This document shows positions 1 through 64,000 of a stretch of DNA of 64,000 bases, piece after piece. The notes beneath the pieces were generated by a model. It ran no database searches. It was not told the DNA's origin and was given only the letters and a program-made list of their open reading frames with translations. Every line of letters starts with the position of its first letter. Positions within the stretch are counted from its first letter, which is position 1. The DNA lies in the NCBI RefSeq assembly GCF_001517975.1, contig NZ_KQ950183.1, forward strand, positions 151,527-215,526, written 5' to 3'. Source of the stretch: Thermobifida cellulosilytica TB100. Lineage in GTDB: Bacteria > Actinomycetota > Actinomycetes > Streptosporangiales > Streptosporangiaceae. Made by a program: the position numbers and the translations under genes.

Positions 1-1496
1 CTCGTCCAGCAGCAGCAGGCGGGGCGGCGCAGCAGCGCCCGGGCGATCGCCACCCGCTGGCGCTCGCCGCCCGACAGCGCCGTCCCGCGGTGGCCGACCT
101 CGGTGTCCAGCCCGTCGGGCAGCCGCTCCACCAGGGAGGACAGCCGGGTCAGCGCCACCACCCGGCGCAGCTCCTCCTCGCCCGCGCCGGGGGCGGCGTA
201 GCAGAGGTTGTCCCGCAGGGTGCCCGCCATGATCGGCGCGTCCTGCTCCACGTAGCCGATCATGGAGCGCAGCCGCGCCAGCGGCAGGTCGCGCACGTCG
301 ACGCCGTCGACGGCGACCGTGCCCTCCGACGGCTCGTAGAACCGCTCGACCAGCGAGAACAGGGTGGTCTTGCCCGCTCCGGACGGGCCGACCAGCGCGG
401 TCAGCCCTCCGGCGGGCACCTCCAGCGTCACGTCCCGCAGCACCGGCGGCCCCTCGCGGTAGCGGAACGTCACCCCGGTGAAGGACACCGAGGCGGGCCG
501 TTCGGGCAGGCCCGCCCGGTGGGCCGGGCCGCTCCGCTCCACCGGAAGCCGCTCCACCTCCTCGATGCGGCGCATCGCGGCCAGCCCGCTCTGCACGCTG
601 CTGACCCCCTGCGCCAACTGCGCGACGAAACCGGTCAGCCGGATCAGGTAGAGCAGGAACGCGACCAGCCCGGAGACGTCGAGCGCGCCGGTGGCCACGC
701 GCGCGCCGCCCACGCCCAGCACCACCAGGAACGCCGCCTGGGAGGTCACCACCGCGGCGACGTCGGTCACCGCCGTCCACCCGGCGGCGCGCACCCCCTC
801 GCGCCGGGCGCGGCGCACCGCCCTGCGCGCCGAGGCGGTCTCGCGCTGCTCGGCTCCGCTGGCCTTGACCGTGCGGAACGCCCCCAGGGAGCGCTCCAGG
901 AGCGCGCCGACCTCGCCCACCGCGCGCTGGGACCGCTCGCTGGCCCTCCTGATCGGCGGCATCAGCAGGGCCGAGCCCGCGCCGATCACCCCGATCACCG
1001 CCAGGCACACCAGCAGCAGCGGCAGGTCGATCCACGCCATCAGCACGACCGAGCCGACCGCCACCAGCAGCGCGCTCGCGGAGTCCACCAGCGCCTGCCC
1101 GGCCGCCGAACGGATGTGGGTGGTGTCGGAGGTGACCCGGGAGAGCAGGTCGCCGGGCCGCAGCCGGTCCAGCTCGGGCACGCGCAGCAGCAGGATGTGG
1201 GAGACCAGGCGCTCGCGCGCCGCCGCGACCATGCTCTCGGCGGTGCGCTGCAACACGTAGGAGCTCATCCCGGCGACCAGTGCGCCGCCCACCACCAGCA
1301 CGGTGAGCAGCGCCAGCAGCCGGCCCAGCGGGCCGTCCGCGGCGAGCGCGTCGACCACGGCCATGGCCACCAGGGGTTCGGCGAGGGTGCCGACGCCGCC
1401 GAGCAGGCCCAGCAGCGCGCCGTAGCAGACGGCCCGGCGGTGCGGCCACAGGTGCGCGGCCAGCAGGCGCAGCGATCGGGGGGCGGACAGGCGCAC
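1..1496 (-). CDS. Lasso peptide ABC exporter (D protein), 3' end outside window, apparent frameshift
   Basis: This is a fused permease-ATPase half-transporter of the ABC exporter type, likely exporting the mature lasso peptide and conferring self-immunity. I read it by hand because the frame is open only in part. An N-terminal membrane region of about 300 residues is followed by a nucleotide-binding domain with Walker A (GPSGAGKTT), a Q-loop glutamine and the signature LSGGERQRVAIARALL. The GTG start at 1496 lies 7 bases after the stop of the peptidase gene; an in-frame stop at 1518-1520 leaves no earlier start. Near positions 21-24 the frame breaks: the Walker B residues LLLLDE are encoded at 1-18, but one base out of frame after the arginine-arginine-proline stretch. 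This is either a real disruption or a base-call error in a C run. The last lasso gene, co-directional with the others. Confidence 0.85.
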   Translation of the reverse strand, partial: MRLSAPRSLRLLAAHLWPHRRAVCYGALLGLLGGVGTLAEPLVAMAVVDALAADGPLGRLLALLTVLVVGGALVAGMSSYVLQRTAESMVAAARERLVSHILLLRVPELDRLRPGDLLSRVTSDTTHIRSAAGQALVDSASALLVAVGSVVLMAWIDLPLLLVCLAVIGVIGAGSALLMPPIRRASERSQRAVGEVGALLERSLGAFRTVKASGAEQRETASARRAVRRARREGVRAAGWTAVTDVAAVVTSQAAFLVVLGVGGARVATGALDVSGLVAFLLYLIRLTGFVAQLAQGVSSVQSGLAAMRRIEEVERLPVERSGPAHRAGLPERPASVSFTGVTFRYREGPPVLRDVTLEVPAGGLTALVGPSGAGKTTLFSLVERFYEPSEGTVAVDGVDVRDLPLARLRSMIGYVEQDAPIMAGTLRDNLCYAAPGAGEEELRRVVALTRLSSLVERLPDGLDTEVGHRGTALSGGERQRVAIARALLRRPACCCWT

Positions 1497-1503
1497 GGCG
1501 GGG

Positions 1504-1920
1504 TCAGTCGACGGTGATCAGGCGGCTGAAGTAGTCGTAGTCGACGCCCTCCTCGACCAGGCGCCCCTCGGCCTCCACCCAGGCGTGCCCGGCGAACGGC
1601 GGACGCCGGGGCACCCCCACGCACCACGTGGCCCAGGTGCCGCGCATCCGGCACAGCAGCGCCACCGCCAGGGACCGTTGCAGGCACGCCTCCAGGCCGG
1701 CGCAGCGCAGGCTGACCGCCAGCACCGCGTCGCGGGCCGCCTTGGCCTCCGGGTAGGTCGCGGGGCGCACCGTGCCCCGCAGCCGCCGCAGGGTGGCGCG
1801 GATGCGCTCGGGGGAGCGGCGGGCCAGCAGCCGGGCCAGCCCCACCGCGCAGCGCGCCGCCCACCGCTGTCCCAGGGAGAGCCGCACGTCGCTGCGTTGC
1901 AGCACCACGTACTCGCTCAC
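1504..1920 (-). CDS. Lasso peptide leader peptidase (B2, transglutaminase-like)
   Basis: This 138-residue protein fits the lasso B2 family: cysteine proteases of transglutaminase fold that remove the leader peptide before ring closure. The catalytic cysteine is Cys79 in GLEACLQRS and the histidine is His112 in FAGHAWVEAEG; the spacing and the HAWVE motif are typical of the family. The third catalytic residue cannot be assigned with certainty; acidic residues follow at 116, 118 and 127. The GTG start overlaps the stop of B1 by four bases (GTGA), which implies translational coupling. In split systems like this one, B2 depends on B1 to present the leader. Length is normal for a discrete B2. Confidence 0.93.
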   Translation of the reverse strand: MSEYVVLQRSDVRLSLGQRWAARCAVGLARLLARRSPERIRATLRRLRGTVRPATYPEAKAARDAVLAVSLRCAGLEACLQRSLAVALLCRMRGTWATWCVGVPRRPPFAGHAWVEAEGRLVEEGVDYDYFSRLITVD

Positions 1921-2189
1921 CGCGTCACCATCCCGCTCTCCAGCATGCCGGCGACGAGCTCGGCCACGTCGCGTTCGGCGTCCGCGGAGGTGACTTCGTA
2001 CTCGCTGACCAGGAACCGGACGACCTCGTCGGGCGAGTGCCCGTCGAGCAGCCGCTGGACGATCTGCGCCGCGGTGTCGTTGAGCTGCCAGTACTCGCCG
2101 TTGCGGCCGTCCAGCAGCACCAGGCCGTAGTCGGTCTCGGCCATCGAGACGTCCGGCCGCAGCCGGAACTCAGCTCCTGTTGTCTCCAC
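1917..2189 (-). CDS. Lasso peptide leader-binding protein (B1, PqqD-like RRE)
   Basis: This 90-residue protein is a PqqD-type RiPP recognition element. It should bind the precursor leader and hand it to the B2 peptidase and the cyclase. The fold signature is a winged-helix pattern with the stretch LDGRNGEYWQLNDTAA around residues 27-42, which matches the PqqD consensus for a Gly-x-x-x-x-Leu-Asn turn, followed by helices rich in Asp and Glu. The GTG start at 2189 has an AGGGAG ribosome site seven bases upstream and lies inside the end of the cyclase gene (20-base overlap). Its cognate leader residues are probably Tyr11, Pro14 and Ile16 of the precursor, by analogy to characterised systems. Confidence 0.93.
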   Translation of the reverse strand: METTGAEFRLRPDVSMAETDYGLVLLDGRNGEYWQLNDTAAQIVQRLLDGHSPDEVVRFLVSEYEVTSADAERDVAELVAGMLESGMVTR

Positions 2190-4002
2190 CGTTTGCTCCC
2201 TGTAGGACGCGTTCGCGGGAACGCAGCCACAACTCGACGGTGAGGGTCAGTTCCATCCCCCAGTCCGGTCCGCGGTGCGAGTACGGCTGCATGAGCCGCT
2301 CCACCAGCGGCTCCGGATCGACCAGGCCCAGTTCGGCCAGTCGTGACTCCCGCCATATCTGGACGAGCCGGTCGCGCTGCCGGGCGAAGCCCTCCGCGGC
2401 GAGCGTGGTCCCGTCGGTCTTGGACCGGCGTTGCAGGAACTCCTCCGGGAGCACCCCGGCCATGGCCGCCTTCATGAGGGGTTTGAACTCGAACGGGGTC
2501 GTCCGGCCCTCGTGGCGCACCCGCAGGCAGGCCTCCATGACGCGGTCGTCGAGGAAGGGCGACTCCGCGCTGGGCAGGCCGATCCCGCCGACCTGGTGGA
2601 TCAGCCGCAGGTCCCGGCCCGCGGAGCGGATCGAGGCCAGGTCGGCGTGCCTGCCCCGGGTGGGGGCCAGCGGCTCCAGGGACTCCGCCGCCGCGTCGAA
2701 GCGGGCCAGCACGCGCTCCCGGGCCTCGGCGGTCAGCCACGGGCCGCAGTGGGGCAGCACGTCCCAGCCGAAGTCGGCGTTGCGGGGCTCCTCCCCGGTG
2801 GCCACGCAGCGCCGGGTGGCGGCGAACCAGGCGCGCAGGTCGCGGCGGTCGGCGAGGGAGGCGACGGTCGTCGCCAGGGACAGGCCGAGCAGCAGGCGGT
2901 GGCCGCGCACCAGCGGCAGCGCGGTCAGCGGTCGGCTGCGCAGCAGGTCGTGGTAGAGGGAGGGGGTGCCGCTCAGCATCTGGTCGCCGCCCAGGCCGTC
3001 CATGTGCAGGCGGGAGCCGTGCTCCTGGGCCATCCGCAGCCTGCTCAGCACGCGCGGGGCGCTCATCACGGCCACCGACGGCTCGTCCAGCAGGGGCAGC
3101 TCCCCGTCCAGTCCGGCGTAGAAGCCGGGCAGGTCGTGGGAGGAGAACACCACGTGCTCCACCGACGGGAAGGAGCGCCGGGCGATCCGCGCCCAGCGCA
3201 GGTCGTCGTCGGTGTCCAGGTCGCTGTGGAGGGTCAGGGCGACGACCTTCGCCGAGCCGCGGGAGGCCAGCGCGCACAGCGGGGTGGAGTCCAGGCCGCC
3301 GGACAGGTCGGCGCTGACCACTCCGCCGCCGCGGGTGCGCGCGTCCACCGCCTCGGCCAGGGCCTCGCGCAGCAGGGGAGCCCCGGCGGCCACGTCCAGC
3401 TCGGCCTCGGGGGGACGCCACCACCGGACCACCCGGTGGCCGCCGCCGTGCAGGTCGAGGTCGAGGTAGTGCCCAGCGGGGACCGGTTCGACGCCGGGCC
3501 ACACGGACGCCTCGTTGAGCGGGTACGGCAGGCCGTGGAACATCCGCAGCGCGAGGACGTCCGGGGCGGGGGAGACCCCCAGCAGGTCGGCCAGGACGTC
3601 GGAGCGGTCCGCGGCGATCCGGGCCGCACCGACGGCGGCGTGGAAGACCCGGCGCAGCCCGGAGGCGCTGCCCTGCACGCGTATCCGGCCGCCCGCCACC
3701 GCGACGAGGTGGAAGCTGCCGGGCAGGGCGCGGGCGAGCCGGTCGAGCCCGGACACGTCGTCGAGCCGGTCGAGCTCGGCACGCAGCCGGTCCGGGCTCG
3801 CAGCACAGCGTCCGATCACGGCGAGACGCCGCTGCCCCGACTCGACCAGCAGGAACTGGTCGTCCGGGAGCTCGCCCACGATCCAGGGCCGCCCCGAGGG
3901 GTGCGCGGCCCGCCGGTGGTGTTCCGGAAGGTGGTCGGCCGCACTCCCAAGAGCACCGACATCAGGGAGAACAGCGAAGTAGGGACTGGTGCGGCCGACC
4001 AC
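2170..4002 (-). CDS. Lasso cyclase (C protein, asparagine-synthetase-like)
   Basis: This 610-residue protein is an asparagine-synthetase B homologue acting as the lasso macrolactam synthetase. It should adenylate the side chain of core Glu9 and close the ring onto the amino group of core Trp1. The ATP-pyrophosphatase motif SGGLDS lies at residues 234-239. The N-terminal domain keeps the glutaminase fold region but lacks the catalytic Cys2 (the protein begins MVGR), as in other lasso cyclases that need no ammonia. The GTG start at 4002 has GGAGGG seven bases upstream. The gene follows the precursor after a 39-base gap and overlaps B1 by 20 bases. Confidence 0.95.
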   Translation of the reverse strand: MVGRTSPYFAVLPDVGALGSAADHLPEHHRRAAHPSGRPWIVGELPDDQFLLVESGQRRLAVIGRCAASPDRLRAELDRLDDVSGLDRLARALPGSFHLVAVAGGRIRVQGSASGLRRVFHAAVGAARIAADRSDVLADLLGVSPAPDVLALRMFHGLPYPLNEASVWPGVEPVPAGHYLDLDLHGGGHRVVRWWRPPEAELDVAAGAPLLREALAEAVDARTRGGGVVSADLSGGLDSTPLCALASRGSAKVVALTLHSDLDTDDDLRWARIARRSFPSVEHVVFSSHDLPGFYAGLDGELPLLDEPSVAVMSAPRVLSRLRMAQEHGSRLHMDGLGGDQMLSGTPSLYHDLLRSRPLTALPLVRGHRLLLGLSLATTVASLADRRDLRAWFAATRRCVATGEEPRNADFGWDVLPHCGPWLTAEARERVLARFDAAAESLEPLAPTRGRHADLASIRSAGRDLRLIHQVGGIGLPSAESPFLDDRVMEACLRVRHEGRTTPFEFKPLMKAAMAGVLPEEFLQRRSKTDGTTLAAEGFARQRDRLVQIWRESRLAELGLVDPEPLVERLMQPYSHRGPDWGMELTLTVELWLRSRERVLQGANGGDNRS

Positions 4003-4041
4003 GGACCCTCCGGTGAAGACAGTGACGGTGTGGGACGGGGA

Positions 4042-4179
4042 TTACAGGTAGCGCGGGAAGATGAGGTAGATCTCCAGGCCCCATTTCCCCTGAATCCAGC
4101 CCGTGGACTCCTTGAAACCGCCCGCCTTGGCGATCTGCGGCCGGGTGTACTTCTTGCGCTGGGTCTTCTTTTCCTGCAT
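4042..4179 (-). CDS. Lasso peptide precursor (A), fusilassin-like core
   Basis: This 45-residue peptide has a leader of 27 residues and a predicted core of 18 residues, WIQGKWGLEIYLIFPRYL. The leader shows the lasso signature Y-x2-P-x-(L/I)-x3-G-x5-T-x: Tyr11, Pro14, Ile16, Gly20 and Thr26, with Thr at the conserved -2 position. The core has an acidic residue (Glu) at position 9, giving a nine-residue Trp1-Glu9 macrolactam and a nine-residue tail. The known fusilassin core is WYTAEWGLELIFVFPRFI; 8 of 18 positions are identical, including W1, WGLE at 6-9 and FPR at 14-16. The ATG at 4179 has a purine-rich AGAAGAGGGA site just upstream; a longer in-frame reading to 4275 has no such site and would add a non-leader-like extension. 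Confidence 0.95.
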   Translation of the reverse strand: MQEKKTQRKKYTRPQIAKAGGFKESTGWIQGKWGLEIYLIFPRYL

Positions 4180-4246
4180 CGTTCCCTCTTCTCGGAATCG
4201 AGGTATACGGATGAGCGCGCTGCGTAACTGCCTGCAGGTAGCACAA

Positions 4247-4275
4247 AGGCTAGGGGATTCTGTGACACATGGCAA
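4247..4275 (-). promoter_or_regulatory. Promoter of the lasso operon
   Basis: On the minus strand, TTGCCA (4275-4270) is followed after exactly 17 bases by TAGCCT (4252-4247), a good housekeeping-type promoter. Transcription should start near 4240, leaving a 5' leader of about 60 bases before the precursor ATG. The 17-base spacer contains the palindrome TGTGACACA (plus strand 4261-4269), which is well placed for a repressor. Confidence 0.55.
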
Positions 4276-4864
4276 CAGGTGAGGTCAGAAAGGATTGGTA
4301 TGACCAAACTTGACATAAATGAAGAAGGGAATCTGCTGTGCAGAAACGTTCAGAAATTGTGTTTCCGCTGGTGGAGGGCTGTCCCGGGGAAGGGGTCCGG
4401 CGGGGTGTCGGCCCCGGCGCGCCGCCGCGCCGGAGGGCTACGGTGGTCGGAGGAGTGCCGCGCCGGCTCCGGTCGCCGCCCGCCGCTGCGGCGCGGCCGA
4501 GGGGGCGGCGGGAGGGGCCCGGAAGCGGCCGCGACGCCGTCCGGAACGCGGGACAAAGGCCGTGTCGATGCGGGGAAGAAGGAATTTCGGACAAAAAGGG
4601 CAACCCCGGTTGTCCGCCCTGGGAATAGGTCGTCCGGCATTTGGGCGACGGGGCCGAAAAGAGGACCGCGGACCCTGGAGAACCGCGGCTCGGCTGAGCG
4701 GTAAGGCGGCCGGAAATCCCTTCGTCCGGGCGGGGCCGGGCTTTTGGCGCGCGGTGCGATTTCCTTGCGGGTGCGGCTCCGCCGCCCCGCGCCGCGGCGG
4801 CGGGGCCTCCGGGCAGGAGATACCCTCGGGGCGGAACGACCGAGAGGGGACGGGTGGGCCGGTC
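4276..4864. other. Gene-free GC-rich spacer
   Basis: I see no convincing gene here. Open frames exist in several registers on both strands, as expected from the extreme GC content, but they lack ribosome sites and their translations are low-complexity Arg/Pro/Gly. An isolated TTGACA at 4310-4315 on the plus strand has no -10 at the right distance. The stretch separates the lasso cluster from the following genes. Confidence 0.5.
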
Positions 4865-5392
4865 ATGGGGCGCAAACTCGCCGTGGGGGCGGTGGTCTTC
4901 GGCGGCATCACACTGCTCGGGCTGCCGCTGGGGGTGCTGTGGTGGCTGCTGGCGCCGCGTCCCGAGGCGACCGTCACCTCCCAAGGGCTCGCCCGCTACC
5001 CGCTCTCCCAGAGCTGGTTCGCCGTCGACGGCTGGTACTCGGTCGTGATGCTGGCCGCCGGACTGGCCGTCGGCTACACCTGCTACCTCCTCCAGCAGCG
5101 GGCCTCCCAGCGCCACGGGCTGGACCTGCGGCTGCCCGCCCTGATCGGGGTCGTCACCGGGACCCTGGCGGGCTCCTGCGTCGCCTGGGGCGTGGGCGCG
5201 GGACTCGACCTGCGCGCCGCCGACGCCGCCCTGCTGCTGGCCCGCCCCGGCGACGTCGTCCGCACCGGGCTGACCCTGCGCTCCTACAGCGCGCTGCTGC
5301 TGTGGTCCTTCAGCGCGGTCCTGCAATACGGGCTGTTCGAGGCCCTCACCCTGTGGCAGGAGGAGCGGGCCGACCCCGGCGACGGCTCCTGA
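4865..5392 (+). CDS. Small integral membrane protein of unknown function
   Basis: The 175-residue translation has four hydrophobic segments, at about residues 5-28, 56-77, 90-115 and 140-165, and a charged C-terminus. I do not recognise the family with confidence; it resembles uncharacterised actinobacterial four-helix membrane proteins (DUF2567-like). I chose the ATG at 4865, preceded by GAGAGGGGA; the much longer open frame reaching back to 4319 is composition-driven. It stands alone between the lasso cluster and a convergent PadR regulator gene. Confidence 0.65.
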   Translation: MGRKLAVGAVVFGGITLLGLPLGVLWWLLAPRPEATVTSQGLARYPLSQSWFAVDGWYSVVMLAAGLAVGYTCYLLQQRASQRHGLDLRLPALIGVVTGTLAGSCVAWGVGAGLDLRAADAALLLARPGDVVRTGLTLRSYSALLLWSFSAVLQYGLFEALTLWQEERADPGDGS

Positions 5393-5446
5393 GCCGCCGC
5401 GGCCGCCGAGGGGAGGGCCCGCTCCGGGGAGGACCGGGCCGCCCGG

Positions 5447-6151
5447 TCAGTCGTCCCCCTCGTCGTCCTCGGCGAGGATGCGGTACACGCCCTGGCGCGC
5501 CTCGACCAGCAGCCGCTTGGCCCGCTCCACCTGGTCGGCGGTGCCCACCTGGGAGACCTGGGCCGCGGCGGCGGCCAGTTGGGCGGCCAGTTGGGCGAGC
5601 TCGGCGTGCGGGGCGTGCGCCTCCTCGTACTCCCGGGCCGCGCTCTCCCAGGGCGGGGTCAGCTCCTCGGCGTGCTCGGCGACGTAGGCCTGCCCCTCCT
5701 CGGTCAGCCGGTAGGGGCGGCGCCGCCCCCCCTCGCCGTCGGCGGCGGTGACCAGGCCCTCGTCCTCCAACTGTTGCAGCACCGGGTAGACCGAGCCAGG
5801 GCTGGGCCGCCAGGCGCCGCCGCTGCGCTCCTGGCTCTCCTTGATGATCTCGTAGCCGCTCATCGGCCGCTCCGCCAGCAGCAGCAGGATCCCGGCGCGC
5901 ACGTCGCCGCGCCGGGCGCGCGGTCCGCGGCCGCCGAAGAAGCCGAACGGCCCGCCGGGGCCGCCGAACAGCGGTCCGCCGGGGTGGAGGCCCCAGGGGC
6001 CGTGCGGCGGCGGGAACGGCGGCCGGAACCCTCCGGGGCGGCGCGGACCGCGCGCGCTCGCCCGGTGCAGGAAGCGCCTCGGCCGGGGGAGGCGCCGGGC
6101 CCAGCCCGGTCCGCCGATCTTCCAGCCCAGGGGTATGAACGTGGTGGCCAT
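5447..6151 (-). CDS. PadR-family transcriptional regulator with Gly/Pro-rich N-terminus
   Basis: Residues about 80-165 form a PadR winged-helix DNA-binding domain: the stretches ILLLLAERPMSGYEII, PGSVYPVLQQLEDEGLV and RRPYRLTEEG are diagnostic. The C-terminal helix (about 175-225) would mediate dimerisation. The first 80 residues are unusual: an Arg/Gly/Pro/Phe-rich low-complexity region. An upstream RBS (GAGGAG) supports the ATG at 6151. PadR proteins commonly repress themselves and an exporter; here no transporter is adjacent, but a palindromic AT-rich element lies just upstream (6203-6218). Confidence 0.9.
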   Translation of the reverse strand: MATTFIPLGWKIGGPGWARRLPRPRRFLHRASARGPRRPGGFRPPFPPPHGPWGLHPGGPLFGGPGGPFGFFGGRGPRARRGDVRAGILLLLAERPMSGYEIIKESQERSGGAWRPSPGSVYPVLQQLEDEGLVTAADGEGGRRRPYRLTEEGQAYVAEHAEELTPPWESAAREYEEAHAPHAELAQLAAQLAAAAAQVSQVGTADQVERAKRLLVEARQGVYRILAEDDEGDD

Positions 6152-6202
6152 CGGGTCTCCTCGAGAGGTCGGCGACTACAACCGAACGATCGACAATTTA
6201 AC

Positions 6203-6218
6203 GATATATCGGATATCA
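6203..6218. promoter_or_regulatory. Candidate PadR operator
   Basis: An AT-rich island in otherwise GC-rich DNA contains the perfect 10-base palindrome CGATATATCG (6203-6212), immediately followed by GATATC (6213-6218). It lies about 50 bases upstream of the PadR start and between two genes facing the same way. Position and ATAT-rich symmetry suit autoregulation by PadR. Confidence 0.45.
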
Positions 6219-6277
6219 GTCGGCGACAATACCCCGAGTGCTGCTTCCACGACGCCGCGGCCCCGCGCCGCCGGGTT

Positions 6278-7411
6278 TCAGGGGCGGCCGGAGGAGGGTC
6301 CCCCGCGGTCCCGGCCGCCGTGCTGCGCGGCCGACGGCAGCGGCAGGCGCTCGGCGCGCGCCCACTCGCCGCACGACCCGTCCCAGCCGAAGTCCCCGCC
6401 CACCCCCCGGTCCGCGCAGCCGAACGAGCGCCCGCACGCCGCGGCGAAGGCGGCCAGCCGCACCAGCCGGGGCGGGGCCGCCGGCGGCGCTCCTCTTGCC
6501 CGCAGCCCGCGGAACCCCAGCAGCGCGGTCGCCCGCAGCAGCGCCCCGTCGCCGCCGCACGTCTCCAGCTCCGCGCGGGCCTCGGCCAGCAGGACGTCCC
6601 CGGCCGCCGAGCGCGGCCCCAGCCGCCCCCCGGTGCCCCGGTAGACCGCGTAGGCCGCGAACCACCCCGCGAACAGCGCGGTGGCGGCCAGCAGCTCCGC
6701 GGCGAACCTCCCGGCCACCGCGCTCACCGCCACCACCAGCGCCGCCGCCCCCACCGCCCCCGCAAGACCGCCGGCCGCACGGTAGGCCGCGTGCAGCAGG
6801 AAGGGGTAGCCCAGCAGCAGGACCAGCAGCAGCGGTGCGGGGGAGCGGTCCGCCGAGGCCGACGACACCGTCCACCCCACCGCGAACCCCGCGCCCAGTA
6901 CGCCCGTGACCCCCAGGGCCGCCTGGGAGAGCCACGCCGCCCGCCGCAGCGCCGTCACCCGGCGCAACCGGTCCGGGGCCAGGAACAGCCCCAGCCGGCG
7001 CAGCCGCCACAGCGTCGCGGTGACCGCGTCGCCGCACGCCGCCGTGGACGCCAGCCGGTCCACGGGCAGCGGTCGGTCGCTCACCAGGCGCGCGGCGAGC
7101 AGCCGCACGAACGGCGCGGCCGACAGCGGGGCGGGGGGCGCCTGCCGGGAGTCCGGGACGCGGGCGACCATGCCGGGGCCCCACGCCGTGATCCGTCCGG
7201 CGAGGAACAGCTCGGCCACCGCCACCTCCCCCATCCGCGTGCGGCCTCCGGCGAGCAGGGCCAGCGTGTAGGGGTCCAGGTCACCGGGGAGCACCGCGGG
7301 CCGCAGCGGACCGGCCGCGCGCACCCGCGAGTAACGGATCCGGGTCGCCGCATAGCAGAACGTGACGAGCAGGTAGAGCAGGGCCGTGCCCCACACCACC
7401 GCGGCGACCAT
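6278..7411 (-). CDS. TIGR04222-like membrane protein
   Basis: A 377-residue membrane protein. It begins with a hydrophobic helix (about 2-22), then a soluble region with the stretch LALLAGGRTRMGEVAVAELF near residues 50-70, which resembles the TIGR04222 signature where a GG-R motif precedes a short helical domain. Two central clusters of hydrophobic helices (about 155-240) follow. The C-terminal part holds several Cys, Gly, Asp and Trp residues (around 320-360), as in family members that end in Gly/Cys-rich tails. Function is unknown in all members. It is transcribed toward the PadR gene. Confidence 0.7.
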   Translation of the reverse strand: MVAAVVWGTALLYLLVTFCYAATRIRYSRVRAAGPLRPAVLPGDLDPYTLALLAGGRTRMGEVAVAELFLAGRITAWGPGMVARVPDSRQAPPAPLSAAPFVRLLAARLVSDRPLPVDRLASTAACGDAVTATLWRLRRLGLFLAPDRLRRVTALRRAAWLSQAALGVTGVLGAGFAVGWTVSSASADRSPAPLLLVLLLGYPFLLHAAYRAAGGLAGAVGAAALVVAVSAVAGRFAAELLAATALFAGWFAAYAVYRGTGGRLGPRSAAGDVLLAEARAELETCGGDGALLRATALLGFRGLRARGAPPAAPPRLVRLAAFAAACGRSFGCADRGVGGDFGWDGSCGEWARAERLPLPSAAQHGGRDRGGPSSGRP

Positions 7412-7507
7412 CGCGGACTCCTCGCCTGTGCTGTGTCAACGGGATATTGATCACACTAGGTCGGTTTTCCGCGACGGGAAAGAGCCTGCGCCGCCCCCGC
7501 CGGGGAC

Positions 7508-7987
7508 TCAGTCCACGGCACAGATCGGGGCGGTGTCGGCCCCGGTGAGCCGTACCAGGTCGGCGGGGTCCAGCTCCATCTGAAGACCGCGCCGGCCCGC
7601 CGACACGTACACGGTCTCGTGCTTCAGCGCCGAGGAGTCCACCACGGTCCGCAGTTTCCTGCGCTGCCCCAGCGGGCTGATGCCGCCGCGCACGTACCCG
7701 GTGGCCCGCTCGGCCCTGGCGGGGTCGGCCATCCGCGCCCGCTTGCCGCCCACGGCCGCCGCCAGCGCTTTGGGGTCGAGCCTGCCCGCCACCGGCACCA
7801 CGCCCACCGTCAGCGTGCCGTCGACCTCGGCGACCAGGGTCTTGAAGATCCGCTCGGGCGACACCCCCAGCGCCGCCGCGGCCTCCTTGCCGTAGGAGTC
7901 CGTTCCGGCGACCTCGTAGCTGTGCAGGGTGAACGCCACACCGCCGCGCTCGGCCGCGACCGTGGCCGGAGTTCCCTTACCGCTCAA
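7508..7987 (-). CDS. YbaK/EbsC-type aminoacyl-tRNA deacylase
   Basis: The 159-residue product matches the YbaK/ProX editing-domain family, which hydrolyses mischarged Cys-tRNA(Pro) and similar substrates. Family landmarks are the N-terminal stretch GVAFTLHSYEV, the lysine in RIFKTLVAEVDG, VVPVAGRLDPKALA and the C-terminal GGISPLGQRRKLRTVVD. I chose the TTG start at 7987 with GGGAAG nine bases upstream; the open frame extends further but upstream codons lie in the neighbouring gene and are not conserved in character. Length equals that of typical family members. Confidence 0.88.
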   Translation of the reverse strand: MSGKGTPATVAAERGGVAFTLHSYEVAGTDSYGKEAAAALGVSPERIFKTLVAEVDGTLTVGVVPVAGRLDPKALAAAVGGKRARMADPARAERATGYVRGGISPLGQRRKLRTVVDSSALKHETVYVSAGRRGLQMELDPADLVRLTGADTAPICAVD

Positions 7988-8016
7988 CGCTGCTCGCTTC
8001 CCGTGACGTGGACCGG

Positions 8017-8694
8017 TCAGTTCAGATTGATCACCTGCTGCGGGAAGCGCCCCGCGGGCAGCAGGCGAAGCGCGGACAGCACCCGGTTCTCCCGCCGCAG
8101 CAGGTCGACGGCGAGCGCCAGGCGCTCGGCCGCGGAGGGGGCCTCCAGCAGCGCCTGCTTGTCGGGCATGTCCAGAACCAGGGCGTCGGCCACCGCGTAG
8201 GCGGCCTCCGGCGGCGTGTCGGGCAGCTCCGCGTCCTCTGCGGCCAGCACCCCGATGCGCTCCAGGCGCTCCAGGTACACCGCGAAGGACCGGGCCGCCC
8301 GCTCCCGCCAGACCTCGGCGTCCTCGCCGCTCTCCTCGGGCAGCGCGACGACCCGCGCCCGCAGGTAGGGCGTGTCCTTGTCCGGTTCGATCCACTCCAC
8401 CACCCGGAACCGCTCCACCCCCGCGACCACCAGGTCCAGGCCGGAGTCGGAGCGGCGCTGCACCGCGCTGATCTCGGCCGTGCAGCCCACCTCGGCGATC
8501 TGGTGCGCCCCCCGCTCCCCGACCTCGTGGCCGAGCCGGATGCCCACCACCCCGAAGCGGCGGGGCTGGTCGGCGGGCAGCGCCATCAGGTCGTCCACCA
8601 GTCTCAGGTAGCGGTCCTCGAACACGCGCAGGGCCATGGTCAGGCCCGGGTAGAGGACCGAGCCGAGCGGAAAGAGCGGCAGCGCGGTGGACAC
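8017..8694 (-). CDS. LON substrate-binding-domain protein
   Basis: This 225-residue protein consists of an ATP-dependent-protease LON N-terminal-like domain without the AAA+ or protease domains. The start LPLFPLGSVLYPGLTMALRVFEDRY is the hallmark of the family, whose members are thought to bind unfolded peptides. The C-terminal helical region (about 135-225) completes the fold. The GTG at 8694 was chosen because the hallmark begins within five residues. It is followed after 29 bases by the YbaK-type gene on the same strand. Confidence 0.88.
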   Translation of the reverse strand: MSTALPLFPLGSVLYPGLTMALRVFEDRYLRLVDDLMALPADQPRRFGVVGIRLGHEVGERGAHQIAEVGCTAEISAVQRRSDSGLDLVVAGVERFRVVEWIEPDKDTPYLRARVVALPEESGEDAEVWRERAARSFAVYLERLERIGVLAAEDAELPDTPPEAAYAVADALVLDMPDKQALLEAPSAAERLALAVDLLRRENRVLSALRLLPAGRFPQQVINLN

Positions 8695-8747
8695 CGTACA
8701 AGTATGCCCGCCGGCGGGGGAGCGGCGTCCCGCGGCGGCGGGCGGCC

Positions 8748-9311
8748 TCAGGACACGGCCGGTCCCGCCGTCTCCGGGGCCCCGGTCTCCGCGGCGCCCC
8801 CCGGGCTCAGGTCGCGGGCGACGAAGGTCTCCACGGCGAACAGGTCGCCGTTGGCGCGGTCCATGACCGTCAGCAGCGTCGACATCGTGGCGACCTCCTC
8901 CACCTGCTCCTTGAGGAACCACTGGAGGAACTGCTCGCCGGTGTAGTCGTGCTCCTCGCGCGCGGTCGCGGCCAGCCGGTGGAACTGGTCGGTGACCACG
9001 CGCTCCTGGCGCAGGGCGAGCGCGACCGGGTCGCGCGGGGTGTCGAAGTCGTTCTGCACCGCGTCGGTCCCCGGCACCGGGGCCGGGACGCCGCTGTCGA
9101 GCAGGAAGCGCAGGATCATCATCGCGTGGTCGCGCTCCTCCAGCGCCTGGCGGTAGAAGAACCCGGCCAGCCGGGGCAGGTCCCGGCCGTCGAACCACGC
9201 GGCCAGCGCCACGTACTGCTGCGAGGCGGTGAACTCGTGGCGGAGCTGGTCCGCCAGCAGTTGGTGGAACTTCGAGAGTCCCTGGTGGGACGTGTGGACG
9301 TCGATACTCAT
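8748..9311 (-). CDS. Ferritin (non-haem iron storage)
   Basis: A 187-residue four-helix-bundle ferritin. Ferroxidase ligands are visible: Glu26 in [10 protein letters not shown], Tyr33, and Glu59 and His62 in [10 protein letters not shown]; a second glutamate pair lies in the third and fourth helices (RQERVV and KEQVEEV). The protein should oxidise and store iron in a 24-mer shell. I chose the ATG at 9311 (MSIDVHTS), since upstream residues are not ferritin-like. The C-terminal 20 residues are a Gly/Ala/Pro-rich tail. A TACTTT hexamer lies upstream on the minus strand and may be its -10 element. Confidence 0.92.
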
Positions 9312-9408
9312 ACCCCGCCGCTGACCGCACGGGCGCAAAGTATGCGGAAGAGAGGACGCGCCCGTCCACAGGCCTCGCGGCCCGGGGAGCCCCGCACGGG
9401 GCCGCCCC

Positions 9409-9414
9409 TACAAT
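9409..9414 (+). promoter_or_regulatory. -10 element of a leaderless his operon promoter
   Basis: TACAAT ends seven bases before the GTG at 9422. Initiation at that GTG would give a leaderless mRNA. No convincing -35 is visible. The alternative ATG at 9413 lies inside this hexamer and is therefore an unlikely start. Confidence 0.55.
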
Positions 9415-9421
9415 GAGGGGC

Positions 9422-10726
9422 GTGATCTCCCGAATCGATCTCCGAGGCAACCCCGCCGATCCGCGCGACTCGCTGCCGCGCGCCGAGACCGACGTCGCGT
9501 CCGCGGTCGAGAAGGTCCGTCCCATCTGCGAGGACGTGCGCAGACGCGGGGTCGAGGCGCTGATCGAACTGGGAGAGCGCTTCGACGGGGTGCGCCCCGC
9601 CCACCTCAGGGTCCCCGCCGAGGCCCTGAAGGCCGCGCTCGCCGAGCTCGACCCGGCCGTGCGCGCCGCCCTGGAGGAGTCGATCCGCCGCGCCCGCCTG
9701 GTCCACCGCGACCAGCGCCGCACCGACACCACCACCCGGGTCGTCCCCGGCGGCACCGTCACCGAGCGCTGGGTCCCCGTCGACCGGGTCGGCCTCTACG
9801 TGCCCGGCGGCCGCGCCGTCTACCCCTCCAGCGTCGTCATGAACGTCGTGCCCGCCCAGGAGGCCGGGGTCGGCTCCCTGGCCGTGGCCTCGCCGCCGCA
9901 GGCCGACTTCGGCGGACTGCCGCACCCCACCGTCCTGGCCGCCTGCGCCCTGCTCGGCGTCGACGAGGTCTACGCCGTGGGCGGCGCCCAGGCCGTCGCC
10001 ATGTTCGCCTACGGGGCGGGCGAGTGCGCCCGCGCCGACATGGTCACCGGCCCCGGCAACATCTGGGTCGCCGCGGCCAAGCGCCTGCTCAAGGGCGTCA
10101 TCGGCATCGACTCCGAGGCCGGCCCCACCGAGATCGCCGTCCTCGCCGACGACACCGCCAACCCCGGCTACGTCGCCGCCGACCTGATCAGCCAGGCCGA
10201 GCACGACGTCGTCGCCGCGTCGGTGCTGGTCACCCCCTCCGAGGAGCTCGCCGACCGCGTCGAGGCCGAGCTGGCCGAGCGGGTGCCCGCCACCAAGCAC
10301 AGCGAGCGCATCGCCCAGGCCCTCTCCGGTCCCCAGTCCGGCATCGTCCTCGTCGAGGACCTCGACCACGGGCTGGCCGTCGTCAACGCCTACGCCCCCG
10401 AGCACCTGGAGGTCATGACCGCCGACGCCCGGGAGGTCGCCGCCCGGGTGCGCAACGCCGGGGCGATCTTCGTCGGCGACCACTCGCCGGTCTCCCTGGG
10501 CGACTACTGCGCGGGCTCCAACCACGTGCTGCCCACCGGCGGCTGCGCCTGCCACTCCTCGGGACTGAGCGTGCAGACCTTCCTGCGCGGCATCCACGTC
10601 GTCGAGTACGACCGCGCCGCCCTCGCCGACGTCGCCCACCACGTGGTGGCCCTCGCCCAGGCCGAGGACCTCCCCGCGCACGGCGAGGCCGTCACCGCAC
10701 GCATCCCGCTGGAGGAGCAGGCGTGA
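9422..10726 (+). CDS. hisD: Histidinol dehydrogenase
   Basis: HisD carries out the last two oxidations of histidine synthesis, histidinol to histidine, with two NAD. The 434-residue product shows the family blocks in order: [46 protein letters not shown] (Zn ligands Gln and His), YAPEHLEV (catalytic Glu-His) and [15 protein letters not shown] (Zn ligand Asp). I prefer the GTG at 9422 over the ATG at 9413 because the latter overlaps a -10 hexamer. First gene of a seven-gene his operon; it overlaps hisC by four bases. Confidence 0.97.
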
Positions 10727-11826
10727 GCGACCTCGGACACCCCGGCTTCGGCCTCGACGACCTGCCCCTCCGCGACGACCTGCGCGGACAGGCCCCCTAC
10801 GGCGCCCCGCAGTTGACGGTGCGGGCCGTCCTCAACACCAACGAGAACCCCTACCCGCCGTCGCAGCGGCTGGCCGAGGCGATCGGCCGCGCCGTCGCCG
10901 AGGCCGCCACCGGGATCAACCGCTACCCCGACCGCGACGCCGTCGCCCTGCGCCAGGCGCTCGCCGACTACCTCGGCCACGGCCTGGACGCCGCCAACGT
11001 GTGGGCCGCCAACGGCTCCAACGAGGTCCTCCAGCAGATCCTCCAGGCGTTCGGCGGCCCCGGCCGCACCGCCGTGGGCTTCGAGCCGTCCTACTCCATG
11101 CACCCGATCATCGCGCGCGGCACCGCCACCCGCTGGGTGTCGGTGCCCCGCACCGCGCGCTTCGAGGTGGACGTCGACGACGCCGTGGTCGCGGTCAAGG
11201 AGCACCAGCCCGCGGTGGTCTTCCTGACCTCGCCCAACAACCCCACCGGCACCGCGCTGCCGCTGGAGACCGTCGAGGCGGTCGCCGCGGCCTCCCCCGG
11301 CGTCGTCGTGGTCGACGAGGCCTACGCCGAGTTCCGCCGCGAGGGCACCCCCAGCGCCCTGACCCTGCTGCCCGACCACCCCAACGTCATCGTCTCGCGT
11401 ACCATGTCCAAGGCGTTCGCGCTGGCCGGGGCGAGGCTCGGCTACCTCGCCGCGCACCCGGCCGTCGTCGACGCCCTGCAACTGGTACGGCTGCCCTACC
11501 ACCTGTCGGCCGTCACCCAGGCGGTGGCCCGCACCGCCCTGGAGTACGCCGACGAACTGCTGGGCGCGGTCGACGCGCTGCGCGCCGAACGCGACGCGCT
11601 CGTCGAGTGGCTGCGCGCCCACGGCTTCGAGGTCGCCGACTCCGACGCCAACTTCGTGCTGTTCGGCCGCTTCCCCGACCGTTCCGCGGTCTTCGCCGAC
11701 CTGCTGGAGCGCGGGGTGCTCATCCGCGAGGTGGGGCCGCCCGAGTGGCTGCGCGTCACCGTCGGCACCCCCGAGGAGATGGCCGTCTTCCGCGACGCGC
11801 TGCTCGCGGCGACCGGCCGCGCCTGA
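10723..11826 (+). CDS. hisC: Histidinol-phosphate aminotransferase
   Basis: A 367-residue PLP-dependent fold-type I aminotransferase that converts imidazole acetol phosphate to histidinol phosphate with glutamate as donor. Evidence: [12 protein letters not shown] near the N-terminus, the NPTGT loop ([11 protein letters not shown]), VVDEAYAEF, and the PLP lysine in [18 protein letters not shown]. The GTG start overlaps the hisD stop (GTGA), so the two are translationally coupled. Confidence 0.97.
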
Positions 11827-11890
11827 GCACGGCCCCGCCACCCACCCCGACCCCGGCGGTCCACCGCCCCCGACGAGGAGAATCCAGACC

Positions 11891-12484
11891 ATGAGCCGCA
11901 CCGGCCGCGTCGAACGCACCACCAACGAGACCAAGGTCCTGGTCGAGATCGACCTCGACGGCACCGGAGCCGCCGACATCTCCACCGGCGTCGGCTTCTT
12001 CGACCACATGCTCCACCAGCTCGCCAAGCACGGCCTGTTCGACCTCACCGTGCGCACCGAGGGCGACCTGCACATCGACTCCCACCACACCATGGAGGAC
12101 ACCGCCCTCGCCCTCGGCGCGGCCTTCCGCGAGGCCCTCGGCGACAAGGCCGGCATCCGGCGCTTCGCCGACGCCAAGGTCCCCCTGGACGAGGCGCTCG
12201 CCGAGGTCACCGTCGACGTCTCGGGACGCCCCTACCTGGTGCACTCCGAACCCGAGGGCATGCCCCCGGTGATCGGCCGCGACTACGACACCACGATGAC
12301 CCGGCACATCTTCGAGTCGTTCGTCGCCCAGGCCCGCATCGCCCTGCACGTCCACGTCCCCTACGGCCGCAACGCCCACCACATCGTGGAGTGCCAGTTC
12401 AAGGCGCTGGCCCGGGCCCTGCGCTTCGCCTGCGAGCGGGACCCCCGCGTCACCGGGATCCCCTCCACCAAGGGAGCGCTGTGA
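11891..12484 (+). CDS. hisB: Imidazoleglycerol-phosphate dehydratase
   Basis: A 197-residue monofunctional dehydratase of the manganese enzyme family. Its metal-binding histidine motifs are present twice: FFDHMLHQLAKHG and DSHHTMEDTAL in the first half, and RHIFESF plus HHIVECQFKALARAL in the second. It lacks the phosphatase domain found in enterobacterial HisB. A GAGGAG ribosome site precedes the ATG. The stop overlaps the start of the small downstream gene by four bases. Confidence 0.97.
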   Translation: MSRTGRVERTTNETKVLVEIDLDGTGAADISTGVGFFDHMLHQLAKHGLFDLTVRTEGDLHIDSHHTMEDTALALGAAFREALGDKAGIRRFADAKVPLDEALAEVTVDVSGRPYLVHSEPEGMPPVIGRDYDTTMTRHIFESFVAQARIALHVHVPYGRNAHHIVECQFKALARALRFACERDPRVTGIPSTKGAL

Positions 12485-12642
12485 GCATCACGCTCCTCGG
12501 GGTGCTGCTGATCGGCCTCAGCGGACTGCTGGTCGGCGGCACCCTGGCGACGTGGAAGACCAACCGCGCCCTCGCCGCGGGCCTGGCCGCCTGCGCGGTC
12601 CTGGCCCTGGCCGCCGGGGTGCTGCGCCTCGGCTACCTCTGA
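12481..12642 (+). CDS. Small membrane protein between hisB and hisH
   Basis: A 53-residue protein with two hydrophobic helices (about 3-22 and 32-50) separated by a short polar loop TWKTNR. The GTG start overlaps the hisB stop (GTGA) and hisH begins 28 bases after its stop, so it is clearly part of the operon. I know no function. It could be a membrane anchor or simply a conserved hitchhiker of the operon. Confidence 0.7.
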
Positions 12643-12670
12643 CCGCCCTCACAGGAAGGCACGCCCACCC

Positions 12671-13306
12671 GTGCAGCCACGTGTCGTCATCCTCGACTAC
12701 GGATCGGGAAACCTGCGCTCCGCACAGCGGGCCGTGGAGCGAGTCGGCGCCCACGTCACCGTCACCGCCGACCCGCACGCCGCGCTGGAGGCCGACGGGC
12801 TCGTCGTGCCCGGGGTCGGCGCGTTCGAGGCCTGCATGAAGGGGCTGCGCTCCGTCAACGGCGACCGCGTCATCGGCAAGCGCCTGGCGGGCAACCGACC
12901 CGTGCTGGGCATCTGCGTGGGCATGCAGATCCTGTTCGAGCGGGGCGTCGAGCACGGCGTCACCACCCCCGGCTGCGGCGAGTGGCCCGGCACCGTGGAG
13001 CGGCTGGACGCCCCCGTCGTCCCGCACATGGGATGGAACACCGTGGACGTCCCCGAGGGCTCCGCCCTGTTCGCCGGGCTCGACCGCGACACCCGCTTCT
13101 ACTTCGTCCACTCCTACGGGGTGCGCACCTGGGAGATGGCGGACACCAACCCGTACCTGAAGCCGCCGCTGGTCACCTGGTCCACCCACGGCTCCCCGTT
13201 CGTGGCGGCCGTGGAGAACGGCCCGCTGTGGGCCACCCAGTTCCACCCGGAGAAGTCCGGAGACGCGGGAGCCCACCTGCTCGCCAACTGGGTCGCGACC
13301 CTCTGA
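12671..13306 (+). CDS. hisH: Imidazole glycerol phosphate synthase, glutamine amidotransferase subunit
   Basis: The 211-residue class I amidotransferase supplies ammonia to HisF. The nucleophile is Cys82 in [12 protein letters not shown]; the His-Glu pair lies in [11 protein letters not shown] near the C-terminus; the N-terminus [12 protein letters not shown] is typical of HisH. GTG start at 12671. HisF is two genes downstream, with priA between them, which is the usual actinobacterial order. Confidence 0.97.
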
Positions 13307-13364
13307 CCGGCCCGCCGCCGGAGCGGCCCCGACGTTCTCCCCACCCGTGAAAGGTTCAATCCAC

Positions 13365-14102
13365 ATGGCGCCCACACTCGAACTCCTGCCCGCCGTCGAC
13401 GTCTCGGGCGGCCAGGCCGTACAGCTCGTCCAGGGCAAGGCCGACACCGGGGGCCGCTACGGCGACCCGCTGAAGGCCGCCCTGGCCTGGCAGGACGCCG
13501 GAGCCGAGTGGATCCACCTGGTCGACCTGGACGCCGCCTTCGGCCGCGGCAACAACCGGGAGCTGCTGGCCTCCATCGTCGGCAGGCTCGACGTGAAGGT
13601 CGAGCTGTCCGGCGGCATCCGCGACGACGAGTCGCTGGCCGCGGCGCTGGCCACCGGCTGCCGCCGCGTCAACATCGGCACCGCCGCGCTGGAGAACCCC
13701 GAGTGGTGCGCCAGGATCATCGCCGAGCACGGCGACCGGATCGCCATCGGCCTGGACGTGCGCGGCACCACCCTGGCCGCGCGCGGCTGGACCCGCGACG
13801 GCGGCGACCTGTACGAGACGCTGGAGCGCCTGGAGGCCGCGGGCTGCGCCCGCTACGTCGTCACCGACGTCAACAAGGACGGCACGCTCAAGGGCCCCAA
13901 CCTCGACCTGCTGCGCGACGTGTGCGCGCGCACCGACAAGCCGGTCGTGGCCAGCGGCGGCGTGTCCAGCCTGGACGACCTGCGGGCGCTGGCGTCCCTG
14001 GTCCCCGAGGGCGTGGAGGGCGCCATCATGGGCACCGCCCTGTACGAGGGCGCGTTCACCCTGGAGGAGGCCCTGGCCACGGTGCGCGAGGCCGCCCGAT
14101 GA
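13365..14102 (+). CDS. priA: Phosphoribosyl isomerase A (HisA/TrpF bifunctional)
   Basis: A 245-residue TIM barrel. In actinobacteria lacking trpF this enzyme isomerises both ProFAR (histidine) and phosphoribosyl anthranilate (tryptophan). Catalytic aspartates are Asp12 (LPAVDVSGG) and Asp131 (IGLDVRG); phosphate loops GGIRDD and ASGGVSS are present. No separate trpF is seen beside trpC-trpB-trpA in this window, which agrees with dual function. I chose the ATG at 13365 with AAAGG upstream; an in-frame GTG at 13347 would add six residues. Confidence 0.93.
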
Positions 14103-14869
14103 GCCTGGCGGTACGCGTCATCCCGTGCCTCGACGTCGACGGGGGACGGGTCGTCAAGGGCGTCAACTTCCAGAACCTGCGCGACGCGGGAGACCCCGTC
14201 GAACTGGCCCGGCGCTACGACGCCGAGGGCGCCGACGAACTCACCTTCCTGGACGTCACCGCCTCCAGCGGCAACCGCGAGACCACCTACGACGTGGTGC
14301 GCCGCACCGCCGAGCAGGTGTTCATCCCGCTCACCGTCGGCGGCGGCGTGCGCAGCACCGACGACGTCGACCGGCTGCTGCGCGCCGGGGCCGACAAGGT
14401 CAGCGTCAACACCGCCGCGGTCGCCCGCCCCGAGCTGATCCGCGAGATCGCCCAGCGCTTCGGCAACCAGGTGCTGGTCCTCTCCGCCGACGTGCGCCGC
14501 ACCGTCGAGGGGACCACCACCCCCAGCGGGTTCGAGGTCACCACGCACGGCGGACGCCGGGGCACCGGCATCGACGCGATCGAGTGGGTCCGGCAGGCCG
14601 TGGAACTCGGCGCGGGCGAGATCCTGCTCAACTCCATGGACGCCGACGGCACCAAGGCCGGCTTCGACCTGGAGCTGATCCGCGCGGTGCGCGAAGCGGT
14701 GACCGTGCCGCTGGTCGCCAGCGGGGGAGCGGGCGCCGTGGAGCACTTCGCCCCGGCGGTGGACGCGGGCGCCGACGCGGTCCTGGCCGCCAGCGTGTTC
14801 CACTTCGGCGAGTTCACCATCAACGACGTCAAGGCGGACCTGCGCGCCAAGGGCCACCCGGTGCGCTGA
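14099..14869 (+). CDS. hisF: Imidazole glycerol phosphate synthase, cyclase subunit
   Basis: A 256-residue TIM barrel paired with HisH. The catalytic aspartates are Asp12 ([14 protein letters not shown]) and Asp131 (LSADVRR); phosphate sites TVGGGVRS and [11 protein letters not shown] are intact. The ATG overlaps the priA stop by four bases. It ends the first his operon; a strong hairpin follows at 14882-14919. hisI is separate, 5 kb downstream. Confidence 0.98.
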
Positions 14870-14881
14870 GCCCGACGGTGC

Positions 14882-14919
14882 GGGCCCCGGCGCGCAGCAC
14901 ACGCCCCGCGCCGGGGCCC
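14882..14919 (+). terminator. Hairpin after hisF
   Basis: A perfect 13-bp stem (14882-14894 with 14907-14919) and 12-base loop lie just after hisF. There is no U-tract, as is common in this window. Confidence 0.6.
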
Positions 14920-15161
14920 ACACCGGACACGGCAGGGCGCCCGCGCAGCGGTCCCGGACCGAGCCGCCCCCCGCACCGTCCTGCGGCGGCCCGCCACGCT
15001 GACCGGAAGCGGACGTCCGGTGCGCTGCGGCGGCGGAATACCCGGGCCGTCCACAGCGCTGAACCGACCGGTGTCGTCCGGCAGGCCGCTGGGTACGGTG
15101 GGAAACCGTGCGTCCGTCGGGGGACGGCGCTGCTCACCGGCACAGCATCACAGGGGGACGA

Positions 15162-17075
15162 ATGGCACAGGGGTCGGCCAGGCCCGGAATCGACTCTCGG
15201 ATCCTCACCGAAGGGATGCGCGTCCTGTGGGTCGCGATCCGCACCGAACCGTGGGTCTTCACCGCGGCACTGGTCGGCGCACTGCTGTATGCGGCCGCCG
15301 CCGTCACCTCGGCCTCCGTCCTCGGCGCCGTGTCCGAACGGGTCATCCTGCCCGCCATCGCCGAGGGGCGCACCACCGCAGCCGCGGTGGCCGGGGCGGC
15401 GGCGGTGGTGTTCGGCGTCGGCGTGCTCCGCGCCCTGGGCCTGGGCGCGCGCCGCCTCTACGCCGGCCTCATGCAGTTCCGCATGCAGGCCCACTACCGG
15501 CGCGCGGTCGCCCGCAAGTACCTCCAGCTCCCGCTCTCCTGGCACCAGCGCCACCCCGCCGGGCAACTGCTGTCCAACGCCAACGCCGACGTCGAGGCCG
15601 CCTGGCAGCCGCTCGCCCCGCTGCCCATGGCCGTGGGCAGCGTCGCCATGCTGGTCATCGCCGCCGTCGCGATGCTCGTCACCGATCCGGTGCTGGCCCT
15701 GGTGGGCTTCGTGGTCTTCCCCGCCCTGGCCGCGGCCAACGTCGTGTTCCAGCGCCGGGTCTCCCCGGTCGCCGCCCGCGCCCAGGCGCTGCGCGCCCAG
15801 GTCAGCGAGGTCGCGCACGAGTCCTTCGACGGCGCGCTCGTGGTCAAGACCCTCGGCCGCGAGGACACCGAGACCGAGCGGTTCGCCCGCGCCGCCGACC
15901 GCCTGCGCGACGCCCAGATCAGGGTCGGCCGGATGCGCGCCGCGTTCGACCCGCTCCTGGAGGCGCTGCCCAACCTCGGCGTGCTGGCGGTGCTGCTCAT
16001 CGGCCTGGTCCGCATCGACCTGGGCGCCGCCACCTCCGGCGAGGTCGTCCAGATCGCCTACCTGTTCACCCTGCTGTCGCTGCCGGTGCGCTCCTTCGGG
16101 TGGCTGCTCGGCGACCTGCCGCGCAGCGTGGTGGGGTGGCGGCGGGTCCGCGCGGTGCTCGACGCCGAGGGCGGCACCGACTACGGCGACGCCGTGCTCG
16201 ACGGCGACCACGGACTGGCGGTCAGCGTCCGCGGCCTCAGCTTCTCCTACGCCGACACCTACACCGACCGGCGCGACGACACCGCCCCCGAGAGCGCCCG
16301 CGGCCTGGACGCCGCCGACGACGGGCCGACGGCGCGCACCACCGTGCTGCACGACGTCGACCTGGAGCTGTCCCCGGGACGGGTCACCGCCCTCGTCGGC
16401 CCCACCGGGGCGGGCAAGTCCACCCTCACCATGCTGCTGGCCCGCCTGGTCGACCCGGACAGCGGCCGGGTGCTCGTGGACGGGGTCGACGCCCGCGACT
16501 ACGCCCACGGGGAGCTGGCCCGCGCCGTCGCCCTGGTGCCGCAGCACACCTTCATCTTCGACGACACCGTCCGCGGCAACGTCACCCTCGGCGCCGACGT
16601 CGACGACGCCGCCGTGTGGCAGGCGCTGCGCCTGGCCTGCGCCGACTCCTTCGTCGCCGCGCTCCCGCAGGGGCTCGACACCCGGCTGGGCGAGCGCGGC
16701 ACCAGCCTGTCCGGCGGCCAGCGCCAGCGCCTCGCCCTGGCCCGCGCCCTGGTCCGCCGACCGCGGCTGCTCATCCTGGACGACGCCACCTCCGCGGTCG
16801 ACCCCCAGGTCGAGGCACAGATCCTGGGCGGGCTGCGCGAGGCCGACCTCGCCGGGGCCACCGTCGTGGTCGTGGCCTACCGCAGGGCCACCATCGAACT
16901 CGCCGACGAGGTCGTCTACCTCGAACAGGGCACCGTGCGCGACCGGGGCACCCACGCCGAGCTGCTCGCGCGCTCCCCCGGGTACCACCGCCTCGTCACC
17001 GCCTACGAGCAGGCCGCTGCACAGCGCAGCGCCGAAGCCGCCGCCCGATCCGCCGACCAGGAGGCCGTCCGATGA
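15162..17075 (+). CDS. ABC exporter half-transporter with degenerate ATPase site
   Basis: A 637-residue fused permease-ATPase. Six membrane helices occupy about residues 30-310; the nucleotide-binding domain follows, with Walker A GPTGAGKST near 412, signature LSGGQRQRL near 516 and Walker B LLILDDATSAVD near 540. Two catalytic positions are altered: the glutamate after Walker B is Asp, and the H-loop histidine is Tyr (VVAYRRAT near 572). This is the pattern of the degenerate subunit of a heterodimeric exporter. The partner overlaps by four bases downstream. Substrate unknown. ATG at 15162 with AGGGGGA upstream. Confidence 0.92.
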   Translation: MAQGSARPGIDSRILTEGMRVLWVAIRTEPWVFTAALVGALLYAAAAVTSASVLGAVSERVILPAIAEGRTTAAAVAGAAAVVFGVGVLRALGLGARRLYAGLMQFRMQAHYRRAVARKYLQLPLSWHQRHPAGQLLSNANADVEAAWQPLAPLPMAVGSVAMLVIAAVAMLVTDPVLALVGFVVFPALAAANVVFQRRVSPVAARAQALRAQVSEVAHESFDGALVVKTLGREDTETERFARAADRLRDAQIRVGRMRAAFDPLLEALPNLGVLAVLLIGLVRIDLGAATSGEVVQIAYLFTLLSLPVRSFGWLLGDLPRSVVGWRRVRAVLDAEGGTDYGDAVLDGDHGLAVSVRGLSFSYADTYTDRRDDTAPESARGLDAADDGPTARTTVLHDVDLELSPGRVTALVGPTGAGKSTLTMLLARLVDPDSGRVLVDGVDARDYAHGELARAVALVPQHTFIFDDTVRGNVTLGADVDDAAVWQALRLACADSFVAALPQGLDTRLGERGTSLSGGQRQRLALARALVRRPRLLILDDATSAVDPQVEAQILGGLREADLAGATVVVVAYRRATIELADEVVYLEQGTVRDRGTHAELLARSPGYHRLVTAYEQAAAQRSAEAAARSADQEAVR

Positions 17076-18898
17076 GCGCCCCGGCACGCACCCGGGCCTC
17101 CCGCGCCGACGCCCGGGAGACCGCCGCCCCCGCCCTGCACCGCTCCACCGACTCGGCGTGGGCCACCCTGCGCCGCGGCCTGGCGCTGTCCCCCGAGTTC
17201 ACCCGCGGACTGCCGGTGACCGTCGCGCTCGCCGTGGCCGCCACCTTCGGCAAGGTCGTGGTGCCGCTGGCGGTGCAGCAGATCATCGACAACGGGCTGC
17301 TCGCCGAGGGCGGCCCCGACATCGGCTTCGTCGTCGGCGCGGTCGCGCTGTGCGCCGCACTGGTCGCCCTCACCGCGCTGTGCTCCTACGTGATGAACAC
17401 CCGCCTGTACCGGTCCACCGAGTCGGGCCTGGCCACCCTGCGCCGCAAGGCGTTCCGCCACGTCCACGACCTGTCGGTGCTCACCCAGAACAGCGAGCGC
17501 AAGGGCGCGCTGGTCTCCCGGGTCACCAGCGACGTCGACCAGATCAGCACCTTCATGCAGTGGGGCGGCATCCTGCTGATCGTCAGCACCGGGCAGGTGG
17601 CGATCGCCACCACGCTGATGGCCGTGTACTCCTGGCAGCTCACCCTGCTGGTGTGGGTGTGCTTCACGCCCCTGCTGTTCGGCGTGCGCCAATTGCAGAA
17701 ACTGCTGTCCAGGGCCTACCTGAAGGTGCGGGAGCGCACCGGCGAGATGCTCGGCGTGGTCGGCGAGACCGTCGTCGGCGCCGCGGTCATCCGCGCCCAC
17801 GGCACCGAGGAGCGCACCGCCAGGCGCGTCGACGCCACCGTCGTGGCCACCCGCGCCGCCCAGGTCAGGGCGCAGCGCCTGTCCATGGCGATCTCCCCGC
17901 TCGCCGAACTCGTCTCCGCGTTCACCTACGCGGTCGTCATCGTCGCCGGCGTGGCGCTGGGCGTGGCGGGTTCCCTCACCGCCGGGCAGTTGGTCGCCTT
18001 CCTGTTCCTCATCAACCTGTTCATCATGCCCATGACCATGGCCACGGAGATCTTCAACGAGGCCCAGAACGCGATCGCCGGATGGCGGCGGGTGCTGGGG
18101 GTCCTCGACACCGTGCCCGACATCGCCGACCCCGGCCCCGACGGCAAGCACCTGCCGCGCGGCCCCGTCACGATCCGCTTCGACCACGTCGGCTACGCCT
18201 ACCCCGGCGGCCCCCGCGTCCTCGACGACATCGACGTGGACATCGCCCCCGGCCGCCGCGTCGCGGTGGTCGGGGAGACCGGCTCCGGCAAGACCACCTT
18301 CGTCAAGCTGCTCACCCGGCTCATGGACCCCGACGAGGGCACGGTGCTGCTCGACGGCGTCGACCTGCGCGAGGTGGCGTTCTCCTCGCTGCGCTCCCGG
18401 GTGGTCATGGTGCCCCAGGAGGGCTTCCTGTTCGACAGCACCCTCGGCGACAACATCCGCTTCGCCCGCCCCGAGGCCACCGACGAGCAGATCCGCGAGG
18501 CCGTCGCCGAACTGGGCCTGGGCGACTGGCTGGCCGGGCTGCCGCACGGCCTGGACACCCCGGTGGGCCAGCGCGGCGAGTCCCTGTCGGCCGGGGAGCG
18601 CCAGCTCGTGGCGCTGGTCCGCGCCTACGTGGCCGACCCCGACCTGCTCGTCCTGGACGAGGCCACCTCCGCGGTCGACCCGGCCACCGAGGTGCGCATC
18701 CAGCGCGCCCTGGACCGCCTCACCCGCGGCCGCACCTCCGTGGCGATCGCCCACCGGCTCTCCACCGCCGAGGCCGCCGACGAGGTGCTGGTCTTCGACC
18801 GCGGCCGCATCGTGCAGCGCGGCACCCACCGCGACCTGGTCGCGCGCCCGGGCGTCTACGCGGACCTGCACGCCTCCTGGGTGCGCAGCTCGGCGTGA
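17072..18898 (+). CDS. ABC exporter half-transporter with canonical ATPase site
   Basis: A 608-residue fused permease-ATPase and the partner of the preceding gene (ATGA overlap). Walker A is GETGSGKTT near residue 402, Walker B LLVLDEATSAVD near 528 carries the catalytic Glu, and the H-loop histidine is present in VAIAHRLST near 558. Its signature motif is LSAGERQ rather than LSGGQ. In the dimer the canonical site combines this subunit's Walker motifs with the partner's LSGGQ, and the degenerate site combines the partner's Walker motifs with this LSAGE. Confidence 0.93.
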   Translation: MSAPARTRASRADARETAAPALHRSTDSAWATLRRGLALSPEFTRGLPVTVALAVAATFGKVVVPLAVQQIIDNGLLAEGGPDIGFVVGAVALCAALVALTALCSYVMNTRLYRSTESGLATLRRKAFRHVHDLSVLTQNSERKGALVSRVTSDVDQISTFMQWGGILLIVSTGQVAIATTLMAVYSWQLTLLVWVCFTPLLFGVRQLQKLLSRAYLKVRERTGEMLGVVGETVVGAAVIRAHGTEERTARRVDATVVATRAAQVRAQRLSMAISPLAELVSAFTYAVVIVAGVALGVAGSLTAGQLVAFLFLINLFIMPMTMATEIFNEAQNAIAGWRRVLGVLDTVPDIADPGPDGKHLPRGPVTIRFDHVGYAYPGGPRVLDDIDVDIAPGRRVAVVGETGSGKTTFVKLLTRLMDPDEGTVLLDGVDLREVAFSSLRSRVVMVPQEGFLFDSTLGDNIRFARPEATDEQIREAVAELGLGDWLAGLPHGLDTPVGQRGESLSAGERQLVALVRAYVADPDLLVLDEATSAVDPATEVRIQRALDRLTRGRTSVAIAHRLSTAEAADEVLVFDRGRIVQRGTHRDLVARPGVYADLHASWVRSSA

Positions 18899-18940
18899 GC
18901 CGGGCGGGGCCGCGGAGGACGCCGGAAGGCTCCGCCCGGC
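18899..18940. terminator. Shared hairpin between convergent genes
   Basis: A 13-bp stem with one G-U pair (18899-18911 with 18928-18940) and a 16-base loop fills the gap between the ABC exporter and the convergent SIS-domain gene, so it can serve both directions. Confidence 0.6.
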
Positions 18941-19924
18941 TCAGCCCTCGCGCTCCCGCCACCAGTGCAGCGCCAGCAGCTCGCTGACCAGCGGGTCGAC
19001 GAGCAGGCGCACGTCCGGGTCGCCGTCCCCCGCGTAGCGCAGGCTCGCCGTGGCCCCCGCGACCTCGCCGCCCACCGCGACGAAGGCCCCGCGCAGCGCC
19101 CGCAGGTGGTCGGAGAACCGCTCGTCGAACCGCGACCCGGTGAACAGCAGCGCCCGGTAGTCCTGGATCGCCGCCAGGTAGCGGTCCACGTGCGACCACT
19201 CGCCGGTCTCGCAGGCGTGGGCGGCCAGCACGGGGCCGCGCCGCAGCGTCAGCGCGCCGAACCGCGCCGACGGCAGCAGCTCCTCCGGGGCCACCAGCGC
19301 CGTCCCGGAACGGCCGCGCAGCACCTCGGCCACCCGGGGCACCCAGGAGGGGGCGCGCTCCCACAGGTCGGTGACGGAGTTCGCGGCGCGGCGCAGCGTC
19401 GCCGACGGGTCGGCGACCCCCGGCGGCGCCGCCCTCAGGCGGGCCGCCAGCACCAGCAGCAGCGCCACCGCCTGCTGGTAGGCCACGACCTCCAGCTCCC
19501 GGGCGGCCCCGTCCGCCATGAGCGGCGCCACCACGTCGGCGTAGCGGGCCTCGGGCGCCTCGGGGGAGTCGGCCAGCACCACCACCGCGCTGGACTGCGC
19601 GTAGCGCTCCAGCGACTCGCGCAGCTCGCGCCGCCCGCTGCCCAGCGCCACCGCCACCACCAGCGTGTCCGGCCCCCCGGGCGGCAGGTGCGCCGCGGTC
19701 GCGGACTCGGCGAACGCCCCCAGCCCGGCGGCGCGCAACCGCGCGCCCGCCGCCTGGCACGCGTAGCGGCCCGCCCCCACCCCCAGCAGGACGACCGCGG
19801 CGGGCTCGTCGTCCAGCAGGGAGGGCAGCGCCGCGTAGGGGTCGTGGCGGGCCAGGTGGTCGGCCAGCCGGTTCAGGGCCGCGGCCTTGCCGGCCAGGTC
19901 GGCCGCGAGCTGTTCGACGGTCAC
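18941..19924 (-). CDS. SIS-domain sugar-isomerase-like protein
   Basis: A 327-residue protein with two sugar-isomerase (SIS) folds, as in the isomerase half of GlmS-type enzymes and phosphoglucose/phosphomannose isomerases. The first domain contains [14 protein letters not shown] near residue 45 and [19 protein letters not shown] near 120; the second starts around 190. Phosphosugar-binding serine-rich loops are poorly kept, so enzymatic activity is uncertain. The GTG at 19924 has GGAG upstream. It is divergent from hisI (137-base gap) and convergent with the ABC exporter. Confidence 0.75.
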
Positions 19925-20048
19925 GGGGGCTCCATCCTCGACGGTCTCGACGGTGCGCGGGACGGCGGGAGGCCCGCCGCTCGGCCGCGGCGGCCTCCCC
20001 GCACCAGATAAGCACAAACCCCGTCCGCGGCCCCCGCGCGCACGGCCG

Positions 20049-20054
20049 TAGGCT
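20049..20054 (+). promoter_or_regulatory. -10 element of leaderless hisI promoter
   Basis: TAGGCT ends exactly seven bases before the hisI ATG at 20062, so initiation at the A of ATG would give a leaderless mRNA. No ribosome site lies between the two. Confidence 0.5.
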
Positions 20055-20061
20055 TGCAGGC

Positions 20062-20412
20062 ATGAGCAGCAGTCCTCCCGAACTGGACCCCGGCATCGCG
20101 GCACGGCTCAAGCGCAACCCGGACGGGCTGGTGCCCGCCGTCGTGCAGCAGTACGACACCGGAGAGGTCCTCATGCTCGCCTGGATGGACGACGAGGCGC
20201 TGCGGCGCACCCTCACCACCCGGGCCGCCACCTACTGGTCGCGCAGCCGAGGGGAGTACTGGGTGAAGGGCGCGACGTCCGGCAACACCCAGCGCGTCGT
20301 CTCCGTCGCGCTCGACTGCGACGGCGACACCCTGCTGGTCAAGGTCGACCAGACCGGCGGGGCCTGCCACACCGGCGACCGGACCTGCTTCGACGCGGAC
20401 CGGCTGCTGTGA
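20062..20412 (+). CDS. hisI: Phosphoribosyl-AMP cyclohydrolase
   Basis: A 116-residue monofunctional cyclohydrolase opening the ring of PR-AMP, the third step of histidine synthesis. Evidence: [34 protein letters not shown], the metal-binding DCDGD and the Cys-His-Cys Zn site in [12 protein letters not shown]. The stop overlaps the next gene by four bases. It stands apart from the main his operon and begins the trp-linked gene group. Confidence 0.97.
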
Positions 20413-21032
20413 GCGGCGCGACGGCAGCGGCGCCCCCCGCGTCCCGCCGCCGGGAGTACCTGGCCGCGCTCGCGCTCACCGCGCTCGGCGCGGTCGCCCT
20501 GCTCGCCGCCTCCGCCCAGGTCTGGGTGAGCGCCCGGGTCGACCTGGCGGGCGACCTCGCCCCCGTCGCCGTCGAGCTGTCCGCGGCCGACCTGGTCCCG
20601 GCCGTCTCCGCGCTGGGCTGGGCCGCGCTGGCCGCGCTGGCCGCGCTGGTCGCGACCGGGGGAGCGGCCCGCCGCCTCGTCGGACTCCTGGTGGCGCTGC
20701 TGGGGGTCGGCGTCCTCGGCGCCGTCGCGACCGGCCTGCGCTCCTCCGCCCTGGCCGACGCCGCACTGCGGGCGGTCACCGCCGAGGGGACGCTCGGCGC
20801 CCTCACCGTGGCGTGGACCTGGCCGGTAGTGGCCACCGTCGGCGCGGTGCTGCTGTGCGCCGCCGGGGTGCTCACCCTGGTCCGGGGTACCGCGTGGCCC
20901 GCCATGAGCAGCCGGTACGATCGCCACAGCGCCCCCCGCGCGACCCGCACCGGTACTCCCGCAGAGCTGTGGAGGTCGCTCGACAGCGGCGCGGACCCCA
21001 CCGATGAGAACGCTGAACCAAAGGAGCGTTGA
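20409..21032 (+). CDS. TIGR02234-type membrane protein (Trp-region associated)
   Basis: A 207-residue protein with four hydrophobic helices at about residues 17-37, 58-78, 83-104 and 135-155. Position beside trp genes and the layout match the Trp_oprn_chp/TIGR02234 family, whose function is unknown. It overlaps hisI by four bases and touches the next gene. In Streptomyces the homologue follows trpE; here it directly follows hisI. Confidence 0.8.
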
Positions 21033-21313
21033 TGGCCGAAGAACACCACGACGACCACGGCAACACCGTTGCCGGCTGGTTCCTCACCATCTCGTGGATC
21101 GTCGTCTGGGTCGCGGCCGCGACCGCGATCATCGCCGGCCTGCCCATCGTCACCTGGACGATCATCGGCCTGGCTGCCAGTGTCGTGTGCGCTGTCGTGG
21201 CCGGTGTGATGAAGAAGGCGGGCCTGGGCCGCAAGGCGCCCCGCCCCCGCCCGATGACCCGCGAGGAGTACGAGGCCAAGCTCGCGGAGAGCAGCAGCAC
21301 CGCGGCGGTGTGA
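21032..21313 (+). CDS. HGxxPAAW-type small membrane protein
   Basis: A 93-residue protein with the N-terminal motif HGNTVAGW, a variant of the HGxxPAAW signature of small actinobacterial membrane proteins, then two hydrophobic helices (about 14-36 and 41-62) and a basic tail ending in TREEYEAKLAES. Function unknown; probably partners its upstream neighbour. The ATG at 21032 shares its A with the upstream stop. Confidence 0.8.
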   Translation: MAEEHHDDHGNTVAGWFLTISWIVVWVAAATAIIAGLPIVTWTIIGLAASVVCAVVAGVMKKAGLGRKAPRPRPMTREEYEAKLAESSSTAAV

Positions 21314-21317
21314 CCGA

Positions 21318-21346
21318 CCGGTCTCCGGGCTCTCTCCGGGGACCGG
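21318..21346 (+). terminator. Hairpin after the HGxxPAAW-type gene
   Basis: An 11-bp stem with one T-G pair (21318-21328 with 21336-21346) and a seven-base loop lies five bases after the stop. No U-tract. Confidence 0.55.
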
Positions 21347-21537
21347 CCAGTCCTCATGCCGGTTCGATCGCCGATCGTTACCGGTGCCGGCCGCACAAAC
21401 GACGAGAAAATCTGGCATGATTCGGTCGTTCGCGGCGCGTATGGAGGGGTACTTCCAACCGTGACACCTGTTGGTTCCTGTCTCCCCGGTCGCGACGCGC
21501 TCTGACGATCCGCCGTACACGGAAAGACACACCAAAC

Positions 21538-21894
21538 ATGAGCTACGGTCCTCCCGGCCCCCCGCCCCCCGGCGGCTTCGCCCCGCCCCCCGGCTACCCC
21601 AGCGGCGGACAGCCTGCCGCCCAGCCCCCCAAGAACTACCTGTGGATGAACATCCTGGGCATCTTCGGATGCATGGGCATCCTCGGCATCATCGGGCTGG
21701 TCTTCTCGCTCCAGGTCAACAGCAAGTGGAGCGCGGGCGACTACGCCGGGGCCGAGAGCGCAGCCGGCACCGCCAGGATCCTGGGTCTGATCAGCTTCAC
21801 CCTCACGGTCATCACCTGGGTGGGCATGATCCTCTACTTCATCTTCGTGATCCTCATGGTGGGTGCTGCGACGACGACCACCTACTCCTACTAG
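21538..21894 (+). CDS. Dispanin/CD225-like small membrane protein
   Basis: A 118-residue protein with a Pro/Gly-rich cytoplasmic head (residues 1-32) and two transmembrane helices (about 36-57 and 79-107). Between them, LQVNSKWSAGDYAGAESAAGTARI matches in spirit the CD225 loop with its basic and small residues; split here: LQVNSKW, then GDYAGAESAAGTA. Bacterial members are uncharacterised. It recurs near trp genes in actinobacteria. Start ATG follows a purine-rich stretch (GGAAAGACAC). Confidence 0.75.
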   Translation: MSYGPPGPPPPGGFAPPPGYPSGGQPAAQPPKNYLWMNILGIFGCMGILGIIGLVFSLQVNSKWSAGDYAGAESAAGTARILGLISFTLTVITWVGMILYFIFVILMVGAATTTTYSY

Positions 21895-21901
21895 TCGAAC
21901 C

Positions 21902-22360
21902 ATGCCCGGCCCGAGAGTTCCGGCACGACCACGGCGCCGTCTGCATCCTGCGGCGGCGCCGTTGGCGTTGGGCTTCATGGGGTTGACCGGCGCGGTCGTG
22001 GTGCACTTCGTCGACCCCAACGAACCGGGGCACTACCCCGTCTGCGTCTGGCTGGCCCTCACCGGCACCTACTGCCCGGGCTGCGGCACGACCCGGGCGC
22101 TGCACGCGCTGACCCACCTCGACATCGTCGGCGCCGCGCAGATGAACATCCTGCTGCTGGCCGCGCTGCCCTTCCTCGCACTCGGCTACCTGCACTGGGT
22201 GTACCGGTCCTTCCGGCCCTCCCACCGGCCGCCCCCGCCGTTCCCCCCGTTCCTGGCGTGGGCGGTGCCGGGGATCGTCGTCGCCTTCTGGATCCTGCGC
22301 AACCTGCCCTTCGGGGTGCTGCTCGCCCCCGGGGGCGTCCCCGCGCCGATCCTGTCCTGA
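21902..22360 (+). CDS. DUF2752 membrane protein
   Basis: A 152-residue membrane protein with the family hallmark YCPGCGTTRALHAL near residue 56 and three hydrophobic helices. The CPGCG motif suggests a metal site or disulfide, but no function is known. ATG at 21902 lies seven bases after the upstream stop; ATG at 21978 is a possible shorter start. Often found next to the dispanin-like gene. Confidence 0.82.
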   Translation: MPGPRVPARPRRRLHPAAAPLALGFMGLTGAVVVHFVDPNEPGHYPVCVWLALTGTYCPGCGTTRALHALTHLDIVGAAQMNILLLAALPFLALGYLHWVYRSFRPSHRPPPPFPPFLAWAVPGIVVAFWILRNLPFGVLLAPGGVPAPILS

Positions 22361-22472
22361 ACGCCTCCCCGCCGGGGCGGCCCGTGCCCGGCGACCTGCG
22401 CGCCCGCTGCGCCGGAGCGCCCCGGCGGACGCCAATGCACGGTGCCGGTGTCCGGCTGTCCCCGGGGACGGA

Positions 22473-22513
22473 TACGATCGGGACATACGGCGGGAGTGAG
22501 CCCTCTCACTCCC
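22473..22513 (+). promoter_or_regulatory. trpC promoter -10 and leader hairpin
   Basis: TACGAT at 22473-22478 may be a -10 element. Just after the expected start, a perfect 9-bp stem with a CCCT loop (22492-22500 with 22505-22513) would form at the mRNA 5' end. The ribosome site AAGAAGGGG follows at 22531-22539. No Trp-codon leader peptide is visible. Confidence 0.4.
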
Positions 22514-22549
22514 CGTCACCCAGTCGACAGCAAGAAGGGGCCCTCTCAC

Positions 22550-23356
22550 GTGAGCGTGCTCGACGAGATCATCGACGGAGTGCGCGCGGACCTCGCCGAA
22601 CGCCAGGCCGCCGCACCCTTGGATCAGCTCAAAGAGCAGGCCGCGACCCTACCGTGGCCCAAGAACGTGGTGGCGGCGCTGCGCGCCCCCGGAGTCCAGG
22701 TCATCGCCGAGGTCAAGCGCTCCAGCCCCTCCAAGGGCGCGCTCGCCGCGATCGCCGACCCCGCCGCACTGGCCCGCGACTACGCCGCGGGCGGCGCCTG
22801 CATGATCAGCGTCCTCACCGAGCAGCGCCGCTTCGGCGGCAGCCTGGCCGACCTGGCGGTGGTCCGCGCCGCGGTGGACACGCCGCTGCTGCGCAAGGAC
22901 TTCGTGGTCAGCTCCTACCAGTTGTGGGAGGCGCGGGTCTACGGTGCGGACGCCGTCCTGCTGATCGTCGCCGCGCTGTCCCAGGACGCCCTGGTCTCCC
23001 TGGTGGAGCGGGCCGAGTCGCTCGGCCTGACCCCGCTCGTCGAGGTGCACACCGAGGAGGAGGTCGAGCGCGCTCTGGACGCCGGGGCCACGGTCATCGG
23101 GGTCAACGCCCGCAACCTCAAGACCCTCGAGGTGGACCGCGAGACCTTCGCCCGGCTGTCCCCGCTGATCCCCGACGACAAGATCAAGGTCGCCGAGTCC
23201 GGCGTGCGCGGCCCCCACGACCTGCTCGCCTACGCGAGCGCCGGCGCCGACGCGGTGCTGGTCGGGGAGAGCCTGGTGGTCGGACGCAAGCCCCGCGAGG
23301 CCGTCGCCGACCTCGTCACCGCGGGCGCGCACCCCGCGCTGCGGGACCGGCGCTGA
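22550..23356 (+). CDS. trpC: Indole-3-glycerol phosphate synthase
   Basis: A 268-residue TIM barrel closing the indole ring from CdRP. Key blocks: [13 protein letters not shown] (catalytic Lys), [16 protein letters not shown] (second Lys), [31 protein letters not shown] and VLVGESLV. The GTG at 22550 has AAGAAGGGG ten bases upstream; GTG at 22556 is an alternative. A 353-base gap separates it from trpB. Confidence 0.97.
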
Positions 23357-23709
23357 CCGTGGACGCGCTCCGGGCGCCCCGCGCGGCCACCCTGACCCGG
23401 CGATGGCGCAGGAGGCCACGCGGGCAGGGCTGCGTGCTGCGCACCGCTCCCGCGGATCCGGTACGGTCCGGGCCGTTCCGTGCATACTGTCGGTAGGTGC
23501 GGCACGATCCTCGGTACCGGACAGCGGGTGTGCGTCGATCGCAGGCGGGACCCAGGACCGCAGCCACCTGCCCCGGCCGCCCCGCAGGGCGACCGCAGAC
23601 CGTCCGCGTGGCCTCGTCACCGAACCCGTGCGGCTGCCTGAGCACGGGTTGCGCGCCGCGACCGACCGTCCACTCACGCCGTGCCCCCGGCGGGGCACCT
23701 GGAGACCTG
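23357..23709 (+). other. trpC-trpB spacer, no gene seen
   Basis: I see no convincing gene. The frame of trpB stays open up to 23497, but upstream codons are low-complexity and follow no ribosome site. In Streptomyces a small gene (trpM) occupies this place; I find no equivalent. TACTGT near 23484 could be a -10. Two hairpins lie close to trpB. Confidence 0.5.
23623..23698 (+). promoter_or_regulatory. Two hairpins in the trpB leader
   Basis: The first is a perfect 9-bp stem with ten-base loop (23623-23631 with 23642-23650). The second is a perfect 7-bp stem with CGGC loop (23681-23687 with 23692-23698) that ends two bases before the GGAG ribosome site. The second could mask translation start; no antiterminator pairing is evident. 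Confidence 0.4.
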
Positions 23710-24944
<1,235 letters not shown>

Positions 24945-24948
<4 letters not shown>

Positions 24949-25757
24949 CCGCACTGCAACGCAAGCTCGCCGAGGCCCGGGCCGAGGGAAGGGCCGCGCT
25001 GGTCGGCTACTACCCGGCGGGACTCCCCGACGTGGACTCCTCCGTCAGGGTCATCGAGGCGATGGTCGCGGGCGGCTGCGACGTCATCGAGGTCGGCCTG
25101 CCCTACTCCGACCCCACCATGGACGGCCCCGTCATCCAGCAGGCCTCCGACGCGGCGCTCGCGGCGGGCACCACCCCCAAGGACGTGCTCGCCGTGGTCC
25201 GCGCCACCGCCGAGACCGGCGCGGCGGCCCTGGTCATGTCCTACTGGAACCCGATCGAGCAGTACGGCGTGGACGCGTTCGCCGCCGACATGGCCGCGGC
25301 GGGAGGGGCGGGCGTCATCACCCCCGACCTGATCCCCGAGGAGGCCGGACCCTGGATCCGGGCCAGCGACGCCTCCGGGCTCGACCGGATCTTCCTGGTC
25401 GCGCCCTCCTCCACCGACCAGCGCCTCAAGCTGACCTGCGACGCCTCCCGCGGGTTCGTGTACGCGGCGTCGCTCATGGGCGTCACCGGCACCCGCGACA
25501 AGGTCGCCGCGACCGCCCGGAAGCTGGTGCAGCGGGTCCGCGGGGCCACCCGGGACAGCGGCCTGCCGGTCTGCGTCGGCCTGGGCATCTCCAACGGTGC
25601 GCAGGCCGCCGAGGTCGCCTCCTACGCCGACGGGGTCATCGTCGGCAGCGGCTTCTGCCGCCGGGTGCTGGACGCCCCCGACCTGGACACCGCGTGCGCG
25701 CAGGTCCGCGACTTCGCCGCCGAGCTCGCCGAGGGCGTGCGTTCGGCCGCTCGGTGA
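24945..25757 (+). CDS. trpA: Tryptophan synthase alpha chain
   Basis: A 270-residue TIM barrel that releases indole from indoleglycerol phosphate. Catalytic Glu49 and Asp60 fall in [19 protein letters not shown] with the same numbering as the Salmonella enzyme. Other landmarks: [21 protein letters not shown] and VGLGISNG. Last trp gene; a hairpin follows at 25796. Confidence 0.98.
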
Positions 25758-25795
25758 GAATCCGGTGAGAGTTCACCGCTGATCCCGAACCCCGG

Positions 25796-25817
25796 CCCCC
25801 CGGTGCCCACCGGGGGG
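25796..25817 (+). terminator. Hairpin after trpA
   Basis: A perfect 9-bp stem with a GCCC loop (25796-25804 with 25809-25817), followed by CTACTGT. Placed about 40 bases after the stop. Confidence 0.6.
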
Positions 25818-25957
25818 CTACTGTGCTGAAAAGAGCGCCACTACCAGGGCTTCGGTCGCCATGTGACGAGGCGGACACGCAGAGTAGTAGTCTCTGAGTC
25901 GTTCCCGCGGCGTCCGCAGCACGGCGCACGCACACGACGACACGTTCGGGGAGAGGC

Positions 25958-26533
25958 ATGTCGACCGGCACCGAAGAGAACGCCCGGAGCGGCAGCGCGG
26001 AGGACACCCGCGGCGACGGACAGAGCACCAGCCCCACCGCCGACTCCCGGTGGCCGGCGGTCCAACCCTGGCTGAGCCTGGCCGCACGGCTGGGCCTGGC
26101 CGGAGTCCTGGGCTATGCCGGATACACCAAACTGGTCGTGCCCGCACTCTCGGTGGAGTCGGTGGCGGCCTACGAGCTCTTCAGCGACGGTGTCAACCAG
26201 TTCATCGGCTACACCCTGCCGCTGTTCGAGATCGCCCTGGCCCTGCTGCTGCTCACCGGACTGGCCACCCGGGTCACCGGAGCCGTCTCCGCCCTGCTCA
26301 TGGCGGTCTTCATCGCGGGCATCGCCTCGGCGTGGGCCCGCGGCCTGTCCATCGACTGCGGCTGCTTCGGCACCGGCGGCGCGGTGGACCCCGACGAGAC
26401 CGCCTACGGCCTGGACATCGCCCGCGACCTCGGCTTCATGGCGCTGGGCCTGTTCCTCGCGGTCTGGCCGCGCTCGCGCTTCTCCCTGGACCGGGTCCTT
26501 GGTCTCTATCCGGGCTCCGAACGGCAACGGTAG
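25958..26533 (+). CDS. MauE/DoxX-like redox membrane protein
   Basis: A 191-residue membrane protein with a polar N-terminal tail (about 1-38) and four helices. The motif IDCGCFG near residue 130 between helices three and four is typical of the MauE family, linked to disulfide formation in exported proteins. The next gene encodes a membrane-anchored DsbA-like protein with a CxxC site, so the two probably form an electron-transfer pair. ATG at 25958 with GGGGAGAGG upstream. Confidence 0.85.
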   Translation: MSTGTEENARSGSAEDTRGDGQSTSPTADSRWPAVQPWLSLAARLGLAGVLGYAGYTKLVVPALSVESVAAYELFSDGVNQFIGYTLPLFEIALALLLLTGLATRVTGAVSALLMAVFIAGIASAWARGLSIDCGCFGTGGAVDPDETAYGLDIARDLGFMALGLFLAVWPRSRFSLDRVLGLYPGSERQR

Positions 26534-26644
26534 AACTCCACCGACCCCTCGGCGGCGACCCGCCCCGGACGGCGCGGACACGGACGGCGGCCACGCCCCG
26601 GTCCGGCAGACACACTGTTCCAACGAGAAAATGGTGATCGGCTG

Positions 26645-27655
26645 ATGAGCAAGGAGTCGCGGCGCGCCAACCGCGAGCGCCTCAGGCAGGAGCGCATCAA
26701 GGAGCAGAAGCGGGCCAAACGCAACAGACTCCTGGCCGCCATCGGCGCCGCGGTTGCCGTGGTCGCCCTCGTCGTGGGCGGCGGCTACCTGATCATGCAG
26801 GCGTCGAACGGAACCTCCGCGGAGGAGTACCAGGGGGACCTCGCCCCCCAGACCCTCCAGGAGGACGGCAGCGTCGTCATGGCCCGCGAGGGGGTCCAGG
26901 CGCCCGTCGTGGAGGTCTACGCCGACTACCAGTGCTCCCACTGCGCCCGGTTCGAGAAGATCAACGGCACCAACCTCAAGGAGCTGGCGGCCAACGGGGA
27001 GGCCATCGTCCACTTCCGCCCCGTGAGCATCTTCGCCGACGCGGGCGCCCCCGCGGGCGCCAACTCGCTGCGCGGCGCGGCCGCGGCACGGGCCGCCGCC
27101 GACTACGGCAAGTTCGTCGAGTACAACGACATCCTCTTCGACAACCAGCCCGGCGGGAACCAGGAGGGCTACGCGGTCGAGGACCTCGTCGCGTGGGGCG
27201 AGGAGGTCGGCATCACCGACCCCGCCTTCGCCGAGCGGGTACGCTCCGAGAACGAGGTCGTGGAGGAGTTCGTCGAGAACTACTACCCTGAACTCTCGAC
27301 CAAGGCGCGGGCCGAGATCCCCGAGGACCGGCTCCGGACCATGCGGCTGGGCGATCTGATCGACTGGGGAGAGGACAACGGCGTGGACTCCTCCTTCATG
27401 GACGGCAGCTACGTCCGCCAGGTCCTCGACGCCACCGCCGCGGTCAACGCCAAGTACCCCGAGGGAAGGAACGCCTTCGGAGGGACCCCGTCCGTCTACA
27501 TCAACGGTGAACTCCTGGGCAACGAGACCTACTCCGCGACCGACTTCCCCGAAGCGGTCCGGGCCGCCTCCCCCGGCACGGTCGACACCCGTCCGGCGGC
27601 CGGGGACGGCTCCGCGGAGCCCTCGGCTTCGCCGTCCGCCTCCCCTCCCGTCTAA
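26645..27655 (+). CDS. Membrane-anchored DsbA-like thiol-disulfide protein
   Basis: A 336-residue protein: a very basic cytoplasmic N-terminus (1-28), one transmembrane helix (about 29-51), then a periplasm-side thioredoxin fold of the DsbA type. The active site is Cys97-Ser-His-Cys100 in VYADYQCSHCARFE, and the cis-proline loop is FGGTPSVYIN near residue 277. A Pro/Ser/Ala tail follows. It should oxidise or isomerise thiols in secreted proteins, with the MauE-like protein as redox partner. The gene lies 111 bases downstream of it and 15 before lgt. Confidence 0.93.
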   Translation: MSKESRRANRERLRQERIKEQKRAKRNRLLAAIGAAVAVVALVVGGGYLIMQASNGTSAEEYQGDLAPQTLQEDGSVVMAREGVQAPVVEVYADYQCSHCARFEKINGTNLKELAANGEAIVHFRPVSIFADAGAPAGANSLRGAAAARAAADYGKFVEYNDILFDNQPGGNQEGYAVEDLVAWGEEVGITDPAFAERVRSENEVVEEFVENYYPELSTKARAEIPEDRLRTMRLGDLIDWGEDNGVDSSFMDGSYVRQVLDATAAVNAKYPEGRNAFGGTPSVYINGELLGNETYSATDFPEAVRAASPGTVDTRPAAGDGSAEPSASPSASPPV

Positions 27656-27670
27656 GGAAAACCCGGAGTT

Positions 27671-28747
27671 ATGACGAGTCCGTCAAGCATCACCGCGGGC
27701 GCGGCCGACCTCGGCCGCGCCCTCGCGGCTATTCCCAGCCCTGGCATGAACGCCATCGAACTGGGCCCGCTGAGGATCCACTTCTACGCGCTGTGCATCC
27801 TCGCCGGGGTCGTCGTCGCGGTCTACTGGAGCGAGCGCCGCTGGGCGGCCATGGGCGGCCGTCCCGGCACGATCATGGACCTGGCGGTTCCGGCGGTGCT
27901 CCTCGGACTCGTCGGCGCGCGCCTCTACCACGTCGTCACCGACTACCAGTTGTACTTCGGCCCCGGTAAGGACCCGATGGGCGCCCTGTACATCTGGAAC
28001 GGCGGCCTGGGCGTCTGGGGCGCGATCCCGCTGGGCGCGGTGGGCGTGTGGTGGGCGGCGCGGCGGCGCGGCCTGTCGCTGTCGCAGTTGTCGTTCGCGA
28101 TCGCGCCGACCCTCCCGCTCGCCCAGGGCATCGGACGCTGGGGCAACTACTTCAACCAGGAGCTGTTCGGCGGCCCCACCGACCTGCCGTGGGCGCTGCG
28201 CGTGACGCCCTACGAGACGGGTGAACTGCGTCACGGAATGGTGCCCGGCGTCGAGACCTACCACCCGACGTTCCTCTACGAGTTCCTGTGGTGCGTGGGC
28301 CTGTCCGTCGTGCTCGCCTGGCTGGGGCGGCGCTACGGCGACGCGCTGCGCGGCGGACGGCTGTTCGCGCTCTACGTCATGGGCTACTGTGTGGGACGGT
28401 TCTGGATCGAGTACATGCGGGTCGATCCCGCCCACGAGATCCTCGGTCTGCGGCTCAACAACTGGACCTCCCTGCTGGTCTTCCTCGGCGCGCTCGGCTA
28501 CTTCGTGTGGGCCGGGCGGCGGCTCGACTCGTTCTCCTCGCGGGTGCTGCCCGAGGGCGAGGACGAGGGCACCCAGATGATCGCGGTCGAGCCGGACGAG
28601 GAGAGCACGGACAGCGTTCTCGACGACGAGGAGCCGCCGGAGGAGGCGGCCGTACGGTCCGGCTCCCGGGCGCAGACGCAGGACGACGAGGCCTCGACCG
28701 AGGCCCCGACCGAGCTCCCGGACCGGGACGACGGAACACGGGACTGA
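27671..28747 (+). CDS. lgt: Prolipoprotein diacylglyceryl transferase
   Basis: A 358-residue membrane enzyme that adds diacylglycerol to the lipobox cysteine of prelipoproteins. The Lgt signature GRWGNYFNQELFGGPTDLPW is present near residues 156-175 together with FHPT-like VETYHPTFLYE and about seven helices. An acidic C-terminal tail (about 300-358) is a common actinobacterial extension. Its likely clients here include the lipoproteins LivK and the DUF3060 protein. The start may instead be the ATG encoding Met25. Confidence 0.95.
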   Translation: MTSPSSITAGAADLGRALAAIPSPGMNAIELGPLRIHFYALCILAGVVVAVYWSERRWAAMGGRPGTIMDLAVPAVLLGLVGARLYHVVTDYQLYFGPGKDPMGALYIWNGGLGVWGAIPLGAVGVWWAARRRGLSLSQLSFAIAPTLPLAQGIGRWGNYFNQELFGGPTDLPWALRVTPYETGELRHGMVPGVETYHPTFLYEFLWCVGLSVVLAWLGRRYGDALRGGRLFALYVMGYCVGRFWIEYMRVDPAHEILGLRLNNWTSLLVFLGALGYFVWAGRRLDSFSSRVLPEGEDEGTQMIAVEPDEESTDSVLDDEEPPEEAAVRSGSRAQTQDDEASTEAPTELPDRDDGTRD

Positions 28748-28808
28748 CAGACAAGGCCCTCCCCCTCGCGGCGGCGCCGCGAGGGGCCCGCACCCCTTGG
28801 ACGAGTAC

Positions 28809-29954
28809 GTGAAGCTGCACAACGCCGACTCCACCGGCCACCGGAGCCGTTCGGCACCGGAGCGTCGGAGCCGGAGCGGAGCCGAACACCGGCAGGACGA
28901 CTACGACGAGTATCCCGACACCGCACAGAGGTCCGCCGGGTCGCGCAGAGAGGCCCGCAGGGGCCGCCGCTCCACCGGGCGGATCAAGCAGGACGCCTCG
29001 CGCGGAGGCCGCAGGGCCGCCAGGGCCGCCTCCCGCGGCACGGCCCCGGCACGTTCCGCGAAGTCCTCCGACGGCCCCCGCCGTGCCGCCCGCACCCGCA
29101 AGCCCCGGGCCATCGACCAGGTCTCCCGGTTCTCCGCGTCGGCGCTGCGCCGGGTCACCGTGCTGGGCGACCGCCCCGAGCAGGTCGTCTACACCCTCGC
29201 CGAGCAGAGCCGGCAGAAGCACGGCACCTACGTGCTGATCGCGCTGCTGGTCATGGCGGTCGTCTCGCTGCTGGCGCTGCTGGCCGCGCTCGTCTTCCAG
29301 GTGCTCAACCCGCAGGCGGCGACCAACCGGACCCCCGCCCCCATCGTCGAGCCGCCCGCCGGGCACAGCACCCTGCGCCCGGAGCTGTTCCACGCCCAGG
29401 ACCAGCAGGACATCTTCGATCCCATCGCCGAGCGCCCCGCCGACGCCGAGCCCCTCACCGAGGAGGAGATCTTCGGGTCGGTCAAGGAGCTGTCCCTCAA
29501 CGGCATGGAACTGACCCTGCGCGACTCCGAGGTCACCGACGCCTGCACCGCGCTGGTGTGGGGCGAGGAGCTCGCCCAGACCCTGTCCACCGGCTCCTGC
29601 ACCTCCGCGGCCCGCGGCGTCTACCAGGACACCGACCGGGAGTACGTGGCGCAGTTCACGCTGTTCGACCTGGCCGACGCCGAAGCCGCGAGCGCCACCC
29701 TGGAGAGCCTGGAGTCCCAGCGCAGCCCCGGCTTCATCCTGCCCATGGCGGAGGACATCAAGGGCCTGCACACCGGGTACAGCCAGGCCACCGCCCAGGC
29801 CATGGGCCACTACCTCGCGGTGTTCTGGGTGGCCCGGGCCGACGGCGCCGAACCCTCCGGCGACGACTCCATGGCCACCCTCAACGTCGCCGCGATGGAC
29901 GCCGCCCTCGTCGTCTACGAACAGGTCCGCGACGCCAAAGACCAGAAGGACTGA
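28809..29954 (+). CDS. Membrane-anchored protein, paralogue 1
   Basis: Function unknown. The protein (381 residues from GTG 28809; TTG 28797 would add four) has a highly basic, Arg/Ser-rich N-terminal 100 residues, one transmembrane helix (about 136-161) and an extracellular domain of about 210 residues. That domain contains two cysteines in DACTALVWG and GSCTSAARGVY and ends with GHYLAVFWVARAD. The next gene encodes the same architecture with the same Cys/VWG and GHYLLVLWVQ motifs. The basic head may contact nucleic acid or phospholipid; that is only inference. Confidence 0.75.
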   Translation: MKLHNADSTGHRSRSAPERRSRSGAEHRQDDYDEYPDTAQRSAGSRREARRGRRSTGRIKQDASRGGRRAARAASRGTAPARSAKSSDGPRRAARTRKPRAIDQVSRFSASALRRVTVLGDRPEQVVYTLAEQSRQKHGTYVLIALLVMAVVSLLALLAALVFQVLNPQAATNRTPAPIVEPPAGHSTLRPELFHAQDQQDIFDPIAERPADAEPLTEEEIFGSVKELSLNGMELTLRDSEVTDACTALVWGEELAQTLSTGSCTSAARGVYQDTDREYVAQFTLFDLADAEAASATLESLESQRSPGFILPMAEDIKGLHTGYSQATAQAMGHYLAVFWVARADGAEPSGDDSMATLNVAAMDAALVVYEQVRDAKDQKD

Positions 29955-30051
29955 CTCCGGCGGCTCTGCGGTTCCCCGGCGGGCCGCCGGGGAGTCCTCT
30001 ATCCTTCCCTACAGCCCTCCCGAAACCATCAGCTCATCGAAGAGGTCACAG

Positions 30052-31059
30052 GTGTCACCTACCGAGTCGCCCGTGTCCGGCGCCCCCGGCCGACGCAGGA
30101 AGCCCCCCGCGAGCACCCCCCAGGAGCGTTCGGGGCGCAGCCGGGGGACCCGGCGCCGCAAGGGCGGACGGCGCGCGAGCCGGAGCTTCCCCCTGGTGCC
30201 GATCCTCGTCGGTGCGCTGGTCGTCGCCGTGATCGCGGTGGCCGTGGTGGTGGTCCTGCGCTTCGTGGGCACCGGCGAGCCGGAGACCGTCCAGGCCGTG
30301 CCCTCCCGCTACCAGGTCTACGAGTCCGGCCAGGCCAACGAACTCCTCGCCAACCGCGACGACGACCCCCGCCCCTTCACCGAGCAGGACTTCTTCCCCG
30401 AGGGCGACGCCGACATCAGCTCCCGGGACCTGACCTTCACCTTCCGGGGCGGCTCCGTCGACGACAACTGCGCCGAGGCGGTCTGGGGGCCCAAGGCCCT
30501 GGCCGCGGTGGAGAGCGCCGACTGCTCGCAGGTGGTGCGCGCCGGCTACGTCTCCGACGACTACATCGGCGTGGCCGCGGTCTTCAAACTCCGCGACATC
30601 GAGGCGTCGCGGACCCTCGCCGAGGCCCTGGCCCCCGCCGAGGAGGAGACCGCCGAGGAGGGCGGCTTCCTGCTGCCGCCCGTCACGGAGGAGCCCTTCG
30701 ACCTGCTCGGCAGCGGGTACAGCTCGGCCGAGGCCACCGTCAACGGCCACTACCTGCTGGTGCTGTGGGTGCAGTCCAAGAGCTCCACCTCCACCGAGGA
30801 GACCGAGGTCCTACAGCAGCCGCTGGTCACGCTGAGCCGCTTCGACATGCCGATCTACCAGCGGATCAACGAGCGCAAGAACTTCCTGGAGGCCAACGGG
30901 GTCGACACCGGGGACCAGGAGGCCCCGGCGGGAGACGGCACGGGCACCGGCACCGAGGGCATCGGGACCGAGGGCACGGGCATCGGGACCGAGGGGACCG
31001 GCACCGAGGGCGCGGGAACCGGCACCGAGGGCACGGGCCTCTCCCAGGGAACCGGATGA
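30052..31059 (+). CDS. Membrane-anchored protein, paralogue 2, with GTEG repeats
   Basis: A 335-residue protein of unknown function and paralogue of its upstream neighbour: basic N-terminus (1-43), a transmembrane helix (about 44-68), and an extracellular domain with cysteines in DNCAEAVWG and ADCSQVVRAGYVSDD and the conserved NGHYLLVLWVQ. From about residue 290 the C-terminus is a low-complexity array of Gly-Thr-Glu-Gly units with Ile or Ala variants. GTG start at 30052 after AAGAGG. The gap to paralogue 1 is 97 bases. Confidence 0.78.
   Translation: MSPTESPVSGAPGRRRKPPASTPQERSGRSRGTRRRKGGRRASRSFPLVPILVGALVVAVIAVAVVVVLRFVGTGEPETVQAVPSRYQVYESGQANELLANRDDDPRPFTEQDFFPEGDADISSRDLTFTFRGGSVDDNCAEAVWGPKALAAVESADCSQVVRAGYVSDDYIGVAAVFKLRDIEASRTLAEALAPAEEETAEEGGFLLPPVTEEPFDLLGSGYSSAEATVNGHYLLVLWVQSKSSTSTEETEVLQQPLVTLSRFDMPIYQRINERKNFLEANGVDTGDQEAPAGDGTGTGTEGIGTEGTGIGTEGTGTEGAGTGTEGTGLSQGTG
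30936..31050 (+). repeat. GTEG-coding short tandem repeat
   Basis: The 3' end of the paralogue 2 gene is a degenerate repeat of units such as GGCACCGAGGGC, coding for Gly-Thr-Glu-Gly with inserted Gly-Ile or Gly-Ala pairs. Such arrays change length easily by slippage. Confidence 0.7.
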
Positions 31060-31069
31060 CCCGCCTCCC

Positions 31070-32680
31070 ATGACCGACCGCACCGCACCGCACGCCCCGC
31101 TCGCCGAGCGGGGCGTGCACGCCGTACGCGGCCAGCTCGTCCTGGGTGCCCTCGCCGACGGGCGCTGGTGGACCGCCCGCGACCTGGTGCGCGCCACCGC
31201 GGTGGCGCACCGGGTGGTCGCCGACACCCTCGCCGCCGTCGAGACCGAACTGGACCGCGACGGCGACCGAGTCCGCCTGCGCGACCCGGACCGGTACGCG
31301 CCCCTCGCCGCGCGCCCCCGCCTGGCCGACCCGGTCGGCCACCTCGTCGCCGCCCACGCCGACGTCGAGGCCGAACTGCGCACGCTGGTCGCCGAGGCGC
31401 CCCCGCCCCGCGCGGACCTGGACCACGTGTCCGCCACCGCACGCACCGCACTGCGCCGCGCCCTGCTCCTCACCACCTGCTTCGCCACCGGCGGCGCCCG
31501 CCTGCTGTGCGTGGGCGACCACGACCTCACCTCCCTCGCGCTGACCCTGGTGGACCCCGACGCCGCCGCCACCGTGGTGGACATCGACGAGCGCATGCTC
31601 GACTACATCGACACCGCCGCGGCCCGGCTCGGCTGCCGGGTCCGCTGCTACTTCGCCGACCTGCGGTTCGGACTGCCCCCGGCGGTGCGCGGCAGCGCCG
31701 ACCTCGTCTTCACCGACCCGCCCTACACCCCCGAGGGCGTGGAGCTGTTCGTCCGCCGCGGGCTGGAGGGCAGCGCCGACCCCGCCGCCACGCGCGTCCT
31801 CCTCGCCTACGGCGCCAGCGAGACCACCCCGGCCCTGGCCGCCCGCGTCCAGCAGCGCCTCACCCGCCTCCACCTCGCCATCGAGGCCCTCTGGCCGGAC
31901 TTCAACCGCTACCTGGGCGCCGAGGCCATCGGCGCCGCCAGCGACCTGTACCTGCTGCGCGCCACCGCGCGCACCCCCGTGGGACGCGCCGCCGAGTCGG
32001 CCGCGCGCATCTACAGCCAGGGCGCCAACGCCCGCGAGTCCGCCGCGGCCCTCACCGCAGCGACCGCGCCCCGCGCCTGGGGCGGCACGCCCCCCGAGGT
32101 CTGCGTCGGGGACTGGCCCGAGCCCCTGCCGGAAGGGGTGCGCCGGGTCGGCCTGGACGCCTGGCTGGCCGCCCCGCCGACCGCCCGCAGCGCCGCCGTG
32201 AACCTGACCGGCGGCGCCGAGGCGCTCACCGAACGGGTGATCCTCGCCGCACCAGCCGCCGACCTGCACGTCGTGGTGGCCTCGCACGCCCCCCAGGTCC
32301 GCGACGCCGCCGGACAGCAGGGGCTGCGCCGGGTCGTCGGTCCCGACCGCCCCCTGCGCTTCCTGCGCGGTGTGCCCGACGCACGCCACACCGTCGTCCG
32401 GGTGGGCGCGGCGGCACCCCCCGACGACACCGCCGACCCCGCCGTCTGGCTCGCCCGCCGCCTGCGGCAGCGCGCCCACGGATCGGTCGCCTCGGTCCTG
32501 CGCGAGGGGCTGGTGCGGGTCGCCGCCCGCACCGGACGGCCCGTGAACAAGAAGTGGGCCCGCACCCGCGTGGCCGAGGCCCTGCCCTGGCTGGCCGGGC
32601 ACACCCTGCTGGACCTGCCGCTGCACCGGTTCGCCGCACTCGACGACGCGCTGCACCGGCTCGCCGGCCAACTGCCCTGA
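31070..32680 (+). CDS. Bis-aminopropyl-spermidine-synthase-like protein (BpsA/DUF43)
   Basis: A 536-residue protein whose central part matches branched-polyamine synthases of thermophiles: a Rossmann aminopropyltransferase with GDHDLTSLAL at 149-158, DIDERMLDYI at 171-180 and DPPYTPEGVELF at 216-227. An N-terminal winged-helix-like domain (1-120) is also as in BpsA. BpsA transfers aminopropyl groups to the internal nitrogen of spermidine. The C-terminal 180 residues exceed the roughly 350-residue archaeal enzyme and are unrecognised. It could instead be a methyltransferase, but the DPPYT motif favours BpsA. It sits 10 bases after paralogue 2. Confidence 0.78.
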   Translation: MTDRTAPHAPLAERGVHAVRGQLVLGALADGRWWTARDLVRATAVAHRVVADTLAAVETELDRDGDRVRLRDPDRYAPLAARPRLADPVGHLVAAHADVEAELRTLVAEAPPPRADLDHVSATARTALRRALLLTTCFATGGARLLCVGDHDLTSLALTLVDPDAAATVVDIDERMLDYIDTAAARLGCRVRCYFADLRFGLPPAVRGSADLVFTDPPYTPEGVELFVRRGLEGSADPAATRVLLAYGASETTPALAARVQQRLTRLHLAIEALWPDFNRYLGAEAIGAASDLYLLRATARTPVGRAAESAARIYSQGANARESAAALTAATAPRAWGGTPPEVCVGDWPEPLPEGVRRVGLDAWLAAPPTARSAAVNLTGGAEALTERVILAAPAADLHVVVASHAPQVRDAAGQQGLRRVVGPDRPLRFLRGVPDARHTVVRVGAAAPPDDTADPAVWLARRLRQRAHGSVASVLREGLVRVAARTGRPVNKKWARTRVAEALPWLAGHTLLDLPLHRFAALDDALHRLAGQLP

Positions 32681-32791
32681 CCCCGGACGCCCGCCGGGGG
32701 CAACCACCGGGGCCGACCGGTCGAGGACGTGTTACAGGCATGTAAGCTGACTCCGGTCGCCGCACGAGCCTTCCCACCGGGAGGTTTCACG

Positions 32792-32902
32792 GTGCCATCC
32801 GCGGGATACACAACCGAAAAGCCGCAGCAACCCGCGCGGCATCGCACACACCCACCCCCCAACCAGGGGATCCCGCGGACGGCCGGCACCGTACCGCGGT
32901 GA
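32792..32902 (+). CDS. Possible 36-residue leader peptide upstream of gltB
   Basis: A short open frame starts with GTG at 32792, preceded at an ideal seven-base spacing by GGGAGG. The product is rich in Pro, His, Arg and Thr and resembles nothing I know. A TAAGCT hexamer at 32743-32748 could be its -10. It ends six bases before a DasR-like palindrome. It may be a regulatory leader peptide or a chance frame with a good ribosome site. Confidence 0.3.
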   Translation: MPSAGYTTEKPQQPARHRTHPPPNQGIPRTAGTVPR

Positions 32903-32906
32903 CAGG

Positions 32907-32918
32907 TGGTCTAGACCT
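32907..32918. promoter_or_regulatory. DasR-like operator upstream of gltB
   Basis: TGGTCTAGACCT contains the perfect palindrome GGTCTAGACC, the core of the dre site bound by the GntR/HutC regulator DasR in Streptomyces (consensus ACTGGTCTAGACCACT). It lies just upstream of the -10-like TACAGT at 32924-32929. Confidence 0.5.
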
Positions 32919-32923
32919 CAAGC

Positions 32924-32929
32924 TACAGT
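32924..32929 (+). promoter_or_regulatory. -10 element of the gltB promoter
   Basis: TACAGT here would start transcription near 32936 and give gltB a 5' leader of about 200 bases. No clear -35 is seen at the expected place; the DasR-like palindrome occupies the spacer. Confidence 0.4.
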
Positions 32930-33137
32930 GGGGGCAGACCACCGAGAAAAGTGAGTCACCGGCGGGTGGCGCACTGTCCGGACGAGCACCGACGGTCACG
33001 ATGGAGTGTCCCGCGGACCGATCGATCCAATCCGCGTGAATCGGGTGCGGACAGTACGGCACACGCTGACGCAGCAGGGCCAACGTCGTCCCACTGCGCT
33101 TTTCGAAAGCACAGAGGAAGAGACGACAGGAGGGTAG

Positions 33138-36100
33138 ATGCCTGCTGGCCAGGTGCGGCGTTCGACGGTCCGACCGAACGCGAAGACCACTTCCGAGGGC
33201 CTGTACGACAGCTCCTACGAACACGACTCCTGCGGCGTCGGTTTCGTTGCCGACCTTTCCGGTCGTCGCAGCCACGACATCATCGAGAAGGCGCTCACCG
33301 TGCTGCGCAACCTCGACCACCGTGGCGCTTCCGGAGCCGACCCCGACGACGGCGACGGCGTGGGGATCCTCACCCAGATCCCCGACCAGCTCTACCGCGA
33401 GACCTGCGGATTCGACCTGCCGGAGGCGGGCGCCTACGCCGTGGGGATCGGGTTCCTGCCCACCGAGGCCGCGGCCCGCCAGGAAGCCGTCGCCGCCATC
33501 GGCCGCATCGCCGAGGAGGAGAACCTCACCGTCCTGGGCTGGCGCGACCTGCCCCACGACCCCCGCCACTGCGGCCCCGTCGCCCGCGAGAACATGCCGT
33601 TCTTCAAGCAGCTGTTCCTCGCCGGCCGCCCCGGCACCCCCACCGAGAACCTGACCGGCATCGAGCTGGAGCGCCACGCCTACTGCCTGCGCAAGCGCGT
33701 CGAACACGAGGTCGGCGTCTACTTCGCCAGCCTGTCGCCGCGCACCATCACCTACAAGGGCATGCTGACCACGCCCCAGCTGGAGCCGTTCTTCCCGGAC
33801 CTGTCCGACCCCCGCTACGCCTCCGGGCTGGCGCTGGTCCACTCGCGGTTCTCCACCAACACCTTCCCGTCGTGGCCGCTCGCGCACCCCTTCCGCTACA
33901 TCGCCCACAACGGCGAGATCAACACCGTCAAGGGCAACCGCAACTGGATGCGCGCCCGCGAGGCCACCCTCGCCAGTGACCTCCTCCCCGGCGACCTGTC
34001 CCGGATCTTCCCCGTCGTCGACGCCGAGGACTCCGACACCGCCTCCTTCGACGCCGCCCTGGAACTGCTGCACCTGGGCGGACGCTCGCTGCCGCACGCG
34101 GTGCTCATGATGATCCCCGAGCCGTGGGAGAACCACACCGAGATGGACCCGGCGGTGCGGGCCTTCTACGAGTTCCACTCCATGCTCATGGAGCCCTGGG
34201 ACGGCCCCGCCTCCGTCACCTTCACCGACGGCACCCTCATCGGCGCGGTCCTCGACCGCAACGGCCTGCGCCCCGGCCGCTACTGGGTCACCGACGACGG
34301 CCTCGTCGTCATGGCCAGCGAGGTCGGCGTCCTCGACATCGACCCCAAGCGCGTCGTCCGCAAGGGCCGCTTGCAGCCCGGCCGCATCTTCGTCGTCGAC
34401 ACCGCCCGCGGCCGCATCCTCGAGGACGAGGAGGTCAAGGCCGAGCTCGCCGCCGAGCACCCCTACGCCGAGTGGCTCGCCGACAACGTCGTGCGCCTGG
34501 CGGAGCTGCCCGAGGCCGAGGCCGCCCCCGTCGACGACATCGTCCACCACCAGCGGGTCTTCGGCTACACCGAGGAGGAGCTGCGCGTCCTGCTCACCCC
34601 CATGGCGCGCACCGGGGCCGAGGCCATCGGCTCCATGGGCACCGACACGCCCGTCGCCGTGCTGTCCAGCCGCCCCCGCCAGCTCTTCGACTACTTCTCG
34701 CAGAACTTCGCGCAGGTCACCAACCCGCCGCTGGACGCCATCCGCGAGGAGCTGGTCACCAGCCTCAGGACGGCCCTGGGCGCCGAGGAGAACGTCCTGT
34801 CTCCCGACCCCGAGGACTGCCGCCGCATCGTGCTGGACACCCCGATCATCCAGGAGGCGGAACTCGCCGCCATCGTCCGCGCCGGCGGACCCGACGGTGA
34901 CCCCGCCTTCCGCGTCCACACCGTCCGGGGCGTCTACCCCGCCGCGGGCGGCGGCACGGCCCTCACCGCACGCCTCGACGAGATCTGCGCCGAGGTGTCG
35001 CAGGCCATCGCCGAGGGCGCGCACATCGTCGTCCTCAGCGACCGCGGGGCCGACGCCGACCACGCCCCCATCCCGTCGCTGCTGCTCACCGGCACCGTCC
35101 ACCACCACCTGGTCCGCGAGAAGACCCGCACCGAGGTGGGCCTCGTGGTCGAGGCCGGCGACGTCCGCGAGTGCCACCACGTCGCCCTGCTGCTGGGCTA
35201 CGGCGCGTCCGCGGTCAACCCCTACCTCGCCCTGTCCACCGTCCGCGACCTGGCCGCGCGCGGCGTCATCAGCGGCGTCGACCCCGACACCGCCGCCCGC
35301 AACACCGTCAAGGCGTTCGGCAAGGGCCTGCTGAAGATCATGTCCAAGATGGGCGTGTCCACGGTCAGCTCCTACACCGGCGCCCAGATCTTCGAGGCCC
35401 TCGGCCTCGGCCAGGAGGTCATCGACCGGGCCTTCGTCGGCACCACCTCCCGCCTGGGCGGCATCGGCTTCGACGTCCTCGCCGAGGAGGTCCGCGCCCG
35501 CCACGCCGCCGCCTACGCGCCCAACGCCGCCGCCCACCGCCGGCTGCCCGTCGGCGGCGAGTACCAGTGGCGCCGCGAGGGCGAGCCGCACCTGTTCAAC
35601 CCGGAGACCGTCTTCAAGCTCCAGCACGCCACGCGGACCCGGCGCTACGAGATCTTCAAGGAGTACACCTCCAAGGTCGACGAGCAGGCCGAGACCCTCA
35701 TGACCCTGCGCGGCCTGTTCAAGTTCAAGGAGGGCGTGCGCGAGCCCGTGCCGATCGACGAGGTCGAGCCGGTCTCGGAGATCGTCAAGCGCTTCTCCAC
35801 CGGCGCCATGTCCTACGGCTCCATCTCCGCGGAGGCCCACGAGACCCTCGCCATCGCCATGAACCGGCTCGGCGCCAAGTCCAACACCGGCGAGGGCGGC
35901 GAGGACCCGCGCCGCTACGTCCCCGACGCCAACGGGGACCTGCGGCGCAGCGCCATCAAGCAGGTCGCCTCCGGCCGCTTCGGCGTCACCTCGCACTACC
36001 TGACCAACGCCGACGACATCCAGATCAAGATGGCCCAGGGTGCCAAGCCCGGCGAGGGCGGCCAGTTGCCCGGCCACAAGGTCTACCCGTGGGTCGCCGA

Positions 36101-37700
36101 CACCCGGCACTCCACCCCCGGCGTCGGCCTGATCTCCCCGCCGCCGCACCACGACATCTACTCCATCGAGGACCTCGCCCAGCTCATCCACGACCTGAAG
36201 AACGCCAACCCCTCGGCGCGCATCCACGTCAAGCTGGTCTCCGAGGCCGGAGTGGGCACCGTGGCCGCGGGCGTGTCCAAGGCCCACGCCGACGTGGTCC
36301 TCATCTCCGGGCACGACGGCGGCACCGGGGCCTCCCCGCTCACCTCCATCAAGCACGCGGGCACCCCCTGGGAGCTCGGCCTGGCCGAGACCCAGCAGAC
36401 CCTGCTGCGCAACGGGCTGCGCGACCGCATCGTCGTGCAGGTCGACGGGCAGCTCAAGACCGGCCGCGACGTCGTCGTCGCCGCCCTGCTGGGCGCCGAG
36501 GAGTTCGGCTTCGCCACCGCGCCGCTCGTGGTATCCGGCTGCGTCATGATGCGCGTGTGCCACCTGGACACCTGCCCGGTGGGCGTGGCCACCCAGAACC
36601 CCGAGCTGCGCAAGCGCTTCAGCGGCAAGCCCGAGTTCGTGGTGAACTTCTTCGAGTTCATCGCCCAGGAGGTCCGCGAGTACCTGGCCGCCCTGGGCTT
36701 CCGCAGCCTCGACGAGGCGATCGGCGCCGTCGAGATGCTCGACACCCGCGACGCCGTCGACCACTGGAAGGCCGCCGGACTCGACCTGTCCCCGATCCTG
36801 CACCAGGTGGAGCCGTGGGAGGGCGACCACCGCCGCCAGGTCCGCGCCCAGGACCACGGCCTGGACAAGGCCCTCGACCTCACCCTCGTCCAGTTGTCCG
36901 AGGGCGCCCTGGAGTACGGCACCCCGCTCAAGCTGGACCTGCCGGTCCGCAACGTCAACCGCACCGTCGGCACCATGCTCGGCCACGAGGTCACCAAGCG
37001 CTACGGCGCCGAGGGGCTGCCCGACGACACCATCGACATCACCTTCACCGGCTCGGCGGGACAGTCCTTCGGGGCGTTCCTGCCCCGCGGCATCACCCTG
37101 CGCCTGGTCGGCGACGCCAACGACTACGTCGGCAAGGGCCTGTCCGGCGGACGCATCGTCGTGCGCCCCGCCGACGGGGTCCAGTTCGTCCCCGAGGAGA
37201 ACATCATCGCCGGCAACGTCATCGCCTACGGCGCGACCTCCGGCGAGCTGTTCCTGCGCGGCGTCGTCGGCGAGCGGTTCTGCGTCCGCAACTCCGGTGC
37301 GCTGGCCGTCGTCGAGGGCGTGGGCGACCACGGCTGCGAGTACATGACCGGCGGGCGCGCCGTCATCCTGGGACGCACCGGACGCAACTTCGCGGCCGGC
37401 ATGTCCGGCGGCATCGCCTACGTCCTCGACCTGGACGAGCGGCGCGTCAACACCGAGATGGTCGACATCGACCCGCTCGACGACACCGACCGCGCCTTCC
37501 TGGAGGACGTGCTGACCCGCCACCACGCCGAGACCGGCTCCACCGTGGCCCAGCGCATCCTCGCCGACTTCGACATCGCCGTCGAACGCTTCGCCAAGAT
37601 CATGCCGCGCGACTACAAGCGCGTCCTGAACGCCCGAGCCGAGGCCGAACGCGAGGGACGAGACGTGGCCGAGGCCATCATGGCCGCTGCCCGGTCCTGA
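33138..37700 (+). CDS. gltB: Glutamate synthase large subunit
   Basis: A 1520-residue ferredoxin/NADPH-type glutamate synthase alpha chain. The class II amidotransferase nucleophile is Cys32 in EHDSCGVGF, exposed after removal of a 31-residue propeptide. The central FMN-binding synthase domain contains [17 protein letters not shown] and [19 protein letters not shown]; the 3Fe-4S cysteines lie in [15 protein letters not shown] near residues 1135-1150; the C-terminal beta-helix domain contains GRIVVRP and GGIAYVLD. With GltD it makes two glutamates from glutamine and 2-oxoglutarate. ATG at 33138 follows AGGAGGG. Confidence 0.98.
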
Positions 37701-37732
37701 CACCAGCAACGAGAAAGGAGGGACAGAGATCC

Positions 37733-39190
37733 ATGGCCGACCCCAAGGGCTTCCTCAAGATCACGGACCGGGAGCTGCCCCGGCACCGCCCGGTGGAGAT
37801 CCGCATCCAGGACTGGCGCGAGGTCTACGAGGACTTCGACCGCGGCACCCTCATCAAGCAGGCGTCGCGCTGCATGGACTGCGGCATCCCGTTCTGCCAC
37901 AACGGCTGCCCGCTGGGCAACCTCATCCCCGAGTGGAACGACCTGGTCTACCGGCACGACTGGCGTGAGGCGATCGAGCGGCTGCACGCCACCAACAACT
38001 TCCCCGAGTTCACCGGACGCCTGTGCCCCGCCCCGTGCGAGTCCGCGTGCGTCCTGGGCATCAACCAGCCCGCCGTCACCATCAAGAACGTCGAGGTCTC
38101 CATCATCGACCGCGCCTGGGAGGAGGGCTGGGTGCGGCCCCAGCCGCCCGCGGTGCGCACCGGCAAGAAGGTCGCCGTGGTCGGCTCCGGCCCCGCCGGA
38201 CTGGCCGCCGCCCAGCAGCTCACCCGCGCCGGGCACACGGTGACCGTCTACGAGCGCGCCGACCGCATCGGCGGCCTGCTGCGCTACGGCATCCCCGAGT
38301 TCAAGATGGAGAAGCGGCACCTCGACCGGCGCCTCGCCCAGATGCGCGCCGAGGGCACCGAGTTCCGCACCGGCGTCAACGTCGGCGTGGACCTCAGCGT
38401 CGAGCAGCTCCGCGCCGAACACGACGCCGTCGTCCTCGCCGGCGGCGCCACCGCCTGGCGCGACCTGCCCATCAAGGGCCGCGAGCTCAACGGCGTCCAC
38501 CAGGCCATGGAGTACCTGCCGCAGGCCAACCGGGTGCAGGAGGGCGACTACGACACCCCGCCGATCAACGCCCGGGGCAAGCACGTCGTCGTCATCGGCG
38601 GCGGCGACACCGGGGCCGACTGCGTCGGCACCGCCCACCGCCAGGGCGCGGCCTCCGTCACCCAACTGGAGATCATGCCCAAGCCGCCCACCACGCGGCC
38701 CGCCCACCAGCCGTGGCCGACCATGCCGATGCTGTACAAGGTCACCAGCGCCCACGAGGAGGGCGGCAAGCGCCTGTACTCGGTCAACACCCTGGAGTTC
38801 CTCGGCGACGACGAGGGCAACGTGCGCGCCCTCAAGCTCGTCGAGGTCAACCGCACCGACAAGGGCTTCGAACCGGTGCCCGGCACCGAGCGGGAGCTGC
38901 CCGCCCAGCTCGTCACCCTCGCCCTGGGCTTCCTCGGCCCGCAGCGGGAGGGCATGCTGGAGCAGCTCGGCGTGGAGCTCGACGCGCGCGGCAACGTCAA
39001 GCGCGACGCCGACTACGCCACCAGCGTCGAGGGCGTCTTCTGCGCCGGGGACATGGGCCGCGGCCAGTCCCTCATCGTGTGGGCCATCGCCGAGGGCCGC
39101 AGCGCCGCCGCCGCGGTCGACGCCTACCTGACGGGCAGCACCAACCTGCCCACCGCCATCCCGCCGACCGCGCGGCCGCTGACCGTCTGA
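37733..39190 (+). CDS. gltD: Glutamate synthase small subunit
   Basis: A 485-residue flavoprotein passing electrons from NADPH to GltB. N-terminal 4Fe-4S cysteine motifs: [17 protein letters not shown] and [15 protein letters not shown]-binding [15 protein letters not shown] near residue 147 and NADPH-binding [15 protein letters not shown] near 284 follow, with [19 protein letters not shown] at the C-terminus. ATG at 37733 follows AAAGGAGGG at 37714-37722. Thirty-two bases separate it from gltB. Confidence 0.98.
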
Positions 39191-39213
39191 GCCGGCGCGG
39201 CGCGCAGCGACAC

Positions 39214-39247
39214 GGAGCCGGAGGCCGCCCGGGCGGCCCCCGGCTCC
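39214..39247 (+). terminator. First hairpin after gltD
   Basis: Two 17-base arms (39214-39230 and 39231-39247) are complementary except for one mismatch, so a 34-base near-perfect palindrome follows the stop. Confidence 0.6.
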
Positions 39248-39250
39248 CCG

Positions 39251-39296
39251 GCGTTCCCCGCGCCGGGCCGGCCGTCCGGCCCGGCGCGGGGAACGC
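39251..39296 (+). terminator. Second hairpin after gltD, 21-bp perfect stem
   Basis: A perfect 21-bp stem (39251-39271 with 39276-39296) with a CCGT loop lies three bases after the first hairpin. It is the longest perfect inverted repeat I found in the window. Confidence 0.65.
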
Positions 39297-39413
39297 ACTG
39301 CCGGCCCGCCGCGGCCCGGGCAGCCCGCAGCAGACTCCCCGAGCTGCACCGACGCGACGGTCCGCGTCTCCCGTCCAGGTTTGAACCCCTGCCCCGGCGG
39401 CACCAAGTCCACC

Positions 39414-40328
39414 ATGGACACCTCATGGGACACGCTCCACGCCGCCGAACACTTCGTCGCCCGCAACGCCCGGCTCCTGGACCGCTACCGCTACGCCCAC
39501 CACTTCCAGAGCGAGCCGCCCCACGCCGCCCGCGCCGTCCTCGACGCCCACCGCAACGTCGACGGCGGGTACGGCAACGCCCTCGACCCGGAGCTGCGCG
39601 GCCACGGCAGCCAACCGCTCGCCACCGCGCTGGCCCTGCGCCTCCTCGACGAACTCGGCGCCCTGCCCGCCGACACCGCCCGGGCCGCCTGCCGCTACCT
39701 CACCAGCGTCACCCGGCCCGACGGGGGAGTCCCACCCGTCCTGCCCGCCGTGCGCCACACCGAGGCCGCGCCCTGGTGGCGCGAGCACCGCGACTTCGCC
39801 AGTGCGCTCAACCCCACCGCGACCATCGCGGGCCTGCTCCACAAGCACCGCGTCACCGACCCCTGGCGGGACCGCGCCTCGGCCTTCTGCTGGAGCCGCA
39901 TCTCCGCGCTGAACTGGACCGACCCCGAGGAGGCCGACGCGGTCTGCACCTTCCTCCAGTACGCCCCCGACCAGGAGCGCGCCCGCGCCGAACTCGCCCG
40001 CCTCGCCCCGATGATCCGCGCCGTCGTGCCGCTCGACCCCGCCGCCCAGGGGCGGGCGCACACCCCGCTCGACCTCGCCCGCCGCCCCGACGACCTGGCC
40101 CGCACCCTCTTCACCGACGCCGAGATCGACGCCCACCTCGACGCGCTCCAGGCGGCCCAGCAGCCCGACGGCGGCTGGCCGCTGCGGCGGCCCTGGGCCG
40201 CCGGCCCCGACGCCGAACGGCGCGGCGCCCTCACCGTGTCCCGCCTGCTCACCCTGCGCGCCTACGGCCGCCTCCCGCAGCCCGCCCCCCGCATGCTGTC
40301 CCGGTCCGCCCCCACGGCCGGCGCATGA
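39414..40328 (+). CDS. Alpha/alpha-toroid (prenyltransferase/squalene-cyclase-like) protein
   Basis: A 304-residue protein with repeats typical of the prenyltransferase and squalene-oxidase-repeat toroid: DGGYGNALDPELRGH near residue 53, RPDGGVPPVLP near 102 and QPDGGWPLRRPW near 255. It lacks the DxDD motif of cyclases and the QW-rich core of full triterpene cyclases, so an enzymatic role is unproved. It stands alone between gltD and a DJ-1-type gene; the ATG at 39414 has no strong ribosome site. Confidence 0.7.
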   Translation: MDTSWDTLHAAEHFVARNARLLDRYRYAHHFQSEPPHAARAVLDAHRNVDGGYGNALDPELRGHGSQPLATALALRLLDELGALPADTARAACRYLTSVTRPDGGVPPVLPAVRHTEAAPWWREHRDFASALNPTATIAGLLHKHRVTDPWRDRASAFCWSRISALNWTDPEEADAVCTFLQYAPDQERARAELARLAPMIRAVVPLDPAAQGRAHTPLDLARRPDDLARTLFTDAEIDAHLDALQAAQQPDGGWPLRRPWAAGPDAERRGALTVSRLLTLRAYGRLPQPAPRMLSRSAPTAGA

Positions 40329-40387
40329 ACGCCCCATGCCTGGGCAGGGGGCCACCGAAGCGCACCGCCCGACGGGAGGAGCATCCC

Positions 40388-40954
40388 ATGTCCGGCACAC
40401 TCGACGGAGTCACCGTCGCCGTGCTCGTCGCCCCCGAAGGAGCCGAGCAGGTCGAACTCACCTCTCCCTGGGAGGCCGTCCGCGAGGCGGGCGGACACCC
40501 CCGCCTGGTCTCCACCACCGGCGGGCGCGTCCAGGCGTTCCACCACCTCGACCGGGCCGACACCTTCGCGGTGGACGCGACCGTCGACCGGGTCGGCGCC
40601 CGCGACTTCGACGCGCTGCTGCTGCCCGGAGGGGTGGCCAACCCCGACTACCTGCGCACCCACGAGCGCGCCGTCGCCTTCGTCCGCGAGTTCTTCGACA
40701 CCGGGCGCCCCGTCGCCGCGATCTGCCACGCCGCCTGGGTCCTCGTCGAGGCCGACGTCGTCCGCGGCCGGACCCTCACCTCCTACCCCAGCCTGCGCAC
40801 CGACCTCACCAACGCCGGAGCCGTCTGGGTGGACCGGCCGGTCGTCGTCTCCGCCGACGGCCCCAACGCACTGGTCACCAGCCGCGGCCCCAAAGACCTG
40901 CCGGTTTTCAACAAGGCTCTGGTCAGCGCGTTCGCCGCCACGACGGTCTCGTGA
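40388..40954 (+). CDS. DJ-1/PfpI-family protein
   Basis: A 188-residue class I amidotransferase-like fold. The nucleophile elbow is AAICHAAWVLVEADVV near residue 118, with Cys followed by His; the acidic partner is the Glu in the first half (PEGAEQVELTSPWEAV). Members are chaperone/deglycase or glyoxalase-like, or the PfpI protease. ATG at 40388 follows GGGAGGA. It precedes pyk but a separate promoter lies between. Confidence 0.85.
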   Translation: MSGTLDGVTVAVLVAPEGAEQVELTSPWEAVREAGGHPRLVSTTGGRVQAFHHLDRADTFAVDATVDRVGARDFDALLLPGGVANPDYLRTHERAVAFVREFFDTGRPVAAICHAAWVLVEADVVRGRTLTSYPSLRTDLTNAGAVWVDRPVVVSADGPNALVTSRGPKDLPVFNKALVSAFAATTVS

Positions 40955-40968
40955 CGCCTACTTGCAAC

Positions 40969-40981
40969 CTGGTTTAGACCA
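40969..40981. promoter_or_regulatory. DasR-like operator upstream of pyk
   Basis: CTGGTTTAGACCA matches the Streptomyces dre consensus CTGGTCTAGACCA at 12 of 13 bases. It covers the expected -35 region of the pyk promoter, so a bound regulator would block it. Confidence 0.5.
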
Positions 40982-41000
40982 ATCGGCCCCAGAAAAGCTC

Positions 41001-41006
41001 TAAAGT
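41001..41006 (+). promoter_or_regulatory. -10 element of leaderless pyk promoter
   Basis: TAAAGT ends seven bases before the GTG at 41014. The upstream in-frame GTG at 41005 overlaps this hexamer and is an unlikely start. Confidence 0.5.
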
Positions 41007-41013
41007 GTTACAC

Positions 41014-42438
41014 GTGACACGTCGAGCAAAGATCGTCGCGACCCTTGGACCGGCCACTTCGAGCCCGGAAACCCTCCGCAGGCTCGTCGACGCCGGTCTG
41101 GACGTAGCGCGACTCAACCTCAGCCACGGTACCCACGCCGACCACAGCGCCAACTATGCCAACGTCCGCGCCGCCGCCGAGGCCAGCGGACGCAGCGTCG
41201 GCATCCTCGCCGACCTCCAGGGACCCAAGATCCGCCTCGGCACCTTCGCCGACGGCCCCGTCACCCTCAACCCCGGCGACGAGTTCACCATCACGGTCGA
41301 CGACGTCCCCGGCGACCGCCACCGGGTCTCCACCACCTACAAGGGACTCCCCGGCGACGTCCGTCCCGGCGACCGCGTCCTCATCGACGACGGCCGCGTC
41401 GTCCTCGAGTGCGTCAAGAGCTCCAGCACCGACGTCCACACCCGGGTCATCATCGGCGGCCAGGTCTCCGACCACAAGGGCCTCAACCTCCCCGGCGTCG
41501 CCGTCGCCGTCCCCGCCCTGACCGAGAAGGACGAACGCGACCTGCGCTGGGCCCTCGAACAGGGCGTCGACCTGGTCGCGCTCTCCTTCGTGCGCAGCCC
41601 CGCCGACGCCGAGGACGTCCACCGGGTCATGGACGAGGTGGGCGTGCGCGTCCCGCTCATCGCCAAGATCGAGAAACCCCAGGCGGTGGAGCGCCTCCAG
41701 GACATCATCGAGGCGTTCGACGGCGTCATGGTCGCGCGCGGCGACCTCGGCGTCGAGCTGCCCCTGGAGAACGTTCCGATGGTGCAGAAGCGCGCCATCG
41801 AACGCTGCCGCGACAAGGCCAAGCCGGTCATCGTCGCCACCCAGATGCTGGAGTCCATGATCAACGCCCCCCGGCCCACCCGGGCCGAGGCGTCCGACGT
41901 GGCCAACGCCGTCCTCGACGGCGCCGACGCCGTGATGCTCTCCGGCGAGACCAGCGTCGGCAAGTACCCCGTGGAGACCGTGCAGACCATGGCGCGCATC
42001 ATCGCCGCCGCCGAGCAGGAGTCCCTGCGCGCCTCCCACATCCTCAACCGCGTTCCCGAGACCGTGGGCGGCTCCATCGCCCGCGCCGCCGCGGAGGTGG
42101 GCGCCACCGTCGGAGCCAAGGCCCTGGTCGCCTTCACCAGCAGCGGCGAGACCGCGCGCCGCCTGGCCCGCTACCGCTCGCCCATCCCGCTGCTGGCCTT
42201 CACCACCGAGTCCTCCACCCGCGCCCAGCTCTCCCTCACCTGGGGCGTGGACACCCACCTCGTGCCGTGGGTGGACAACACCGACGACATGGTCCGCCAG
42301 GTCGAGACCGAACTGCTGGACATGGGCTACCAGAAGGGCGACAAGGTCGTCATCGTCGCCGGCAGCCCGCCCGGGACCCAGGGGTCCACCAACATGCTGC
42401 GCGTGCACCGCATGGGCGACGCCATCACCAACCGGTGA
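41014..42438 (+). CDS. pyk: Pyruvate kinase
   Basis: A 474-residue enzyme converting phosphoenolpyruvate and ADP to pyruvate and ATP. Landmarks: RAKIVATLGPATSSPE at the N-terminus, LSHGTHADH, ILADLQGPKIRLG, the signature LIAKIEKPQAVERL with catalytic Lys, VARGDLGVELP and TQMLESMI. The length is standard when read from GTG 41014. Its promoter shows a DasR-like palindrome, which would tie glycolytic flux to amino-sugar status. Confidence 0.98.
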   Translation: MTRRAKIVATLGPATSSPETLRRLVDAGLDVARLNLSHGTHADHSANYANVRAAAEASGRSVGILADLQGPKIRLGTFADGPVTLNPGDEFTITVDDVPGDRHRVSTTYKGLPGDVRPGDRVLIDDGRVVLECVKSSSTDVHTRVIIGGQVSDHKGLNLPGVAVAVPALTEKDERDLRWALEQGVDLVALSFVRSPADAEDVHRVMDEVGVRVPLIAKIEKPQAVERLQDIIEAFDGVMVARGDLGVELPLENVPMVQKRAIERCRDKAKPVIVATQMLESMINAPRPTRAEASDVANAVLDGADAVMLSGETSVGKYPVETVQTMARIIAAAEQESLRASHILNRVPETVGGSIARAAAEVGATVGAKALVAFTSSGETARRLARYRSPIPLLAFTTESSTRAQLSLTWGVDTHLVPWVDNTDDMVRQVETELLDMGYQKGDKVVIVAGSPPGTQGSTNMLRVHRMGDAITNR

Positions 42439-42528
42439 CCCCGTGCCGTCGCGTCCGCTCCCCGGCGGGGTGACCACGCCGCGCCCCGTCCGGGGAGTCC
42501 GGCCCCGCCCCGGCGAGGAGGGGGCGTC

Positions 42529-43473
42529 TCAGGAGCGGTGCTCGCGGCCCTCGCCCCGCTCTCCCACGACCACCCGGTCCAGCGGCATGTCCCAGGGCAG
42601 CAGCCGCCACGGGCTCGTCGGATCGGTCGTCAGCAGGCCCAGCGCGGCCCACATCCGGTCGGCTCCCGCCGCGGCCGGGCCGTCCTGCTCCAGCAGGAAG
42701 CCGGCGTGGAAGGCCGCCGACAACTGGCTCCACCCGCCGAACCGGCGTTGCAGATCCGCGGCCACCCGGCGCAGCAGCCCCTGCGTCTCCACCGGGCTCA
42801 GCCAGTCCAGCGTGGCGCCGCCGCAGATCAACGGGACCAGGTACACCGCCCGCCACCACTGGTAGGCGCCCACCACCACCGAGTCGGCGGGCTCGCGGGC
42901 CCCCGCGACCTCGCGCAGCCGCGCCACCTGCTCGGCGGTGAGCACCAGCGTCTGCTCGGGCTGGCAGCCGTCGGAGCGGCGGCTGCGCGCCACCCCCGAC
43001 CGCAGGTCCACGACCAGGTCGGTCTCGGGGGCGGCGTGCAGTTCCGCCCAGAGGCCCTCGATCTTCGCCAGCAGCCCTGCCCGGTCGGTGACGCCCAGCT
43101 CCCGGGCGAACGTGCGGCGGTAGCGCGACCGCAGTTGCGGACGGACCACCACGTCCCACGGCTCGGCCAGCGCCACGCGGAACGGCGCGGCCACCGCGGC
43201 CGCCCAGCGCTCGGTGCTCAACGGCGCGTCCGGATCCTTGGTCCGCAGCGCCGGGGCCTCGTAGGCGCCCACGACCAGCTCCGCGAAGGTGCCGACGAGC
43301 AGCGCCGCCGTGGGCAGCAGCGACCACCCGGGGAGGCCGGCGGCGACGAGCACCACGGTGAGCAGCGCCAGGGGGGCCATCAGCCACGGCAGGCGGCGCT
43401 TGGACGCCCAGGACACCACGGCCCACGCGCCGATCGCCAGCGCGCCCACGACCCCGGCCACCGCGGTGAACAC
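42529..43473 (-). CDS. Membrane protein with DUF1266-like C-terminal domain
   Basis: A 314-residue protein: three hydrophobic helices within residues 1-72, then a soluble domain. The C-terminal stretch VGAYQWWRAVYLVPLI and FGGWSQLSAAFHAGFLLEQ recall DUF1266, where a Trp-rich segment precedes an SW..f..g motif; I hold this loosely. Function unknown. It faces away from the tRNA and is convergent with pyk. Confidence 0.65.
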   Translation of the reverse strand: MFTAVAGVVGALAIGAWAVVSWASKRRLPWLMAPLALLTVVLVAAGLPGWSLLPTAALLVGTFAELVVGAYEAPALRTKDPDAPLSTERWAAAVAAPFRVALAEPWDVVVRPQLRSRYRRTFARELGVTDRAGLLAKIEGLWAELHAAPETDLVVDLRSGVARSRRSDGCQPEQTLVLTAEQVARLREVAGAREPADSVVVGAYQWWRAVYLVPLICGGATLDWLSPVETQGLLRRVAADLQRRFGGWSQLSAAFHAGFLLEQDGPAAAGADRMWAALGLLTTDPTSPWRLLPWDMPLDRVVVGERGEGREHRS

Positions 43474-44199
43474 CCGTCACTCCTCTCCTCGCCGCCGTCC
43501 GTGGCAGGACACACGGAAGAATCCAGTGCTTCCAGGATCGACGACCCCGGGCGGCGACAGGAACCAAAGCGGCATGTTGTACTCAGGTTGTGGCCGTGAT
43601 GTGACCCGCTATGCCCGGAAGCGGGGAGAAGGTGCAGGTAGCGTCACTGCCCGGAGACGCAGACGGCAGGAGCCCCGGTGTTCCGCGCCGACCGCGCGAC
43701 GGATTCCGGACCTCCGAAGCGGCCCGCCGGGCCGGGCCCGGCCCCGAAGGCAGGCACCGGGCCCCGCAAATCCCCGGCCCTCCGCCGCGGAAAACACGGC
43801 GGGAATCCGCGCGCCCTCCCGGTCCGCGGGGCTTTCCCCTGCGGCCGACGGGGCGGCGCGGCGCGGAGCAGAACAGGCCGCAGACCGGTTTTCCGCAATG
43901 GCGGAAGGCGGCGTCGGAACGCCGGGGAAAGCGGCGGACGCCGACCGGGGGAGCGGTACGGGAAAAAGGCGCACGGAGCCGTTTCCGGCGGACGCCTCCC
44001 GGCAATTCCCGCCCTGAGGGGAGCACCGTTGCGCGACGGTGCGGAAAAACGTCCGGAGCGGTGCCGCCGCGAGCGTCGTCGGCGGTCCGGGGCAAGGCGC
44101 GGGCCCCGGGAGGGGCAGGACGGCGCGGCACGCCCCCGGAGCCGCCGGTCCGCCGCCCGGGGCGCGGAAGGAGTGCGGGGAAAAGAGGACGGCAGACAA
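43474..44199. other. Gene-free GC-rich spacer
   Basis: More than 700 bases hold no gene I can support. Several frames are open on both strands because of base composition; their products are Arg/Pro/Gly-rich and have no ribosome site. The only local structure I note is a small stem, TTCCGC/GCGGAA, near 43893. Confidence 0.5.
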
Positions 44200-44226
44200 G
44201 AAAGCCGCCTCTGGCGGGCGGCTTTC
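44200..44226 (-). terminator. Terminator of the tRNA gene
   Basis: On the minus strand a 10-bp stem (44226-44217 with 44209-44200) with a seven-base loop is followed by TTGTCT, 18 bases beyond the tRNA 3' end. This is close to a classical intrinsic terminator. Confidence 0.75.
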
Positions 44227-44244
44227 GCGTGCGAAGGGGAAGAG

Positions 44245-44318
44245 TACCCCGGGTCGGATTCGAACCGACACTGTATGGATTTTGAGTCCACCATCTCTAC
44301 CGATTGGATTACCGGGGC
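44245..44318 (-). tRNA. tRNA with anticodon CAA (Leu) and short variable loop
   Basis: A 74-base cloverleaf can be folded: 7-bp acceptor (GCCCCGG with CCGGGGT, one G-U), D arm of three pairs with GG in the loop, anticodon stem GTGGA/TCCAT with loop CTCAAAA (anticodon CAA, UUG leucine codon), five-base variable loop ACAGT, T arm GTCGG/CCGAC with loop TTCGAAT, discriminator A. CCA is not encoded. Bacterial leucine tRNAs normally have a long variable arm; this one does not. A terminator follows. It is divergent from pdtaR. Confidence 0.85.
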
Positions 44319-44434
44319 GCTGTCGAATCTGGTCGTCCTGGAGGAGCTTTTCCGGGATTCCCGCGTTCCTCCGGGGACGGTCCGGCCAGGGGCTGGCGGC
44401 CCCGGACGGTGCAGACTATCTTAGCGGATCTCTG

Positions 44435-44440
44435 TACCCT
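44435..44440 (+). promoter_or_regulatory. -10 element of leaderless pdtaR promoter
   Basis: TACCCT ends seven bases before the GTG at 44448. No ribosome site lies in front of that GTG. Confidence 0.45.
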
Positions 44441-44447
44441 CTTGTCT

Positions 44448-45038
44448 GTGACGCAGACGCAGACGCAGAGCCGCGTGGTGATCGCGGAAGACGAGGCCCT
44501 GATCCGACTGGATCTGAAGGAGATGCTGGAGGAGGACGGCTACGAGGTCGTGGGAGAGGCCGGGGACGGGGAGGCCGCCGTCCGCCTCGCCACCGAGCTC
44601 CGCCCCGACCTCGTCATCCTCGACATCAAGATGCCCGTCCTGGACGGGCTGTCCGCCGCCGAGCGGATCGCCGCCGAGCGGATCGCGCCCGTGGTCATCC
44701 TGACCGCCTTCTCCCAGCGCGACCTGGTGGAGCGGGCCCGCGACGCCGGAGCGATGGCCTACCTGGTCAAGCCCTTCACCAAGAGCGACCTGGTGCCCGC
44801 CATCGAGATGGCGGTGAGCCGCTACGCGGAGATCACCGCCCTGGAGGCCGAGGTCAGCGGGCTCAACGAGCGCCTGGAGACCCGCAAGATCGTCGAGCGC
44901 GCCAAAGGGCTGTTGCAGAGCCGGCACGGCCTCAGCGAACCCGAGGCGTTCCGGTGGATCCAGAAGAACTCCATGGACCGCCGACTCACGATGCGCAAGG
45001 TGGCCGAGACCGTGCTGGAGACCCTCGGTGACCAGTGA
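44448..45038 (+). CDS. pdtaR: ANTAR-domain response regulator
   Basis: A 196-residue two-domain regulator. The receiver domain has the acidic pocket EDE at 14-16, phosphoacceptor Asp59 in VILDIKMPVLDG, and the Thr and Lys in ILTAFSQ and LVKPFT. The C-terminal ANTAR domain (about 135-190; IVERAKGLLQ, EAFRWIQKNSM, LTMRKVAETVL) binds dual-hexaloop RNA hairpins and acts as an antiterminator. Its partner kinase PdtaS is not in the window. GTG 44448 was chosen; TTG 44442 is possible. A strong terminator follows. Confidence 0.95.
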   Translation: MTQTQTQSRVVIAEDEALIRLDLKEMLEEDGYEVVGEAGDGEAAVRLATELRPDLVILDIKMPVLDGLSAAERIAAERIAPVVILTAFSQRDLVERARDAGAMAYLVKPFTKSDLVPAIEMAVSRYAEITALEAEVSGLNERLETRKIVERAKGLLQSRHGLSEPEAFRWIQKNSMDRRLTMRKVAETVLETLGDQ

Positions 45039-45082
45039 CCGCCCCCCGGGGGAAGCCCCCCGGTCCCCGCGGGGCTGTTGTG

Positions 45083-45120
45083 GGGCCGGCCGCGCCCAGC
45101 GGCCGGCCCTTCCGTGTTTC
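45083..45120 (+). terminator. Terminator after pdtaR
   Basis: A perfect 11-bp stem (45083-45093 with 45099-45109) and GCCCA loop are followed by TTCCGTGTTTCT. Confidence 0.75.
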
Positions 45121-45317
45121 TCCTGGAAAAGCGAGTCAACGGCAGGACAGTTCCGATTGCGTCACGGTTGCGCACGAAGCAATGACGTTTGGATCACGTG
45201 GCTTAAGTGATCCTGAATAAACCGCCTAAATCCCGCTAAACTCGCGCCACCGAAACAACCAGCTTGGCCCATGGGTGAGCCCCGGGGCCTCCTCGATATG
45301 CGCAAGGGAGCGCGCAC

Positions 45318-46766
45318 GTGCGCAGACGCCTCGTGACTGTCCTCCTCGCCGTGGTCGCCGCCATCCTGGCGACCCCGGCCGGGGCGGTGGCAGACACCCA
45401 GGGCGGTGAGACGCTCAACGGTCAGATCCGCAAACCCGAGACCGTGGAGGGAATCGACATCACGGTCTTCCAGGGGGACGAGGAGATCGGGACGGCGACC
45501 ACCGACTCTGAGGGAAGATGGGAAGTGGAGCTGCCCGGACCGGGCGACTACCGCGTTGTGCTGGACGAGGAGTCCGTGCCCGACGAGTTCGTCGTCGCCG
45601 AACGGCCCGGCACCGAGCACACCGACGTCCAGGTCAGGCCCGGACAGCAACGCACCGTGATCTTCGTCCTCGAGTACCCGGGACAACAGGAGTCCACGCC
45701 GTCGCCCACGCAGAGCGAGGACGACTCCGCCGGGGAGTCCTCGGGCAGCGGGGAGGACGGCACCGAGGGCGTGGCGGCCGCGCCGGGCGTCTCCGCCAAC
45801 TCCTCCTTCGGCACCAAGGTCCTCCAGCTCACCGTCGCCGGACTGCTCTACGGGCTGATCATCGCCATCTCCGCGGTCGGCCTGTCCCTGATCTTCGGCA
45901 CCACCGGGCTGACCAACTTCGCCCACGGCGACATGGTGACCTTCGGCGCGCTCATGGCGCTGCTGTTCAGCGGCATGACGCTCTTCGCCGACGTCCACAC
46001 CGCGATCACCGGCCTGCTGTCGGACGTGTGGCTGCTCGGCCCGGTCCTGGGCTTCGTGTTCCGGCCCATGGTGCTCGCCACCCTGGTGGCGATCCTGCTG
46101 GGCGGGCTGCTGGGCGCGGTGCTGGAGCGGTTCGTCTGGCGGCCGCTGCGCAGGCGCAACGTGGCGCTGATCCAGATGTTCATCGTCTCCATCGGCCTGG
46201 CCATGGTGCTGCGGCACGTCCTGCTGGTGGCCTTCGGCGGCAACCGGATCACCTACCCCGACTTCCAGCTCCAGGAGGCGATGCGGCTGGGACCGGTCGC
46301 GATCACCCCCCGCGACCTGACGATCATGGTCCTGTCGGTGCTGGTCCTGGTGGGAGTGGCCGCCCTGTTGCAGTTCACCCGGGTCGGCAAGGCGATGCGG
46401 GCGGTCTCCGACAACCGCGACCTGGCCGAGTCCTCCGGGATCAACGTGGACCGGGTGACGCTGTACGTGTGGACGCTGGGCGGCGCCCTGTCCGCCCTGG
46501 GCGGCGTCTTCTACGGCCTCAACCAGGTCGTCTACTGGCAGATGGGCTTCCACCTGCTGCTGCTGATGTTCGCCGCGGTCATCCTCGGCGGCCTGGGCAC
46601 CGCCTACGGCGCGATGGTGGGCGGCCTGGTCATCGGCCTGGTGGCGCAGTTGTCCACGCTGTGGTTCCCGTCGCAGCTCATGAACGCCTGGGCGCTCGGG
46701 ATCATGATCATCATGCTGCTGGTCCGGCCCCAGGGCATCCTGGGACGGCGCGAGCGGGTCGGCTAG
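45318..46766 (+). CDS. livH: Branched-chain amino-acid ABC permease LivH with N-terminal secreted domain
   Basis: The C-terminal part (about 167-482) is a standard LivH permease with TTGLTNFAHGDMVTFGA near residue 194 and the EAA-like loop VGKAMRAVSDNRDLAESSGI. Unusually, a signal peptide (1-24) and about 100 residues of beta-rich domain come first: repeats such as VEGIDITVFQGDEEIG and TDSEGRWEVELPGPGDYRV resemble carboxypeptidase-regulatory or prealbumin-like beta-sandwiches. A Ser/Glu/Gly linker (about 127-160) joins the two. Usual LivH is about 300 residues. GTG start at 45318. It leads a livH-M-G-F operon. Confidence 0.93.
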   Translation: MRRRLVTVLLAVVAAILATPAGAVADTQGGETLNGQIRKPETVEGIDITVFQGDEEIGTATTDSEGRWEVELPGPGDYRVVLDEESVPDEFVVAERPGTEHTDVQVRPGQQRTVIFVLEYPGQQESTPSPTQSEDDSAGESSGSGEDGTEGVAAAPGVSANSSFGTKVLQLTVAGLLYGLIIAISAVGLSLIFGTTGLTNFAHGDMVTFGALMALLFSGMTLFADVHTAITGLLSDVWLLGPVLGFVFRPMVLATLVAILLGGLLGAVLERFVWRPLRRRNVALIQMFIVSIGLAMVLRHVLLVAFGGNRITYPDFQLQEAMRLGPVAITPRDLTIMVLSVLVLVGVAALLQFTRVGKAMRAVSDNRDLAESSGINVDRVTLYVWTLGGALSALGGVFYGLNQVVYWQMGFHLLLLMFAAVILGGLGTAYGAMVGGLVIGLVAQLSTLWFPSQLMNAWALGIMIIMLLVRPQGILGRRERVG

Positions 46767-46776
46767 GAGAGGAACG

Positions 46777-47763
46777 ATGGATATTCTGCAGGTCCTCGCC
46801 GATGCCACGCGGTCGGCGATCGGTCCGGTGGCCGCCGTCTACGCGCTTGCCGCCATCGGACTGAACATGCACTTCGGCTACACCGGCCTGCTCAACTTCG
46901 GCCAGGTCGGCTTCATGCTGGTCGGCGGCTACGGCGTCGCGGTCAGCGTGAGCACCTTCGGCCTGCCCCTGTGGGCGGGCATCCTGGTCGGCATCGCCTG
47001 CGCGGTCGCGCTGGCGCTGCTGCTGGGCGTCCCGACGCTGCGGCTGCGCGCCGACTACCTGGCGATCACCACGATCGCGGTGGCCGAGGTGGCGCGCCTC
47101 GTCTACCGGGCGGAGTTCCTCCGCGACATCACCGGCGGCGTCTACGGCCTCCAGGGGTTCGCCGGCGGCTTCTACGACCTCAACCCCTTCCCCTCCGGCC
47201 GCTACGGCTTCGGATGGCTCGCCTTCAACGCCCGCGACCTGTGGATGATGACGGTCGCCTGGGGGCTGGTGCTGCTGGCCAGCGTGCTGATGTGGCTGCT
47301 GGTCCACAGCCCGTGGGGACGGGTCATCAAGGGCATCCGCGAGGACGAGGACGCGGTGCGCAGCCTCGGCAAGAACGTCTTCGTCTACAAGATGCAGAGC
47401 CTCGTCCTGGGCGGCGTGTTCGGCGCGCTGGCGGGCGCGATGCTCGTGGTCAACCAGCAGACGATCACCCCCGACCAGTTCATGCCGCAGGTGACGTTCT
47501 ACCTGTGGGCGATCCTGCTGCTGGGCGGGGCCGGGCGCACCCTGGGGCCGGTGCTGGGATCGGTGGTGATGTGGTTCCTGCTCACGGCCTCCGACAGCGT
47601 GCTGCGCCAGCTCACCTCCTCCGGGGTGATCACGTTCATCACCAACTCGGAGATCGGCGGCATCCGGCACGCGCTGGTGGGCGTGGCGCTGGTGGTGCTC
47701 ATCGTCTTCCGGCCGCAAGGGCTCATCGGCAACCGCAAGGAGATGCTGGTCAATGTCAAGTGA
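46777..47763 (+). CDS. livM: Branched-chain amino-acid ABC permease LivM
   Basis: A 328-residue second permease subunit with about nine helices. Landmarks are GYTGLLNFGQVGFMLVGGY near residue 33 and the ATPase-contacting loop VIKGIREDEDAVRSLGKNVF near 180. ATG at 46777 follows AGGAGAGG, ten bases after livH. It overlaps livG by 11 bases. Confidence 0.96.
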   Translation: MDILQVLADATRSAIGPVAAVYALAAIGLNMHFGYTGLLNFGQVGFMLVGGYGVAVSVSTFGLPLWAGILVGIACAVALALLLGVPTLRLRADYLAITTIAVAEVARLVYRAEFLRDITGGVYGLQGFAGGFYDLNPFPSGRYGFGWLAFNARDLWMMTVAWGLVLLASVLMWLLVHSPWGRVIKGIREDEDAVRSLGKNVFVYKMQSLVLGGVFGALAGAMLVVNQQTITPDQFMPQVTFYLWAILLLGGAGRTLGPVLGSVVMWFLLTASDSVLRQLTSSGVITFITNSEIGGIRHALVGVALVVLIVFRPQGLIGNRKEMLVNVK

Positions 47764-48634
47764 CGTGAACGGGGCCGCGGCCGACCGGATGGCCGGGGTG
47801 GAGCCGGTACCGGGGGTGGCCAAGCCGGACCCGATCCTCGTGGTCGACGGGGTGCGGCGCTCCTTCGGCGGCCTGACCGCGGTCGACGTGGACCACCTGG
47901 AGGTGCAGCGGGGCACGATCACGGCGCTGATCGGCCCCAACGGTGCGGGCAAGTCCACCCTGTTCAACCTGCTCACCGGATTCGACCGGGTCGACGCGGG
48001 GGAGTGGCACTTCGACGGCACGCGGCTCAACGGCCTGGGCGGGCACCGGGTGGCCCGCAGGGGGATGGTCCGCACCTTCCAGTTGACCAAGGCGCTGACG
48101 CGGCTGACGGTCATGGAGAACATGCTGCTGGCGGCGCCGCGGCAGACCGGTGAGCGCATGCTCGGCGCGTTCGCGCGCCCGGTGTGGCGCGCCCAGGAGG
48201 CGGCCAACCGGGAGCGGGCCGAACATCTGCTGGAGCGGTTCAAGCTGCTGGCCAAGAAGGACGAGATGGCGGGCAGCCTCTCCGGCGGACAGCGCAAGCT
48301 GCTGGAGATGGCCCGCGCGCTCATGGTCGAACCGTCGATGATCATGCTCGACGAGCCGATGGCGGGGGTGAACCCGGCACTGGTGCAGTCGCTGCTGGAG
48401 CACATCACCGCGCTGCGCGACGAGGGCAGGACGGTACTCTTCGTCGAGCACGACATGGACGTCATCATGGGCATCAGCGACTGGATCGTGGTGCTGGCCG
48501 AGGGGAAGGTGATCGCCGAGGGCCGGCCCTCGGACATCCGCGCCGACCAGCGGGTGATCGACGCCTACCTGGGCGCCGGGCACGACGATTCCGAGCAGGA
48601 GCCGCCGACCGACAGCGGGGGAAGCCATGAGTGA
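47753..48634 (+). CDS. livG: Branched-chain amino-acid ABC ATP-binding protein LivG
   Basis: A 293-residue ATPase. Walker A GPNGAGKST at 61-69, signature LSGGQRKLLEMAR, Walker B MIMLDEPMAG and the H-loop VLFVEHDMD are intact, followed by the LivG-type C-terminus. A 25-residue non-conserved head precedes the domain. Overlaps livM by 11 bases and livF by eight, which suggests coupled translation. Confidence 0.96.
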   Translation: MSSDVNGAAADRMAGVEPVPGVAKPDPILVVDGVRRSFGGLTAVDVDHLEVQRGTITALIGPNGAGKSTLFNLLTGFDRVDAGEWHFDGTRLNGLGGHRVARRGMVRTFQLTKALTRLTVMENMLLAAPRQTGERMLGAFARPVWRAQEAANRERAEHLLERFKLLAKKDEMAGSLSGGQRKLLEMARALMVEPSMIMLDEPMAGVNPALVQSLLEHITALRDEGRTVLFVEHDMDVIMGISDWIVVLAEGKVIAEGRPSDIRADQRVIDAYLGAGHDDSEQEPPTDSGGSHE

Positions 48635-49454
48635 GCAGGAGCGGGGCGCGACGCCGGACGAGGCGGCGGCCCACCAGCAGGCGCGCGAGGAGGTCCTGGA
48701 GCGCGCCGCGGCCGAGGAGGTCGGCGCCGACAGCGACTACCTGGTGGTGGCGCGCGACCTCGTGGCCGGATACGTGCCCGGGGTGAACATCCTCAACGGC
48801 TGCACGCTGACGCTGTCCGAGGGCGAGATCGTGGCGATCATCGGCCCCAACGGCGCGGGCAAGTCGACGCTGATCAAGACGGTGTTCGGGCTGATCCCGG
48901 TGCGCAGCGGCAGCCTGTCGCTGCGCGGGCAGAGCATCGTGGGACTGCCCGCGCACGAGCTGGTGAAGCGGGGCGTGGGCTACGTCCCGCAGACGCGCAA
49001 CGTGTTCCCGTCGCTGACGATCGAGGAGAACCTCCAGATGGGCGCCTACCTGCGGCCCAAGCAGGTGCCCGAGCGGTTCGAGGCGGTCGCCGAGCTGTTC
49101 CCGCTGCTGGCCAAGCGGCGCAAGGCGAAGGCCGGGTCGCTGTCGGGCGGCGAGCGCCAGATGGTGGCCATGGGCCGGGCGCTGATGATGAACCCGTCGG
49201 TGCTGCTGCTCGACGAGCCGACCGCCGGCCTGTCGCCGATCTACCAGGAAGAGGTCTTCCAGCGGGTCAAGCAGATCAACGCCACCGGGGTCTCGGTGCT
49301 CATGGTGGAGCAGAACGCCCGGCGCTGCCTACAGATCTGCGACCGGGGCTACGTGCTGGACCAGGGGCGCAACGCCTACACCGGCACGGGCCGGGAGCTG
49401 CTGAGCGACCCGAACGTGATCGAGCTGTACCTGGGGACGCTGGCCAAGGCCTGA
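48627..49454 (+). CDS. livF: Branched-chain amino-acid ABC ATP-binding protein LivF
   Basis: A 275-residue ATPase partner of LivG. Walker A GPNGAGKST at 73-81, signature LSGGERQMVAMGRALM, Walker B VLLLDEPTAGLSP and VLMVEQNARRCL are intact. The N-terminal 35 residues are an acidic, Ala/Glu-rich extension. A terminator-like hairpin follows the stop, and the binding-protein gene lies beyond it in opposite orientation. Confidence 0.96.
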   Translation: MSEQERGATPDEAAAHQQAREEVLERAAAEEVGADSDYLVVARDLVAGYVPGVNILNGCTLTLSEGEIVAIIGPNGAGKSTLIKTVFGLIPVRSGSLSLRGQSIVGLPAHELVKRGVGYVPQTRNVFPSLTIEENLQMGAYLRPKQVPERFEAVAELFPLLAKRRKAKAGSLSGGERQMVAMGRALMMNPSVLLLDEPTAGLSPIYQEEVFQRVKQINATGVSVLMVEQNARRCLQICDRGYVLDQGRNAYTGTGRELLSDPNVIELYLGTLAKA

Positions 49455-49470
49455 GCCGCCCCCGCCGCGC

Positions 49471-49503
49471 GGAGGGGTTCCGGAGGACGTCCGGGACCCC
49501 TCC
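49471..49503 (+). terminator. Hairpin after livF
   Basis: A 13-bp stem with one mismatch (49471-49483 with 49491-49503) and seven-base loop, 17 bases after the stop. Confidence 0.6.
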
Positions 49504-49619
49504 TCCGTTGTCCGCGGCCCTCCCCCCGCTGCGGTCCGGGGCCGGGGCGCCGGAGGAGCGGGCCGGGACAGCGGGGCGGGCGCCAGGGGGCCGGAGGAGC
49601 GGGTCGGCGGACACGGGAA

Positions 49620-49646
49620 GGGCCCGGAACCTGCGGTTCCGGGCCC
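49620..49646 (-). terminator. Hairpin after livK
   Basis: A perfect 12-bp stem with a three-base loop (49620-49631 with 49635-49646) lies 24 bases beyond the livK stop. With the livF hairpin it insulates the two convergent genes. Confidence 0.65.
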
Positions 49647-49670
49647 GGTGCGTGCGGGAGACGGGGAGGA

Positions 49671-50915
49671 CTACTCCTCGCCGCCGCTCTGGACGTACTC
49701 GAAGACCGTGTACTCGCCGTCCTCGAACCCGTAGATCATGAACGAGGCGGCGGTGACGTCGCCGTTCTCGTCGAAGTCCAGCGGGCCGCTGACGCCGTCG
49801 AAGTCGATGTCGGCGCCCTCGGACAGCAGGTCGCGGCACTCCGCGAAGGAGGTGCACTTCTCGCCGTCACGGGTGACGTCGATCATCTCGGACACGAAGT
49901 CGGAGGGCGCGGTGCTGCCCGCGGCCTCGGCGGCCAGAGCGATCGTGATGGCGCAGTCGTAGACCTGCGCGGCGTACTGGTAGTCCTCCAGGTCCGGGGC
50001 GAACTCGGCGAGGGCCTGGTCGAACTCGGGGGCGTTCACGCCGGGGGCGGTGCCCTTGAAGCCGTCCAGGACCGACGGGTCGCCCTCGTCGACGGAGGTG
50101 TTCAGGGTCGTGGAGTTCATGCCGTCGGCGCTGTACATCTGGTCGGCCTTGATGCCGGCCTCCAGCAGGCCGGAGATGGCCTGCACGCCCTCCTCGAAGG
50201 AGACCAGGACGACCGCGTCCGGCTTGGAGTCGGCGATGGCGTTGACCGCGGCGTCGAAGTTGGTCGCGTTGGGGTCGTAGCTCTCCTTGGCCGTGATCTC
50301 CGCACCGCTGGCCTCCAGGGCCTCGGCCACGGAGTTGGCCAGGCCCTCGCCGTAGTCGTCGGCGCGGTAGGCGATGGCGACGCTCTGGTGGCCGTCGGCG
50401 AGGATGGTCTCGGCGAGCACCGGACCCTGCATCAGGTCGCTGGGGGCGGTGCGGAAGTAGTAGCCGCCGTCCTCGTAGGTGCTGAGGGCGGGCGAGGTGT
50501 TGGAGCCCGAGCACTGCACGACCTCGGCGCCGGTGACGGAGTCGATGATCGCCATGGTCATGCCGGAGGCGGCGGCACCCAGGATGGCGTCCACGCCCTG
50601 GTCGAGCAGGCGGTTGGCGGCCTCGTTGGCCTGGGCTGCGTCGCCGGCCTCGTCGCCGCCCACGAGCTCGGGAAGCTGGGTCCCCAGCACACCGCCGGCG
50701 TCGTTGATCTCCTGGATCGCGTACTCGGCCGCGGTGATCTGCGGCGGGCCGAGGAAGGAGAGGTCGCCGCTCTCGGGGAAGATGTAGCCGAACTGCAGCG
50801 CGTCGCCGCCGCCTTCCCCTCCCTCGCCGCTCTCGCCGCCACCGCCGCACGCGGTGAGTCCCAGGGCCAGCGCCGCGACCGCGGCAGTAAAGCCCAGCGC
50901 CTTCGTCTTAGGCAT
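49671..50915 (-). CDS. livK: Branched-chain amino-acid-type substrate-binding lipoprotein
   Basis: A 414-residue periplasmic-binding-protein type I lipoprotein. The signal peptide ends in the lipobox LTAC with Cys23, followed by a Gly/Glu-rich linker and the ligand-binding fold (LQFGYIFPESGDLSFLGPP, then AAEYAIQEINDAGGVLG). It should capture substrate for LivHMGF; whether leucine, or urea or amides as in related systems, cannot be told. ATG at 50915 follows GGAGAG; an upstream ATG at 50927 would add four residues. Transcribed convergently to livF, so it is regulated separately. Confidence 0.94.
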   Translation of the reverse strand: MPKTKALGFTAAVAALALGLTACGGGGESGEGGEGGGDALQFGYIFPESGDLSFLGPPQITAAEYAIQEINDAGGVLGTQLPELVGGDEAGDAAQANEAANRLLDQGVDAILGAAASGMTMAIIDSVTGAEVVQCSGSNTSPALSTYEDGGYYFRTAPSDLMQGPVLAETILADGHQSVAIAYRADDYGEGLANSVAEALEASGAEITAKESYDPNATNFDAAVNAIADSKPDAVVLVSFEEGVQAISGLLEAGIKADQMYSADGMNSTTLNTSVDEGDPSVLDGFKGTAPGVNAPEFDQALAEFAPDLEDYQYAAQVYDCAITIALAAEAAGSTAPSDFVSEMIDVTRDGEKCTSFAECRDLLSEGADIDFDGVSGPLDFDENGDVTAASFMIYGFEDGEYTVFEYVQSGGEE

Positions 50916-51223
50916 CCATCTCTCCATTCAACCCGCGTTGATCGCGTGTGAATCTCCACGTCTGCCCTGCCGCCATGTTCGGGCGGGCTTAACCATGGGC
51001 GTTAGCGGAGCTTAACGCCGGAATCTGAGGTTGAGGAAGATGGTCCGGTGTGTCGCTGCGGAGTCGGGTTCATGCTGTTACTTACCTGTAGCCGAATATT
51101 TGGCTGGTAATAGGGGCTTTTACGGAGAGTTGTGTGACGGAGGCTTCACGTGGTGGCGAAAGGGCTTCGGGCGGCGAAAACCCGGAAATAGTGCCGGTCT
51201 GGAAAACGCCGGAGAATTCGGGG
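50916..51223. promoter_or_regulatory. livK upstream region with two inverted repeats
   Basis: No gene is seen. The stretch is less GC-rich than its surroundings. It contains GGCGTTA/TAACGCC (50998-51004 with 51013-51019) and, at 51082-51110, a nested symmetry of TTACC/GGTAA around AGCC/GGCT. Both lie upstream of livK and are plausible operator sites. They do not match the GlnR consensus spacing. Confidence 0.4.
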
Positions 51224-52015
51224 TCAGAAAGCGGCGACGAGCGCGGTGAGGAGGGGGGCGACCAGCAGGGCGGGCAGCAGGTCGGCGACGGGCAGGTCCT
51301 CGCGGATGCGCAGCAGGCGCAGCGCCACGCCGACGAGCAGCAGCCCTCCGGTGGCGGTGAGCGCGGCGATGTGGGCGTCGGGCAGGACGCTGCCCAGGGC
51401 CACCCCCAGCAGGGTGAAGGCGCCCTGGTAGACGAGGACGGCCAGGACCGAGGCGAGGACGCCCGGCCCCAGGGCCGCGGCGAAGGCGATCGAGGCGAAG
51501 CCGTCCAGGGCGGCCTTGAGGGCGAGCTGGTCGATGCCGTTGCCCAGGCCGTCGCTGAGCGCGCCGAGGATGGCCAGGGGGCCGACCAGGAAGACCAGGG
51601 AGGAGCTGACGAAGCCCTCCACGAAGCGCTCCGAGGCGCTGGCCGCGCCCCCCTCCGCGGTGCCGGAGCCGGGGGAGGCGGCGACCGCCGCGGCGGAGCG
51701 GCGGGTCAGCACGGCGCGCAGCGTGCGGCCGAGCTGCTCCAGGCGCTGCTCGATGCGGAGCAGGGAGCCGACGATGCCGCCGAGCAGCAGCGAGCCCAGC
51801 ACGATGAGGGTGGGGGCGGCGCCGCCGACCGCCGCGGCGAGGTCGGCGGAGAGCACCTCGGCGGTGTTGAGCGCGGCGATGAGGAGCACCACGAGCCCCA
51901 GCGCGTCGGTGACCACGGTCCGGGTGCGCTCCGGGAGGCGGCCGCCGAGGGCCAGGCCCAGGCCCGAACCCACGACGATGGCGATGACGTTGACGAGCGT
52001 GCCCAACCCGGGCAT
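51224..52015 (-). CDS. DUF554 membrane protein
   Basis: A 263-residue protein of the YdfK/DUF554 family: about seven hydrophobic helices, the N-terminus GTLVNVIAIVVGSGLGLALG and the conserved FVSSSLVFLVGPLAILGALSDGL near residue 140. Function unknown; a transport role is presumed. The ATG at 52015 gives the usual family N-terminus. It follows the thioesterase gene on the same strand after a 77-base gap. Confidence 0.88.
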   Translation of the reverse strand: MPGLGTLVNVIAIVVGSGLGLALGGRLPERTRTVVTDALGLVVLLIAALNTAEVLSADLAAAVGGAAPTLIVLGSLLLGGIVGSLLRIEQRLEQLGRTLRAVLTRRSAAAVAASPGSGTAEGGAASASERFVEGFVSSSLVFLVGPLAILGALSDGLGNGIDQLALKAALDGFASIAFAAALGPGVLASVLAVLVYQGAFTLLGVALGSVLPDAHIAALTATGGLLLVGVALRLLRIREDLPVADLLPALLVAPLLTALVAAF

Positions 52016-52092
52016 CCGATCCTCCGATGTCTTCTGGTGCGGACGGGGCGGCGCGCCGCGCGCCGCCCCGGTGGCGGTGGTGCCGGGCGGGC

Positions 52093-52515
52093 TCAGCGCG
52101 GGGGCGCGTCGCGCAGCATGCAGGTCAGCCGGGAGGTGCACACGCGCCGACCGGTGTCGTCGGTGATCTCGATGTCCCAGGTGGCCAGGGTGCGGCCGCT
52201 GTGGACGGGCACGGCCACCCCGGTGACGTGGCCGGAGGTGGCGCTGCGGTGGTGCGTCGCGTTGATCTCGATGCCCACGGCGACGCGGTCCGGCCCGGCG
52301 AGGAGGGCCGATCCGATCGAGCCGAGCGTCTCGGCGAGCACGCAGGAGGCGCCGCCGTGCAGCAGGCCGTAGGGCTGGGTGTTGCCCTCGACGGGCATGC
52401 GGCCGACCATGCGCGTCGCGGAGGCCTCCAGCAGCTCCACGCCCATCCGCTCGGCCAGCGCGCCGAGGGGGATGGAGCCGAGGAGTTCGGTCTGCTTCTG
52501 CGGGTCCAGTGCCAT
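52093..52515 (-). CDS. PaaI-type hotdog thioesterase
   Basis: A 140-residue hotdog-fold acyl-CoA thioesterase. The family motif is QPYGLLHGGASCVLAETLGS near residues 47-66, with Gly-Gly-Ala at the helix start and a catalytic Glu (or Asp) in AETLGS, followed by INATHHRSA. The substrate is probably an aromatic or medium-chain acyl-CoA. Divergent from polA with 86 bases between. Confidence 0.92.
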   Translation of the reverse strand: MALDPQKQTELLGSIPLGALAERMGVELLEASATRMVGRMPVEGNTQPYGLLHGGASCVLAETLGSIGSALLAGPDRVAVGIEINATHHRSATSGHVTGVAVPVHSGRTLATWDIEITDDTGRRVCTSRLTCMLRDAPPR

Positions 52516-52588
52516 GGGACGAGCTCCGTGTCGGGAAGTGGATCGGACGTGCTCCGCCGGGGGCCGCGAAATTGTCCCCCCGGCATCC

Positions 52589-52594
52589 TAGGAT
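52589..52594 (+). promoter_or_regulatory. -10 element of leaderless polA promoter
   Basis: TAGGAT ends seven bases before the GTG at 52602. There is no ribosome site between them. Confidence 0.5.
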
Positions 52595-52601
52595 TCGTCG
52601 T

Positions 52602-55364
52602 GTGGTGAACACACAGGCGACCCCCGAGCAGACCCGTTCCTCCGAGGCCGGCGAGGGGGGTGGACGCCCTCGGCTGCTGTTGGTGGACGGCCACTCCATG
52701 GCCTTCCGCGCCTTCTTCGCCCTCCCGGCGGAGAAGTTCGTCAACAGCGCGGGCCAGGCGACCAACGCCATCTACGGCTTCACCTCGATGCTGGTCAAGC
52801 TGCTGCGCGACGAGCAGCCCACGCACATCGCGGTGGCCTGGGACCGCTCCGAGCCGACCTTCCGGCACGAGGAGTACGCCGACTACAAGGCGGGCCGCGC
52901 CGAGACCCCGCCGGAGTTCCCCGGCCAGGTCGGGCTGCTCCAGGAGCTGCTGGGCCTGATCGGCGTCACCAGCCTGTCGGTCGCGGGCTACGAGGCCGAC
53001 GACATCATCGCCACGCTGGCCGTCCGCGGGCTCGACCGCGGCATGGAGGTGCTCATCGCCTCGGGCGACCGCGACACCTTCCAGTTGGTCGGCGCCGACT
53101 GCACGGTGCTGTACCCGGGCAAGAGCCTGTCGGACCTGGTCCGCATGACCCCCGAGGCGGTCGAGGCCAAGTACGCGGTGCCGCCCGAGCGCTACCGCGA
53201 CCTCGCGGCGCTGGTGGGGGAGAAGTCCGACAACCTGCCGGGGGTGCCCGGGGTGGGGCCCAAGACCGCCGCCAAGTGGCTGGCCAAGTACGGCTCCCTG
53301 GACGAGCTGGTGGCCCGCGCCGACGAGATCGGCGGCAAGGCCGGGCAGAACTTCCGCGACCACCTCGACGACGTGCTGCGCAACCAGCGCCTCAACCGGC
53401 TCGAGACCGACGTCGACGTCGGCCTCGACGTGGCCGAGATGACGCTGGGCGCCTGGAACCGCGACGGCGTCAACCTGCTCTTCGACAACCTGGAGTTCGC
53501 CTCGACCCTGCGCGACCGGCTGTTCGCGGTGCTGGGCGAGAGCGAGGCCGCCGGAGAGGCCGCGGACGTCCCCGACGAGGGGTTCGCCGTCGAACTGGTC
53601 GAGGTCGCCCCCGGCGGGCTCGCCGCGTGGCTGGCCGCCGAGACCGCGGCCGGAGCGCGCACCGGGCTGGCCGTCGAGGGGACCTGGGGGCGCGGCAGCG
53701 GCGACGTCGTCCGGCTGGCCGTCGCGGCGCCGTCGGGCCGGGCGGTCTGCCTCGACCCGGCGCGGCTGGACCCGGCGGACGAGGCCGCGCTCGCCGCGTG
53801 GCTGGCCGACCCGGCCAGCCCCAAGGCCCTGCACGACGCCAAGGGGCCGATGACGGCGCTGCGGGCCCGCGGCTGGGAGCTGGCCGGGCTCGACTCCGAC
53901 ACCGCCATCGCCGCCTACCTGGCGATGCCCGGGCGGCGCAACTTCGACCTGGCCGACCTGTGCACCCGCTACCTGGGCCGGGAGCTGACCGAGTCCGGCG
54001 CCGAGGGCGCCCAGCTCACCCTCGACCTCGACGGCGTGGGCGACGACCAGGAGGCGCAGCGCCGCGCGCTGGCCACCCGCGCGCTGGCCACCCTGGAGCT
54101 AGCCCTGGCCCTGGACGCCGAGCTCGCCCGGCGCGGCGCCGACGGGCTCCTGCGCGACCTGGAGATCCCGCTGGCGGGGGTGCTGTCCCGGATGGAGTCC
54201 GCGGGCATCGCCGCCGACCTCGACTACCTGCACGCGCTGGAGGAGGAGTTCGCCGCCGCGGTGCGCCAGGCGGTGGACGAGGCGCACCGGGTGGTGGGCC
54301 GCGAGTTCAACCTGGGCTCGCCCAAGCAGCTCCAGCAGATCCTCTTCGACGAGCTGGGCCTGCCCAAGACGAAGCGGATCAAGACGGGCTACACCACCGA
54401 CGCCGACGCGCTGGCCTGGCTGGCGGCCCAGACCGACAACGAGCTCCCGGTGATCCTGCTGCGCCACCGCGACCAGACCAAGCTACGCACCACCGTCGAG
54501 GGGCTGATCAAGACCGTCGCCGAGGACGGGCGCATCCACACCACCTTCAACCAGACGGTGGCCGCCACCGGACGGCTCAGCTCGGCCGACCCCAACCTAC
54601 AGAACATCCCGGTGCGCACCGACGCGGGCCGGCGCATCCGCCGCGCCTTCGTCGTGGGCGAGGGCTACGAGTACCTGCTCACCGCCGACTACAGCCAGAT
54701 CGAACTGCGGATCATGGCGCACCTGTCGCAGGACGAGGCGCTGATCGAGGCGTTCCAGAGCGGCTACGACTTCCACGCCCAGATCGCCGCGCGGGTCTTC
54801 CACCTGCCCGTGGACCGGGTCGACGGCGAGGCGCGGGCCCGGATCAAGGCCATGAACTACGGCCTGGCCTACGGGCTGAGCGACTACGGGCTGTCGCAGC
54901 AGCTCGGCATCACGCCCAAGGAGGCGCGGGTCCTCATGGAGGACTACTTCGCCCACTTCGGGAAGGTCCGCGACTACCTGGAGGCCGTGGTGGCCCGGGC
55001 GCGGCGCGACGGCTACACCGCCACCATGCTGGGACGCCGCCGCTACCTGCCCGACCTCAACAGCGACAACCGGCAGCGCCGCGAGATGGCCGAGCGCATG
55101 GCCCTCAACGCGCCCATCCAGGGGTCGGCGGCCGACATCATCAAGCTCGCGATGCTGCGGGTGGACCGGGCGCTGCGGGAGAACGGCCTCGCCTCGCGCA
55201 TGCTGCTCCAGGTCCACGACGAGCTGGTGCTGGAGGTCGCGCCCGGCGAGCTGGACACGGTGCGGGAGCTGGTGGTCGAGCACATGTCCGGCGCCCAGGA
55301 GCTGCGGGTCCCGCTGGCCGTGTCGGTGGGGGTGGGCCCCAACTGGCACGACGCGGCGCACTGA
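52602..55364 (+). CDS. polA: DNA polymerase I
   Basis: A 920-residue family A polymerase. The 5'-nuclease domain (about 25-320) begins LLLVDGHSMAFRAFFALP and includes GYEADDIIATLA and the helix-hairpin-helix NLPGVPGVGPKTAAKWL. The middle 3'-exonuclease-like domain (about 340-520) lacks the metal-binding DxE motif, as in other actinobacteria, so proofreading is unlikely. The polymerase domain has DYSQIELRIMAHLSQDE and QVHDELVLEV. GTG 52602 or 52605 as start; the first fits the leaderless geometry. Confidence 0.97.
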   Translation: MVNTQATPEQTRSSEAGEGGGRPRLLLVDGHSMAFRAFFALPAEKFVNSAGQATNAIYGFTSMLVKLLRDEQPTHIAVAWDRSEPTFRHEEYADYKAGRAETPPEFPGQVGLLQELLGLIGVTSLSVAGYEADDIIATLAVRGLDRGMEVLIASGDRDTFQLVGADCTVLYPGKSLSDLVRMTPEAVEAKYAVPPERYRDLAALVGEKSDNLPGVPGVGPKTAAKWLAKYGSLDELVARADEIGGKAGQNFRDHLDDVLRNQRLNRLETDVDVGLDVAEMTLGAWNRDGVNLLFDNLEFASTLRDRLFAVLGESEAAGEAADVPDEGFAVELVEVAPGGLAAWLAAETAAGARTGLAVEGTWGRGSGDVVRLAVAAPSGRAVCLDPARLDPADEAALAAWLADPASPKALHDAKGPMTALRARGWELAGLDSDTAIAAYLAMPGRRNFDLADLCTRYLGRELTESGAEGAQLTLDLDGVGDDQEAQRRALATRALATLELALALDAELARRGADGLLRDLEIPLAGVLSRMESAGIAADLDYLHALEEEFAAAVRQAVDEAHRVVGREFNLGSPKQLQQILFDELGLPKTKRIKTGYTTDADALAWLAAQTDNELPVILLRHRDQTKLRTTVEGLIKTVAEDGRIHTTFNQTVAATGRLSSADPNLQNIPVRTDAGRRIRRAFVVGEGYEYLLTADYSQIELRIMAHLSQDEALIEAFQSGYDFHAQIAARVFHLPVDRVDGEARARIKAMNYGLAYGLSDYGLSQQLGITPKEARVLMEDYFAHFGKVRDYLEAVVARARRDGYTATMLGRRRYLPDLNSDNRQRREMAERMALNAPIQGSAADIIKLAMLRVDRALRENGLASRMLLQVHDELVLEVAPGELDTVRELVVEHMSGAQELRVPLAVSVGVGPNWHDAAH

Positions 55365-55467
55365 GCGGGCGGCCCGGCCGCGCACGTCCGGGAGAAGGCC
55401 TCCCCGCCCCCGGGGGCCCGGCGGTAGGATCCCGGAGGAGGACGGCGACCGGGAACGAGGAGGCGCG

Positions 55468-55893
55468 ATGGGGGACCCGCACGGCGCCCCCGCCGTGGAG
55501 CTGCGCGAGGAGGAGCTGGTGTGGCGCTTCTCCCGCTCCTCGGGGCCCGGCGGGCAGCACGTCAACACCTCCGACACCCGGGTCTCGCTGTCGCTGGACG
55601 TCACCACCACCGCGGTCCTCACCGAGGCCGAGCGCGAACGCGCCCTCCGCAGGCTGGGGCCGCGGCTGGTCGACGGGATGCTGACGGTGTCGGTGCAGGA
55701 CTTCCGCTCCCAGGCGCGCAACCGCGAGGCGGCCCGCCAGCGGCTGGCCGCACTGCTGGGCGAGGCCGCGCGGCCCCCGGCGCGCGGCAGGCGCCCCACC
55801 CGCCCCACGCGCGCGGCGAAGGAGCGCCGGCTGCGGGAGAAACGCCGCCGCTCCGCCCTCAAGCGCGCCCGTTCGGGGCGTTACGACGACTAG
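55468..55893 (+). CDS. ArfB/ICT1-like peptidyl-tRNA hydrolase
   Basis: A 141-residue protein with the release-factor GGQ motif at 28-30 in RSSGPGGQHVNTSDTRV and a basic C-terminal tail (RRLREKRRRSALKRARSGR) as in ArfB, which inserts in the mRNA channel of stalled ribosomes. It should rescue non-stop complexes. TAGGAT at 55427 and the AGGAGG-like site (GAGGAGG) precede the ATG. Confidence 0.9.
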   Translation: MGDPHGAPAVELREEELVWRFSRSSGPGGQHVNTSDTRVSLSLDVTTTAVLTEAERERALRRLGPRLVDGMLTVSVQDFRSQARNREAARQRLAALLGEAARPPARGRRPTRPTRAAKERRLREKRRRSALKRARSGRYDD

Positions 55894-56313
55894 ATCACCC
55901 GAGACGGAAATTTTACTCACCCGAAACCTTCAAAGACGGGGCTCCTGCTTGTAGCATCCGTGGTGGAGTGCGGCCAAGATCACGCAGAGGCGAGTCCACT
56001 CCCCCCTTTTTCTCTCCGGCCTCAGAAACATGACGAAACAGGATTGATTCCGGCGCTCACCCCTGCTTCCGATTGACCAAGGGGCAGTCGTCTCATAGGC
56101 TGGTGTGAGCGTTGTGGATTCGCATGCACACACTCGATTCGGGGTTCGCCCAGGGTCGGGGGAGGCTCGACCGGCCGCCGTGCGGATCGTGAGGCCAGTC
56201 ACACCCCAGTGTGGCGGACCTTCCGTCCGGACCACGCCGTTCGAATCCGAATCAATGTGTTCTCACAGCGTGTCCAAGCTTCTATCCATGTCCGTACCGG
56301 AGTCCACCCACAC
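55894..56313 (+). other. rpsA upstream region with long leader
   Basis: No gene is supported here. The distal part holds the rpsA promoter (56073-56101) and a transcribed leader of about 206 bases containing two small stems: CACAC/GTGTG near 56200 and CGGAC/GTCCG near 56217. A T-rich stretch CCCCCCTTTTT at 56006-56016 preceded by a 6-bp stem could end the upstream gene. Confidence 0.45.
56073..56101 (+). promoter_or_regulatory. rpsA promoter
   Basis: TTGACC (56073-56078), a 17-base spacer and TAGGCT (56096-56101) form the best -35/-10 pair in the window. Start expected near 56108. Confidence 0.7.
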
Positions 56314-57780
56314 ATGACGAGCAGCACCGAGGCCACCTCGACACCGCAGGTAGCGGTCAACGACATCGGTTCCGAGGAAGCCTTCCTCGCCGCGATCGAC
56401 GAGACCATCAAGTACTTCAACGACGGTGACATCGTCGAAGGCACCATCGTGAAGGTCGATCGAGACGAGGTCTTGCTCGACATCGGCTACAAGACCGAGG
56501 GTGTGATCCCCTCACGCGAACTCTCGATCAAGCACGACGTCGACCCCAACGAGGTCGTCGCCGTCGGAGACCATGTCGAGGCCCTTGTCCTGCAGAAGGA
56601 GGACAAGGAAGGCCGCCTCATCCTGTCCAAGAAGCGCGCCCAGTACGAGCGCGCCTGGGGCACGATCGAAAAGATCAAGGAGGAGGACGGCGTCGTCACC
56701 GGCACCGTCATCGAGGTCGTCAAGGGCGGTCTCATCCTCGACATCGGCCTGCGCGGCTTCCTGCCCGCCTCCCTCGTCGAGATGCGTCGCGTGCGTGACC
56801 TTCAGCCCTACGTGGGACGCGAGCTCGAAGCCAAGATCATCGAGCTTGACAAGAACCGCAACAACGTCGTCCTGTCGCGCCGTGCCTGGCTGGAGCAGAC
56901 CCAGTCCGAGGTCCGCCAGACCTTCCTCAACACCCTGCAGAAGGGCCAGATCCGCAAGGGTGTGGTCTCCTCGATCGTCAACTTCGGCGCGTTCGTGGAC
57001 CTCGGCGGTGTCGACGGTCTGGTGCACGTGTCCGAGCTGTCCTGGAAGCACATCGACCACCCGAGCGAGGTCGTCGAGGTCGGCCAGGAGGTCACGGTCG
57101 AGGTCCTCGACGTCGACATGGAGCGCGAGCGCGTCTCCCTGTCGCTGAAGGCCACCCAGGAAGACCCGTGGCAGCAGTTCGCCCGCACCCACCAGATCGG
57201 CCAGGTCGTCCCCGGCAAGGTCACCAAGCTGGTGCCGTTCGGTGCGTTCGTCCGGGTCGAGGAGGGCATCGAGGGCCTGGTGCACATCTCCGAGCTGGCC
57301 GAGCGCCACGTGGAGATCCCCGAGCAGGTCGTCCAGGTCGGCACCGAGATCTTCGTCAAGATCATCGACATCGACCTCGACCGGCGCCGCATCAGCCTGT
57401 CGCTCAAGCAGGCCAACGAGAGCGTCTCGCCGGACCAGACCGAGTTCGACCCGACTCTGTACGGCATGACCGCCGAGTACGACGAGCACGGCAACTACAA
57501 GTACCCCGAGGGCTTCGACCCCGAGACCGGCGAGTGGATGGAGGGCTACGAGGCCCAGCGCGACGAGTGGGAGCGCCAGTACGCCCTGGCGCAGGCCCGC
57601 TTCGAGGCGCACCGCAAGCAGGTCCAGGAGGCGCAGGCCGCCGAGGCCGAGGCTGCCCAGGCGCAGTACCAGCCCGAGGTGGAGGACAGCGGCTCCGGGC
57701 AGGGCAGCAGCGGGGCGCTGGCCTCCGACGAGGCCCTGGCCGCGCTGCGGGAGAAGCTCGCGGGCGGCGGCGAGAGCTGA
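56314..57780 (+). CDS. rpsA: Ribosomal protein S1
   Basis: A 488-residue S1 protein with four S1 RNA-binding repeats (about 40-110, 125-190, 210-280, 295-365); clear motifs are VEGTIVKVDRDEVLLDIGYK, GVVSSIVNFGAFVDLGGVDG and GKVTKLVPFGAFVRVEEG. The C-terminal 110 residues are acidic and Gln/Ala-rich. It brings structured mRNAs to the 30S subunit; leaderless mRNAs do not need it. The ATG at 56314 has only a distant GGAG, consistent with autoregulated translation. Confidence 0.97.
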   Translation: MTSSTEATSTPQVAVNDIGSEEAFLAAIDETIKYFNDGDIVEGTIVKVDRDEVLLDIGYKTEGVIPSRELSIKHDVDPNEVVAVGDHVEALVLQKEDKEGRLILSKKRAQYERAWGTIEKIKEEDGVVTGTVIEVVKGGLILDIGLRGFLPASLVEMRRVRDLQPYVGRELEAKIIELDKNRNNVVLSRRAWLEQTQSEVRQTFLNTLQKGQIRKGVVSSIVNFGAFVDLGGVDGLVHVSELSWKHIDHPSEVVEVGQEVTVEVLDVDMERERVSLSLKATQEDPWQQFARTHQIGQVVPGKVTKLVPFGAFVRVEEGIEGLVHISELAERHVEIPEQVVQVGTEIFVKIIDIDLDRRRISLSLKQANESVSPDQTEFDPTLYGMTAEYDEHGNYKYPEGFDPETGEWMEGYEAQRDEWERQYALAQARFEAHRKQVQEAQAAEAEAAQAQYQPEVEDSGSGQGSSGALASDEALAALREKLAGGGES

Positions 57781-57797
57781 TCGTCCCACGGCTGACC

Positions 57798-57829
57798 GAG
57801 GGGGCCGTCCCGAAAGGGGCGGCCCCCTC
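57798..57829 (+). terminator. Terminator after rpsA
   Basis: A 14-bp stem with one U-G pair (57798-57811 with 57816-57829) closed by a GAAA tetraloop, 17 bases after the stop. Confidence 0.7.
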
Positions 57830-57851
57830 CGCGTTGCGCGGACGCGGTCCG

Positions 57852-57857
57852 TAGGAT
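57852..57857 (+). promoter_or_regulatory. -10 element of leaderless coaE promoter
   Basis: TAGGAT ends seven bases before the coaE ATG at 57865, just after the rpsA terminator. Confidence 0.5.
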
Positions 57858-57864
57858 CGGCGCC

Positions 57865-58464
57865 ATGCTGACAGTGGGACTGACCGGCGGGATCGGGTCG
57901 GGCAAGAGTTCGGTGGCGCGCCGCCTGGCCGAGTACGGGGCGCTGGTCATCGACGCCGACGCCGTCGCACGCGAGGTCGTGGAGCCGGGCACGCCCGCGC
58001 TGGCCGAGATCGTCGCCGAGTTCGGCGAGCAGGTGCTCACCCCGGACGGGCGGCTGGACCGGCCCAAGCTCGGCGCGATCGTGTTCGCCGACGAGGCCAA
58101 GCTGGCCCGGCTGAACGAGATCGTGCACCCCCGCGTGGGGCAGCGCACCCAGGAGCTGATGGAGCGCGCCGGGGAGGGCACGATCGTCGTCTACGACGTG
58201 CCGCTGCTGGTCGAGAACGGCCTGGCCGACCGCTACGACGTGGTGGTCGTGGTGGACGTCCCCGTCGAGACCCAGGTGGAGCGGGTGGTGGCCAACCGGG
58301 GCATGCCCGCCGACCAGGTCCGCGCCCGCATCAGGGCCCAGGCCGACCGGGAGCAGCGCCGCGCGGTCGCCGACATCGTCATCGACAACTCCGGCACCGA
58401 GCAGGAGCTGGACGCCCGCGTCGCCGAGGTGTGGCAGGAGTTGCAGCGCCGCGCCGCCGCGTGA
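57865..58464 (+). CDS. coaE: Dephospho-CoA kinase
   Basis: A 199-residue P-loop kinase for the last step of CoA synthesis. Walker A is [17 protein letters not shown] at the N-terminus, followed by [15 protein letters not shown] with the catalytic Asp, [20 protein letters not shown] and [13 protein letters not shown]. Many actinobacteria carry an extra C-terminal UPF0157 domain on CoaE; this one does not. Confidence 0.96.
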
Positions 58465-58889
58465 CCCCCTCCCCGCCTCCCGGACGCCGCCGCGGCCGGG
58501 AGCGGACGGGAAAGTGCGGCGGGTCCCCGGGAAGCGGGGAACCCAGACACGGAGTTGACGAACTCCGCACTTTTCGATCGGTTGGCAAAGAGAAGACGAC
58601 TTCTTTCCCCTCGGGGGTTCGCGGCGAAGAGCGGGCGGTGCCGCGGCAGGCGCCCGGGGAGGAAGGCGCCGGCCCCGTCGTGCTCGCCGGTGTCCCCGCG
58701 CTCAGGAGGCCGCAGAGCGCTTCCCGGCCGCGGGGCGCGGCCCGCGACACCGGCGCCTGCCCGGGGAGGCAGCGAGGCGCCTCCCGGCGCCCTCGGACGG
58801 CCGTGGACGGGTCGCGTCGGCGTACCGTGTCACTGCCGCGCCCTAGAGTGGGGAGGGGCGGACAGGTTTTCGACACGCCGGGGGGACTC
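58465..58889. other. coaE-uvrB spacer, no gene seen
   Basis: No gene is supported. GGAGTT/AACTCC around 58552-58567 forms a small inverted repeat. TAGAGT at 58844-58849 may be the uvrB -10, giving a 34-base leader. I looked for a LexA/SOS box of the CGAAC(N4)GTTCG type and found none. Confidence 0.45.
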
Positions 58890-60992
<2,103 letters not shown>

Positions 60993-61081
60993 CCGGTGCC
61001 GCGAACTTTTCCTCCGCCGGGGGCGTCTCACCGGGGGGAGCGGCCGGTGCGCCGTACGGAGAGGGAGCAAAGGAGACGGGA

Positions 61082-61570
61082 GTGCGGAACCGGATTCCGG
61101 CGGTGGTCGGCACGGTGGTGCTCGTCGCCGTCGCGGCAGCGGGGTGCGCGGGCGGGATCAGCCTGCGCGACGAGAACGGCACGGGGATCTCGATCGACGA
61201 GAACGGCGACATCTCGGTGGGCAACGGCGAGACCGAGCTGGAGATCTCCGGTGACGGGGAGGGCGCGTCGGACGGCGGGGCCGTGGTCACCGACGAGCTG
61301 ATCAACGTCGCCACGGACGGGGGGACGGTGGTCCACGACTGCGGAGGGCGCAGCGCCAACGTCGTGGCCAACGGGGCGACGGTCACCCTCAACGGCTCCT
61401 GCGTCCTGGTCACCGTTGCCGGGAGCGGCAACCAGGTGAGCGTAGGATCGGCCACGGAGGTGAATGTTCTGGGATCCGACAACACCGTCTACTACGCGTC
61501 CGGAAACCCCGTCATCACCGATCTGGGGAGCGGGAACACCGTCGAGCAGGGAGGGGACGCCGCTCCCTGA
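61082..61570 (+). CDS. DUF3060 lipoprotein
   Basis: A 162-residue secreted lipoprotein: signal peptide with lipobox AAGC (Cys22), an acidic Asp/Gly/Glu-rich linker, and a right-handed beta-repeat region with the DUF3060 pattern (VVHDCGGRSANVVANGATVTL, given in two parts: VVHDCGG and VVANGATVTLNGSC). The paired cysteines there may form a disulfide. Function unknown. GTG at 61082 follows GGAGACGGGA. Confidence 0.85.
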   Translation: MRNRIPAVVGTVVLVAVAAAGCAGGISLRDENGTGISIDENGDISVGNGETELEISGDGEGASDGGAVVTDELINVATDGGTVVHDCGGRSANVVANGATVTLNGSCVLVTVAGSGNQVSVGSATEVNVLGSDNTVYYASGNPVITDLGSGNTVEQGGDAAP

Positions 61571-61670
61571 CCCCCGAGGGCTCCCGTACCGGCAGGACCG
61601 TCCGGACCTCGGACGCTTCCTGTTTTGGTTACGGTTGAGGGGTTTGCTCCAAATGTGTGGACCGTGGGAG

Positions 61671-61693
61671 ATTGTCTGACGACAATTGGCCAA
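61671..61693. promoter_or_regulatory. Palindrome cluster upstream of the GNAT gene
   Basis: ATTGTC-TGAC-GACAAT (61671-61686) is a perfect 6-bp inverted repeat and runs into the palindrome TTGGCCAA (61686-61693). The surrounding 150 bases are unusually AT-rich. Candidate operator for the gene at 61864. Confidence 0.4.
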
Positions 61694-61863
61694 CAATGGG
61701 AGAAACTTCTGGCGTTTTGCCTGCGTTCCGCGGTTCGAAGCGATACCGTACGCTTCGGTAGTCGATATGCGACTTTAGGTGATCGGCAACAAGGGTACTA
61801 GCGGCGGGGCGCTAGTGGCCCTCGGTGCGTACGCGAGAGCGTACCGCCGCCAGGGAGGGATGA

Positions 61864-64000
<2,137 letters not shown>

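Follow-up and report, generated by a model that had tools for sequence, protein, structure and literature searches.

The window, the whole 64,000-nucleotide stretch of Thermobifida cellulosilytica DNA that was analysed, contains a tRNA gene with anticodon CAA and a class I body, whose product is almost certainly the cell's leucine tRNA for UUG, an elongator charged by ordinary LeuRS. The long variable arm is the textbook mark of leucine tRNA. Judged by its sequence and those of its relatives, this tRNA is an arm-less (class I) variant of tRNA-Leu and not a class II tRNA-Leu. We propose that LeuRS would read A73 and a core formed by the D-loop and T-loop (U8-A14, A15-U48, G18G19, and A20a) and would have no need of the long arm, so that the arm could be lost. 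The change would have taken place at the pdtaR locus on several occasions, through either deletion or replacement, and related copies would be carried between bacteria by phages.

Table 1. Features of the tRNA locus, in window coordinates.
Feature	Position	Strand	Basis or remark
Class I tRNA-Leu gene, short variable loop, anticodon CAA	44245..44318	(-)	ARAGORN and Rfam; covariation in relatives
Anticodon CAA, tRNA positions 34-36, in loop CUCAAAA with U33	44282..44284	(-)	ARAGORN and Rfam
Variable loop ACAGU (positions 44-48), 5 nt; class II tRNA-Leu has an arm of 12-16 nt there	44270..44274	(-)	
Terminator-like hairpin with weak U tract, directly downstream of the tRNA	44200..44226	(-)	
pdtaR-type response regulator (receiver and ANTAR), divergent neighbour	44448..45038	(+)	Start 44448 inferred from the reading frame
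Short intergenic stretch between tRNA and pdtaR-type gene	44319..44447	(.)	
Pyruvate kinase gene, far side of the tRNA	41014..42438	(+)	

The gene at 44245–44318 is a sound class I tRNA. ARAGORN places it at 44244–44318 on the minus strand as the only tRNA of the window, with anticodon CAA, and Rfam model RF00005 matches 44245–44318 on the same strand with 58.8 bits (gathering score 29, E 3.9e-10). The alignment is complete (model positions 1–71 of 71) and has CAA in a seven-nucleotide loop and a variable loop of five nucleotides. Both programs thus confirm the CAA anticodon, class I body, and five-base variable loop described by the first-pass annotation; a pseudo-tRNA score, which that annotation had proposed to look for with a covariance model, was not what the full-length match gave. 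The acceptor stem closes with G1-U72 and is followed by A73, at which the gene ends, CCA not being encoded. The T arm is perfect, and the leucine anticodon of a bacterial tRNA-Leu, CAA with U33, is retained. The D stem consists of three pairs, with C13 and A22 mismatched. Acceptor and T stems are 7/5, and hence not of the allo-tRNA type (8/4 or 9/3), and the variable region is shorter than the long arm of class II tRNAs (at least 10 nt). Single-sequence folding was mildly significant (z −1.9) and misplaced the D arm. In an alignment of 84 arm-less Leu tRNAs of the family (73 distinct), which was fitted to the model and leans towards it, standard pairs amount to 98.7% as compared to 79.5% after shuffling, and 14 of 20 pairs show changes on both sides; the structure is no product of chance.

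The divergent neighbour matches Pfam PF00072 and PF03861, and is an ANTAR response regulator with the domain make-up of PdtaR; we take the gene to be pdtaR, the name given to it by the first-pass annotation, and the adjacency reported there holds. No sigma-70-type promoter match was found in the stretch between the two genes. The stable hairpin directly downstream of the tRNA (−22.7 kcal/mol, z −3.4), for which the annotation had described a terminator, is terminator-like and its U tail is only weak, with one terminator-like site after the tRNA against 0.5 expected. A pyruvate kinase gene lies across the tRNA from pdtaR in many related loci as well. Between pyruvate kinase and the tRNA, the window also encodes a DUF1266 protein (Pfam PF06889; 42529–43473, minus strand).

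The leucine tRNA set of the genome was determined by searching the whole assembly (99.99% complete) with RF00005 and reading all 54 hits. The long-armed leucine tRNAs among these have anticodons CAG and GAG, while those with CAA, UAA, and UAG have short loops. The arm-less UAA and UAG tRNAs had gone unnoticed in the first pass, which had proposed to look for a second, long-armed tRNA-Leu(CAA). None of the 54 hits is a long-armed CAA, UAA, or UAG tRNA, and the window gene is the only CAA tRNA found. As long-armed Ser, Tyr, and Leu(CAG, GAG) tRNAs were recovered, the search does not miss the long-armed class as such, and UUG, UUA, and CUA would therefore depend on arm-less tRNAs. At position 33, where U is nearly universal, the arm-less UAA tRNA (L078, 9926–9999, minus strand; G000:C1:784125–784198) has C (loop CCUAAAA). 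C33 occurs in 20 of 213 class I Leu tRNAs, including the UAA tRNAs of many relatives, and is supported by covariation of the stem (e.g., in L224). By shifting the loop CCUAAAA, ARAGORN calls some UAA tRNAs AAA; UAA with C33 agrees better with pairing and covariation. Over 61 shared positions, the tRNA most identical to tRNA(CAA) is the UAA tRNA of the same genome (67%), followed by Glu(CUC) (64%), and the 14 nearest include no class II Leu tRNA, which counts against the leucine reading; the nearest isotype by identity was rejected as a guide to tRNA identity because it is not informative. The genome also has a second tRNA-Pro(CGG) with a Gly-like D arm (L065, G000:C4:402533–402604) in addition to a normal tRNA-Pro(CGG) (L060).

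What LeuRS is reported to read is collected in a review whose authors we take to be Giege and Eriani. Passages of this review (PMC9976931) give A73, U8-A14, A15-U48, G18G19, and A20a as identity elements of tRNA-Leu in E. coli and A. aeolicus; for E. coli LeuRS they report that A73, A15-U48, G18G19, and A20a are needed, that the long arm is dispensable, and that minimal tRNAs without it are still charged. The window tRNA has A73, U8-A14, A15-U48, G18G19, and A20a, all of them. We compared 213 distinct arm-less Leu tRNAs with 27 long-armed Leu tRNAs and with 41 other tRNAs of the T. cellulosilytica genome. A73, A14, and U8 are present in all 213 arm-less tRNAs, A15 in 212, and U48 in 208, with the A15-U48 combination in 207; A22 stands opposite a non-pairing position 13 in all 213, and G21 is found in 205. 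Of the arm-less Leu tRNAs, 199 of 213 have the full core (A14, A15-U48, A73, the 13:A22 mismatch, and G21), as do 26 of the 27 long-armed ones; none of the 41 others has it. At least one core letter is missing in 14 of the 213, which counts against the leucine reading. As far as sequence can tell, the arm-less tRNAs retain what LeuRS is reported to read. LeuRS itself has two forms among the relatives, of about 840 and 990 amino acids. The form of LeuRS was considered as the cause of the arm-less tRNAs and rejected, as these occur with either form. Some genomes appear to have both (G037:C124; G005, G014, G035, and G047), and in G037 the two are adjacent.

The arm-less body is widespread in relatives and is found with leucine anticodons. 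A model, R1, was built from 32 arm-less Leu tRNAs; in the T. cellulosilytica genome it gave 93, 79, and 73 bits for the three arm-less tRNAs and 57 bits for the next tRNA. R1 had matches in 55 of 60 relatives, and all matches that were read have leucine anticodons, one of them (L420 in G039) being long-armed. The body carries CAA, UAA, and UAG, and in some genomes CAG and GAG too. As a control for model bias, 296 genomes of the class were searched with an anticodon-free pattern, which matched in 213. Leucine anticodons occur in 85 of the 88 distinct strings among the matches listed; a tRNA-Asn and two strings without a tRNA stem make up the rest. The movement of the body among leucine anticodons only suggests that it is recognised by a synthetase blind to the anticodon; LeuRS, SerRS, and AlaRS are described as the three that ignore the anticodon in passages of PMC13206607. 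Across the phylum, R1 matched in at least 87 of 296 genomes (strict cut, 16 candidates scored per genome), 64 of which are classed as 'same phylum' and not as same class or nearer, so that the family reaches outside the class. Of 29 new phylum loci read, 28 are CAA or UAA, and L390 is AAA with a four-nucleotide loop according to ARAGORN. Four of the 60 relatives (G003, G013, G021, and G024) have arm-less UAA and UAG tRNAs, and neither R1 nor the class II pattern found a CAA tRNA of either body type in them; UUG may be read there by the UAA tRNA alone.

The CAA tRNA has a single locus and two body types. In relatives, the class I CAA gene adjoins pdtaR in 28 of 29 loci and is divergent from it in 26. 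In a scan of genome contigs, pdtaR is adjacent in 111 of 118 loci among the matches listed (103 divergent); the 80 named loci among them are actinobacterial, with the exception of one archaeal chance match (L271), and include Streptomyces, Mycobacterium, Micromonospora, Nocardioides, Cellulomonas, and Frankia. Such retention beside pdtaR across actinobacteria supports the proposal in the first-pass annotation of a conserved special tRNA. The long-armed tRNA-Leu(CAA) is likewise divergent from pdtaR in all seven relatives in which that form was found. On a tree of 114 pdtaR proteins, made by a quick method and having long branches, the long-armed state has to change at least three times when only well-supported branches count, and seven times on the best tree; a single clade of long-armed loci was rejected (p-AU 2e-19). 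The numbers of the 60 genomes with class I, class II, and both are 35/7/0 for CAA, 45/3/0 for UAA, and 33/12/0 for UAG (product of chance values 2e-10, kinship ignored); the narrow class II pattern overlooked L420 at the least, a CAA gene with a class II body, making the class II counts lower bounds, and the absence of genomes with both body types rests on these incomplete counts outside the T. cellulosilytica genome. Among the seven long-armed tRNA-Leu(CAA) genes, that of G039 (L420/L422, G039:C1) shares its acceptor and T arm with the arm-less form. Over 64 positions its body agrees at 86% with arm-less CAA and at 77% with its best long-armed match, and it looks like an intermediate.

The arm-less tRNAs share with class II tRNA-Leu the anticodons CAA, UAA, and UAG, along with A73, A14, A15-U48, G21, and A22 mismatched to position 13, and the arm-less CAA gene shares its place beside pdtaR with class II tRNA-Leu(CAA). 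They differ from class II in the length of the loop (5–6 nt, once 8, as opposed to 12–16 nt) and in having C13 instead of G13. Animal mitochondrial tRNA-Leu(UUR) also lacks the long arm and is specified by A73 and A14 (passages of PMC9976931), whereas the window tRNA is a stable cloverleaf encoded on a bacterial chromosome with long-armed isoacceptors beside it. PMC6582537 devotes one sentence to a tRNA-Leu(TAG) with a short loop, located in a cluster of tRNA genes in the Mycobacterium mucogenicum clade; this is arm-less too, but appears there as an oddity of the cluster beside a normal long-armed TAG tRNA, and not as the sole chromosomal isoacceptor of a family. For M. tuberculosis, passages of a paper on toxins (PMC11541572) imply that only some leucine tRNAs have long loops and draw no conclusion on the others; the identification of the tRNAs meant as CAA and UAA is ours. 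Allo-tRNAs (8/4 and 9/3) and Bacillus cereus tRNAOther, as described in parts of PMC7609411 and PMC3399842, are rule-breaking tRNAs as well, whereas the window tRNA keeps the usual 7/5 stems and no other CAA tRNA was found in its genome. In its passages on the subject, the 2023 review places leucine tRNAs without a long arm only in animal mitochondria, and a term search of its main text gave no mention of Actinobacteria, Mycobacterium, or Streptomyces (PMC9976931). The CAA tRNA is listed in a paper on how Streptomyces decodes leucine, from whose text the word 'variable' is absent (PMC4932002). A full-text literature search, with subscription journals mostly outside its coverage, returned no description of arm-less leucine tRNAs as a bacterial family. 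The sequences are already public and named tRNA-Leu; an arm-less family that replaces class II was not found recognised in the literature searched. The long-arm rule would thus be broken in much of a bacterial phylum, including Streptomyces and Mycobacterium, and in the phages of numerous hosts, a warning for tRNA annotation that relies on the long arm to assign the isotype. With long- and short-armed Leu tRNAs occurring as natural pairs at one locus, it becomes possible to test directly which information LeuRS, editing, tRNA modification, and tRNA-directed toxins take from the arm.

A reassigned tRNA, too, would be expected to combine a class I body with a leucine anticodon, and in yeast mitochondria CUN is read as Thr through tRNA-Thr(UAG) (passages of PMC7609411). 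Charging with another amino acid, as the first-pass annotation had suggested, would make UUG (and UUA and CUA) reassigned or ambiguous, a reading rejected as extremely unlikely in view of how these codons are used. Among codons at columns with a conservation of 80% or more in 30 LeuRS genes, Leu columns hold 50 of the 56 TTG codons, 10 of 10 CTA, 2 of 2 TTA, and 1092 of 1121 CTG; the count for TTG is 12 of 13 in 15 genomes that have arm-less CAA and in which no long-armed CAA was seen. In 144 pdtaR genes, TTG is at Leu columns in 45 of 50 cases and CTG in 728 of 745. TTG is a slightly weaker leucine marker than CTG in both sets, which counts against the leucine reading. The genetic code nonetheless appears unchanged, with UUG, UUA, and CUA marking leucine positions, and the arm-less tRNA(CAA) is, on grounds of conservation only, the decoder of a leucine codon. 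The leucine core and the locus held in common with class II tRNA-Leu(CAA) also stand against reassignment, as does a body that, among the matches listed, goes with each of the five leucine anticodons and with nothing else, a range that only a synthetase blind to the anticodon could serve. That annotation had also raised a non-translational role. UUG is rare in window genes (0 to 3 per gene in six of them), the gene is locked to pdtaR, and a pseudo-tRNA of Bacillus cereus acts outside translation (PMC3399842), all in keeping with a tRNA-like RNA that serves as amino-acyl donor, pdtaR regulator, or integration site. We consider this very unlikely, and as the sole function it was rejected, given that the genome has no other CAA tRNA among the RF00005 hits and that a plain class II tRNA-Leu(CAA) occupies the same locus elsewhere; U33, the T arm, and the cloverleaf are kept as well. 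An extra role beside decoding may exist. The 13:22 mismatch and the lack of an encoded CCA might indicate a decaying pseudogene, a reading with practically no chance of being correct: the Rfam score is high at 58.8 bits, 98.7% of pairs are kept through many compensated changes, and a 13:22 mismatch with A22 is common to class II tRNA-Leu (27 of 27). Conservation rules the pseudogene out.

Where the arm-less leucine tRNAs came from is a separate matter. All of them may descend from one phage-borne tRNA that entered actinobacterial chromosomes, instead of having lost the arm in place; this origin, compatible with leucine function, is quite possible if not probable. In a similarity search, 24 phage records were similar to the CAA form, 47 to UAG, and 358 to UAA, and the phage hosts among the matches listed include Mycobacterium, Streptomyces, Escherichia, Salmonella, Erwinia, Pseudomonas, Enterococcus, Lactobacillus, Synechococcus, and Prochlorococcus. 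The records retrieved for all queries together number 19 (17 phage and 2 plasmid). An arm-less Leu tRNA is present in 18 of these 19 (27 in all, 20 with the full core), and none of their other tRNAs has the full core; the exception is the Thermomicrobium record, L407. Identity between cyanophage P-RSM6 and the UAA tRNA of an actinobacterium (L018) reaches 98.4% over 61 nt. These matches favour a phage origin, and suggest that LeuRS enzymes of several phyla accept the arm-less form and that phages move it. The long-armed CAA gene of G039 at pdtaR, with its mostly class I-like body, speaks against a phage origin and fits loss in place. On a tRNA tree of 61 columns, which is little resolved, phage and chromosomal copies are intermixed and one clade of all class I tRNAs was not rejected (p-AU 0.10). 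A further conjecture, which we regard as a long shot, is that arm-less tRNA-Leu is one phage-carried lineage, mobile between phyla, that repeatedly displaces long-armed isoacceptors because it serves any bacterial LeuRS and escapes toxins and nucleases that take hold of the long arm. Long-armed tRNA-Ser is preferred by the toxin MenT3, whose action relies on the variable loop of that tRNA (passages of PMC11541572). Plasmid L407 of Thermomicrobium roseum was similar to the UAA query, yet its tRNA is tRNA-Lys according to ARAGORN; similarity rows alone are therefore no proof of an arm-less Leu tRNA. Arm-less Leu tRNAs also occur in arrays (L198 in G004, L228 in G031, L234 and L413 in G036, L242 in G028, L264, and L287), which in places hold other tRNAs, include CAG and GAG anticodons, and look like mobile tRNA arrays.
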